This document shows, in pieces, positions 1-43,517 of a DNA stretch of 43,517 nt; position 1 is the first letter of the stretch; every line of letters starts with the position of its first letter. The stretch spans positions 1 to 43,517 of the forward strand of contig DATKAO010000052.1 of NCBI GenBank assembly GCA_035498015.1, given 5' to 3'. Both the position numbers and the translations under genes were made by a program. The DNA comes from Myxococcota bacterium (GTDB lineage: Bacteria; Myxococcota_A; UBA9160; SZUA-336). The notes beneath the pieces are model-generated. The model saw only the letters and a list, made by a program, of their open reading frames with translations, ran no database searches and was not told the origin of the DNA.

Positions 1-1568
1 CCACCTGGGAGTTCGCCGACGACGACGGAGTCGCGCGCATCCAGGTCGGCCAGAAGGTCGACGTCCTCGTCGAGCAGGCCGAGAACGAGGACGGAGTCAT
101 CGTCCTCTCCAAGGAGAAGGCCGACCGGCTGCGGGTGTGGGACCACCTGCAGAGCGCCTACGACAACTCCGAGGTCGTCGAGGGAGTCATCAACGGGCGC
201 GTGAAGGGCGGCCTGTCGGTCAACCTGAAGGGCGTCAAAGCCTTCCTGCCCGGGTCGCAGGTCGACCTGCGGCCGGTGCGCAATCTCGACCGCATGATCG
301 GCGAGCCGCACAAGTTCAAGATCATCAAGTTCAACAAGCGCCGCGGGAACATCGTGCTCTCGCGCCGCGCGCTGCTCGAGACCGAGCGCCAGTCACTCCG
401 CCAGAAGACACTCGAGATCCTGAAAGAGGGCCTCGTGGTCGAGGGCATCGTCAAGAACATCACCGACTACGGTGCGTTCATCGACCTGGGCGGGATCGAC
501 GGCCTGTTGCACATCACCGACATGTCGTGGGGCCGCATCTCGCATCCCAGCGAGGTGTTCCAGGTCGGCGACCAGGTGCGCGTGCGCGTGCTGAAGTTCG
601 ACCCCGAGACCGAGCGCGTGTCGCTGGGCCTCAAGCAGACGCAGCCCGACCCGTGGGTCTCGATCGGCGACCGCTACCCGATCGGCCTGCGCATCCGCGG
701 CAAGGTCGTGTCACTGGCCGACTACGGCGCGTTCGTCGAGCTCGAGCCCGGCATCGAGGGCCTGATCCACATCTCCGAGATGAGCTGGACCAAGCGCGTG
801 AAGCACCCCTCGAAGGTGGTCGCGATCGGCGACGAGGTCGACGTGCTCGTGCTCGAGGTCGACCCGCAGAACCGGAAGATCTCGCTCGGCATGAAGCAGA
901 CCGAGCCCAACCCGTGGAGCCTGCTCGAGGAGCGCTATCCGCCCGGCACCAAGGTGCGCGGCGTGGTGCGCAACGTCACGAACTTCGGCGTGTTCGTCGG
1001 CATCGAGGATGGCATCGACGGCCTGATCCACGTGTCCGACATCTCGTGGACGCAGAAGATCCGCGACCCCAAGGAGCTGTTCAAGAAGGGCGACGAGCTC
1101 GAGGCGGTGGTCCTCAAGGTGGACACCGACAGCGAGAAGTTCTCGCTCGGCCTGAAGCAGCTGCAGCCGAACCCGTGGGACGAAGTCCCGCGCAAGTACC
1201 CGGTGGGCTCCAAGATCAAGGGCAAGGTCACGAGCATCGCCGACTTCGGCGTGTTCGTGGAAGTCGAAGAGGGCATCGAGGGCCTGGTCTACGCCTCCGA
1301 GGTCGGCCGCAACGTCGAGAACATCTCGGACGTGGTGAAGGTCGGCGACGAGGTCGAGGCCCTGGTGGTGCGCGTCGACGCGGCCGAGCAGAAGATCGCC
1401 CTGTCGATGCGCGCGATCCACGAGCGCGAGGAGCGCGCCGCGATCAAGCGCGTCGCCGCCCAGACGGGCACGCAGAAGGCGACTCTCGGCGACCTGTTCT
1501 CGTCCGACGCACTCTCCAAGCTGCGGGGCGGTGGCTCCCAGGGCTCGGGCGGCGGCGGGGATTCGTGA
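1..1568 (+). CDS. rpsA: 30S ribosomal protein S1, 5' truncated by the window edge
   Basis: Binds mRNA on the small ribosomal subunit and helps recruit and unfold messages. The reading frame is already open at base 3, so the true start lies before the window. The visible part has the end of one S1 repeat, then a divergent repeat around VKGGLSVNLKGVKAFLPGSQ. Four canonical S1 (OB-fold) repeats follow, each with a GxVxxxxxxGAFV/GVFV strand and a GLIH(I/V)S(D/E)(M/I)SW motif; the last is degenerate (GLVYASEVG). A Gly/Ser-rich tail ends the protein. The repeat number and the ihfB neighbour fit bacterial S1 rather than a single-domain RNA-binding protein. Probably co-transcribed with the genes that follow. 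Confidence 0.97.
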   Translation, partial: TWEFADDDGVARIQVGQKVDVLVEQAENEDGVIVLSKEKADRLRVWDHLQSAYDNSEVVEGVINGRVKGGLSVNLKGVKAFLPGSQVDLRPVRNLDRMIGEPHKFKIIKFNKRRGNIVLSRRALLETERQSLRQKTLEILKEGLVVEGIVKNITDYGAFIDLGGIDGLLHITDMSWGRISHPSEVFQVGDQVRVRVLKFDPETERVSLGLKQTQPDPWVSIGDRYPIGLRIRGKVVSLADYGAFVELEPGIEGLIHISEMSWTKRVKHPSKVVAIGDEVDVLVLEVDPQNRKISLGMKQTEPNPWSLLEERYPPGTKVRGVVRNVTNFGVFVGIEDGIDGLIHVSDISWTQKIRDPKELFKKGDELEAVVLKVDTDSEKFSLGLKQLQPNPWDEVPRKYPVGSKIKGKVTSIADFGVFVEVEEGIEGLVYASEVGRNVENISDVVKVGDEVEALVVRVDAAEQKIALSMRAIHEREERAAIKRVAAQTGTQKATLGDLFSSDALSKLRGGGSQGSGGGGDS

Positions 1569-1597
1569 ACGCAAAACCCTAGTACGGAGACACGCGG

Positions 1598-1957
1598 GTG
1601 GGGGATCTCTCCGGAATGACCAAGAGTGACCTGATCGAGCGGGTCGCGGTCAAGGTGCCGCACATCTCGAAGAAGGACACGGAGACCGTGGTCAACACGA
1701 TCTTCGACTGCATGACTGAGTCACTGCGCAAGGGCGACCGCATCGAGATACGCGGCTTCGGCAGCTTCCAGGTCAAGGTGCGCGAGGCGCGCGAGGGCCG
1801 GAACCCGAAGACGGGCGAGGAAGTGAAGATCCCCGCGAAGCGCACGCCGTTCTTCAAGGTGGGCAAGGAGCTCAAGGAACGGATCGAGGCCAAGCGGAAG
1901 CAGGAAGTCGGGGGGGCGGGCGCGCGACCGAGCGCCGGCGCAGTCCCCCGCTCCTAG
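1598..1957 (+). CDS. ihfB: Integration host factor/HU-family DNA-bending protein, IHF-beta-like
   Basis: A small nucleoid protein that bends DNA in transcription, recombination and replication. It shows the family pattern: N-terminal helices starting TKSDLIERVA, the beta-arm signature GFGSFQVKVREAREGRNPKTG, then IPAKRTPFFKVGKELKERI. The Lys/Gly-rich tail extends past the usual end. The GTG at 1598 is chosen because GGAGA at 1586-1590 sits 7 nt upstream; the ATG at 1616 is the more usual family start but has no well-placed ribosome site. The rpsA-ihfB order is conserved in proteobacteria, which favours the beta subunit over HU. It could be a homodimeric HU in this lineage. Confidence 0.92.
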   Translation: MGDLSGMTKSDLIERVAVKVPHISKKDTETVVNTIFDCMTESLRKGDRIEIRGFGSFQVKVREAREGRNPKTGEEVKIPAKRTPFFKVGKELKERIEAKRKQEVGGAGARPSAGAVPRS

Positions 1958-1973
1958 CTTTGCGAGTCATCCG

Positions 1974-2486
1974 ATGAGCGCCGCCGAGGACGCGCGTCGG
2001 CCGCTCTGGGCGCCGTGGCGCATCGAGTACGTCGAGCACGCCCGCGATCCGCGCCACTGCATCTTCTGTGACTCGGAAGAGCAGGTCGAGGACCGCGCGC
2101 GGCTGATCCTGCACCGCGGCAAGAGCGCCTTCGTGCTCCTGAACCGCTACCCGTACTCGCCCGGTCACCTGATGGTCGCCCCGTTCGTGCACTCGGGGCG
2201 GATCGGCGAGCTGGACCCGGCGACCCAGGCCGAGCTCATGGGCCTGTTGGGGCGCTCGGCACGCATCCTCGAGTCGACCTACAATTGCGACGGGCTGAAC
2301 GTGGGCGCGAACCTGGGCGCCGCCGCCGGCGCGGGGTTCGCCGAGCATCTGCACTTCCACCTCGTGCCGCGCTGGAGGGGCGACGTGAACTTCATGACCA
2401 CCGTCGGGGAGATTCGGGTGATTCCGACCCACATCGAGCGCACGTTCGACGAGCTGGCGCCGGCGTTCGCGGAGCTCGCGCGATGA
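1974..2486 (+). CDS. HIT-family nucleotide hydrolase/phosphorylase
   Basis: The 170-residue protein carries the histidine triad HLHFHLVPRW near residue 127; the middle histidine of such triads is the nucleotidyl-transfer nucleophile. An N-terminal CIFC pair (about residue 25) suggests a zinc site like that of Ap4A-phosphorylase-type HIT proteins. Likely substrates are dinucleoside polyphosphates or AMP conjugates; the exact substrate cannot be read from sequence. It lies between ihfB and lapA, and its stop codon overlaps the lapA start (ATGA), so the two are probably translationally coupled. No clear Shine-Dalgarno sequence precedes its ATG. Confidence 0.88.
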   Translation: MSAAEDARRPLWAPWRIEYVEHARDPRHCIFCDSEEQVEDRARLILHRGKSAFVLLNRYPYSPGHLMVAPFVHSGRIGELDPATQAELMGLLGRSARILESTYNCDGLNVGANLGAAAGAGFAEHLHFHLVPRWRGDVNFMTTVGEIRVIPTHIERTFDELAPAFAELAR

Positions 2487-2806
2487 GGAGCTGGCTGTCG
2501 GTGACTTTCGGCGTGCTGCTCGCCGCGCTGCTCGTGTACGTGGTGATCAGCAACAACGACATCGTGATCGTGACGCTGCCGCTGGTGAAGTGGCCCACCA
2601 AGCTCTGGTCGGCGATGGTCGCCTCCGCGGTGGTCGGCGCGGGGGCGACGCTCCTGCTCACGAGCTGGCCGCTGCTCCGGCTGAAGCTGCAGTCACGCAA
2701 GCACACGCGCCGCATCGCGCAGCTCGAGCAAGAGGTGCACGGCCTGCGCACCCTGCCGATCGCGAGCGAAACCGCGGCGGCCCCCTCGAGCGTACAGAAG
2801 GTCTAG
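2483..2806 (+). CDS. lapA: LapA-like inner-membrane protein (DUF1049)
   Basis: This 107-residue protein has two hydrophobic segments (about residues 4-24 and 37-60) followed by a basic, coiled-coil-like tail (RRIAQLEQEVHGL). That is the LapA/YciS layout. In enterobacteria LapA works with LapB in controlling lipopolysaccharide synthesis through LpxC turnover; the same role here is inferred from family and neighbour. The start overlaps the HIT stop codon, and GGAG lies 8 nt upstream. lapB begins one base after its stop. Confidence 0.85.
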   Translation: MRSWLSVTFGVLLAALLVYVVISNNDIVIVTLPLVKWPTKLWSAMVASAVVGAGATLLLTSWPLLRLKLQSRKHTRRIAQLEQEVHGLRTLPIASETAAAPSSVQKV

Positions 2807-2807
2807 C

Positions 2808-3899
2808 TTGCGCGACTGGCTGCGCTGGGGTCGCCCGAGCAAGCCTGCGCCGGAACGCACCGCGACTGCGCAGCTGCGCAGCGCCCTGCACCTGGTGCTG
2901 GCGGGTGACTTGCCCGCTGCCGAGGCGCAGCTGGCCGAGGCCGCACGGCTCGATTCATCGTCGTCCGACGTGTATCTCGCCCTGGCCAACCTGTACCGGC
3001 TGCGCGGCGACATCGGACGCGCGATCCAGGTGCACCAGAACCTGCTGCTCAGGCCCGACATCTCCGACGAGCTGCGGCGCGAGGCGCTGCTCGGCCTGGC
3101 GCTCGATTTCCGCGCCGGCGGGTTTCTCAAGCGCGCGGGCGCGTCGTTCGAGGACCTGCTGCGGCTCGAGCCGGGCAACCTGCAAGCGCTGCGCGCGCTC
3201 GAGCGCATCAAGATCGACAGCGGTGACTGGGAGGGCGCGGTGCAGATCCGCAACCAGATCGGCTCGCGCGATCCCGCCACGCCCAAGGTGCTCGCCCATC
3301 TGTGGACCGGTCACGGCCGCGGGCGCGCGGCGCGCGGCATCGAGGCCGAGGCGCGGCGCGCCTTCAAGCGCGCCGTCGCGCAGGACCCCGACTGCGCCGA
3401 GGCCTACGTGGCGCTCGGCGACCAACGCTTCCGCGAGGGCAGCACCAAGAAGGCGATCGGGCTGTTCCGGCGCGCGCTCGGCCTGCATCCCGCGATCGGC
3501 CGGCTCTTGTACCCGCGCCTGTACGAGTCGTACGAGAAGCTCGGCGACATGGCCGGACTCGAGAGACTGCTGCGCGAGCGCATGGACGTGGAGCCCGAAG
3601 ACGCCGACGCGGCGCTCTGGCTGGCGCGCGCGATCGCGGCGCAGTCACGCGCCGACGAGGCGCTCGCGCACCTGCAGCGGCTGCTCGACCGCGCGCCGGC
3701 CCAGCTCGCGCTGCACGCCGAGATCGGGCGGGTGCTGTTGCGCGAGAACCGCGAGCTCGAGGCGCGCAAGGCGTTCGAGGAGCTGCTCGAGCGCCTGCCC
3801 ACGGAGCCGCGCGCGCTGGCCTGCCGCAGCTGCGGTGCGCAGGACCTGGTGCTGCACTTCCGTTGCCCGCAGTGCGGGGAGTGGGACAGCTTCAGCTGA
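2808..3899 (+). CDS. lapB: LapB-like TPR protein with C-terminal rubredoxin-type zinc ribbon
   Basis: A 363-residue chain of tetratricopeptide-like helical repeats (about residues 20-335) ends in a small metal-binding module with two CxxC pairs, CRSC and CPQC, separated by QDLVLHFR. TPR array plus terminal rubredoxin-like domain is diagnostic of LapB/YciM, the adaptor that directs LpxC to FtsH and so limits lipid A synthesis. The start is TTG, supported by GAAGG 6 nt upstream inside the end of lapA. Unlike E. coli LapB, the N-terminus (RDWLRWGRPSKP) has no transmembrane anchor, so membrane location would depend on LapA or another partner. It converges on the kinase gene with an 8-nt overlap. 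Confidence 0.88.
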   Translation: MRDWLRWGRPSKPAPERTATAQLRSALHLVLAGDLPAAEAQLAEAARLDSSSSDVYLALANLYRLRGDIGRAIQVHQNLLLRPDISDELRREALLGLALDFRAGGFLKRAGASFEDLLRLEPGNLQALRALERIKIDSGDWEGAVQIRNQIGSRDPATPKVLAHLWTGHGRGRAARGIEAEARRAFKRAVAQDPDCAEAYVALGDQRFREGSTKKAIGLFRRALGLHPAIGRLLYPRLYESYEKLGDMAGLERLLRERMDVEPEDADAALWLARAIAAQSRADEALAHLQRLLDRAPAQLALHAEIGRVLLRENRELEARKAFEELLERLPTEPRALACRSCGAQDLVLHFRCPQCGEWDSFS

Positions 3900-6567
3900 G
3901 CGCGCGCTGGACCGTCTCGACCAGGCTCGCGGCGCTGAACGGCTTCTGCACGAAGCCCGCGATGCCCTGTGACTCGAGCCGGCGCAGCGCGTGGTCCGCG
4001 GCGTAGCCGCTGGTGGCGAGCACCGGCACGCCGGGGGCGAGCTCGCGCAGCGCCGCGTAGACCGTCTCGCCGGACTCGTTGGCGAGGGTCAGGTCGAGCA
4101 GGACTGCCGAAACGCGGCCGGCGTGCGCGCGGAGTCTCTCGAGCGCCTCGGCGCGGTCCTGGGCCACGAGCACCTCGTAGCCTGCCGCCTCCAGCGCGCG
4201 GCGCGCGACCTCGCGCACCCCGCGTTCGTCGTCGATCACCAGGATCGCGCCGCGCCCTGTCGCCGGCGCGGGCGCGCGCGGCGCGCGCTCCGGGGGGGCT
4301 GCGGGTGCGCGCTGCGTCGCCGGCAGCACCACCCGCATGCGCGTGCCACGGCCGGGCGCGCTCTCGACCAGCACGGTCCCGTGGTGCGCGCGCACGATGC
4401 CGTGCGCCACCGCCAGGCCGAGCCCGCGGCCGGCGCCCTTGGTGGTGAAGAACGGGTCGAAGATCTTCGCCAGCGCCTCTGCGTCGACGCCGCAGCCCGT
4501 GTCGGCGACCTCGAGCGTCACGGCGTGGGGAGCGGCGTCCGCGCCGTCCGCAGTGACTCGCAGCGCGACCGTCCCGCCATCGGCGGGCAACGCTTCGCAG
4601 GCGTTGGTCAGGAGGTTCATCAGCACCTGCCGGAGCTGCGTGGCGTCGCCTTCCACGCAGGCGGGCGCGGCGGGCGGAAGCCAGTCGATCTTCGCGCGCG
4701 CGGGCAGCGAGGCACGCAGCAGCGCGAGCGTGTCGTCGACCAGCCCGCGCAAGTCGAGCGGCTCGAGCTCGATCCGTTCGCGGCCGGCGAAGGCCAGGAT
4801 CTGGCGCACGAGCCCCGCGGCCCGTTCGCCCGAGCGCTGGATCTCCTCGAGTGACTCGCGCAGGACGGGATCGGAGATCGAGCGCTCCAGCGCGAGCTCG
4901 GAGTTGCCCAATATCCCGACCAGCAGGTTGTTGAAGTCGTGGGCCACGCCGCCGGCGAGCAGCCCGAGGCTCTCAAGGCGCTGTGACTCGCGCAGGCGCG
5001 CCTCGAGCTCGCCGCGCTCCTCCGCGAGCCGACGCCGCTGGGTGACTTCCGCGACCACACCGACCGCGCTGCCCGAGCGCCCGGCGATGCCGTGGCCGCG
5101 CATGAGCAGCCAGCGCGTCTCGCCGCCGGGGCGCGGGCAAAGGCGGAACTCGACGTCGAAGGTCTCACCCTGCTGCGTGCGCTCGAACGCGAACGTGCGC
5201 GCGGCCTCCAGGTCGTCGGGGTGGACCAGCGCGAACACGCCCTCGGGCGAGCCCGGCATGGGCTGGCCCTCGGGCAGCCCGAAGATGCGCGCCGCGTTCG
5301 GCGACCAGCGCACGGTCGCCCCCGGGGCGTCCCATTCCCAGGTGCACATGTCGGCGCCCTCGAGCGCCAGGCGCAGTCTCTCCTCGCTCTCGGCCAGCGC
5401 GCGCTCCGAGGCCTTCTTCTCCGACAGATCAGTGAGCGTGCCGACCCAGCCCGCGAAGCGGCCGTCGGGACGGAACTCGGGCAGCGACTGGTTGAGGATC
5501 CAGCGCACCTCTCCGTCGGGCCGCACGATGCGCTGCTCGAGCACCAGCGGCCGGCCCTCCGCGAGCGCCTTGCGCGAGAGGTCGATGATCTTCGCGGCGT
5601 CTTCGGGGTGGAGCGGGCCGTTCCCGATCGTGCCCAGCGCCTGCGCCACCGGAACGCCGGTGAGCTCGGCCCAGCGCTCGTTCAGATACACGTGGCGGCC
5701 GCGGTGGTCGATGCGGAAGATCCCGACCGGTACCGCGCGCGCGAGGCTCTGGAAACGCTTCTCGCTCTCGCGCAGCGCGTCGACCGCGCGCCGCTCCTCG
5801 GTCACGTCGCGCGTGGTCATGACCATGTGCCGGCGGCCCTCGGGCGAGGTGAAGCTCTGGCCATGGGTCTCGAGCCAGCGCCACTCACCGTCGGCGTGGC
5901 GGACGCGCTGCACGAGCTCGACCGTGGGGCGCAGCTGACAGTCCTCGAACTGCGCCGCGGCCAGCGGCAGGTCGTCGGGGTGAGTCAGTCGCTCGATGCC
6001 GAGCGCCATCTCCCGGGCCCACTGCTGCGGCGTGTAGCCCAGCACGCGCTCGATGCTCGGACTCACCCACACGAGCTTGCCCTCGGCGGTGTACTCACTC
6101 ACGATGTCCCAGGAGTTCTCGGCCAGCAGCCGGTAGCGCGCCTCGTTCTCGCGCAGCTCGGCCTCGGCGCGCCGGCGCGCGCGCTCGTCGCGGCCGTGCA
6201 TCAGGATTGCGCGCTGGCCGCGGTACTGGATCGGCGCCAGCCAGACTTCGAGGTCGATCACCTCGCCGTCCTGCGCCACGAAGCGCACCTCGAAGAAGCG
6301 CACCGACAGACCCGTGCGGAGCATCTGCTCGATCGCGGCCTGCACGCGCGTCCGGTCGTCGGGGTGGATGAAGCCGTAGATCGAGCGGCCGAGCAGCTCG
6401 CGCCGCGTGCCGAGTCCGAGCAGCTTCTGACTCGCGCCGTTCGCGTACACCACCCGGTCGTCGACCGAGATGCCGATCAGGTTGGGCGTGGCTTCGAGGA
6501 TCGCCTGGAGCCCGGGCAGCGGCGGGACGGCCCGGCCCCGGAGCAGGCGCGCAAGACGGCGGAGCAT
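3892..6567 (-). CDS. Soluble hybrid sensor histidine kinase, four PAS domains plus receiver
   Basis: An 891-residue signalling protein with no membrane span. Four PAS modules (roughly residues 20-130, 145-265, 275-390 and 400-520, each ending near an HPDD/HPED-type motif) precede a HisKA domain with the phosphoacceptor in GGVAHDFNNLLVGI. Then come a HATPase domain (N-box MNLLTNACEA, DTGCGVD, FFTTKGAGRGLGLA) and a C-terminal receiver (ILVIDDE, phosphorylated Asp in VLLDLTLANESG, Lys in QKPFSA). It belongs to the PAS hybrid kinases that sense cytosolic, redox or metabolite signals; the ligand is unknown. The ATG at 6567 is chosen because a CAGAAT -10 lies 6 nt before it; longer readings run through a low-quality upstream region. 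No separate response regulator is adjacent. Confidence 0.93.
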   Translation of the reverse strand: MLRRLARLLRGRAVPPLPGLQAILEATPNLIGISVDDRVVYANGASQKLLGLGTRRELLGRSIYGFIHPDDRTRVQAAIEQMLRTGLSVRFFEVRFVAQDGEVIDLEVWLAPIQYRGQRAILMHGRDERARRRAEAELRENEARYRLLAENSWDIVSEYTAEGKLVWVSPSIERVLGYTPQQWAREMALGIERLTHPDDLPLAAAQFEDCQLRPTVELVQRVRHADGEWRWLETHGQSFTSPEGRRHMVMTTRDVTEERRAVDALRESEKRFQSLARAVPVGIFRIDHRGRHVYLNERWAELTGVPVAQALGTIGNGPLHPEDAAKIIDLSRKALAEGRPLVLEQRIVRPDGEVRWILNQSLPEFRPDGRFAGWVGTLTDLSEKKASERALAESEERLRLALEGADMCTWEWDAPGATVRWSPNAARIFGLPEGQPMPGSPEGVFALVHPDDLEAARTFAFERTQQGETFDVEFRLCPRPGGETRWLLMRGHGIAGRSGSAVGVVAEVTQRRRLAEERGELEARLRESQRLESLGLLAGGVAHDFNNLLVGILGNSELALERSISDPVLRESLEEIQRSGERAAGLVRQILAFAGRERIELEPLDLRGLVDDTLALLRASLPARAKIDWLPPAAPACVEGDATQLRQVLMNLLTNACEALPADGGTVALRVTADGADAAPHAVTLEVADTGCGVDAEALAKIFDPFFTTKGAGRGLGLAVAHGIVRAHHGTVLVESAPGRGTRMRVVLPATQRAPAAPPERAPRAPAPATGRGAILVIDDERGVREVARRALEAAGYEVLVAQDRAEALERLRAHAGRVSAVLLDLTLANESGETVYAALRELAPGVPVLATSGYAADHALRRLESQGIAGFVQKPFSAASLVETVQRALS

Positions 6568-6573
6568 ACGCGG

Positions 6574-6579
6574 ATTCTG
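6574..6579 (-). promoter_or_regulatory. -10-like box (CAGAAT) for the hybrid kinase, leaderless
   Basis: CAGAAT on the minus strand is followed by 6 nt and then ATG, so the predicted transcript would begin at the start codon. No convincing -35 at 17 nt was found. The same arrangement recurs at several genes in this window. Confidence 0.45.
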
Positions 6580-6646
6580 CCCCTCTCGAGCCGCAGAGTA
6601 CCACTGGCTCCGCAGCGATCCGCTGCATTTCGGCGTACGGGGCCGA

Positions 6647-7309
6647 GTGGAAGCTTCCGCGCGCGTGAGCGAGCCGGTCTCTCGGGTGGCGGGTGCGTGT
6701 CTCGTCGGGGCGGCGATCGCCTTCTGGCTCGCCTGGTTCCTGATGCCCCTGCCGGGAACCACCGACACCGCCTTCATCCTGGAACAGGTCGGGGCGAGCC
6801 GCGAGCGGGTGTTCGCCTCGGTGGCGGCGCAGCTGGTGTCTTCGGCGCTGTTCGTGCCGGGGCTGCTGGGGCTCTTGGCGGGCAGCGCCCTGCGCGGCTC
6901 GCGCGGCGGCTTCGCGGCCGCCTCGCTGGTGGGCATCGGCGCGACGGGACTCGCAGCCGACGCGATCTACCACCTGCTGGCGTTCGAGATGACCGCCCCG
7001 GGAGTCACTCGCGAGGTCATGGTGCCGCTGATGGACCGCTTCCAGGGGGCCGACCTGTGGTTCGTGACTCCGCAGCTGCTCGCGCTGCTCGGGGGCACGG
7101 GCTGGCTGGCGTGGGCGGCCGCGCGCGCGGGCGTTGCGCCGTGGCGGGCGCCGCGCTGGGTGTGGCTCGCGCTCGCTGCCGTGCTCGCGGGCGCGGTGGC
7201 GGTGCGCGCGGCGGGCCTGCCGCGCCGGGTCGTGGCCATGACCGTGCTCGGGCTGTTCTCTCTGGCGCTGGTGGAGCTCGGCGCGGGTCTGTGGCGCGCT
7301 AGATCGTGA
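6647..7309 (+). CDS. Six-TM hypothetical membrane protein
   Basis: Not recognised with confidence. About 220 residues with six hydrophobic segments, for example ACLVGAAIAFWLAWFLM, ASVAAQLVSSALFVPGLLGL and LALAAVLAGAVAVRAAG. Short polar loops and a conserved-looking DAIYHLLAFEM precede the longest loop. It resembles small DUF4386-type integral membrane proteins, but no catalytic residues stand out. The start is GTG at 6647 (or GTG at 6665); neither has a good ribosome site. It is divergent from the kinase gene and overlaps the end of kup by 11 nt. Confidence 0.7.
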   Translation: MEASARVSEPVSRVAGACLVGAAIAFWLAWFLMPLPGTTDTAFILEQVGASRERVFASVAAQLVSSALFVPGLLGLLAGSALRGSRGGFAAASLVGIGATGLAADAIYHLLAFEMTAPGVTREVMVPLMDRFQGADLWFVTPQLLALLGGTGWLAWAAARAGVAPWRAPRWVWLALAAVLAGAVAVRAAGLPRRVVAMTVLGLFSLALVELGAGLWRARS

Positions 7310-9188
7310 TCTGCATGCCGAGCTCGACGGCGCGCCCGGGCGGGATGCCGAAGTAGCCCGCGGCCGGCTGCGCGGTGTAGTGCAGCGCGGCGAACAGCTT
7401 CTTGCGCCAGGTGGCGAGATCGCGCTTGCCGGAGGCGAGCACGGTGACTCGTCCGAGGAAGAAGCTCGCGGTCTCCACGCTGATCGGCACGCCGGTGGCC
7501 GCGATCTGGCGCACGATCTCGGAGATGGCGGGTGTCTGCGTGAAGCCGTAGCGCGCGGCCACGCGCACGAAGCCCTCGCCGAGAAACTCGACGCGCACGC
7601 GATCGTTGCGCGGCACCACGGGCACGTGCTCGGTGGTGATGGAGAGCAGCACGATGCGCTCGTGCAGCACCTTGGAGTGCTTGAAGTGGTGGCCGAGCGC
7701 GAGCGGCAGACCGTCGGGGTAGCCGGACATGAAGACCGCCGTGCCCGCCACGCGCTGCGGCTTCTCGCGTGCCACGTCGGCGATGAAGGCGGTGAGCGGC
7801 AGGGTCACGTCGTTCAGGTGGCTATTCAGGAGGTCGGTGCCGCGCTTCCATGTGGTCATGACGATCAGCAAGAGGAGGCCGGTGACGAGCGGGAACGCAC
7901 CGCCGTGCGGCGTCTTGGGCAGGTTCGCGCCGAAGAGAGACAGGTCGACGGCGAGGAACACGAAGCCCAGCGCCAGCGCCGCGGGCCAGCCGATGCGGCG
8001 CGCCGCGACCGGCACGAACAGGAACGTGGTGACCGACATGGTGCCCGTGACTGCGATGCCGTAGGCCGACGCCAGGCCCGACGAGTTGCGGAACTCGAGC
8101 ACCAGGAAGATGCACGCCAGCATCAGGAACCAGTTCACCGCGGGCACGTAGATCTGGCCTTCCTGCCGGCTCGACGTGTGGATCACGCTCATGCGCGGGA
8201 GATACCCGAGCTGGATCGCCTGGGCGGTCATCGAGAACGAGCCCGAGATCACCGCCTGCGAGGCCACGATCGTGGCCAGCGTCGCGACGCCCACCATCGG
8301 CAGCACCGACCACGCGGGCAGCATGTCGAAGAAGGGGTTGGTGTCGCCCGGGAAGCCCGTGCGCAGCAGAAACGCGCCCTGTCCGAAGTAGGACACGAGC
8401 AGCGCAGGCAGCACCACGGCGTACCACGCGAGCGCGATCGGCCGGCGCCCGAAGTGACCCAGGTCCGCGTACAGCGCCTCGGCGCCGGTCACGCACAGGG
8501 CGACCGAGCCCAGCACGAAGAAGCCCGGGCCCTCGCCGCTCGACAAGAGCGCCCAGCCGTGGCGGGGATCGAGCGCGTGGAAGATCTGCGGCTCCTTCAG
8601 GATCCAGGGCAGCCCCGCCGCGGCGATCGCGGCGAACCAGATCAGAGAGACCGGCCCGAACCACGAGCCGATGCGGCTCGTGCCACCCCGTTGCAGCAGG
8701 AACAGCGCGATCAGGATCACCAGCGCGATCGGCCAGATCAAAGGCGAGGTGCCGGGCACCGCCACGTCGAGGCCCTCGATCGCCGACAGGACCGAGATCG
8801 CGGGCGTGATCATGCCGTCGCCGTAGAGCAGGGCGGTGCCGCCGAGCGCGACCAGGAAGGCGATACGCCCGAAGCTGGCCGACTGGAAGTTGCGCTGCAC
8901 CAGTGCCATCAGCGCCAGCACGCCGCCTTCCCCATGGTTGTCGGCGCGCAGCACGAAGGTCAGATACTTGACCGTCACGGTCAGCGTGATCGCCCAGAAG
9001 ATCAGCGAGAGCACGCCGAGCACGTGCTCGGGGGAAGCGGACGCGCCGTGCGGGCCCAGGAAGCACTCGCGGACCGCGTACAGGGGCGACGTGCCGATGT
9101 CGCCGTAGACCACGCCGATCGCCCCCAGCGCGAGGCGGCGCAGCGCGAGCGACGAAGCTCCCGCGTCCGGCGACACCCCATGCTGCAC
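7299..9188 (-). CDS. kup: Kup/HAK-type potassium uptake transporter
   Basis: A proton-coupled K+ importer of the inner membrane. The 629-residue length is close to E. coli Kup (622). The N-terminus contains the family hallmark AIGVVYGDIGTSPLY, followed by FVLRADNHGEGG and about twelve hydrophobic segments, then a cytoplasmic C-terminal domain of about 170 residues. Start chosen at GTG 9188; GTG 9176 is also possible and neither has a clear ribosome site. The upstream 112 nt are shared with the divergent acyl-CoA synthetase gene. No Trk or Kdp partner genes are nearby, as expected for a single-polypeptide system. Confidence 0.95.
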   Translation of the reverse strand: MQHGVSPDAGASSLALRRLALGAIGVVYGDIGTSPLYAVRECFLGPHGASASPEHVLGVLSLIFWAITLTVTVKYLTFVLRADNHGEGGVLALMALVQRNFQSASFGRIAFLVALGGTALLYGDGMITPAISVLSAIEGLDVAVPGTSPLIWPIALVILIALFLLQRGGTSRIGSWFGPVSLIWFAAIAAAGLPWILKEPQIFHALDPRHGWALLSSGEGPGFFVLGSVALCVTGAEALYADLGHFGRRPIALAWYAVVLPALLVSYFGQGAFLLRTGFPGDTNPFFDMLPAWSVLPMVGVATLATIVASQAVISGSFSMTAQAIQLGYLPRMSVIHTSSRQEGQIYVPAVNWFLMLACIFLVLEFRNSSGLASAYGIAVTGTMSVTTFLFVPVAARRIGWPAALALGFVFLAVDLSLFGANLPKTPHGGAFPLVTGLLLLIVMTTWKRGTDLLNSHLNDVTLPLTAFIADVAREKPQRVAGTAVFMSGYPDGLPLALGHHFKHSKVLHERIVLLSITTEHVPVVPRNDRVRVEFLGEGFVRVAARYGFTQTPAISEIVRQIAATGVPISVETASFFLGRVTVLASGKRDLATWRKKLFAALHYTAQPAAGYFGIPPGRAVELGMQITI

Positions 9189-9249
9189 TACGCGACTCGG
9201 ATAGCACGCCTTGCTGCACTGCGGCAATGGACCCCGTGCGAGCCGGCGG

Positions 9250-9279
9250 TTGACCCTCCCCGTGAGGCGCGGTGAGAAT
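9250..9279 (+). promoter_or_regulatory. Sigma-70-type promoter for the acyl-CoA synthetase
   Basis: TTGACC (9250-9255) and GAGAAT (9274-9279) are separated by 18 nt. The predicted start of transcription near 9286 would leave a short leader containing the AGGGAGA ribosome site of the gene at 9301. Confidence 0.5.
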
Positions 9280-9300
9280 CCGCGGGCAGGGAGACGGCAC

Positions 9301-10866
9301 ATGGCGGACGCGACTCGACCCCCGGACCTCTTGACCCTTCACGCGAAGCTCCAGCCCGACAAGCTGGCCGTGGTTCACGATCGCCCCGACGGCAAGATCG
9401 TGCGCTGGTCCTTCGCGGAGCTCGAGGCCGAGGCCAACCGGCTGGCGAACGGGCTGCTCGCGCTCGGGCTGCGGCCCGGCGAGAAGCTGGTCTGGTGCGG
9501 CCAGAACTCGCCCGGCGTGGTGCGCGTGGTGCACGCCGCGCGCAAGCTCGGCGTGGTCGCGGTGCCGCTGAACTACCGGCTCTCACCCGAAGAGGCGCAG
9601 TACGTGGTCGACAACTCGGACTCGGTGTTCGTGTATGTCGACGCCGAGTACGCGCCGCTGTTCCAGAAGATCCGCAGCGAGATCCCGAAGGTGCGCGAGA
9701 TCGTGGTGTACGACGGCGCCGCGCCCGCGGGCATGCGCAACGGCGACGCCCTGGTCGCGGCGGCCAGTGACTCCGAGCCGCAGCTGACTGCAGCCGGGAA
9801 CGCGGCCCAGACCATGATCTACACCTCGGGCACGACCGGGAAGCCCAAGGGGGCGGTGCGCGGCGCCGCGAACGCGGCGCAGAGCGGCGCGCTGCTCGGC
9901 ATGATCGGCTACCAGCCGGACGACGTCTATCTCACCACCGGCCCGCTCTATCACTCGGGGCCCGGCGGCTTCATGGGCGTGGCGCATGCGCTCGGCAACA
10001 CGGTCGTGTTGCAGAAGAAGTTCGACGCCGAGGACTGGCTGCGCCTGGTCGAGAAGTACCGGGTCAGCACCACCTTCTCGGCGCCCACGCCAGTGCGGCT
10101 GGTGTGCAACCTGCCTGCCGCCACCAAGGCGAAGTACGACAAGACCAGCATGCGCCGCTTCATCGCCAACGCCGCGCCCTGGTCGTTCGCGCTGAAGCAG
10201 ATGTATCTGGCCGACTTCCCGGACGACTCACTGTTCGAGATCTACGGCTCGACCGAGCTGGGCGTGAACACCGTGCTGCGGCCCGAGGACCAGCTGCGCA
10301 AGCCCGGCTCGTGCGGCAAGCCCGCGCCCATGGTCGAGATCAAGCTGTTCGACGACGACGGCAAGGAAGTGACCCAGCCGCGCGTGCCCGGTGAGCTCGC
10401 CGTGCGCAGCGTCGGCGTCTTCGACACCTACCACAAGGCGCAGGAGAAGTTCGACGAGGACCGCCGCGGTGACTTCCACACCGTGGGCGACGTCGCGTAT
10501 TTCGACGAGGAGGGGTACTACTACATCTGCGACCGCAAGAAGGACATGATCATCTCGGGTGGGGTCAACATCTATCCCGCCGAGATCGAGGCGGTCCTCG
10601 ACGCCCACCCGCGCGTGCTCGACGTCGCGGTGATCGGCATCCCCAACGAAGAGTGGGGCGAGGCCGTGCACGCGGTGATCGTGAGGCTGCCCGACGTGAT
10701 GCTCAGCGAGGAGGACATCCTCGTGTACGGCCGCGAGCACCTGGCGGGCTACAAGATCCCGCGCTCCGTCACCTTCGCCGACGAGATCCCGCGCAACGCC
10801 TCCGGGAAGATCCTGAAGAAGCTCCTGCGCGAGCCGTTCTGGCAGGGGCGCACGACGCGAGTCTAA
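9301..10866 (+). CDS. AMP-dependent acyl-CoA synthetase (ANL superfamily)
   Basis: Activates a carboxylic acid to an acyl-adenylate and then an acyl-CoA thioester. The 521-residue protein has the P-loop-like A3 motif YTSGTTGKPKGA (about residue 178), EIYGSTELG (A5), the hinge region with VGDVAYFDEEGYYYICDRKKDMIISGG (A7-A8) and the C-terminal catalytic lysine in RNASGKILKK. The substrate is probably a fatty or other hydrophobic acid; it cannot be specified. ATG 9301 is supported by AGGGAGA with 6-nt spacing. Its stop codon overlaps the stop of the convergent beta-helix gene. Confidence 0.93.
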   Translation: MADATRPPDLLTLHAKLQPDKLAVVHDRPDGKIVRWSFAELEAEANRLANGLLALGLRPGEKLVWCGQNSPGVVRVVHAARKLGVVAVPLNYRLSPEEAQYVVDNSDSVFVYVDAEYAPLFQKIRSEIPKVREIVVYDGAAPAGMRNGDALVAAASDSEPQLTAAGNAAQTMIYTSGTTGKPKGAVRGAANAAQSGALLGMIGYQPDDVYLTTGPLYHSGPGGFMGVAHALGNTVVLQKKFDAEDWLRLVEKYRVSTTFSAPTPVRLVCNLPAATKAKYDKTSMRRFIANAAPWSFALKQMYLADFPDDSLFEIYGSTELGVNTVLRPEDQLRKPGSCGKPAPMVEIKLFDDDGKEVTQPRVPGELAVRSVGVFDTYHKAQEKFDEDRRGDFHTVGDVAYFDEEGYYYICDRKKDMIISGGVNIYPAEIEAVLDAHPRVLDVAVIGIPNEEWGEAVHAVIVRLPDVMLSEEDILVYGREHLAGYKIPRSVTFADEIPRNASGKILKKLLREPFWQGRTTRV

Positions 10867-11894
10867 CGCAGTGGCTTGGGCGGGTGCTTCGGCTCGGTCT
10901 TCTTGAACGGGTCACGCACGACGTTCGAGTCACCGTCGACCTGGCACACGATGTCTGCGCCCCCGTTGCCGGGGCCGTCCGCCGAGCCCCAGTAGTTGCC
11001 GCGCGCGTCGAGCTCGTGGTGCGACGCGTTGTCGATCCCGCACGGGATGGCGGTCTTCACGCCGTTGCCCATGAGCGTCGACGTCGTGACTCGCCCGTCG
11101 CTCGTCCCGTCGAGGTAGACCCCGTACAGGCCGTTGCGGATCGCGACGTCGGACGCGAGCTCGAGCTGCGCCATGTCGGCGTAGAAGCCGCCCATGGCGT
11201 TCCCGATGGCCGAGCTGTTCTCGATCTTTGCGCTGCTGTTGACCACGAAGAAGCCGTGCTCTCCGTTGCTCTCGGCGAGGTTCCCCGAGGCCACCAGGCC
11301 GTCCGATCCGAGCTCGAAGCCCGAAATCTGGTTGCCGGTCGAGCGATTTCCGGTCACGACGGCGCCGTCGCCGTAGACCTGAAAGCCGGAGCCACCGTTG
11401 TCGGTGGCGACGTTCCCGAGGATCCGGGTGTGCTGGGCAAAGGTGACGGAGAGGCCTGCATCGAGGGAGTGACGCAGCGTGAAGCCGTTCTGCGGCCCGC
11501 CGATGGTCGTTCCGTCGGCGCCGGTACCGACCTGCAGCACCGCTCCCTCCGATTTGCCGGCATCGATGATGGTCACACCGGCGCCGTCGCGCGAACGCAG
11601 AGTGACGCGCCGCTGGATCGGGACCACGCAGAAGCAGCCCCCGATGGGCTGCGCGGGCTCCTCGCCCGGATCGTCGAAGTCACCATCTCCGTTCACGTCG
11701 CCGTAGACTCCGGGACCCACTTGGACGGTATCTCCCGGGGCGGCTTCGAAGAGCGCCCAGCTGATCGTGCGGCACGGCGCCGCGGAGCTGCCGCAGCCCG
11801 CGAAGTCCGAGCCGTTCACCCCGGTGTTGATGGTCTTGCCCGAAGCCGCGCTCGCAGCGACCAGCAGGGCAAGCGCGAGAACCCCGATCTGCAT
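10863..11894 (-). CDS. Secreted right-handed parallel beta-helix protein (copy A)
   Basis: A 343-residue exported protein with an N-terminal signal peptide (MQIGVLALALLVAASAASG). A DxAGCGxxxxPCRTI motif follows, typical of the entry coil of DUF1565/pectate-lyase-like beta-helices. An EF-hand-like loop DVNGDGDFDD comes next, then many short coils of the GFxxxxxxxxxxGN type, and finally the GNYWGS motif common at the C-terminus of NosD-like beta-helices. No catalytic residues for polysaccharide lysis are obvious, so an adhesive or carbohydrate-binding surface role is as likely as an enzyme. The start has a strong AAGGAGG ribosome site 4 nt upstream. It is a paralogue of the gene at 12429-13481, in the same orientation. 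Confidence 0.82.
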   Translation of the reverse strand: MQIGVLALALLVAASAASGKTINTGVNGSDFAGCGSSAAPCRTISWALFEAAPGDTVQVGPGVYGDVNGDGDFDDPGEEPAQPIGGCFCVVPIQRRVTLRSRDGAGVTIIDAGKSEGAVLQVGTGADGTTIGGPQNGFTLRHSLDAGLSVTFAQHTRILGNVATDNGGSGFQVYGDGAVVTGNRSTGNQISGFELGSDGLVASGNLAESNGEHGFFVVNSSAKIENSSAIGNAMGGFYADMAQLELASDVAIRNGLYGVYLDGTSDGRVTTSTLMGNGVKTAIPCGIDNASHHELDARGNYWGSADGPGNGGADIVCQVDGDSNVVRDPFKKTEPKHPPKPLR

Positions 11895-11910
11895 CTCGCC
11901 TCCTTCCGAC

Positions 11911-12345
11911 TCACGAGACGCGCTGGCCGTCGGGAGTGACTCTGCCCGCGATCTGGTCGGGCGTCGGCGCCTGGCCATAGACGCGCTCGTTGGTCATGAG
12001 ATCGTCGTCGTCGAAGTCGTACACCGCCCAGAGCCGCACCTCGAAGGGAGTGCCGGTCGTGCGCGGCGTGCCGCGCAGCCAGAACTCGATCTGCACGTGG
12101 GCGTCGTCCGGGTGAGTCAGCGCGATCAGCTCGTTGCGCTGGTCGGGCACGACCGCGCGGCCCTCGAGCCAGTAGCGCATCACGTCGTCGTGGCCGTCGA
12201 TCACCCGGCCATCGGGCAGCTCGTAGCGCGCATGACTGAACGTCTTCATGGTCCGGTCCCAGGCCTGGACGTTCTCGCTCTGCATGTGCTCGATCACGAG
12301 CGCCTCGCGCGCGGCGCGGCGTTCAGGGGTGAGTGATCGGGACAT
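11911..12345 (-). CDS. SnoaL-like/NTF2-fold protein
   Basis: The 144-residue protein has a helix-rich start and then alternating strands (DGRVIDGHDDVMRYW, HVQIEFWLRGTP, VRLWAVYDFDDDDLMTNERVY). This matches the SnoaL-like polyketide-cyclase/steroid-isomerase fold used by many small ligand-binding or isomerase proteins. The function is not known. ATG 12345 is preferred to the upstream GTG because a TAGCGT -10-like box lies 7 nt before it. It sits between two beta-helix paralogues and seems to interrupt that pair. Confidence 0.65.
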   Translation of the reverse strand: MSRSLTPERRAAREALVIEHMQSENVQAWDRTMKTFSHARYELPDGRVIDGHDDVMRYWLEGRAVVPDQRNELIALTHPDDAHVQIEFWLRGTPRTTGTPFEVRLWAVYDFDDDDLMTNERVYGQAPTPDQIAGRVTPDGQRVS

Positions 12346-12352
12346 GCGCGCC

Positions 12353-12358
12353 ACGCTA
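12353..12358 (-). promoter_or_regulatory. -10-like box (TAGCGT) before the SnoaL-like gene
   Basis: TAGCGT on the minus strand is 7 nt upstream of ATG 12345 and overlaps the stop codon of the relic leader ORF. No -35 was recognised. Confidence 0.3.
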
Positions 12359-12412
12359 CCGCACGTCCGCGTTCAGCAGCAACGCCGTGCCGGCGAGCAC
12401 GATGATTCGCAT
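12356..12412 (-). pseudogene. Relic of a beta-helix gene start (18-codon ORF)
   Basis: AGGAGA, 4 nt and ATG open an 18-codon frame reading MRIIVLAGTALLLNADVR and then TAG. The peptide resembles the signal peptides of the two flanking beta-helix genes (MRIARIAGVLVAVAAGAA and MQIGVLALALLVAASA). The 16 nt between the preceding stop codon and this ATG match the equivalent 16 nt before copy A at 12 positions. It therefore looks like the surviving front of a third or ancestral copy cut off by the SnoaL-like gene. A functional micropeptide is possible but unsupported. Confidence 0.5.
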
Positions 12413-12428
12413 CTCTTCTCCTGCCAAC

Positions 12429-13481
12429 TCAGCGTAGGGGCTTCAGTGAGATCTTCAGCTCGGTCTTCTTGAATGGGGTGACGGAGACACTCGAGCCCAA
12501 GCCGTCGGAGCAAGCAGCGTCGCCCGGGTCCGCGCCGGGTCCGAGCGAGGTGCCCCAGTAGTTGCCCGTGGCGTCGATCTGGTGATTCGTCAGGTTCTCC
12601 AGGCCGCAGTTCGTCTTGTTCACCAGCGCGTTCCCGACGATCGTGGAGCCGTCGACCCGGCCGTCGGAGCTGGCGTCGTCGTACTCGATTCCGTAGGAGC
12701 CGTTTCCGGAAGCGACGACCGAGTGCAGATCCATCAGGGCGTTCGAGGCTTCGAAGCCGTTCACGGCGTTGCCGATCGATGCGCTCTTCTCGATCTCGGC
12801 TCCGCCATTGATCACGATGAACCCCGTGTGCGCGTTCTTCTCCGCCGAGTCACCCGAGGCTACGACGTTCGCGGCGTCGAGCTCGAACCCGTCGAAGGTG
12901 TTGGCGAGCGCGCGGTTGCCCGTGAGCGTGGCGTTGGCTCCGAAGACGTCGAAGCCGTTCACGTTCTGCTCTGCGAGGTTTCCGATGATGTGCGTGTGGC
13001 TAGCTTCCGGCAGGACCTCGGCTCCCGCACTGTGACCACGCCGGAGCGTGAAGCCGTTCTGGGCTCCGCCGAGCGTCGCTCCGGCCGCGCCGCCGATGAG
13101 TCGAACGACGATCTCGGCCGTTCCCCCGCCATCGATCGCGGTCATGGCTGCACCGTCGCGAGAGCGGAGCGTGATCCGCTTGTCGACGCGCACGACACAC
13201 AGGCAGCTTCCTTCGCCGAGCTCTGCCGGCTCTTCGCCGGCGCTCGTGAAGTCACCGTTGCCGTCGATGTCGCCGTAGAGCCCCGGGCCGACCAGCACGG
13301 TGTCTCCTGCCGCCGCCTCGGAGATGCCCATCGCGATCGTGCGACATGGGGACGTCGGGCTGCCACAGCCCGCCGAGTCCACGCCGTGCATGCTCACGTT
13401 CAGCGTCTTTCCCGAGGCCGCGCCAGCCGCGACCGCCACCAGGACCCCCGCGATCCTCGCGATCCGCATGATACGCAGCAT
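12429..13481 (-). CDS. Secreted right-handed parallel beta-helix protein (copy B)
   Basis: A 350-residue paralogue of the 10863-11894 product with the same order of features. These are a signal peptide (ARIAGVLVAVAAGAASG), DSAGCGSPTSPCRTI, a calcium-loop-like DIDGNGDFTSAG, CLCVVRVDKRITLRSRDGA, repeated short beta-helix coils (GFDVF, GFELD, GFIVI, GFEAS), TGNYWGT and the shared ending PFKKTE-SLKPLR. Two ATG codons are possible (13481 and 13469); neither has a clear ribosome site. Base composition is less extreme than in neighbouring genes, so acquisition by transfer is possible. The role is unknown and is probably at the cell surface or outside the cell. Confidence 0.82.
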   Translation of the reverse strand: MLRIMRIARIAGVLVAVAAGAASGKTLNVSMHGVDSAGCGSPTSPCRTIAMGISEAAAGDTVLVGPGLYGDIDGNGDFTSAGEEPAELGEGSCLCVVRVDKRITLRSRDGAAMTAIDGGGTAEIVVRLIGGAAGATLGGAQNGFTLRRGHSAGAEVLPEASHTHIIGNLAEQNVNGFDVFGANATLTGNRALANTFDGFELDAANVVASGDSAEKNAHTGFIVINGGAEIEKSASIGNAVNGFEASNALMDLHSVVASGNGSYGIEYDDASSDGRVDGSTIVGNALVNKTNCGLENLTNHQIDATGNYWGTSLGPGADPGDAACSDGLGSSVSVTPFKKTELKISLKPLR

Positions 13482-13526
13482 GCTACGCGAACCGGGGCGA
13501 CGGAATCAGTGAATCCGTTCACAGCC

Positions 13527-14006
13527 TCAGCGGGACAGCGCTGCGATCACCTCGGGCGGCGCCTGCACGAGCTCGATCAAGACTCCCTCGCCCGAAGCAG
13601 GTGACTCCGGGCTGCCCTTCGGGTGGATGAAGCACACGTCGTAGCCGGCGGCGCCCTTGCGGATGCCGCCCGGGGTGAAGCGCATGCCCTGGCTCTCGAG
13701 CCAGGTCACAGCTGCGCGCAGGTCGTCGACCCACAGGCCCACGTGATTCAGCGCCGGGTCGTGCACGCGCGGGCGTTTCTCGGGATCGATCGGCTGCATC
13801 AGGTCGACCTCGACCGCGAGCGCGCCCGAGCCCGCCTTCGCGATGTCCTCGTCGACATTCTCCGACTCGCTGCGGTAGCTGCCTGCAGGTGTGAGTCCCA
13901 GGAGATCGATCCACAGCCTGCGCAGCGCTGCCTTGTCGGTGCCCCCGACGGCGATCTGCTGCAGGCCCAGCACGCGGAATGGACGGCTCTGCGACATGGG
14001 CGACAT
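13527..14006 (-). CDS. VOC-superfamily protein, methylmalonyl-CoA epimerase/glyoxalase-like
   Basis: The 159-residue protein has two beta-alpha-beta-beta-beta modules. Candidate metal ligands are in [10 protein letters not shown] (His) and [10 protein letters not shown] (Glu), and it has the HPK motif seen in methylmalonyl-CoA epimerases (CFIHPKGSP). Part of the N-terminal module ([15 protein letters not shown]) is not typical of that enzyme, so the substrate is uncertain. ATG 14006 begins one base after the DAHP synthase stop codon; ATG 13997 is an alternative. It is probably the second gene of the attenuator-controlled operon. Confidence 0.68.
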
Positions 14007-14007
14007 G

Positions 14008-15036
14008 CTACACGAGCCGCCCGGCGGCTTCGCGCAGGAGCGACTCGGTCTCTTCCCAGCCCAGACACGCGTCGGTGATCGAGACTCCGTATGCGGGCGA
14101 TCGGCCGGGCGCGAGCTCCTGGCGGCCCTCGCGCAGGTGACTCTCGAGCATGGCGCCGAGCAGCGGCGTTCCGGGCGCGCCGAACTGCTCGAGCACGGCG
14201 CGGAACACCGCCGGCTGGCGGCGCGGGTCCTTGCGCGAGTTGCCGTGCGAGCAGTCGACCAGCACCGGCCGCGGCAGGGCGAGCGGCGCGAGTGACTCCG
14301 CGGCGCGGGCGACGCCGTCCGGACCGAAGTTCGGGCCGTTCGCGCCGCCGCGCAGCACCAGGTGCGCGTCGGGATTGCCCGGAGTCTCGATGCGCGAGAA
14401 GCCGCCGTCGGGCGAGATCCCCAGGTGCCGGTGGCAGCCGCGCGCGGCGACGATGGCGTCGACGGCCGGACCGATCTCGCCCGAAGTGGGGTTCTTGATG
14501 CCCACCGGGCAGGGCAGACCGCTGGCCATCTCGCGGTGGATCTGGCTCTCCGAGGTGCGCGCGCCGATGCACGCCCACGCCAGCAGGTCGCCGGTGTAGT
14601 GGCGCACGATCGGATCGAGCAGCTCGCTGGCGCAAGGCACGCCCAGCTCGTTCAGCGCGAGCAGTGTCTCGCGCGCGCGCTCGAGCCCGGCCGCCAGGTC
14701 GCAGCTGCCGTCGAGCTCCGGATCGTTGATCAGCCCCTTCCAGCCCAGCGCGCTGCGCGGCTTCTCGAAGTAGGTCCGCATGATTAGCGTGAGCGTGCCC
14801 CCGAGCTCGTCTCGAAGCCGCGCCAAGCGCCGCGCGTACTCGAGTGCGGACGCCGGCTCGTGGATCGAGCAGGGGCCCACGATCGCCACGAAGCGCGGGT
14901 CTTTGCCGTGCAGCGCGTCGCGCAGCGCCCCACGGCCGCGCTCTACGGTGGCGGCCGCGCGCGGGCTGCGCGGCAGGCGCGCGGCCAGGGCAGCCGGCGT
15001 GGGCAAGTGACTCGCAATTTCCCGGACCTGGCTCAT
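14008..15036 (-). CDS. aroG: 3-deoxy-7-phosphoheptulonate (DAHP) synthase, class I
   Basis: First enzyme of the shikimate pathway: condenses phosphoenolpyruvate with erythrose 4-phosphate. The 342-residue length and motifs fit the AroF/G/H type: [62 protein letters not shown] and a C-terminal [14 protein letters not shown]. The three E. coli isozymes cannot be told apart here, so the symbol is a family label. GGAGG lies 7 nt upstream of ATG 15036. The gene is preceded by a promoter, an aromatic leader peptide and a terminator, which indicates control by aromatic amino-acid supply through attenuation. A VOC gene follows directly. Confidence 0.95.
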
Positions 15037-15052
15037 GGGGCCCTCCAGAACG

Positions 15053-15083
15053 AAAAAAGCCCCGAGAGGTCTCTCTCGGGGCT
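15053..15083 (-). terminator. Attenuator: intrinsic terminator before DAHP synthase
   Basis: On the minus strand the arm AGCCCCGAGAG (15083-15073) pairs perfectly with CTCTCGGGGCT (15068-15058) across a 4-nt loop, giving an 11-bp GC-rich stem followed directly by T residues. It lies between the leader-peptide stop codon and the ribosome site of the synthase, the classic attenuator position. Confidence 0.92.
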
Positions 15084-15108
15084 CCGCGGTTTCGGCTGTC
15101 AGCGTGCG

Positions 15109-15189
15109 CTAGGCGCTCGTGCCTGCTCCCTCGGCCCCCGTCTTGGGCCAAAAGAAGTAGAAGCCGAAGTAAGCCTGGCGCGAATTCAC
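15109..15189 (-). CDS. Aromatic leader peptide of the DAHP synthase attenuator
   Basis: A 26-codon frame starts at GTG 15189 and ends at TAG 15109-15111. Codons 7-14 read YFGFYFFW: four Phe, two Tyr and one Trp within eight residues, against a background where such codons are rare. Ribosome stalling over these codons when any charged aromatic tRNA is scarce would leave downstream leader RNA free to re-pair. A CGGGG segment in codons 17-18 can pair with CCCCG of the terminator's 5' arm, and UUCGGCU within the aromatic codons can pair with AGCCGAA downstream. These pairings are inferred. The promoter places the transcript start close to the GTG, so the peptide may be made from a leaderless RNA. 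Confidence 0.88.
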   Translation of the reverse strand: MNSRQAYFGFYFFWPKTGAEGAGTSA

Positions 15190-15197
15190 GGTGGCTG

Positions 15198-15226
15198 CTT
15201 TTACCAGAGGCAGCCATGCCCGTCAA
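15198..15226 (-). promoter_or_regulatory. Promoter of the DAHP synthase leader transcript
   Basis: Minus-strand TTGACG (15226-15221), a 17-nt spacer and TAAAAG (15203-15198), with a TGG extended -10 element directly before it. The box ends 8 nt before GTG 15189, so transcription should begin at or within a base or two of the leader-peptide start codon. The promoter lies back-to-back with the mutS -10 box. Confidence 0.72.
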
Positions 15227-15239
15227 TCGGCCCTCACGG

Positions 15240-15245
15240 TAGACT
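15240..15245 (+). promoter_or_regulatory. -10-like box (TAGACT) for mutS, leaderless
   Basis: TAGACT is followed by 6 nt and GTG 15252. No Shine-Dalgarno sequence precedes the start, which fits a leaderless message. No good -35 was found. Confidence 0.45.
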
Positions 15246-15251
15246 CGGCCC

Positions 15252-17804
15252 GTGGAGCCGCGCGCCGACACGCCCATGATGCGCCAGTACCGCGAGCTGA
15301 AGCAGCGCGCGGGCGACGCGCTGCTGTTCTTCCGGCTGGGCGACTTCTACGAGCTGTTCGGCGCCGACGCCGAGCGGGCGGCGCCGCTGCTCGACCTGGT
15401 GCTCACCACGCGCGACCGCGACTCACCCGACCCGGTGCCGATGTGCGGCGTGCCGTTCCACGCGCTCGAGGGCTACGTGCGGCGCTGTCTCGCGGCGGGT
15501 CTGTCGGTGGCGATCGCCGAGCAGGCCGAGAACCCGCAGACCGCCAAGGGGCTCGTGCGGCGCGAGATCAGCGAGGTGGTGACTCCCGGGCTCGTGGCGA
15601 ACGCCGACCGGCTCGAGGGCGCGGCGGCGAACTACCTGGCCGCGGTGCTCTCGGACGGCGAGCGCTTCGGACTCGCCTATCTCGACCTCTCGACCGGCGA
15701 GTTCGCGGCCACCGAGACCGACCGGCGCGAGGTCTTCCTGGCCGAGCTCGACCGCGTGGCGCCGCGCGAGATCGTCGCGCGCGACGCCGAGAAGGAGCTG
15801 CCGCCGCACCCGTCCGTGCGGCGCGTGCGCGACGCCGACTTCGACCCGCGCGCGGTGTCCGAGCGCGCCGGGCTCCTGCCGCACGGCCTGGGCGCAGACG
15901 AGCGCACGCCCGACGCGCGCGCGGCGGCTGCGCTCGTGGCGGCCGTGGCCGAGCTCCAGCCCGCTTCGCTCGCGCAGCTCGGCGCACTGCGCCGCTACCG
16001 CGCCGCCGAGCACCTGCTGCTCGACCGCGCCACGCGCCGGCACCTCGAGCTGTTCCAGAACCTGCGCGACGGCGGGCCCGAGGGGACGCTGTTCGAGACA
16101 CTCGACGCCACGCGCACGCCGCTGGGCCGGCGCCGGCTCGCCGGCTGGCTGGGTGAGCCCCTGCTCGCGCCCGAGGCGATCGCCGAGCGCCAGGAGCGCG
16201 TGGCGCGCTGGCTCGAGCCCGACAGCCGCCGCGAGTCTCTGCGCGATGCGCTGCGCGGCGTGGGTGACCTGGAACGCGCGGCCACGCGCGCGCTGCTGCC
16301 GACCGGTGGCCCGCGCGAGCTCGCGGCCCTGCGCGCCTCGCTCCACGGCGTGGCGCGCGTGGCCGGGGTCACTCCGCTCTCCGACCCGCTCGAGGGCCTG
16401 CGCGCGGAGCTCGAGCGCGTGCTGGTCGACGAGCCGCCGCCCGCGCCGCGCGGCGAGCCGCACACCGGCTACGTGCGCGACGGCGTCGACCCGGAGCTCG
16501 ACCGCATCCGCCGCGAGTCCGCCGAGGGTGAGTCGTTCCTGGCCGGGCTCGAGGCGCGCGAGCGCGCGCGCACGGGCATCCCCGCGCTGAAGGTGCGCTA
16601 CAACCGCGTGTTCGGCTGGTCGATCGAAGTCACCAAGGCGCGGCTCTCGCTCGTGCCCGGCGACTACCGGCGCAAGCAGACCACGGCCGGCGGCGAGCGC
16701 TACACGACCGACGAGCTCGAGCGCTGGGAGGGAGTCACCCTGCGCGCGCGCGAGCTGGCGGCCGCCGCCGAGGCGCGCGCGCTCGAGGACCTGCGCGCGC
16801 GGCTGCGCGCCCGGAGCGAGCGCCTGCGGCGCACGGCCGGCGAGATCGCCGAGCTCGACACCGCACAATCGCTGGCCCACCTGGCACGCGAGCGCGGCTG
16901 GGTCCGGCCCGCGATCGACCGCTCGCTCGTGCTCGAGATCGAGGCCGGCCGCCACCCCGTGGTCGAGCGCTCGACCCGCGACGGCTTCGTGCCCAACGAC
17001 GTGCACCTGGACGGCGAGGAGGCCCGGTTCGTGATCCTGACCGGCCCCAACATGGCCGGGAAGTCGACCCTCCTGCGCCAGGTGGGGCTGATCGTGCTGC
17101 TGGCCCAGGCGGGCTCCTTCGTGCCCGCCCGCGCGGCCCGGATCGGGGTCGCCGACCGGATCTTCACCCGGGTGGGGGCCTCCGACTCCCTGGCCACGGG
17201 AGAATCCACCTTCATGGTGGAGATGCGGGAGACGGCCACCATCGTGCGCGAAGGGACGGGGCGAAGCCTGGTGCTGCTGGACGAGATCGGGCGGGGCACC
17301 TCGACCTTCGACGGCCTGTCCATCGCCTGGGCGGTCGCGGAATACCTCCACGATACCCCGGGGTTGCGCCCGCGCGTCTGGTTCGCGACCCACTACCATG
17401 AGCTGGCGGACCTCGCGCGCACGAAGTCGGGAGTTCGGAACTTCCACTTCACCTGCGCCGAGCAGGACGGGGAGATCCTCTTCCTGAGGCGCATGGAGCC
17501 CGGGGCCGCGAGCCGAAGCTACGGAATCGAGGTGGCGCGTGCGGCCGGTCTCCCCCCCAAGGTCATCCGGCGTGCACGCGAGGTGCTGCGGAACCTGGAA
17601 GGGGGAGAGTTCGATGAGCGGGGAGTGCCGCGCCTGGCACAGGGCGCCGGGGCCACGGCGGAGCCGGCGCAGCTCGGTCTGTTCGCCCCCGCCCCCGATC
17701 CGCTGCGCGAAGCACTGCGCGCGCTCGAGCCCGAGCGCATGACCCCGATCGAGGCGCTGGTGGAGCTCGAGCGCCTGAAGCGCTCGCTGGGGAGCGAGTC
17801 GTGA
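15252..17804 (+). CDS. mutS: DNA mismatch repair protein MutS
   Basis: Recognises base mismatches and small loops and recruits MutL. The 850-residue length is standard. The N-terminal mismatch-contact motif DFYELF (Phe32, Glu34) is present, then connector, lever and clamp domains. The ATPase has Walker A GPNMAGKST, the downstream DSLATGESTFMVEM, the Walker B segment LVLLDEIGRGTSTFDG and FATHYHELADL. The C-terminal helix-turn-helix is followed by a short tail (EALVELERLKRSL) like the tetramer region. GTG 15252 is supported by a -10 box 6 nt away. Codon use in the ATPase part differs sharply from the rest. The stop overlaps the amidase start (GTGA). Confidence 0.97.
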   Translation: MEPRADTPMMRQYRELKQRAGDALLFFRLGDFYELFGADAERAAPLLDLVLTTRDRDSPDPVPMCGVPFHALEGYVRRCLAAGLSVAIAEQAENPQTAKGLVRREISEVVTPGLVANADRLEGAAANYLAAVLSDGERFGLAYLDLSTGEFAATETDRREVFLAELDRVAPREIVARDAEKELPPHPSVRRVRDADFDPRAVSERAGLLPHGLGADERTPDARAAAALVAAVAELQPASLAQLGALRRYRAAEHLLLDRATRRHLELFQNLRDGGPEGTLFETLDATRTPLGRRRLAGWLGEPLLAPEAIAERQERVARWLEPDSRRESLRDALRGVGDLERAATRALLPTGGPRELAALRASLHGVARVAGVTPLSDPLEGLRAELERVLVDEPPPAPRGEPHTGYVRDGVDPELDRIRRESAEGESFLAGLEARERARTGIPALKVRYNRVFGWSIEVTKARLSLVPGDYRRKQTTAGGERYTTDELERWEGVTLRARELAAAAEARALEDLRARLRARSERLRRTAGEIAELDTAQSLAHLARERGWVRPAIDRSLVLEIEAGRHPVVERSTRDGFVPNDVHLDGEEARFVILTGPNMAGKSTLLRQVGLIVLLAQAGSFVPARAARIGVADRIFTRVGASDSLATGESTFMVEMRETATIVREGTGRSLVLLDEIGRGTSTFDGLSIAWAVAEYLHDTPGLRPRVWFATHYHELADLARTKSGVRNFHFTCAEQDGEILFLRRMEPGAASRSYGIEVARAAGLPPKVIRRAREVLRNLEGGEFDERGVPRLAQGAGATAEPAQLGLFAPAPDPLREALRALEPERMTPIEALVELERLKRSLGSES
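17010..17650 (+). other. Compositional mosaic tract within mutS
   Basis: Codon choice changes abruptly in the ATPase-encoding part. Over 17040-17630 I read Arg codons as about 9 CGC, 9 CGG and 5 CGA/CGT/AGG. Gly codons are mostly GGG with several GGA and few GGC. In the first part of the gene and in neighbours CGC and GGC dominate. The boundaries are approximate. A recombination tract from a related GC-rich donor is the simplest reading; selection on the conserved core is an alternative. Confidence 0.5.
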
Positions 17805-18991
17805 AGCCGGCGGCGCTCGCCTTCGTGCTGCTGTTCGCGCTCGGCTCCGTGGGCGCGGGCGTGCGCCCGCCCGGCCTTTGCGACGTGAAGCAGATCTCGG
17901 TCAGCGACGAGCCCGCGCTCACGCGCGTGGTGATCGAGCTGTCGGACAAGGCGCGCTTCGAGACACACGAGATTGCGAATCCGCGCCGGCTCTACATCGA
18001 CGTCGACGGCACCTGGCTCGAGGGCGCGGTCGCCGCGCCGCAGCCGGGCAGCGTCGGGTCACTGCTGCGCGTGGTGCGCGGCGGCCAGAACACGCTGACG
18101 CGCTCGCGCATCGTGCTCGAGCTCACGCGCGGTGGCGTCGCTGCCAAGGTCTACGCGCTCGAAGCGCCGTTCCGGATCGTGGCCGAGCTGCCCAAGGCGG
18201 CGCCCAAGCCGGACGTGGCCGCCGCGCCCAAGTCATTGGCCCCGGCGGCCAAGACCGTGACTGCCGCCGAGGCGGCGGCACAGAAGGACTGGGACGAACG
18301 CGCGGTGCGCCGCGTGGTGATCGACGCCGGCCACGGCGGCAAGGACCCGGGCGCGCTCGGCGACGAGGGGCTGCACGAGGCGCGGATCACGCTCGCGATC
18401 GCGCGCGAGCTCGGCCAGGTGCTCGAGTCGCGCGGCTTCGAAGTCATCCTGACCCGCGACCGCGACGTGTTCCTGCCGCTGGGCGAGCGCACCGACATCG
18501 CGAATCACAAAGACGCCGACCTGTTCCTGTCGGTGCACGCGAACGCGGCCAAGAACAAGAAGCTCGCGGGCGTGGAGACGTATCTCCTCGACACGCGCTA
18601 CGACAAGCAGACCGCGCGCGTCGCCGCGCGCGAGAACGGCACCAGCGTGAAGGAGCTGTCCGACCTGCACATGCTGCTCGCGTCGCTCAAGCTCGGGAAC
18701 AACGAGCGCTACGCGGCGCGCTACGCGAACCTGGTGCAGAGCTCGCTGATCCGCCGGCTGCGCAAGAGCTACACCGAGACGATCGACCTGGGCGTGAAGC
18801 GCGGGCCGTTCCTGGTGCTGTTCCAGGCCGACATGCCGGCCATCCTGGTCGAAGTCGGCTTCGTCTCCAACGCGGCCGAGGGCCGCCGCCTGGCCTCGCG
18901 TGACTTCGCGCACGCCGCCGCCGAGGGCATCGCGGACGGCGTGTCTGCGTACCGCGAGCAGCAGGAGCGCCGGATCCTCGCGAGGCGCTAG
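17801..18991 (+). CDS. N-acetylmuramoyl-L-alanine amidase, AMIN + Amidase_3
   Basis: A periplasmic peptidoglycan amidase that cuts the bond between MurNAc and the stem peptide, usually at division. The 396-residue protein has a signal peptide (LAFVLLFALGSVGAG), an AMIN domain (about residues 30-130) for envelope targeting, an Ala/Pro-rich linker, and an Amidase_3 domain from about residue 168. Zinc ligands are visible in VIDAGHGGKDPG, the Glu of LHEARI and LSVHAN; the catalytic Glu is in LVEVGFVSN. The GTG start overlaps the mutS stop, with GGGGAG 6 nt upstream. It resembles AmiC-type enzymes; no activator (EnvC/NlpD) gene is seen here. Confidence 0.93.
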   Translation: MKPAALAFVLLFALGSVGAGVRPPGLCDVKQISVSDEPALTRVVIELSDKARFETHEIANPRRLYIDVDGTWLEGAVAAPQPGSVGSLLRVVRGGQNTLTRSRIVLELTRGGVAAKVYALEAPFRIVAELPKAAPKPDVAAAPKSLAPAAKTVTAAEAAAQKDWDERAVRRVVIDAGHGGKDPGALGDEGLHEARITLAIARELGQVLESRGFEVILTRDRDVFLPLGERTDIANHKDADLFLSVHANAAKNKKLAGVETYLLDTRYDKQTARVAARENGTSVKELSDLHMLLASLKLGNNERYAARYANLVQSSLIRRLRKSYTETIDLGVKRGPFLVLFQADMPAILVEVGFVSNAAEGRRLASRDFAHAAAEGIADGVSAYREQQERRILARR

Positions 18992-21696
18992 TGCAGCCGG
19001 TCTGCGAGGACTTCTTCAATTCGACGGACCGCGGCCGGCCGGGACCGTCGTCGGCGCACCTGAATCCCTCGGTGCGCGCGTATCTCGACGCCGTGCGCGC
19101 GCACTTGCTCGGCATGCACGACGCGGGCGCGCCCGCGCGGCGCGTGAACGAGGAGCACGCGGAGCTGATCGACCGCCTGGTGCGCAAGCTCTTCCGGCTG
19201 GCGGAGGACCGCTACTTCGAGAACTTCCCGCGGCTCAACTTCCGCTTCGCGGTGGTCGCGGTAGGGGGCTACGGCCGGCGCGAGCTCTCGCTCGGCTCCG
19301 ACGTCGACCTCCTGTTCCTGTACCGGGGCAAGGAGAACCCCTACGTCGAGACCATCACCGAGACGATCGCGACCCGGCTGTGGGACGCGCGCGTGGTGGT
19401 CGGCGCCGCGACGCGCACGGTGTCGGAGTGTCTGCGGGTCGGCAAGGAGGACCTCTCGACCCTCACCTCGTATCTCGACGCGCGCTTCCTGGTGGGCGAC
19501 CCGGCGCTGTTCGCCGAGCTCGACCGCGAGGTGCGGGCCTATCTGAAGGAGAACGCCGAAGGCTTCATCGAGGCCAAGCTGGCCGAGCAGGCCAAGCGCC
19601 ACGAGGCCTTCGGCGAGTCACTCTATCTGCTGCAGCCCAACCTGAAGGAGAGCGTGGGCGGGCTGCGCGACTACCACACCGCCATGTGGATCGCGCGCGC
19701 GGCGATCTGGGAGGTGCGGCGGCCCGAGCACCTGCGCGTGCAGGGCTTCGTCGACGGCGACGAGGAGCGCGAGCTCCTGGCGGCGCTCGAGTTTCTGTGG
19801 CGCATGCGCAACCAGCTCCACCGCAAGGGCCGCAAGGACGACCGGCTGCACTACGAGGCGCAGGCGCAGCTCGCGGGCTATCTCGGCTTCGCCGAGGAGG
19901 ACCCGCTGCACGGCGTCGAGGCGCTGATGCGCAGCTACTACCTGCACGCGCGCGCGATCCAGCGCGCCTCCAGGCGCGCGATCGATCACGCGCGCCAGCT
20001 CGCGATCCAACGGCGCGAGGCGACGCGCGACGCGTCGCACCCCGTGGCCGAGGGCTTCGCGATCTCGAACGGCCGGCTCGAGATACCAGCCGCGTCGCTC
20101 TTGCAGGAGCGCCCGATGCGGCTGCTCACGGCCTTCGCAGTGGCGCAGCACCACGACGTCGAGGTCTCACCCCGCGCGCAGCGGCTGATCCGGCAGCACC
20201 TGCACCTGATCGACGAGGGCTTCCGCGCCGACCCCGAGGCGAGCGCCTTCTTCCGTCAGATCCTGGCCGCGCCGATGCGCGTCTACCGCACGCTGCAGAC
20301 CATGGACGAGGTCGGGCTGCTCGGCGCCTACATCCCGGAGTTCGCGCACCTGGTGGGCATGTGGCAGCAGGACATGTACCACACGTACACCGTCGACATT
20401 CACTCGCTGTTCCTGGTGGAGCAGCTGCGCCGCATCCAGCGCGGGAGATACAAGAACGAGCTCGCGCTCGCGACCGAGCTGATGCGCGAGGTGCGCAGCC
20501 CGGTGCTGTTGTATCTGGGCTGCATCCTGCACGACATCGGCAAGGGCCGCGGCGGAGGTCACTCCGGCAAAGGCGCGGCCATGATTCCCGTGCTGGCGAA
20601 ACGCCTGGGTCTCACGGCCGACGAGACGGCGATCGTCGAGTTCCTGGTGCTCCACCACCTGACCATGAGCGCCCTGGCCGAGCAGCGCGACGTGCACGAC
20701 CCGCGGCTGATCCTGCGGCTCGCCAAGCTGTGCGGCTCGCGGCTGTTTCTGCGGCTCCTGTATCTCGTGACCGTGGCCGACATCCGCAGCGTGTCGCCGG
20801 TGGCGTGGACCTCGTGGAAGGCGGGGCTGCTCGAGCGGCTGTACCGCAACACCGCGGAGTGGCTCGAGGCCGGCCAGGAGACCGAGAGCGCCGAGCAGTT
20901 CCTGCTCGAGCGCGCCATGAGTCAGGCCAGCGCCACCTCGGCGCGCGCGGTCGAGATGCTCGCCCAGGACGGGATCGAGAAGGCCGACGCGGAGGCGTTG
21001 CTCGACCAGATGCCGCGCCGCTACCTGCTCGAGAACGCGCCGGAGGAGGTGGCGGCGCACCTGCGCACCGCGTTCGCGTTCCTGGCCGACCGCCCGCCCG
21101 CGCGCGTCCAGCCGTTCCGGCCCACGCTGCAGAATCCGCGCTCGTGGGGGCTGGTGGTGGTGGCGCCCGACCGGCCGGGTCTGTTCGCCACGATCGCGGG
21201 CGTGCTGTCGAGCTGCGGTCACAACATCCTCGCCGCCTCGGCTTACACCACGCGCGACGGGCTCGCGCTCGACGTGTTCGACGTGGACCCGATCGCGGGC
21301 GGCACCGAGGAGCACGAGCTCGAGCGCGCGCGCATCGAGAAGCGGCTCTCGGCCGTGCTGTCGGGTGAGTCGGAGATTCCCGCGCCGCAGCGCCCGAGCC
21401 TGCCGCGCGTGCTGCGCGTGCAGGCGCCGAGCGCGCGCGTGGACAACGACGACTCGGACTTCTACTCGATCATCGACGTCGAGGCGCTGGACCGGCCAGG
21501 GCTGCTGTACGACATCTCTCGCGCGCTGTTCGAGCAAGGTCTCTCACTCGTGGTGGTGCGCGCCTCGACGCGCGCCAGCCGCGCGACCGACGCCTTCTAC
21601 GTGACCACCGTCGACGGTCACAAGCTGGTCGAGCCGGACCTCCTGCGCCGGGTCGAGGAATCCGTGCTGCGCGCGATCGGGCAGGGCGGCGAGTGA
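18991..21696 (+). CDS. glnD: [Protein-PII] uridylyltransferase/uridylyl-removing enzyme
   Basis: The cytosolic glutamine sensor that modifies PII proteins and so controls nitrogen metabolism. The 901-residue protein has a nucleotidyltransferase domain (VAVGGYGRRELSLGSDVDLL), then the GlnD-specific helical region. An HD domain (CILHDIGKGRGGGHSGKGA) carries the uridylyl-removing activity, and two C-terminal ACT domains (VAPDRPGLFATIAGVL and ALDRPGLLYDISRALF) bind glutamine. The GTG start overlaps the amidase stop by one base. No PII gene is nearby; the position between mutS/amidase and xerD is seen in several deltaproteobacteria. Confidence 0.97.
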   Translation: MQPVCEDFFNSTDRGRPGPSSAHLNPSVRAYLDAVRAHLLGMHDAGAPARRVNEEHAELIDRLVRKLFRLAEDRYFENFPRLNFRFAVVAVGGYGRRELSLGSDVDLLFLYRGKENPYVETITETIATRLWDARVVVGAATRTVSECLRVGKEDLSTLTSYLDARFLVGDPALFAELDREVRAYLKENAEGFIEAKLAEQAKRHEAFGESLYLLQPNLKESVGGLRDYHTAMWIARAAIWEVRRPEHLRVQGFVDGDEERELLAALEFLWRMRNQLHRKGRKDDRLHYEAQAQLAGYLGFAEEDPLHGVEALMRSYYLHARAIQRASRRAIDHARQLAIQRREATRDASHPVAEGFAISNGRLEIPAASLLQERPMRLLTAFAVAQHHDVEVSPRAQRLIRQHLHLIDEGFRADPEASAFFRQILAAPMRVYRTLQTMDEVGLLGAYIPEFAHLVGMWQQDMYHTYTVDIHSLFLVEQLRRIQRGRYKNELALATELMREVRSPVLLYLGCILHDIGKGRGGGHSGKGAAMIPVLAKRLGLTADETAIVEFLVLHHLTMSALAEQRDVHDPRLILRLAKLCGSRLFLRLLYLVTVADIRSVSPVAWTSWKAGLLERLYRNTAEWLEAGQETESAEQFLLERAMSQASATSARAVEMLAQDGIEKADAEALLDQMPRRYLLENAPEEVAAHLRTAFAFLADRPPARVQPFRPTLQNPRSWGLVVVAPDRPGLFATIAGVLSSCGHNILAASAYTTRDGLALDVFDVDPIAGGTEEHELERARIEKRLSAVLSGESEIPAPQRPSLPRVLRVQAPSARVDNDDSDFYSIIDVEALDRPGLLYDISRALFEQGLSLVVVRASTRASRATDAFYVTTVDGHKLVEPDLLRRVEESVLRAIGQGGE

Positions 21697-22628
21697 CCCT
21701 GGGCCCGGCGATCGATGCGTTCCTCACGCATCTCGCCGTCGAGCGCGGTCTCTCGCCGGCCACCGTCGAAGCGTACGGGCGCGACCTGGCCCGGCTCGCC
21801 GAAGGCGTGGGCGAGCTGGCGGTGGCGCGGCTCGACGCGCGCGCGCTGCGCGCCCACATCGACGCGCTCGAGCGGCGCGGCCTGGCGGCCTCGACGCGCG
21901 CGCGCTCGCTCTCGGCCTGCGCGCAGCTCCTGGCCTGGCTGCGCGCGGAGAAGCTGCTCGAGAGCGATCCGCTCGCCGACCTGTCGCGGCCCAAGCGCGG
22001 GCGGCGCGTGCCCAAGGTGCTGTCGGCCGAGGAGGTCACAGCGCTGGTGCACGCGCCCGACGAGAGCGACGTGGGCATCCGCGACCGCGCGCTGCTCGAG
22101 CTGCTCTATGCCGCCGGCCTGCGCGTCTCGGAGCTCACGTCCCTGCGGCTGGCCGACCTGCGCATCGCCTCCCGCGCCTGCACGGTAGAGGGCAAGGGCC
22201 GGCGCGAGCGGCTGGCGCTGTTCGGCGAGCCGGCCGCGCGCGCGCTCGAGCGCTATCTGGCCGAGGTGCGGCCGCGCTGGCTGCGGCGGGGCGAGGCGCC
22301 CGAGGTGTTCGTGAGCGCGCGCGGGAAGCGACTCACGCGGCAGGCCGTCTGGTACCGGATCCGCGCCTACGGCCGGGCCCTGGGCATCGCGCACAAGCTC
22401 ACTCCGCACGTGCTGCGACACTCGTTTGCGACGCACCTGCTCGAGGGCGGCGCCGACCTGCGCATCGTGCAGGAGATGCTCGGCCATGCCGACATCGGCA
22501 CGACCGAGATCTACACCCACGTGAGTCGTGCGCGGCTGCACGAGCTCGTGAATCGCCGCCACCCGCGCGGCGACGCGCGCCGCGCTGGCCGCACGCGGGG
22601 CGATGGGTTAGGTTCGCGCTCGTCGTAG
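21693..22628 (+). CDS. xerD: Site-specific tyrosine recombinase XerD
   Basis: Resolves chromosome dimers at dif together with XerC. The 311-residue protein has an N-terminal SAM-like core-binding domain and a C-terminal catalytic domain with all six active-site residues: Arg144 (AGLRVSEL), Lys168 (EGKGRRER), His239 and Arg242 (HVLRHSFATHLL), His265 (LGHADIGTT) and Tyr274 (IYTHV). GGADLRIVQEMLGHADI is more XerD- than XerC-like. The C-terminus carries an extra Arg-rich tail of about 25 residues. The GTG start overlaps the glnD stop. It belongs to a housekeeping operon with scpAB, not to a mobile element. Confidence 0.93.
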   Translation: MTLGPAIDAFLTHLAVERGLSPATVEAYGRDLARLAEGVGELAVARLDARALRAHIDALERRGLAASTRARSLSACAQLLAWLRAEKLLESDPLADLSRPKRGRRVPKVLSAEEVTALVHAPDESDVGIRDRALLELLYAAGLRVSELTSLRLADLRIASRACTVEGKGRRERLALFGEPAARALERYLAEVRPRWLRRGEAPEVFVSARGKRLTRQAVWYRIRAYGRALGIAHKLTPHVLRHSFATHLLEGGADLRIVQEMLGHADIGTTEIYTHVSRARLHELVNRRHPRGDARRAGRTRGDGLGSRSS

Positions 22629-22686
22629 GGGGAACGACCTGACCGCCGAGAGCTCACCGGAAACGCCTTCGGCTGCGTCGCCAGCG

Positions 22687-23550
22687 ATGGACCGCGAGGC
22701 CACCGCCGTCGGCCGGTTCTCGTGCGCCGTGAAGCTGCCCGCGTTCGAAGGCCCGCTCGACCTCTTGCTGCACCTGATCCGCGCGAACGAGGTCGACATC
22801 GCCGACATCCCGATCGCGCTGATCAGCGAGCAGTATCTCGCCTATCTCGAGCTGATGCGCATGCTCGATCTCGACGTGGCGGCCGACTATCTTTTGATGG
22901 CGGCCACGCTCGCGCACATCAAGTCGCGGCTGCTCCTGCCGCCCGACCCCGATCTCCTGGCCGACGACGGGCTCGGGGATCCGCGCGCCGAGCTCGCGCG
23001 CCGCCTCGCCGAGTACGCGCGCTACAAGGACGCCGCGGTGGAGCTGGCGCGCCGGCCACTGCTCGGCCGCGACGTATTCAGCGGCGCCGCCGACACGAGT
23101 GACCTGCCCGAGAAGGAGGGCGTGCTCACGGTCAGCCTGTTCGGCCTGCTCGAGGCCATGCAGAGCGTGCTCGCGCGCATTCCCGCGGAGCAGGCGCGGC
23201 ACACGGTCGCGCGCGCGCGACTCACGCTGCAGGAGTGCATGGTCCAGATCATGGACGCGCTGCGCGAGGCGGACCCGTCGAGCGTCCGCTTCGAGGACCT
23301 GTTGCTCGGGCCCGAGCCGACGCGCGAGCGCGTGGTGCTCGCGTTCCTGTCGATCCTCGAGCTGGCGAAGATCCAGGCGCTCCTGATCTTCCAGAACGCC
23401 GAGGAGTCGGGCCGGCCCACGGGGCCGATCCGCGTGCGGCTGGCCGTGGCGCTCGACGACGCGGCGATAGAGGAAGCGGGCGCGCGCGCCGACGCCGAGC
23501 TCGAGGCGCGCAGCAGCGACCAGGAAGGGGAGACCGATGGCGGAGTCTGA
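22687..23550 (+). CDS. scpA: Segregation and condensation protein A (kleisin)
   Basis: Kleisin subunit that bridges SMC heads in bacterial condensin. The 287-residue protein has the N-terminal SMC-neck-binding region with FEGPLDLLLHLIRANEVDIADIPI and AADYLLMAATLAHIKSRLLLP, a variable middle, and a C-terminal winged helix (VLAFLSILELAKIQALLIFQ). ATG 22687 is used; an in-frame CTG at 22639 behind a GGGGGA ribosome site would add 16 residues and is worth considering because ATG 22687 has no clear site. The end overlaps scpB by 14 nt. Confidence 0.94.
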   Translation: MDREATAVGRFSCAVKLPAFEGPLDLLLHLIRANEVDIADIPIALISEQYLAYLELMRMLDLDVAADYLLMAATLAHIKSRLLLPPDPDLLADDGLGDPRAELARRLAEYARYKDAAVELARRPLLGRDVFSGAADTSDLPEKEGVLTVSLFGLLEAMQSVLARIPAEQARHTVARARLTLQECMVQIMDALREADPSSVRFEDLLLGPEPTRERVVLAFLSILELAKIQALLIFQNAEESGRPTGPIRVRLAVALDDAAIEEAGARADAELEARSSDQEGETDGGV

Positions 23551-24202
23551 GCTGGACCGCAGCGCGCTCGAGGCGCTGATCTTCTCGTCGGAGGGCCCGC
23601 TCGGGCTGGCCGCGCTGAAGCGGGCGTTCCCGCGCGTGACTCCGGGCCAGATCAGCGCCGCCGTGGCGCAGATCAACGCGGACCTCGCGGCCACCGGCCG
23701 CCCGTACGAGATCGCCGAGATCGCCGCGGGCTGGCAGTTCCGCACGCGCCCGGCCTTCGCCGAGGTGATTCTCTCCGCCACCCCCGACCGCAAGCTCCGG
23801 CTCTCGCGGCCGGCGCTCGAGACACTCGCCTTGATCGCCTACCGCCAGCCACTCACCCGCGCCGAGATCGAGGATCTGCGCAGCGTCGACTGCGGCGCGG
23901 TGGTGAAGAGCCTGCTCGAGCGCGACCTGGTGCGCATCGTCGGTCGTCGCGATGCGCCGGGCCGTCCGGCGCTGTACGGCACGAGCGCGACCTTCCTCGA
24001 GACCTTCGGTCTGCGCGCGCTCTCCGACCTGCCGGCGCTGCGCGAGATCGAGGCGATCGTCGCAGCGCCGTCCGAGGAGCTGCCCGCCGACGAGAGCGCG
24101 CTCGAGCCCGGTGAGAGCGGCTCGTCTGAGCAGCCCGACGCGCTTCCCGACGAGGAGGAGTCACTCGCCGACGACGCTGCCGGCGAGCTGCTCCTGCACT
24201 AG
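23537..24202 (+). CDS. scpB: Segregation and condensation protein B
   Basis: The winged-helix dimer that binds ScpA in SMC condensin. The 221-residue protein has tandem winged helices: RSALEALIFSSEGPLGLAAL and the strongly conserved LSRPALETLALIAYRQPLTRAEIE, then RGVD-like SVDCGAVVKSLLERDLVRIVGR, GRPALYGT and FLETFGL. An acidic C-terminal tail ends the protein. GGAAGGGGAG lies just upstream of ATG 23537 inside scpA, so translation should be coupled. It is the last gene of the mutS-to-scpB operon. Confidence 0.95.
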   Translation: MAESELDRSALEALIFSSEGPLGLAALKRAFPRVTPGQISAAVAQINADLAATGRPYEIAEIAAGWQFRTRPAFAEVILSATPDRKLRLSRPALETLALIAYRQPLTRAEIEDLRSVDCGAVVKSLLERDLVRIVGRRDAPGRPALYGTSATFLETFGLRALSDLPALREIEAIVAAPSEELPADESALEPGESGSSEQPDALPDEEESLADDAAGELLLH

Positions 24203-24235
24203 CGCGCAGCCCCCGCGCAGGCCCCGCACCCAACC

Positions 24236-24265
24236 CTGCGCCTCGGCGCAGCGCCCGCTGGTTTT
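24236..24265 (+). terminator. Weak possible terminator after scpB
   Basis: CTGCGC-CTCG-GCGCAG forms a 6-bp hairpin (24236-24251). A T-run (TTTT, 24262-24265) follows only after 10 further bases, which themselves contain CAGC-N4-GCTG. It is the only hairpin-plus-T candidate after this long operon. Confidence 0.3.
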
Positions 24266-24302
24266 ATCAACCTTTGCCGAGACTTGCGCTGGATTCTTCG
24301 AG

Positions 24303-24308
24303 TAGAAT
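24303..24308 (+). promoter_or_regulatory. -10 box (TAGAAT), leaderless
   Basis: TAGAAT matches the -10 consensus at five of six positions, and GTG 24315 follows after 6 nt. The message would start at the initiation codon. Confidence 0.5.
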
Positions 24309-24314
24309 CCGAGC

Positions 24315-25199
24315 GTGACCCCACGCTTGATCACCCGCTCGCTCGCAGTCTCCCTGGCTGCCGCCGCTGCGCTCGCCGCCAGCGCGCGCGCCGACACGTC
24401 ACTGTCCGGTGTATGCCCGGACGGCAGCTTCTTCGTGGTCCAGAGCCGCGAGTCGGTGCCGTGCGCGAACCCGCACTTCGCCGATCCCTCCGAGCTGCCG
24501 CCGGTCCGGCCGTATCTCCTGCCGCGCCCGTACACCTGGTACGTCGACCAGGAGGCGCGCAGCGCGAACAACCCCTACAACCTGCTCGAGACCGCGCAGA
24601 AGATCCGCGCGGCGCGCGCCGGGATCGCAGGCGCGGCGCAGGCGCCCGATGGCAGCGCGAACGCCCCCCAGGCCGCCTCCGGGCCCGCGCACAACCCCGC
24701 ACCCGCTGAAGCTCAGTCCAACCGCGCTCCCGCGGCGGCCCCGCTCGTGTCACTCGCCGACGACGACCTGCGCGACCTGGTGCGGCTGATCGCCCTGCGC
24801 CAGGAGGCCGCGCCCGCCACGCTCGACCTCGAGGACGTGCACGGCAAGCGCACGCTGAAGATCGAGATCGCCTACTCGGCGGCCTTCGAGGCTTACGCGC
24901 TCCAGACACTCTCCCACGAGCCGGCCGCGAGCCACGTGATCGTGTGGAGCGCGCAGGCGCAGCGCGACGTGGACTTCCGCGCGAACTTCTTCGTGGTCCA
25001 GAACGGCCGCACCTACCGGCCCGACCCGCAGACCCCGGCCGAGGCCGGCTTCCTGCTGGGCGCCCCCGGCACCCTGCCCACGGGCGAGATGGCCGTCGGC
25101 TATCTCGTGGTGCCCGCGAGCTTCGACCCCAGGGCCCCGCTCGAGGTGTTCTGGAACGACCGCAGCGTGGAAGCCACGCTCGCCGCGCCTGCGCCCTGA
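24315..25199 (+). CDS. Secreted hypothetical protein
   Basis: Not recognised. The 294 residues begin with a signal peptide (SLAVSLAAAAALAASARA). A short Cys-containing segment follows (GVCPDGSFFVV, SVPCANPHF) that could form one disulfide, then PYLLPRPYTWYVDQEA. A low-complexity Ala/Pro linker (about residues 97-145) leads to a C-terminal beta-rich domain with strands FRANFFVVQNGRTYRPD and LVVPASFDPRAPLEVFWND. The fold of the last domain may be immunoglobulin-like; that is a guess. The gene has its own -10 box and stands alone between scpB and the convergent CAP-domain gene. Confidence 0.75.
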   Translation: MTPRLITRSLAVSLAAAAALAASARADTSLSGVCPDGSFFVVQSRESVPCANPHFADPSELPPVRPYLLPRPYTWYVDQEARSANNPYNLLETAQKIRAARAGIAGAAQAPDGSANAPQAASGPAHNPAPAEAQSNRAPAAAPLVSLADDDLRDLVRLIALRQEAAPATLDLEDVHGKRTLKIEIAYSAAFEAYALQTLSHEPAASHVIVWSAQAQRDVDFRANFFVVQNGRTYRPDPQTPAEAGFLLGAPGTLPTGEMAVGYLVVPASFDPRAPLEVFWNDRSVEATLAAPAP

Positions 25200-25200
25200 G

Positions 25201-25683
25201 TCAGTTGTAGGTCGCGTACAGCTCGACGACGAGGGTCTGGCCGTCGGGCCCTTCGACCACGCCCACGCCCGCGGTGTTGAACGCGGGGTTGAGCAAATTC
25301 TCGCGGTGGTCGTGCGAGCGCATCCACTCCTCGACGATCGCGTCGAGCCGGTCGCCGCTCACGGTCGACGCGCCGATGTTCTCGGCCAGCAGGCGGAAGC
25401 CGGTGATGCCGGCGCCAGTCACCCGGTTCAGGGCGTTGTGACCCTCCGGACTCTCGTGCGCGAAGTAGCCGCGGCGCGCCATGTCCTCGGCGTGCGCGCG
25501 CGCCACCTGCGCGAGCTCCTGCGAGCCGCGCAGGGGGATCAGGTGATGCTCCGCTCGCACGCGGTTCACGCGCGCGAACAGCTCCGCCTCCGGGCCCGCC
25601 AGCGCCTCGAGCGGGGCGGTCCCGAGCCAGACCGCGGTCGTGAACGCCGCGGCGAATCCGAACAGGCCGCGCCAGCTGGTCAC
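25201..25683 (-). CDS. CAP/SCP-domain secreted protein
   Basis: The 160-residue protein has a hydrophobic N-terminus (LFGFAAAFTTAVW) and a CAP domain: FARVNRVRAEHHLIPL, LAQVARAHAEDMARRGYFAHESPEG, ENIG, and HRENLLNPAFNTAGVGVVEGPDG. The conserved CAP cavity residues (His of AHAEDM, Glu of AENIG, His of HDHRENLL) are present. Bacterial CAP proteins are extracellular, some bind calcium or lipids, and most lack a proven role. GTG 25683 overlaps the stop codon of the calcium-loop lipoprotein gene upstream, so the two are probably made together. Confidence 0.82.
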   Translation of the reverse strand: MTSWRGLFGFAAAFTTAVWLGTAPLEALAGPEAELFARVNRVRAEHHLIPLRGSQELAQVARAHAEDMARRGYFAHESPEGHNALNRVTGAGITGFRLLAENIGASTVSGDRLDAIVEEWMRSHDHRENLLNPAFNTAGVGVVEGPDGQTLVVELYATYN

Positions 25684-27020
25684 TTCGCGGGGCCCTCGTT
25701 CTCCCACTTCTCGAAGGCCTCGGCCGAGCTGGCCTCGCGGCTCACGAGCTTGCCGTTCTGGTAGTGAGACACCACGTCGGGCGTGCCGTCGAAGTCGAGG
25801 TCTTCACGTTTCTCGACCAGCTGGCCGTCGCGGTAGAGCGACACGACGTCGGGCCGGCCGTCGCCGTTCCGGTCCTCCTCTTCGCGCTCGATCTTGCCGT
25901 GCGAGTAGATCGTGACCTCGTCGCGGAAGCCGTCGCCGTTCTTGTCGATCTCGGTGCGCAGCAGCTCGTCGCCGTTGTAGAAGCTCCAGGTGTCGGCCTG
26001 GCCATCGCCGTTGGAGTCGGTGCGGCGCCGCACGAGCTTGCCGTCCTCGTACACGCTCGTGGTCTCCATCACACCGTCGCCGTTCAGGTCCTCGTCGGCC
26101 GATACCAGCCGGCCCTTCGCGTCGTAGTGGCGGATGCGGTCGACGCGGCCGTCGAAGTCGTCGTCGAGCGCGTCGGTCACCGGGCGGCCGTTGGCGGTGT
26201 AGATCCACTCGTCGGGCCGCCCGTCGCCGTTGCGGTCGAGTGTGTCCGGCGCGCCGAGGCCGGGCTGGTTCGGCAGGAGCGGCCGGTTCGCGGGGGCGGT
26301 ATCCGGCGTCGTCGAAGGCGAGGGCGCGGGGCTGGTGCTCGGGTTGCGCTTGCCCAGTGACCGCTCGAGCGCCGCCAGCTCGTCGCCGATCACCGGGTGC
26401 GAGGCGCCGGGCGCAGCAGACACTGCCGGCGTCGCGCTCTGGGCGCGCTGCTCGAGCTCCTTGCGCAGCGCCTCGTTCTCGCGCACGAGCCGGTCGCGCT
26501 CGACGTCGTCGGCGGTGTGCACGGTGCGCGCCGCGGCCTGCGGCTTGGGCTCCATCTGCTCCTTCTTGGCCTCGTCGGCTTTCTCGCCGAGTGTCTGGCC
26601 GAGGAAGAAGAACGGGTACCCGAACAGCGGCCCGATCGGCAGGAACTCCTTCTTCTCCTGGGTCGACGACGCCTCCTCGGTGGTCTGCCCGATCAGCGTC
26701 AGGTTCGAGCCGCCGGGCGCGCCCGCGGTCGAGCCCGAGCTCGAGCCCGAGGCGGAGCCGCCGGCCGGCACGCCAGTCCCGGAGGAGCTGCTGGAGCCCG
26801 AGCTCGTACCGGGCGCCGAAGCGCTGCTCGACGAGGTCGAGCCGGCGGGGCCGATCGCCGAGCCGGGCATCGCCGGCGCGGACTCACCCGGGTACATCAC
26901 GGTGGCACCCATGCCGGTGATGATCTCGGGCCGCTGCTCCTGGGCACCGTTGCGATACCCGATGCCGCAGCCGCACAGGACGAGGGAGACGAGCACGAGG
27001 AATGGGAGTCTCTGCACCAT
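25680..27020 (-). CDS. Lipoprotein with seven 24-residue calcium-loop repeats
   Basis: A 446-residue envelope protein. The signal peptide ends in a lipobox-like LCGC (lipid-modified Cys18 preferred). Next are a Ser/Gly/Pro-rich stretch (about residues 60-104), a hydrophobic patch PLFGYPFFFLGQTLG, a coiled-coil-like segment (VERDRLVRENEALRKELEQ, about 173-191) and a Pro/Ser linker. From residue 262 there are seven repeats spaced 24-25 residues, each with DxNGDGxxD (twice DxDFDG) followed by a YxxGxL hairpin. The Asp/Asn loops look like EF-hand or thrombospondin-type calcium sites. ATG 27020 has GGAAGG 8 nt upstream. It is coupled to the CAP-domain gene. The function is unknown; a calcium-dependent surface scaffold is an inference. 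Confidence 0.8.
   Translation of the reverse strand: MVQRLPFLVLVSLVLCGCGIGYRNGAQEQRPEIITGMGATVMYPGESAPAMPGSAIGPAGSTSSSSASAPGTSSGSSSSSGTGVPAGGSASGSSSGSTAGAPGGSNLTLIGQTTEEASSTQEKKEFLPIGPLFGYPFFFLGQTLGEKADEAKKEQMEPKPQAAARTVHTADDVERDRLVRENEALRKELEQRAQSATPAVSAAPGASHPVIGDELAALERSLGKRNPSTSPAPSPSTTPDTAPANRPLLPNQPGLGAPDTLDRNGDGRPDEWIYTANGRPVTDALDDDFDGRVDRIRHYDAKGRLVSADEDLNGDGVMETTSVYEDGKLVRRRTDSNGDGQADTWSFYNGDELLRTEIDKNGDGFRDEVTIYSHGKIEREEEDRNGDGRPDVVSLYRDGQLVEKREDLDFDGTPDVVSHYQNGKLVSREASSAEAFEKWENEGPAK
25734..26237 (-). repeat. Seven tandem 72-nt coding repeats
   Basis: Repeat units start at codons 262, 286, 311, 335, 359, 383 and 407 of the lipoprotein, each beginning with an Asp-rich calcium-type loop. 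Spacing is 24 codons except once (25). DNA identity between units is partial, so this is an old array rather than a recent expansion. Confidence 0.8.
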
Positions 27021-27197
27021 GGTTCGGACCTTCCGCTGCAAGTTCAGCGCCTCGCGGTCCGGATCACGAGATTTCAGTGAGGTGCGCGGCGAGCTGCCGG
27101 CCGGCTGCCGACGCGCTGCGCAAGCGCTGTGAAAAGTCTTGCTCACCCGGTGGAAACGCACGTCCCACGACCGCGGTAGGGGGCCGTACACGCAGGG

Positions 27198-27203
27198 ATT
27201 TTA
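27198..27203 (-). promoter_or_regulatory. -10-like box (TAAAAT) for the repeat lipoprotein
   Basis: TAAAAT on the minus strand matches the -10 consensus at five of six positions. A start near 27191 would give a 5' leader of about 170 nt before ATG 27020, unusually long for this window. No -35 was recognised at 17 nt. Confidence 0.35.
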
Positions 27204-27268
27204 CTACGTGTGCGCGCCGAGCGCGGTGCGCCGCGGCGCGTCAGGTCTGCGCGGGCGCCTTAAACCGG

Positions 27269-27298
27269 GACACGGCAGCGACGAATCGCTGCCGTGTC
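27269..27298. other. 13-bp perfect hairpin
   Basis: GACACGGCAGCGA and TCGCTGCCGTGTC are exact inverted repeats separated by CGAA. No T-run follows on either strand, so it is not a standard intrinsic terminator. It may end or protect the 3' end of the hydrolase transcript (minus strand), or be part of a structured RNA. Confidence 0.75.
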
Positions 27299-27304
27299 GA
27301 GCAA

Positions 27305-27384
27305 GCATCCCTCGGGTGCATCACGTCCAAGGGCGCCCATCCCAGGGCCTTTGGTTGCTTCTCTTGGAGGGAATGCAGCCAAAG
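27305..27384. ncRNA. Candidate structured RNA with mutually exclusive stems
   Basis: Read on the plus strand, GCAUCC (27305-27310) can pair with GGGUGC (27314-27319). CCAAGGGC (27327-27334) can pair with GCCUUUGG (27347-27354). Alternatively CUUUGGUUGC (27349-27358) can pair with GCAGCCAAAG (27375-27384) over 10 bp with one G-U. The last two share CUUUGG and cannot coexist. No known RNA family was recognised and the transcribed strand is unknown. Confidence 0.25.
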
Positions 27385-27433
27385 TAAACGACCGCCGCAT
27401 ACGCTGCAACTCGTCTGTGAAGGTGCGCAGTTC

Positions 27434-28366
27434 TCATGCGTTTTCGCGAAGCCTGCGCTCCAGCCACGCGAGCAGGTCGCGGCTGACCTCGTCGCGATTT
27501 TTCTCGTTCAACATCTCGTGCCGGCCCTCCGGCCAGATGCGCACGTCGACGTGCTCGAGACCGGCGGCGCGCAGCTCGGCGGCGAGCTTCTCGACACCCG
27601 CGCGCCCGCCGACGGGATCGAGCTCGCCGGCGACGAGCAGGATCGGGAGCGCGCGCGGAATCTTCGCGAGCACGTCCTTGCGCTGGTAGCGCGCGAGCCC
27701 GCGCGCCATGTCGCCGAAGCTGCGCGCGGAGAGCACGAAGCCGCAGCGCGGATCCGCCACGTAGCGGTCCACCTCGTCGGGGTCGCGCGACAGCCAGTCG
27801 AAGGGCGTGCGCGCGGGCTCGAAGGCCTGGTTGAAGCGGCCGAACAAGAGCTTCTGGAGCACCGGGCTGCGCGCGCGCTCGCCCAGCCGCAGACACTCCG
27901 CGCGCGCCACCGCGCGCAACGCAAAGCCGAGCGGGCCCATGCTCGCCGCCGAGCCCGACAGCACCGCCGCGCGCAGCCCGACGCCGTGGCGAGTCAGGTA
28001 GTCGGCCGCGATGAACGATCCCATGCTGTGGCCGAGCAGCGCGTAGGGCAACCCCGAGTGACTCGCCGCGGCGCGCTCGCGCACCGTGTGCACGTCGCCG
28101 ACCACCTTCTCCCAGCCATCGGCGTCGGCGAAGTGACCCAGCAGCGCTGCGCTCTCGGCGGTCTCTCCATGGCCCCGGCAGTCGGCGGCGTAGACGGCCC
28201 AGCCCGCGGCCGTGGCCTCGCGCGCGAAGCGCTCGTAGCGCGCGGCGTGCTCGCCCATGCCGTGCACGATCTGCAGCACCGCGCGCGGCGCGCCGTCGGG
28301 CAGGAACGCGCGCACCGACAGCTCGACGCCGTCGGCGGAGCGCAGCCGGAAGGGCGCGGCCCTCAA
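27434..28366 (-). CDS. Alpha/beta hydrolase, monoacylglycerol-lipase-like
   Basis: A cytosolic serine hydrolase of the Hydrolase_4 type. The 310-residue protein has the oxyanion-region motif IVHGMGEHAARYERFA, an ADCRGHGET loop, the nucleophile elbow LLGHSMGSF, an Asp in VAGELDPVGG and the His in EGRHEMLNE, completing the triad. Such enzymes cleave monoacylglycerols or lysophospholipids; the true substrate is not known. The start is TTG 28366, five bases downstream of two tandem palindromic repeats that separate it from hemF in the same orientation. Confidence 0.88.
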   Translation of the reverse strand: MRAAPFRLRSADGVELSVRAFLPDGAPRAVLQIVHGMGEHAARYERFAREATAAGWAVYAADCRGHGETAESAALLGHFADADGWEKVVGDVHTVRERAAASHSGLPYALLGHSMGSFIAADYLTRHGVGLRAAVLSGSAASMGPLGFALRAVARAECLRLGERARSPVLQKLLFGRFNQAFEPARTPFDWLSRDPDEVDRYVADPRCGFVLSARSFGDMARGLARYQRKDVLAKIPRALPILLVAGELDPVGGRAGVEKLAAELRAAGLEHVDVRIWPEGRHEMLNEKNRDEVSRDLLAWLERRLRENA

Positions 28367-28370
28367 TCTG

Positions 28371-28403
28371 ATGGTCGCATGGGCACCCTACCCATGCTCC
28401 GGC
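28371..28403 (-). repeat. 33-bp palindromic intergenic repeat, copy 1
   Basis: Read on the minus strand: CCGGAGC, then the inverted repeat GCATGGG-TAGGGTG-CCCATGC, then GACCAT. It is directly abutted by copy 2, which differs only at the terminal base. Related to the element at 40355-40386. Confidence 0.9.
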
Positions 28404-28436
28404 ATGGTCGCATGGGCACCCTACCCATGCTCCGGT
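28404..28436 (-). repeat. 33-bp palindromic intergenic repeat, copy 2 (contains the hemF stop)
   Basis: Tandem duplicate of copy 1. The TAG in its loop (28421-28423, minus strand) is the stop codon of hemF, so the last residues of HemF (PEHG) are encoded by the repeat. Confidence 0.9.
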
Positions 28437-29341
28437 CCGCCTGCCCAGTCACGCGGCTTGAGATACTCGCTGGCCAGCCGCTCCTCGGCGCTACCGCGCT
28501 CGGCGTGCCAGTCGTAGCGCCAGGCCGCGAGCGGCGGCATCGATGCGAGCACCGACTCGATGCGCCGGCCCGATTGCATGCCGTACTTCGTGCCGCGATC
28601 GTAGACCAGGTTGAACTCCACGTAGCGGCCGCGCCGGTACAGCTGGAAGCCGCGCTCGCGCTCGCCGTACGGGGTGGCCTTGCGGCGCTCGACGATCGGG
28701 AGATAGGCGCGCAGGTAGTGATCGCCCACGCTGCGCACCAGCGCGAAGGCCTGCTCGAAGCCCCCTTCGGCGAAGTCGTCGAAGAACAGGCCGCCGATGC
28801 CGCGCGCCTCGCCTCGGTGGGGCAGGAAGAAGTACTCGTCGCACGCCTTCTTGAAGCGCGCGTACAGCCCGGCGCCGAAGGGCGCGCAGGCGGCGCGCGC
28901 CTCGCGGTGCCAGTGCACGCAGTCCTCGTCGAACGGATAGTACGGAGTGAGATCGAAGCCACCGCCGAACCACCAGGCGGGCGGGTCGCTCTCGGCGCGG
29001 AAGAAGCGCAGGTTCGCGTGCGAGGTCGGCACGTAGGGATTGCGCGGGTGCACGATCAACGAGAGAGACACTGCCTCGAAGCGTTTGCCCGCGAGCTCGG
29101 GCCGGCGCGCCGTCGCAGCGGGCGGAAGCGCGGGCCCGCGCGCGTGCGAGAACAGCACCGCAGCGCGCTCGAGCAACGCGCCGTCGGAGAGCACCATCGG
29201 CCGTGACTCGACGCCCTCGCCGGCGTCGCCTGCGGGGCGCGTGAAGCGCGTGCTGCCGTCCGCGCCTTCGAGCCCGGCGCAGATGCGCTCCTGCAGGCCC
29301 GCGAGATACGCGTGCACGCTGGCGCTGTCGGGCTCCCCCAC
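28421..29341 (-). CDS. hemF: Oxygen-dependent coproporphyrinogen-III oxidase
   Basis: Aerobic heme synthesis: decarboxylates two propionates of coproporphyrinogen III to give protoporphyrinogen IX. The 306 residues align in length and motif order with E. coli HemF (299): GVxxxxGRxFEA-like [107 protein letters not shown] (quoted in parts) and MPPL. The start is GTG 29341 with GGAGG 4 nt upstream; a longer TTG reading would overlap the divergent gene. An aerobic or microaerobic lifestyle is implied. The 3' end runs into a dispersed repeat. Confidence 0.95.
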
Positions 29342-29374
29342 GCGGCCTCCCTTCTCTTGCACCAGAGGATGAAC

Positions 29375-29380
29375 CAGAAT
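29375..29380 (+). promoter_or_regulatory. -10-like box (CAGAAT), leaderless
   Basis: CAGAAT is 7 nt upstream of ATG 29388, which has no Shine-Dalgarno sequence. Confidence 0.4.
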
Positions 29381-29387
29381 CGCCCCG

Positions 29388-30158
29388 ATGCCCAAGCCGC
29401 TGCGGGTCGCCTCGCGCTTCTGCGGCCCCCCGGGGATCGCGAACGGCGGCTACCTCGCGGGGCTGCTTGCGCGCGACCTGCCGGGCGCCGTCGAGGTGCG
29501 CCTGCGCGCGCCCGCGCCGCTCGACCAGCCGCTCGAGCTGCACAGCCACCCGGACGGATCACGCACGCTGGAGCACCAGGGGACCGAGCTCGCCCGCGCC
29601 GTGCCCTCGGCGCTCGAGCTCGAGCCGCGCCCGGCGCCGGACCCCGCCGACACCCTGGCCCGCGCCGGGAGCTGTCGCGCCATGCGCACGCACCCGTTCC
29701 CCGGCTGCTACGTGTGCGGGCCGGCACGCGAGGACGGCCTGCGCGTGTTTCCGGGCATGGTGGCGGGCAGCGACGCCGTGGCGGCCGTCTGGACGCCGGG
29801 CGCCGAGCTGTGCGACGCGACCGGCCGGGTCGCCCCGGAGTTCCTGTGGGCCGTGCTCGACTGCCCCTCGGCCTTTCCGCTGCTCGAGTCCGAGGCCGCG
29901 CGCGCGCTCGAGCCCATGGTGCTCTCGAAGCTGTGCGTCGCGCTCGAGGGCGAGCTGCGCGCGGGCGAGGCCGCGCTCGTGGTCGCGTGGCCCATCGCGC
30001 AGGATGGCCCGCGCGGCAGCGCCGGCGCGGCGATCTTCGGCGCGAACGGCCGGATCGTCGGCCGCGCGCGCGCGACCTGGGTCTCGCTCGCGAAGCGGGC
30101 GCTAGACCGCGACCCGCCAGCCCTCGTCGAGGAGCTGCTGCCGCGTCGCGCGCAGTGA
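29388..30158 (+). CDS. Hotdog-fold thioesterase-like protein
   Basis: Tentative. The 256-residue protein has [13 protein letters not shown] near the start, like the NGG(Y/W) helix of acyl-CoA thioesterases. A second motif in the middle, [22 protein letters not shown], occurs in hotdog proteins of actinobacteria and proteobacteria. The two halves could be a double hotdog. No catalytic acid can be fixed with certainty. It is divergent from hemF, and its last 57 nt overlap, on the opposite strand, the end of the next gene. Confidence 0.6.
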
Positions 30159-30533
30159 CAGCGGGCGCACGTCGCCGCGCTCGCCGTTCAGCCGGGTGAG
30201 CAGCTGGCGCGCGAGTAACTCGGCCTCGGCCCGGTCGTGGACCAGCGGCGTGAAGAAGGCGTAGGCGCTGTGCTGGCCGATCACCGTGGCGTCTTCGGCG
30301 TGCGCCTGGTCGGTGTAAGTCCGCGTAGTGGGGTCGAAGGCGAAGTACACGCGCACCTCGTTGTAGGCCTTCGAGGCGCCCAGGCCCGTGCCGTACTCGG
30401 CATCGATCGCGGCGGGGCGGCCGCAGGCGGGGCAGACGAAATCGAGACAGATGGGAACCAGCGGCACGAGTTTCTCGCGCTCGCGGCAGTCGCGGCTGCG
30501 GCAATGTGCGGCTCCGCGGCGAATCCGGACCAT
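30102..30533 (-). CDS. Small zinc-ribbon hypothetical protein
   Basis: Not recognised. The 143 residues contain two Cys pairs, CRSRDC and CPACGRP (about residues 11-40), which could bind zinc. A beta-rich section (YNEVRVYFAFDPTTRTYTD) and a helical C-terminal half (AEAELLARQLLTRLNGERG) follow. ATG 30533 is chosen for GGAGGG 9 nt upstream; a longer upstream reading is open but Arg-rich and unlikely. It converges on and overlaps the hotdog gene by 57 nt. Both frames look genuine by composition and length. Confidence 0.6.
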   Translation of the reverse strand: MVRIRRGAAHCRSRDCREREKLVPLVPICLDFVCPACGRPAAIDAEYGTGLGASKAYNEVRVYFAFDPTTRTYTDQAHAEDATVIGQHSAYAFFTPLVHDRAEAELLARQLLTRLNGERGDVRPLSLRATRQQLLDEGWRVAV

Positions 30534-30746
30534 GTTGACGAGCCCTCCGTGAGGATGCGATCGGCCTCTCCAAGTTCCGTGCCACGCAGCCCGCGCGCGG
30601 AACTCGTGGAGCGCGGCCCGCATGGGTGGTTTCTCCCTTGGAGCTCCTCAAAAGTGGAAGCGCTCCACCCAGTCCGCCCCAAGACTCGACGCGTGCCGTA
30701 GACTGAGTGACGCTGGACCGGGAACGGCGGGGAGCACCGAAACCGA
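30534..30746 (+). promoter_or_regulatory. Divergent intergenic region before inositol-phosphate synthase
   Basis: The 213 nt between two divergent genes hold a TAGACT -10-like box (30699-30704, plus strand). An inverted repeat GTGGA-AGCGC-TCCAC (30654-30668) lies about 30 nt before it and could be an operator. GGGGAG lies 12 nt before ATG 30747. No gene was seen. Confidence 0.35.
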
Positions 30747-31829
30747 ATGCCGACGCTTCGACTGGCGATTGCCGGCGTGGGGAACTGCGCCAGCTCGCTC
30801 CTTCAGGGACTCGAGTACTACCGGACGCAAGATCTCGCGCGCGCCAGCGGCCTCCTGCACGCGCAGATCGGCGGCTATCGGCTCGAGGACATCCGGGTCG
30901 TGGCGGCGTTCGACGTCGACGCGCGCAAGGTCGGGCGGCCGCTCGAAGAGGCCGCTTTCGCGCCCCCGAACTGCACCAAGACCTTCGCGGAGAAGCTGCC
31001 GGCTTCCGGAGTGACCGTGCAGATGGGTCCGGTCCTGGACGGGATCGCGGAGCACATGGCGCGCCATCCCGCGGACCGCGCCTTCCGGGCCGCGCAGGCC
31101 CCGCCGGTCGACGTGGCCCAGGCGCTGCGCGAGAGCGGCGCCGAGGTGCTGGTCTGCTACCTGCCGGTCGGCTCCGAACGCGCCGTACGGCACTACGCCG
31201 AGGCGTGTCTCGCCGCGCGCGTGGCGTTCGTGAACTGCGTGCCCGTGTTCATCGCGTCGGACCCGGCCTGGGCCGAGCGCTTCCGCGCCGCGCGCATTCC
31301 GATCGTCGGCGACGACATCAAGAGCCAGGTCGGCGCCACGATCGTGCACCGCACGCTGGCGCGGCTCCTGGCCGACCGCGGAGTCACTCTCGACGCGACC
31401 TACCAGCTGAATACCGGCGGAAACACCGACTTCCTGAACATGCTCGAGCAGGAGAGACTCGCCAACAAGCGGCTCTCGAAGACCGAGTCCGTGCAGTCAC
31501 AGCTCGACGAGCGGCTCGCGGCCGAGAACATCCACATCGGTCCGTCGGACTACGTCGCCTGGCAGAAGGACAACAAGGTCGCGTTCGTGCGCATGGAGTG
31601 GCGCGGGTTCGGCGACGTGCCGATGAATCTCGAGCTGCGGCTCTCGGTCGAGGACTCGCCCAACAGCGCGGGCGTGGCGATCGACGCGATCCGCTGCGCC
31701 AAGCTCGCGCTCGACCGCGGTCTGGCCGGGCCGCTCGAGGCGGCGTCGGCGTTCTGCATGAAGCGGCCGCCGAAGCAGATGCGCGACGTCGACGCGACGC
31801 GCGCGCTCGACTCCTGGATCAGCGCTTAG
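30747..31829 (+). CDS. ino1: Myo-inositol-1-phosphate synthase
   Basis: Converts glucose 6-phosphate to 1L-myo-inositol 1-phosphate with NAD. The 360-residue protein resembles the actinobacterial/archaeal Ino1 type throughout: N-terminal Rossmann VGNCASSLLQGLEYY, VAAFDVDARKVG, CYLPVGSERAVRHYAE, PVFIASDPAWAERF, PIVGDDIKSQVGATIVHR, LNTGGNTDFLNMLE, IGPSDYVAW and WDSPNSAGV-like EDSPNSAGVAID. The product could feed inositol phospholipids or an osmolyte. It overlaps the convergent VOC gene by 11 nt. Confidence 0.95.
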   Translation: MPTLRLAIAGVGNCASSLLQGLEYYRTQDLARASGLLHAQIGGYRLEDIRVVAAFDVDARKVGRPLEEAAFAPPNCTKTFAEKLPASGVTVQMGPVLDGIAEHMARHPADRAFRAAQAPPVDVAQALRESGAEVLVCYLPVGSERAVRHYAEACLAARVAFVNCVPVFIASDPAWAERFRAARIPIVGDDIKSQVGATIVHRTLARLLADRGVTLDATYQLNTGGNTDFLNMLEQERLANKRLSKTESVQSQLDERLAAENIHIGPSDYVAWQKDNKVAFVRMEWRGFGDVPMNLELRLSVEDSPNSAGVAIDAIRCAKLALDRGLAGPLEAASAFCMKRPPKQMRDVDATRALDSWISA

Positions 31830-32364
31830 CCGCAGCCAGGTGCAACGGCTCGCGCAGCGCCTTGTGGAACTTCTGCGACTTCGGGCCGACCGGGTCGGGG
31901 TTCTTGGCCGTGAGCAGGCGCTGCGCCTCGGCGCGGTCGGCGTCGGAGAACGCGCGCGTGGTGGTGCAGAACTCGACCAGCGTGCCGTTGGGGTCCGTGG
32001 TGTAGATCGACGTGCACCAGTGGTGGTCGATCTCCATCACGTCGTAGCCGGCGTCGAGCCAGCGCTGCTTGCGTGACTCGATCTCGGCCAGGTCGCGCGC
32101 CGTGAAGGCGATGTGATTGACCCAGATCGGCAGCCCGAAGCCCTCCGAGAGCGCGGTCGGGAAATCGCTGCCGATCTTCTCGTCGTGCAGCTCCCAGAAC
32201 GCGATCATGCCGTCGGAGCCCGTGTCGTAGAAGAGGTGCTTCGCCCAGCCGTCGGGCGTCGAGCCCACCTCGACCTTCACCAGCTCGAAGCCCATGACTC
32301 GTGCGTAGAAGACGTCGTTCGCGAGCGCGTCCTTGGTCGCCACTGCCAGGTGATGGAAGCCCAT
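31819..32364 (-). CDS. VOC-superfamily protein, extradiol-dioxygenase-like
   Basis: The 181-residue protein has two VOC modules with likely metal ligands His in FHHLAVAT, His in VNHIAFTA and Glu in TLVEFCTTT, matching the metal triad of this superfamily. Extradiol dioxygenases and lyases share these features; the substrate is unknown. ATG 32364 is fixed by GGGAG 5 nt upstream. It lies 2 nt after the PEGA lipoprotein gene in the same orientation. Confidence 0.8.
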   Translation of the reverse strand: MGFHHLAVATKDALANDVFYARVMGFELVKVEVGSTPDGWAKHLFYDTGSDGMIAFWELHDEKIGSDFPTALSEGFGLPIWVNHIAFTARDLAEIESRKQRWLDAGYDVMEIDHHWCTSIYTTDPNGTLVEFCTTTRAFSDADRAEAQRLLTAKNPDPVGPKSQKFHKALREPLHLAAAKR

Positions 32365-32366
32365 GC

Positions 32367-32720
32367 TCACTCCCTCGGTTTGTCGATCTCGATCTTCAGG
32401 TTGCGTTCGAGCTCCGGGTCGGAGCTCGGCCCCGGCGCGAGCCGCTTCACCACGTCGGCCGGGGTGAGGAAATCGATGCCGTCCTGCGCTTCGTGCAGCT
32501 CGAGCGGCACGGGCTCGGGCCGGTAGCCCTCGCGCTTCAGGTACACCATGTGGGCCGCGTCGCGACTCACCTCGAGCTGCATCGGCGTCTGGCCGACGAG
32601 GTGCCCGTCGAGATAGATCTGCGCGCCGGGCGGATCGGTCTCGACGCCCACGTACTGGTAGTGCGCGCAGGCCAGGCCCAGGCATGCCGCGGCCAGGGCC
32701 GCCAGGAGTCCACTCTTCAC
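32367..32720 (-). CDS. PEGA-domain lipoprotein
   Basis: The 117-residue envelope protein has a signal peptide with lipobox LACA (Cys about 18). A PEGA domain follows, with the fingerprint VETDPPGAQIYLDGHLVGQTP and YLKREGYRP, then a charged tail. PEGA domains are small beta modules found in surface and signalling proteins, especially in Myxococcota-like bacteria. The GTG start 32720 is 8 nt from a TAAACT box. The following VOC gene is 2 nt away and probably co-transcribed. Confidence 0.82.
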   Translation of the reverse strand: MKSGLLAALAAACLGLACAHYQYVGVETDPPGAQIYLDGHLVGQTPMQLEVSRDAAHMVYLKREGYRPEPVPLELHEAQDGIDFLTPADVVKRLAPGPSSDPELERNLKIEIDKPRE

Positions 32721-32728
32721 GGCGTCCG

Positions 32729-32760
32729 AGTTTACAGCTCCCGGGGGAGCGGGCTAAGGT
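32729..32760. promoter_or_regulatory. Divergent -10 boxes between the PEGA gene and efp
   Basis: The minus strand has TAAACT (32734-32729), 8 nt from GTG 32720. The plus strand has TAAGGT (32755-32760), 9 nt from TTG 32770. The two promoters share a gap of only 49 nt and neither gene has a Shine-Dalgarno sequence. Confidence 0.4.
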
Positions 32761-32769
32761 GCGCGTCCC

Positions 32770-33318
32770 TTGGCGTTGATCGACACCACGCAGATGCGGC
32801 AGGGCACGTTCGTCGTGATCGGGCAGGACCCGCACGTGATCGTCTCGTACCAGCACGTGAAGCCGGGCAAGGGCGGCGCGTTCGTGCGCATGCGGCTCAA
32901 GAGCCTGACCAGCGGAGCCGTGCTCGACAAGACGATCAAGAGCGGCGAGACCCTGCCCGCGGCCGAGATCGCCAAGCGCCAGATGCAGTTCCTGTACGAG
33001 GCGGGCGAGAACATCGTGCTCATGGACCAGGAGAGCTACGAGCAGCTCGAGATCCCGCGCGCGAACATCGAGAACGCCGACCTGATGGCCGAGAACTGCA
33101 CGGTCGAGGTGCTCCTGCACGAGGGCCGGCCGATCGCGGTCGAGCTGCCCAACTTCGTGATCGTGGAGGTGGCCGAGACCGACCCGGCGACCAGCGGCGG
33201 CAAGCTCAAGGCCGCGAAGCTCGCGACCGGCGCGGTGATCCAGGTGCCGAGCTTCATCGCGCGCGGCGAGAAGCTGCGCATCGACACGCGCGAGCGCGTG
33301 TACGTGGAGCGCGCCTAG
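32770..33318 (+). CDS. efp: Elongation factor P
   Basis: Relieves ribosome stalling at polyproline stretches. The 182-residue protein has the three-domain EF-P layout: an N-terminal KOW-like domain with the tip loop VKPGKGGAF, then two OB domains (QFLYEAGENIVLMDQESYEQ, IQVPSFIARGEKLRIDTRE). With the TTG start at 32770 the tip lysine is residue 34, the same number as in E. coli, which supports this start over TTG 32776. Which modification the lysine receives (EpmA-type lysylation or none) cannot be told; no epm genes are in the window. Confidence 0.95.
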   Translation: MALIDTTQMRQGTFVVIGQDPHVIVSYQHVKPGKGGAFVRMRLKSLTSGAVLDKTIKSGETLPAAEIAKRQMQFLYEAGENIVLMDQESYEQLEIPRANIENADLMAENCTVEVLLHEGRPIAVELPNFVIVEVAETDPATSGGKLKAAKLATGAVIQVPSFIARGEKLRIDTRERVYVERA

Positions 33319-33325
33319 CCGGCAG

Positions 33326-34540
33326 TCACTCGAGCTCTCTGATCCGGCTGCCGGCGAGGAAGCCGAGCACCACCAGGAGCGTGGCCGCGCCCGACAGCGT
33401 GCAGGCGGTGAGCGGCCCGAACTGACTCACCACCAGCCCCGAGAGCGGCGCGCCCACGACCCCGGACGCACCCATGCTCGACAGGCTGAAGACCGAGAGC
33501 ACGCGCCCGCGGTGCGAGGCCGGCGCCTTCTCCTGGAACAGCGTGCGGCTCGCGTTCATGAACACCGCCGCGCCGACGCCGAACACGAACACGGCCGCGA
33601 GCGCGCCCCGGAAGGGCAGCCCGAGCCCGAGCGCCCCCATGCACAGGCCGCCGGCGGCCAGCGCCGCGAGCTGCGCGCGCCCCTTCCGGCGCAACCCGCG
33701 GCGCGCGATCAGCCACAGCGTGCAGGCGATGATGCCCAGCGGAAAGCAGCCCAAGAGCAGCGACAGGTCGGTCGTGTCTCCCCCGTAGTAGTCGCGCACC
33801 AGGAGCGGAAACACGACCAGGAGCGGCCCGACGAACAGCACGCCGATCGCGATCGAGAGCAGCGCGATCGGACGCAGGATGGGCGAGCGCAGCACCTCGA
33901 CCACGCCCTCGGAGAGCTCGTGCAGGGAGAGCGTGCGCGGCGGCGAGTGACCGTGCGCCAGGGGCGGCAGGCGCCAGACCGCGACGGCCCCGGCCAGCAC
34001 GATCGCGGCCTGCGCGCCGATCAGGGCGGCAAGGCCCGCGCGCTCGCCGATGCGCGCGGCGAAGGAGCCGATCGCCTGCATGCCCCATTGCGTCACCGTG
34101 AGCAGACTCACCGAGCGCATCAGGTCGCCGAAGGCGAGCTCCGAGAGCAGTGAGTCGCGTGCGGGCATCAGGAAGGCCGAGAGCACGCCCAGGGCCGCCA
34201 CGTAGGCGACCACGAGCGCGAGCGAGAGAGCGCCGGCGGCCACGCGCGCCGCGAGCGCGGCGGTGAGCGCGGCGCTCGCGAGATAGAGACCGAGCAGGAC
34301 GCGCCGCCGGTCCGCGCGGTCCGCGACCACGCCCCCCAGCAGGATCAGGAGCAGCGTCGGGACCTGTCCCGCGGTCTGCGCCGTGGCGAGTGACCCGGCG
34401 CCGCCGCGCAGCTCTTGAGTCACCAGGGCGGGCACGATCACCTGGTTGAGGCCGATCGACAGGAACCACGCGCCGACCGCGACCACGTACCAGGTCCAGG
34501 CCCGGACCGCGGCCGGCTCGCTCGCGACGCGCGTCTCCAC
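33326..34540 (-). CDS. Major facilitator superfamily transporter
   Basis: The 404-residue membrane protein has about eleven to twelve hydrophobic segments and the MFS loop 2-3 motif as GGVVADRADRRRVLLG. MPARDSLLSELAFGDLMRSVSLLTV and RTLFQEKAPASHRGRVLSVF resemble the DHA3/enterobactin-exporter-like (MFS_3) branch, often drug or siderophore exporters. GTG 34540 is supported by a CAATAT box 6 nt upstream. It is divergent from the methyltransferase gene. Confidence 0.88.
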   Translation of the reverse strand: METRVASEPAAVRAWTWYVVAVGAWFLSIGLNQVIVPALVTQELRGGAGSLATAQTAGQVPTLLLILLGGVVADRADRRRVLLGLYLASAALTAALAARVAAGALSLALVVAYVAALGVLSAFLMPARDSLLSELAFGDLMRSVSLLTVTQWGMQAIGSFAARIGERAGLAALIGAQAAIVLAGAVAVWRLPPLAHGHSPPRTLSLHELSEGVVEVLRSPILRPIALLSIAIGVLFVGPLLVVFPLLVRDYYGGDTTDLSLLLGCFPLGIIACTLWLIARRGLRRKGRAQLAALAAGGLCMGALGLGLPFRGALAAVFVFGVGAAVFMNASRTLFQEKAPASHRGRVLSVFSLSSMGASGVVGAPLSGLVVSQFGPLTACTLSGAATLLVVLGFLAGSRIRELE

Positions 34541-34546
34541 GGCCGG

Positions 34547-34552
34547 ATATTG
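34547..34552 (-). promoter_or_regulatory. -10-like box (CAATAT) for the MFS gene, leaderless
   Basis: CAATAT on the minus strand, 6 nt and then GTG 34540; no Shine-Dalgarno sequence. Confidence 0.45.
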
Positions 34553-34603
34553 GCACAGCGCGCGGGCTCGACAGCGCGGGGCCCAGGCGCGAGGTTCAAG
34601 CGC

Positions 34604-35383
34604 GTGATTCCCGACGTGTCCGATCTCGACGAGGCGTACGGCCGCACCACCGCGCGCTTCTACGACGCCGCTTACCAGCACAGCCCGCAGATCGGCCGGG
34701 ACATCGACTTCTACCGCGCGCTCGCCCGCGAGTGCGCGGGGCCGGTGCTCGAGCTCGGCTGCGGCACCGGGCGCGTGCTGCTGCGCATGGCCGAGGACGG
34801 CTTCCCTTGCACGGGGCTCGACGCCTCGCGCCACATGCTCGACGCGCTGCGTGCCAAGTCGCGCTTCCCGAACCTGCGGCTGGTGCACGCGCCCATGCAG
34901 CGCTTCGACCTGGCTCACGACCGCTTCACGCTGATCTACTCGGCGTTCCGCGCCTTCCAGCACCTGTACACGGTCGAGGACCAGCTGCAGTGTCTCGCCT
35001 GCGTGCGCCGGCACCTCGCGCCAGGCGGCGCGCTCGCTTTCGACGTGTTCGCGCCGCGCCTGGCGCGGATGGCGGCGCCGGACCCCGCGGAGCAGCTCGA
35101 AATGCGCTTCGAGCTCGACGGCGAGTCGATCGAGCGCTGGGCGCGCGCCGTCCCGGACCCGGTCACGCAGCTCCTCCAGGTGCACTTCCGCTACGAGCGC
35201 AGCCGCGCCGGCGAGCGCGTGGGCAGCGAAGAGGCGCACTTCCACATGCGCTGGTTCTGGCGCTACGAGCTCGAGCACCTGCTGGCGCGCGCGGGCTTCG
35301 GCCAAGTGACCATCTACGGTGACTTCGACCGGCGCGAGGTCGGGCCGGAGACACCGGCCTTCGTGATCGTCGCCCGGGTCTGA
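34604..35383 (+). CDS. Class I SAM-dependent methyltransferase
   Basis: The 259-residue protein has motif I VLELGCGTGRVLLRMAEDG (about residues 47-65), an acidic residue after strand 2 (CTGLDASRHML), and later strands LIYSAFRAFQHL and GGALAFDVFAPR. The C-terminal half forms a beta-rich cap (ERWARAVPDPVTQ, MRWFWRYELEHLLARAGF). Such proteins methylate small molecules or lipids; the substrate is unknown. The start is GTG 34604, with GTG 34616 possible; neither has a good signal. The reading frame is open further upstream but would overlap the divergent MFS gene. Confidence 0.85.
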   Translation: MIPDVSDLDEAYGRTTARFYDAAYQHSPQIGRDIDFYRALARECAGPVLELGCGTGRVLLRMAEDGFPCTGLDASRHMLDALRAKSRFPNLRLVHAPMQRFDLAHDRFTLIYSAFRAFQHLYTVEDQLQCLACVRRHLAPGGALAFDVFAPRLARMAAPDPAEQLEMRFELDGESIERWARAVPDPVTQLLQVHFRYERSRAGERVGSEEAHFHMRWFWRYELEHLLARAGFGQVTIYGDFDRREVGPETPAFVIVARV

Positions 35384-35390
35384 TTCCCGG

Positions 35391-35852
35391 CTAGCGCACT
35401 CTGACGATGATCGCGCCGCAGATGGCGCGGCCTTCGATCCGCACCAGCGGCGCGTCCTCGGGGTCCACGGGCTCGGGGGCCGGCCGCCGGCGCTGCTCTC
35501 CGTCGGGGTCGAGCGCGCGGCGGATCTGCTTGGCGATGAAGCGGCCCATCTTGCCGCCGGCGTCGCGCTGCTCGACGGCGCCCAGGATGGCCGAGGCCGC
35601 GAGCTCGACCTCGAGCTTGGGCGGCACGATGATCTCGACCGAGCCGCAGAACGCCAGACACTCGATGGTCGTCACTCCGGGCGCGAGCAGGGCGTGGCGC
35701 AGGTCGAGCGTCACGTTGCCGAAGAGGGCGCGGGCGCGCACCTCCTCGGCCGGCAGCCACTCGCCGCGGCGCATGGTCGCGGAGAACAGCGCGGAGATCG
35801 TCTCGGGCCGCAGCGGATCGTCGAGCTCGTGGTGCCGGGACCGTTCCTGCAT
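35391..35852 (-). CDS. LiaF-C-terminal-like cytosolic protein
   Basis: The 153-residue protein has an N-terminal segment with RPETISALFSATMRRGEW, followed by a beta-solenoid-like pattern: VRARALFGNVTLDLRHALLAPGVTTIECLAFCGSVEIIVPP (read in parts). This resembles the C-terminal domain of LiaF/YvqF cell-wall stress proteins, but without their membrane spans. The C-terminal third has a charged linker and ends RIEGRAICGAIIVRVR, another strand pair of the same type. The role is unknown. ATG 35852 is used; GTG 35870 is possible. Confidence 0.6.
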   Translation of the reverse strand: MQERSRHHELDDPLRPETISALFSATMRRGEWLPAEEVRARALFGNVTLDLRHALLAPGVTTIECLAFCGSVEIIVPPKLEVELAASAILGAVEQRDAGGKMGRFIAKQIRRALDPDGEQRRRPAPEPVDPEDAPLVRIEGRAICGAIIVRVR

Positions 35853-35870
35853 GGCGCCCAAGGATGGCAC

Positions 35871-35906
35871 GAAACCCTTGGGTTTTCATCGCGCATCGCG
35901 CAGAAT
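35871..35906 (+). promoter_or_regulatory. Promoter with overlapping palindrome
   Basis: TTGGGT (35878-35883), a 17-nt spacer and CAGAAT (35901-35906) form a reasonable promoter, 8 nt before ATG 35915. AAACCC-TT-GGGTTT (35872-35885) is an inverted repeat covering the -35 box and could be a repressor site acting on both divergent genes. Confidence 0.45.
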
Positions 35907-35914
35907 GCGCGCCC

Positions 35915-36763
35915 ATGCGACTCACCCGGGCAGTCACGATCGGGCTTGCCGTCTTCGGTCTGCTGGCCGGCGCGGCTCGTGCAGGCGCGCCGAGCGGCAG
36001 CTACACGCTGCGCCCGCCCGACGACGCGGAGCTGATCGACGATCCCGACTTCCACGCCTGCACGGTCTTCATCTCACCCAACATCGTCGCGTGCTTCAAG
36101 GGTCATCTCGTGGAGGACGTATTCGGCAGCGTCAGCGCTTCCGACGGCGAGGCGTGGGTCCAGTACCAGCATCTGGGCCCGCCGTTCTACGCGACCTTCC
36201 CCGTGACTCTGAGCGGCAAGATGGGCGGGACCTTCGCTCACCCGCAGCTCAAGCTTCCGATCCGGGGCTCGGGCACGTTGCAGCTCGGCGACGACGTCGG
36301 CACGGGCAAGGGCTCGGTGACCCTCAAGTGCTCGCGCACCCCGCAGGCCGGGCTCTGGGGCTGCCGGCCCACCTCGATGCCGTTCTGCGTCGATGTCCCC
36401 GGAGTGGGAAAGGGCTGCGGCGTGCACAAGAAGATCGCGGGAGCCGCGATCCGGGTGAAGGTGAGCGCCTGGACCTTCAGCTTCGAGCTGGCCACGGACG
36501 CCTCGAACGCGGTGACCGGCACGGCCACGCTCGACCTCGATACCGGTGAGCACGTCGACCTCGTGGCCAGCGGAAAATACAACCCGCGCAGCCAAAGCTC
36601 GAGCCTGCGCTTCGTGAGCACGCCCGTGGCGGGCATCACGTTCGCGATCACGAAGCTCGCGGACACGGGGCCCGGGTCGATCCCGACCGGACTGCTCGAC
36701 TACAAGCTCACGGGCGAGGCGCACGGCCGCATCGACTTCTCGAAGGTGCTCGTCTTTCACTAG
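35915..36763 (+). CDS. Secreted hypothetical protein
   Basis: Not recognised. The 282 residues have a clear signal peptide (VTIGLAVFGLLAGAARAG) and are otherwise beta-strand-rich with many Gly/Ser/Thr. Several Cys (HACTVF, VACFKG, LKCSRT, WGCRPT, PFCVDV, KGCGVH) could form disulfides in the periplasm or outside. No enzyme motif was seen. The gene is monocistronic or shares its transcript with the FKBP gene 44 nt downstream. Confidence 0.72.
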   Translation: MRLTRAVTIGLAVFGLLAGAARAGAPSGSYTLRPPDDAELIDDPDFHACTVFISPNIVACFKGHLVEDVFGSVSASDGEAWVQYQHLGPPFYATFPVTLSGKMGGTFAHPQLKLPIRGSGTLQLGDDVGTGKGSVTLKCSRTPQAGLWGCRPTSMPFCVDVPGVGKGCGVHKKIAGAAIRVKVSAWTFSFELATDASNAVTGTATLDLDTGEHVDLVASGKYNPRSQSSSLRFVSTPVAGITFAITKLADTGPGSIPTGLLDYKLTGEAHGRIDFSKVLVFH

Positions 36764-36807
36764 GCTAAGATGGCCGGCCCGGACGCCTGCCGGGAGATCG
36801 GAGACAC

Positions 36808-37536
36808 ATGCGGCCCCGCCTCGCGTCCCTCGTCCTGGCTGTCTCGCTCGTCTTCGCGCCCCTCGCGCGCGCGCAGCAGCCCGAGACCGAGGAGCAGAAG
36901 ACCATCTACGCGCTCGGGCTCGCCGTCGCGCGCAACCTGAAGAGCTTCGATCTCTCGCCGGACGAGGTGAAGATGATGGAGGCGGGACTCACTGCGGGAC
37001 TCACCGGGGCGAAGCCGGCAGTCGACTTCGCGACTTACGAGCCCAAGCTCGACCCGCTGGCGCAAGCCCGCAACGGGGTGCGGACCAAGCGCGAGAAGGA
37101 CGCCTCCGCGGCGTTCCTCAAGAAGGCGGCCGCGGAGTCGGGCGCGAAGGCGCGGCCGAGCGGCGTCGTCTACCGCGAGCTCAAGGCCGGCAGCGGGGAG
37201 CACCCGACCGTGAACGACAAGGTCCGCGTGCAGTACACGGGCAAGCTGCGCGACGGCAGCGTGTTCGACAGCTCGGTCGAGCGCGGCCAGGCCGCCGAGT
37301 TCCCGCTGAACCGGATGATTCCGTGCTGGCAGGAGGCGCTGCCGCTCATGCGCGCGGGCGGGAAGGCCGAGATCACCTGTCCCTCCGACTCCGCCTACGG
37401 CGACAAGGGCATGCCGCCGGGCACGGGCGACCGCATCCCGCCCGGCGCGGCGCTGTCGTTCGAGATCGAGCTGCTCGCCGTCCAGAAGGGCGGAGCCACC
37501 AAGGAGTCACTCCCGCCGCAGATGCCGCCGGACTAG
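36808..37536 (+). CDS. Periplasmic FKBP-type peptidyl-prolyl isomerase, FkpA/Mip-like
   Basis: Catalyses cis-trans isomerisation of Xaa-Pro bonds and helps fold exported proteins. The 242-residue protein has a signal peptide (SLVLAVSLVFAPLARAQ). A helical N-terminal dimerisation domain follows, with KTIYALGLAVARNLKSFDLSPDE as in Mip/FkpA, then the FKBP domain: VQYTGKLRDGSVFDSS, MIPCWQEALPLMRAGGKAEITCPSDSAYG (in parts), GDRIPPGAALSFEIELL. GGAGA is 5 nt before ATG 36808. Its stop codon overlaps the convergent cyclase gene by 4 nt. Confidence 0.93.
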   Translation: MRPRLASLVLAVSLVFAPLARAQQPETEEQKTIYALGLAVARNLKSFDLSPDEVKMMEAGLTAGLTGAKPAVDFATYEPKLDPLAQARNGVRTKREKDASAAFLKKAAAESGAKARPSGVVYRELKAGSGEHPTVNDKVRVQYTGKLRDGSVFDSSVERGQAAEFPLNRMIPCWQEALPLMRAGGKAEITCPSDSAYGDKGMPPGTGDRIPPGAALSFEIELLAVQKGGATKESLPPQMPPD

Positions 37537-38511
37537 TTGGCGGGCGGGAGTCTCTCTGGGCCGCGGTGGCGCAGGCCTTGGGCGCCCACGATCACGCCGG
37601 CCAGCACGAACATGAAGTCGGTCAGCTTGCTCCAGTGGGTGAAGTGCGCACCCATGGCGATGCCGATGCCCAGGCCGATCAAATGCCACCCCCGTCCCAG
37701 GCGCCGGGCGCGCGCCCGACCGAGTGAGAGACCCACCAGCACGGCTCCTGCCGTCGGCAGCACGCCCGCGCTTTCGAAGCCGTACTCCCTGCTCGCGATC
37801 AGGAACCCTCCGATCACGAGGGGAGTGAGGATGTCGGGCCTCACGAGCCCCGCCAGCAGGCCGCGCGTCGGGGGCAGGTCCGCAGCGCGCGCAGTGGACT
37901 GGGACCGGCCGCGCTGGGCCAGCCGGCGCTCACGCTGCTCCCGCCGGCTGGGCGGGCGCACGCCGGCCGGAGCCTGCGAGGGCACGAGCGACGAGGGCAC
38001 CAGCGAGTACACGCGCACCGGGTGCTCGATGTTCTTCAGAGAGCGGAAGCCCTCGTCGCGGAACTGCGCCGGGATCTTGTTGCGCACCTGCTGGTAGACC
38101 GCCTCCGATACCAGGATGTGTCCCGGCTGGGCGAGTGACTCGAGCCGCGCCGCGATGTTCACGCCGTCGCCGTAGACCTTGTACTCCTCGACGATCACGT
38201 CGCCGACGTGCACGCCGATCCGGGTGTCGATGCGGCGCTCCGGCGGCTGCGACTCGTTGGCGGCGGTCTGGTCCTCCTGGATCGCCTGCGCGCAGCGCGT
38301 CGCGTTCACGACCGAGTCGAACTCGGCGAACACCGAGTCACCCGCGGTGTCGACCACCCGGCCCTCGTGCTGCCGCACGCGTGAGTCGGCGCGCGCGTGG
38401 AAGGCGCGGATCTCGCGCGTGGTCCACTCCTCGTCCTGCTCCATGAGCCGGCTGAAGCCGGAGACGTCGACCATCAGGATCGCGGCGAGCTTGCGGCGCG
38501 AGCGCGGGGCC

Positions 38512-38522
<11 letters not shown>
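37533..38522 (-). CDS. Class III nucleotide cyclase with C-terminal membrane domain
   Basis: The 329-residue protein has an N-terminal catalytic domain: metal-binding Asp in ILMVDVSGFSRLM, the second in VDTAGDSVFAEF, and YGDGVNIAARLESLAQPG. The position usually holding the purine-selecting Lys (V-K-xxGD) is Asp here (VVDTAGD), as in some bacterial family members, so adenylate cyclase activity is likely but not certain. After a Pro/Arg-rich linker come about four hydrophobic segments (LVIGGFLIA, AGAVLVGLSLG, LIGLGIGIAMGAHF, FMFVLAGVIVGA). Membrane anchoring at the C-terminus is unusual. The GTG start lies inside the end of the metallo-hydrolase gene (11-nt overlap). Confidence 0.85.
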
Positions 38523-39474
<952 letters not shown>

Positions 39475-39520
39475 GGCGCGAAGCGTAACACGCGGGTGAC
39501 ACGAGCCGGCGCCGGCGTGG

Positions 39521-39526
39521 TAGAAA
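39521..39526 (+). promoter_or_regulatory. -10 box (TAGAAA), leaderless
   Basis: TAGAAA is 6 nt before ATG 39533. GTGACA at 39496-39501 resembles a -35 but the spacing is 19 nt. Confidence 0.45.
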
Positions 39527-39532
39527 CCGGGC

Positions 39533-40336
39533 ATGCTGCGGGTGCTGACGCTCAACGTCTGGAACGACTCCGGGCCCTTCGAGGCGCGCGCGCTGCGCAT
39601 CCGCGAATGGATCGCGCGGCTCGCGCCCGACCTGATCGCCTTCCAGGAGGTGCTGCAGTCGCCCGGCCGCGACCTGGCGCACGAGCTGGTGGGCGAGGCG
39701 GGCTACGAGCTCGCCTTCGCCCGGGCCGGCAACTTCTGGAAGTCGCCCGAGGTCACGTTCGGCAACGCGATCGCCTCGCGCTGGCCGATCCAGAAGCGCG
39801 ACGTGCTCCCGCTGCCCGACAAGGGCGACGGGGAGACTCGCTGCGCGCTGCTCACTCACATCGAGTCGCCGCACGGGCCGCTGGTGTTCGCGTGCACGCA
39901 CTTGAACTGGAAGTTCCACCACGGCGCGGTGCGCGAACGCCAGGTGGTCGCGCTCGCCGACTGGGTGCGGGCGCAGCGCGTGCACCGCGCGTTCCCGGCC
40001 ATCATCGCCGGTGACTTCAACGCGGAGCCGGACTCCGACGAGATCCGTTACATGACCGGCCGGCACTCGATCGACGGCCGCAGCGTGTACTGGAACGACG
40101 CCTGGCTGCTGGAGGGCCGTGACTCGGACGGAGTCACTTGGTCCAACCGCAACGCCTACGCGCGCATGGCGCTGGAGCCGGACCGGCGCATCGACTACGT
40201 GTTCGTCGACTACCCGCTGCGCGACGGGCGCGGCAAGGTCGAGGCCTGCCGCGTGGTGTGCAACGACGAGCGCGCGGGGGTCTGGCCCAGCGACCACTTC
40301 GGGCTGGTCGCGGACCTGCGCACTGACCCGCTCTAG
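39533..40336 (+). CDS. Endonuclease/exonuclease/phosphatase-family hydrolase
   Basis: The 267-residue protein has the conserved metal and catalytic residues of the EEP fold: Asn in LTLNVWN, Glu in AFQEVL, His and Asn in CTHLNW, Asp and Asn in IAGDFNAEPDS, and the terminal Asp-His in PSDHFGLVADL. EEP enzymes cleave phosphodiester bonds in nucleic acids, phosphoinositides or sphingomyelin. No signal peptide is present, so it probably acts in the cytosol; the substrate is open. It is divergent from the MBL gene. Confidence 0.87.
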   Translation: MLRVLTLNVWNDSGPFEARALRIREWIARLAPDLIAFQEVLQSPGRDLAHELVGEAGYELAFARAGNFWKSPEVTFGNAIASRWPIQKRDVLPLPDKGDGETRCALLTHIESPHGPLVFACTHLNWKFHHGAVRERQVVALADWVRAQRVHRAFPAIIAGDFNAEPDSDEIRYMTGRHSIDGRSVYWNDAWLLEGRDSDGVTWSNRNAYARMALEPDRRIDYVFVDYPLRDGRGKVEACRVVCNDERAGVWPSDHFGLVADLRTDPL

Positions 40337-40354
40337 CAGCGGGTGCGCAAGTGC

Positions 40355-40386
40355 CCGGAGCGCGGGTAGGGTGCCCGCGCGACCAT
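40355..40386 (+). repeat. 32-bp palindromic intergenic repeat, copy 3
   Basis: CCGGAGC, then GCGCGGG-TAGGGTG-CCCGCGC, then GACCAT. It matches the repeats at 28371-28436 (opposite strand) except for the AT of each arm, which is GC here on both sides, so pairing is kept. It lies between two plus-strand genes, just before the regB promoter. Confidence 0.88.
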
Positions 40387-40397
40387 CGGATTTGCAC

Positions 40398-40403
40398 TAA
40401 TCT
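40398..40403 (+). promoter_or_regulatory. -10 box (TAATCT) for regBA, leaderless
   Basis: TAATCT is followed by 6 nt and ATG 40410, without a Shine-Dalgarno sequence. It lies 11 nt after the palindromic repeat. Confidence 0.45.
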
Positions 40404-40409
40404 TCGCCC

Positions 40410-41696
40410 ATGAAGTTCCGGCTCTTCGCCCTGCTCGATCCGCCGCTCTCGCAGATCGGCGACAGCAACTCGGCGAAGCTGGCGTGGGTGGTGCGGCTGC
40501 GCTGGATCGCGCTGTTCGCCCAGGGACTCTCGATCCTGCCCGCGCTGCAGTTCGACCTGCTCGAGCCCGGGCGCGTGCCGGTGTTTCTCGGCGTGGTGGC
40601 GCTGCTCGCAGGGCTGAACGCAGTCACTTGGGCGCGGCTGCGGCGCGGCCCCGAGGTGTCACAGCTCGAGCTCGGCGCGCAGCTGTTCGCCGACATCGCG
40701 GCGCTGTCCGCGCTGCTGGGTCTCTCGGGCGGGGCCTGGAACCCGCTCGTGCCGCTGTTGTTCTTCCACGCCGGTCTGGGCGCGCTGTTGCTCGAGGGCC
40801 GGGTGTCGCTGGGCTTCTTCTGGAGCCTGGTCGCGTGTCTGGCCTTCGTACAGGCCTTCGGTCACGTGCCGCCGGGCCTGGCCGAGACCCGCGTGTCTCC
40901 CGCCGTGCTGTTCCCCGCGCAGTTCCTCGTGGCCGGCGTGTTCTGGCTGTTCACGACCTGGCTGTCACACACGCTGGCGGCGCTGCAGGCGCACGTGCAC
41001 GCGCGCCGCCAGGAGCAGGGCCGCATCGACCGCCTGCGCGCGGTGGGCGCGCTGGCCGCGGGTCTCTCGCACGAGTTCGCCACGCCGCTCAACACCGCCA
41101 TGCTGAAGCTCGAGAGACTGGCGCGGAAGCTCGACCTCGCAGCCGATCCGGCGCTGCGCGAGGCCAGCGAGGCGCTGGCCCGCTGCGAGGAGGTGCTGCG
41201 CCAGATGGCCGGCTCTCAGCTGCGGCCCGACGCGCTCAGCCTCGAGGTCGAAGACGTGGGCGACCTGGTCGAGAAGGTCTGCAGCGGCCTGCGCGCCGAA
41301 GACCCCGCCGTGCCGCTGCGCTTCCAGCGCGAGCGCGGCCCGGCGCACGTGGTGGTGCCGGCCGTGGCCTTCACGCAGGCCGTGCTGAACCTCGTGGACA
41401 ACGCGCTCGAGGAGAGCAGCGCCGACGCACCGGCCGAGGTCGAGGTGCGGGCGACACCGGAGCGTGTCAGCGTCGAAGTGCGCGATCACGGGCCAGGCTG
41501 GCCGGAGCTGGTGCGCGCGCACCTGGGCGAGCCGTTCGTGACCACGCGCCCGGGCGGCGTGGGCCTGGGGCTCTACTTCGCCTACACGCTGGCCGAGACG
41601 ATCGGCGGCACGCTCGAGCTCGACGCCACGCCCGGCGGCGGCGCCATCGCCCGGCTGGTGCTGCCCGCCGCGCAGGTCGCGGAGGCCCGGCCGTGA
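40410..41696 (+). CDS. regB: RegB/PrrB-type redox sensor histidine kinase
   Basis: The 428-residue membrane kinase has about six N-terminal hydrophobic segments. The motif LSGGAWNPL between spans corresponds to the GGxxNPF quinone-site motif of RegB (Phe replaced by Leu). The H-box is LSHEFATPLNTAML. ALARCEEVL matches the position of RegB's redox-active Cys (RCREIL). The HATPase part has LNLVDNALEES, VRDHGPGW and GVGLGLYFA. In purple bacteria RegB adjusts photosynthesis, respiration and nitrogen or carbon fixation to redox state; a respiratory redox role is inferred here. The end overlaps regA (GTGA). Confidence 0.86.
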   Translation: MKFRLFALLDPPLSQIGDSNSAKLAWVVRLRWIALFAQGLSILPALQFDLLEPGRVPVFLGVVALLAGLNAVTWARLRRGPEVSQLELGAQLFADIAALSALLGLSGGAWNPLVPLLFFHAGLGALLLEGRVSLGFFWSLVACLAFVQAFGHVPPGLAETRVSPAVLFPAQFLVAGVFWLFTTWLSHTLAALQAHVHARRQEQGRIDRLRAVGALAAGLSHEFATPLNTAMLKLERLARKLDLAADPALREASEALARCEEVLRQMAGSQLRPDALSLEVEDVGDLVEKVCSGLRAEDPAVPLRFQRERGPAHVVVPAVAFTQAVLNLVDNALEESSADAPAEVEVRATPERVSVEVRDHGPGWPELVRAHLGEPFVTTRPGGVGLGLYFAYTLAETIGGTLELDATPGGGAIARLVLPAAQVAEARP

Positions 41697-42223
41697 GCCA
41701 GGGCCAGTCACTCCTGATCGTGGACGACGACGCGCGCTTCGCCGAGACGCTCGCGCTCGAGTTCGCCGAGCGCGGTTGGCGCGTCGAGTGCGTGGCCGAC
41801 CTCGACGAGCTGCGCGCGCTGCCGCCGTTCGCCTACAAGTTCGCCAGCGTCGACCTGCGCCTGCGCCACCAGAGCGGGCTCGACGCGATCCCGCTCATCC
41901 TGGAACGCGCGCCCAAGGCGAAGATCGTGGTGCTGACCGGCTACGGCAGCATCGCCACCGCGGTGCAGGCGGTGAAGCTCGGCGCGTTCAACTATCTCAC
42001 CAAGCCCGTGCACGTGGAGGACCTCTTGGCCGCGTTCCGCAGCGAGCCGCAGCTCACGCCGGTGACCGGCGACGCGGGGCAGACCCTGGCGCGGCGCGAG
42101 CGCGAGTACATCGAGTGGGTGCTCGCGGAGTGCGGCGGCAACATCAGCCGCGCCGCTCGTCAGCTCGGGCTGCACCGCCAGAGCCTGCAGCGCAAGCTGC
42201 GCAAGTTCACGCCGCGCGTCTGA
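41693..42223 (+). CDS. regA: RegA/PrrA-type response regulator
   Basis: The 176-residue protein equals RegA-family length. The receiver domain has LLIVDDDARF, the phosphorylated Asp in SVDLRLRHQSGLD, the signature VVLTGYGSIATAVQAVKLGAFNYLTKP, and then a short linker. A Fis-type helix-turn-helix, ISRAARQLGLHRQSLQRKLRKF, sits at the C-terminus. It binds DNA to activate or repress redox-controlled operons; targets cannot be seen here. GGAGG is 7 nt before GTG 41693, inside regB, so the pair is translationally coupled. Confidence 0.9.
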   Translation: MSQGQSLLIVDDDARFAETLALEFAERGWRVECVADLDELRALPPFAYKFASVDLRLRHQSGLDAIPLILERAPKAKIVVLTGYGSIATAVQAVKLGAFNYLTKPVHVEDLLAAFRSEPQLTPVTGDAGQTLARREREYIEWVLAECGGNISRAARQLGLHRQSLQRKLRKFTPRV

Positions 42224-42235
42224 CTCGCGGCCCGC

Positions 42236-43517
42236 TCACAGCCCGTCGATCTTCCAGGTGCCGTTCTCGCCCACGATGCGCGCCTTGCGCGACTCCTTCG
42301 AGACCGTGCTCCACACGAAGAAGTTGCGCTCCTGACGAGTCACCGTGACTCCGATGTCGATGTGGCCGGTCTCGAAGCCGGCCATGAAGTCGATCGTGAC
42401 CTGCTGGCGCACGTTCTTCTTCTCGAATTCGCTCTGGTACTTCGCGAGCTGACCCGCGCGAAGCTTCTGCACCGCCGGCAGGGCCGACCAGTTGCGCCCG
42501 TTCAGCGCCTGGTTCCAGGCGTGGACCAGCTCCTCGATCGCGCGGCGGTCCTCGGCGTGATCGGCCGCGGGAGGCTGCCGCGTCCCCGGCGCAGGGCTCG
42601 CGCCCGGGGCGGTGCCGGCCTGAGCGGGCGCAGACACCGGCGGCAGCGAGGCGGCCGCAGCCGGCGGGGCCGCGACCGCGGCCAGCTTCGAGGCGTCGGC
42701 GCGCACGGCGTCGGCGGCGAACAGGCGCGCGCGCTCCGCCTCGGCGCCGGGACAGCCCGCGTCGGACGAGGCGGCGGGCAGCGACTTCGCGCGCTCGGCC
42801 AGGTCGGAAGGCGGCGAGGCCAGCGTCCCGACCGCGGAGCGCGCGGCACTGACCTCGCCGTCGGCGAGCTCGCGCAGCCAGCGGTCGAGCAGCGACTGAC
42901 ACGCGCGCGTGTAGCCTTCTGCGGCCCTGCCGAAGCGCTCCGCGGCGCCCGCGTAGTCGGTCGCCGCCAGCGCCTTGTCGGCGTCGTTCTGCTCCTCGAG
43001 CGCGTACTCGATGCGCCGCTTGGCGTCGTCGATCGCCGCGGCCCCCGCGTCGCCCGCGCGCGAGCCGAGACCGGCCACGAGCGCCGCGGCCTGGGCGTGC
43101 GCCGCCTCGGCGGCCGCGCGCGCGCTGCGCGCGTCGGTGCGCTTCCCGTACGAGCCCAGGCCGATCCAGAAGCCCAGCGCGAGCACCGCCGCGCCCAGTG
43201 CGGCGATCGCGGCCACCGCCAGGCCGCGCCGCGCCGGTGACTCGGCCGGCCGCTCCGGGCGCAGCGCCGCGCCGAGCGCCGCCGACATCGCCTCGGCGCT
43301 GGGGAAGCGATCCTCGGGGTTCATGCGGCAGGCGCGCCGGACCACCGCGCGCAGCGCCTCGGGCACGGGGTCGGGAAACTCGAAGCCGAACTCCTGCGAC
43401 GCGCCCTGCAGGCTCCACAGGTGGCGCAGCACGGCCATGCTGTTGGTCGAGTCGGCGCCGAGCGCCGCGTCGTACACGGTCCGCCCGGTGAGCACGCGGT
43501 AGAGCGCGAGCCCCAGC
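42236..43517 (-). CDS. Ser/Thr protein kinase, C-terminal part (N-terminus beyond the window)
   Basis: The frame is open to the window end. The first visible residues, LGLALYRVLTGR, and later RRACRMNPEDRFPSAEAMSAAL are subdomains IX-XI of a eukaryotic-like kinase; the ATP-binding and catalytic loops are missing only because the window stops. After them come one membrane span (AVAAIAALGAAVLALGFWIGLG), an Ala-rich helical extracytoplasmic region, a Pro/Ala linker, and a C-terminal domain (RRAIEELVHAWNQALNGRNW to NGTWKIDGL) that looks like an NTF2-type ligand-binding fold. Such kinases are common in Myxococcota-like bacteria. It converges on regA with 12 nt between stop codons. Confidence 0.85.
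   Translation of the reverse strand, partial: LGLALYRVLTGRTVYDAALGADSTNSMAVLRHLWSLQGASQEFGFEFPDPVPEALRAVVRRACRMNPEDRFPSAEAMSAALGAALRPERPAESPARRGLAVAAIAALGAAVLALGFWIGLGSYGKRTDARSARAAAEAAHAQAAALVAGLGSRAGDAGAAAIDDAKRRIEYALEEQNDADKALAATDYAGAAERFGRAAEGYTRACQSLLDRWLRELADGEVSAARSAVGTLASPPSDLAERAKSLPAASSDAGCPGAEAERARLFAADAVRADASKLAAVAAPPAAAASLPPVSAPAQAGTAPGASPAPGTRQPPAADHAEDRRAIEELVHAWNQALNGRNWSALPAVQKLRAGQLAKYQSEFEKKNVRQQVTIDFMAGFETGHIDIGVTVTRQERNFFVWSTVSKESRKARIVGENGTWKIDGL

Follow-up and report, generated by a model that had tools for sequence, protein, structure and literature searches.

CAP-domain proteins occur, to our knowledge, in very many organisms, and the role of the bacterial ones is mostly open. 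We know of no partner lipoprotein for the YkwD/PF00188 type of CAP protein, of no CAP neighbour for the Leptospira adhesin Lsa25.6, and of neither a calcium ribbon nor a third gene for DalA (RSP_1200) of Rhodobacter sphaeroides. OspA, considered below for its fold, is a surface lipoprotein. RSP1200 was annotated as YkwD in an earlier screen (Table 1 of PMC5442454), and the DalA paper describes a septal lipoprotein of the outer membrane whose binding to peptidoglycan is non-covalent and with which FtsZ, Pal and predicted L,D-transpeptidases co-precipitate; the word CAP does not occur in that paper (PMC10470522). Lsa25.6 binds laminin and plasminogen (PMC7662565), and loops of the Dx[DN]xDG type bind calcium in many folds (PMC3123361).

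Here we describe a locus in a stretch of 43,517 nucleotides analysed as a whole (hereafter, the window), in which a lipoprotein gene with seven loops of this type overlaps the gene of a CAP-domain protein. Across the bacterial class to which the window belongs, these genes stay together and go missing together, and they therefore probably encode one unstudied part of the cell envelope.

The lipoprotein, its repeat units and the overlapping CAP gene

The two genes and their features are as follows.

25680-27020, minus strand: gene for the seven-unit calcium-loop lipoprotein, 446 aa, ATG start; 43 of the 90 class genomes have an orthologue
26967-26969, minus strand: codon of Cys18, the predicted lipidation site; LCGC motif, Cys invariant in six of six family orthologues
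26697-26870, minus strand: Ser/Gly-rich part of the stalk, residues 51-108; 21 Ser and 14 Gly
26436-26501, minus strand: short heptad-like helix by sequence reading, residues ~174-195; R177, E181, N182 and L189 invariant in six of six
26166-26237, minus strand: unit 1, residues 262-285 (units 1 to 7 from the unit finder and motif positions)
26091-26165, minus strand: unit 2, residues 286-310
26019-26090, minus strand: unit 3, residues 311-334
25947-26018, minus strand: unit 4, residues 335-358
25875-25946, minus strand: unit 5, residues 359-382
25803-25874, minus strand: unit 6, residues 383-406
25731-25802, minus strand: unit 7, residues 407-430
25680-25683, minus strand: GTGA in the sequence, where the CAP start codon overlaps the lipoprotein stop by four bases
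25201-25683, minus strand: gene for the CAP-domain protein (P0002), probably exported, 160 aa, GTG start; PF00188 at 79.2 bits against a cutoff of 21.1

Third-position GC is strong in both frames, as in real genes (0.94 in the lipoprotein frame and 0.94 in the CAP frame). The original prediction of a lipoprotein with seven DxNxDG units proved real: Dx[DN]xDG motifs start at residues 262, 286, 311, 335, 359, 383 and 407, at a spacing of 24-25 residues, and 10,000 shuffles of residues 255-446 yielded a mean of 0.046 motifs and a maximum of 3, so that a chance origin is rejected by the complete lack of shuffles with seven. Among the anchor, stalk and coiled coil attributed to this protein, the first two stood. 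Cys18 is preceded by a hydrophobic segment (L-C-G-C), the same succession of hydrophobic segment and lipobox Cys that marks bacterial lipoproteins is present in all six family orthologues, and the Ser/Gly stretch is there as described; the coiled coil amounts to a single short heptad-like helix. A motif search found the lipobox in 33 of the 43 orthologues in the class, one of them doubtful, the others being partly cut by contig ends. The stalk, measured from the predicted lipid-bearing Cys to unit 1, is 205-306 residues long in the orthologues (readable in 33 of 43; the doubtful G025 is excluded) and consists to about half to two thirds of S, G, P, Q, A or T (33 of 43 readable), with a GYPF motif that is conserved within the window's family. 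The lipoprotein passed no Pfam or NCBIfam cutoff, the best Pfam scores being 21.5 of 27 bits for DUF6802 and 18.4 of 26.9 for FG-GAP_3, and a PDB sequence search returned one chance match only (E 0.33).

The number of units is nearly constant, with the unit finder counting seven in 38 of the 43 orthologues, six in three and eight in two. Among the six-unit cases, one unit was missed in G089 (a 47-residue gap), G022 is cut by the contig start and G018 seemingly has a true six, and in both eight-unit cases the extra match is weak and far upstream. Spacing between successive units is likewise near-constant across orthologues (24, 25-26, 24, 24, 24 and 24-25 residues), and the array therefore looks old rather than expanding. 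An AlphaFold2 model of residues 255-446, built on an alignment to which translations of named loci added 61 rows, has two strands per loop at a mean pLDDT of 93.5; the predicted fold, a single-layer sheet to which each unit contributes one hairpin, resembles OspA and MORN proteins. VIA-align placed OspA best against this modelled ribbon (Z 11.6, 163 aligned, rmsd 4.6), and gave Z 8.8 for MORN1 (167 aligned, rmsd 5.2), Z values that, in repeat proteins, may mean no more than a common arrangement. In a viral structure library, the best named matches to the ribbon model were YwqK/MORN repeat proteins (best E 7.6e-11).

The Asp/Asn ligands on which the calcium-loop claim turned are conserved between orthologues: over 300 unit matches, D1 is present in 99%, D or N at position 3 in 90%, D5 in 94%, G6 in 96% and D9 in 89%. 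Judged from this motif, the Dx[DN]xDGxxD loops probably bind calcium, one ion each. Seven conserved loops might also suit an envelope calcium buffer or sensor, with the CAP protein as its output, an account that we consider decidedly improbable since the module contains no signalling domain and calcium in such loops is commonly structural as well as regulatory (PMC3123361).

The same ribbon could instead be displayed on the cell surface. In that case, the lipoprotein would be flipped to the outer face and would present ribbon and CAP protein outside as an adhesin or receptor complex, much as first suggested for this pair. The long, flexible stalk and OspA as fold neighbour are consistent with such display, as is a weak match of repeat residues 264-370 to the Lsa25.6 adhesin model (NF050087). 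However, that match reaches 32.5 bits where the cutoff is 150, and membership in the Lsa25.6 family is rejected accordingly; moreover, the near-constant unit number is unlike that of variable adhesin arrays, and DalA, the closest bacterial relative found that has been studied well, has its site of action at peptidoglycan and not at the surface. A surface complex is thus possible, if rather unlikely, and the best supported reading is the envelope module developed below.

The CAP gene was as announced, with a PF00188 score above the cutoff and the GTGA overlap with the lipoprotein stop. In all 44 CAP orthologues, H76, E101, H126, W120 and S123 are identical, and we take the columns of H76, E101 and H126 to be the conserved His/Glu/His of the CAP cavity. 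The N terminus carries a short conserved hydrophobic segment, often MPRTxxQAxGFLLGFWLAL and in many orthologues followed by an AxA-like site (by eye), for which reason the protein is probably exported. P0002 is devoid of cysteine and therefore is not itself a lipoprotein here; a lipobox-like start was seen in one relative (G018). A sequence search with P0002, up to E 0.001, gave a single solved structure, PDB 4IFA (E 2.9e-15).

Pairing across genomes and a third co-inherited gene

Within the window's family (11 genomes), six genomes encode a full-length relative of the lipoprotein, and a CAP relative adjoins it in the same six. A profile built from these six lipoproteins matched 50 of the 90 genomes of the class at E 1e-30, of which 43 were taken as having orthologues; the remaining seven (G005, G019, G049, G061, G063, G078 and G088), which match only or mainly in the repeat units, were excluded. 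In 43 of 43 orthologous loci, the lipoprotein gene is directly followed by a CAP gene in the same orientation, a pairing much stronger than that originally proposed. The CAP domain match starts 81 to 189 nt past the lipoprotein stop, and a possible CAP start codon lies -4 to +10 nt from that stop in 36 of the 43 pairs (for the G016 pair, whose profile match start was taken differently in that scan, there was no near start codon). Fusion of the two genes is ruled out, as in all 43 the lipoprotein frame stops short of the CAP domain.

CAP orthologues are found in 44 of the 90 class genomes, that is, in the 43 with pairs and in G030, where the contig begins inside the lipoprotein gene and the 194 bases that remain of the first frame code for its last two units. 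The weaker CAP matches, from 80 to 53 bits, are those of G017, G016, G081 and G028. By contrast with the 43, none of the seven excluded genomes has a CAP orthologue in the profile search of the 90-genome set, and no CAP gene was seen at the local loci of G005, G019, G061 and G088. A Fisher test on the class counts gives p ~1e-26, to be read with the fact that the genomes are related by descent and are not 90 independent trials; most are incomplete metagenome-assembled genomes (MAGs), and the 44 occurrences do not equal 44 independent events. In a phylum-wide sample of 282 genomes, seven from outside the class match the lipoprotein at E 1e-30 (110 to 117 bits), mainly in the repeat region, and the two such loci checked (L114 and L116) have no CAP gene within 1.5 kb. 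Two of the relatives bear names; both are MAGs, under the labels Myxococcales bacterium DT_69 and Deltaproteobacteria bacterium Meg19_02_Bin_157. The class is perhaps UBA9160.

The system includes at least one further co-inherited gene, missed in the original prediction, which converges with the CAP gene and ends one base short of its stop codon.

24315-25199, plus strand: third gene, for a protein of 294 aa with an export-type N terminus and the GVCPDGSFFVVQ motif; present in 43 of 44 genomes with the pair

In the class, the third gene occurs in 46 of 90 genomes, namely in all with the pair except G017 and, at contig ends, in G001, G038 and G040; in the phylum sample it occurs in 28 of 282, all within the class and one of them a contig-end fragment (G019). 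These fragments at contig ends suggest that some apparent absences are assembly gaps. Its place relative to the pair varies: it is downstream and opposite within 1.5 kb in 27 genomes, downstream on the same strand in 5, opposite at 1.5-6 kb in 4, opposite beyond 6 kb in 2, upstream in 2, on another contig in 3 and absent in 1. That this gene is kept although it has been moved and inverted speaks for a shared role. The third protein matched no Pfam or NCBIfam family above cutoff; its structure model is poor (pLDDT 53.5, three sequences), and the Foldseek list obtained from that model, mostly MHC chains with a best E of 2.5e-3, was discarded as unusable.

Loci without the module and other loop-bearing proteins

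The genes that flank the module are conserved across the class, as seen in the 31 genomes with long enough stretches; we call them glnD-, xerC-, scpA-, scpB- and hemF-like, names that are our own reading of the sequences. Empty sites were sought in 12 of the 46 pair-less genomes with the window's scpB-like protein, and the nine loci with a match were read. At eight of the nine (G005, G088, G087, G061, G043, G050, G078 and G082), two to four of these flanking genes are present without the module: scpB- and scpA-like genes are accompanied by xerC-, glnD- or hemF-like genes as far as the contig reaches, and the stretch read contains no match to the CAP, lipoprotein or third-gene profiles. In G005, the hemF-like gene follows scpB within at most 800 bases, where in the window the module lies in between. 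The ninth locus, in G006, a member of the same genus as G005, holds a reduced pair at the same place.

L057, 3585-4139 and 4136-4621: shrunken lipoprotein and CAP-like frame of G006

The short lipoprotein has approximately four loops (72 bits), and the CAP-like frame overlaps it by GTGA, as in the window. This frame has a weak match to the CAP orthologues (13 bits; E 2e-4, 44 sequences in the set) and is without the His/Glu signature over the part that aligns; the locus may be either a joint decay or a minimal version of the pair.

Adjacency alone could be explained by gene order, with the CAP protein and the lipoprotein working separately in the envelope: the flanks are conserved across the class, and the close spacing may mean co-transcription only. 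Yet gene order does not explain why the two genes are jointly absent between persisting flanks at eight of nine loci and jointly reduced in G006, nor why the third gene is retained although moved or inverted, and we judge this account unlikely. The joint absence with recognisable flanks present therefore supports a functional unit.

Loop units of the same kind also occur elsewhere. Giant exported paralogues, roughly 1000-1500 aa long and with 21-33 motifs of this loop type (L065:189-3620, L064:4107-7622, L063:2-3061 and others), are present in 9 of the 11 family genomes, some of which are without the pair; in many cases a second gene, with 6-8 loop motifs, comes after them, and the giant-paralogue loci checked gave no CAP profile match. 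In G061, whose family is mostly without the module, a 394-residue frame (L139:2724-3908) carries seven loop motifs but is not accompanied by a CAP gene. The loop units hence do not require CAP, as this protein and the giant paralogues demonstrate. The window's own genome encodes a second seven-loop lipoprotein-like protein on contig C149 (L055:6709-8274), whose gene adjoins, in convergent orientation, that of what we take to be a von Willebrand A-type protein. In the window itself, two similar exported proteins are encoded close together on the minus strand (10863-11978 and 12429-13481), each with an Asp-rich loop of the DxNGDGDF or DGNGDF type near its N terminus, and a short direct repeat (10 residues twice in one frame) lies at ~28363-28420, between hydrolase-like and hemF-like genes.

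Proposed role and comparison with known systems

The reading that we favour, albeit tentatively, is that the two genes form a co-inherited, translationally close pair within an envelope module, usually with the third gene, as a two-chain counterpart of DalA. The lipoprotein would be anchored through its N-terminal lipid, and its stalk of ~240 residues, rich in Ser, Gly, Pro and Ala, would carry a single-layer beta sheet of seven hairpins. Each hairpin joint would be a Dx[DN]xDGxxD loop, probably with one calcium ion, and calcium is therefore proposed to stiffen the ribbon. The ribbon may be the scaffold to which partners bind, the likeliest of them being the CAP protein from the overlapping gene, which would be exported, keeps the CAP signature residues and would probably act at peptidoglycan. 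An outer-membrane anchor and a cell-wall-binding module would thus be split over two chains, with the calcium ribbon holding both together. A more far-reaching version, which we regard as doubtful, is a class-specific, calcium-stiffened machine of three proteins (lipoprotein, CAP and VCPDGS protein) that, again as a two-chain counterpart of DalA, would tie the outer membrane to peptidoglycan or position wall enzymes; none of the module's own proteins was recognised as a wall enzyme.

Each part of the module is of a known kind; a search of open-licence PMC papers turned up no description of the whole module, nor one of the pair. Within one bacterial class, this three-gene envelope module is present in approximately half of the genomes examined. 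A partner whose gene adjoins that of CAP in all cases observed, and is missing together with it, offers a direct handle on the function of bacterial CAP proteins, and the repeat type, with its calcium loop and hairpin, is a candidate for an open, calcium-stapled sheet.

Several known folds share single traits with the lipoprotein. Its loop motif and the later Asp are common to EF-hands, integrin-type propellers and thrombospondin type 3 repeats. EF-hands were rejected, as the AlphaFold2 model has the loops flanked by strands rather than helices, and so was a beta-propeller of the FG-GAP/integrin type (PF13517, 18.4 against 26.9 bits), with two strands per loop and no propeller blades. The predicted succession of hairpins in one open single-layer sheet resembles MORN/YwqK proteins and OspA, a likeness that may be one of arrangement only; unlike in those proteins, calcium-type loops join the hairpins here, and a Pfam search extended to E 1 matched no MORN family.

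On the side of the CAP protein, the domain is shared with YkwD and other PF00188 proteins, and membership in YkwD itself was rejected (TIGR02909, 85 bits against 171). The likeness to DalA is that of an envelope protein, annotated as YkwD, with a link to a lipid anchor. P0002 matches the DalA model NF052539 weakly, at 46 bits where the equivalog cutoff is 200, and is not assigned to that family; DalA carries the lipid anchor on its own chain, whereas P0002 has no cysteine to bear one. Since DalA is anchored and binds peptidoglycan, and its model matches the CAP protein weakly, we propose that what DalA combines in one chain, the anchor and the wall-binding part, is here divided between two, the lipoprotein and the CAP protein.
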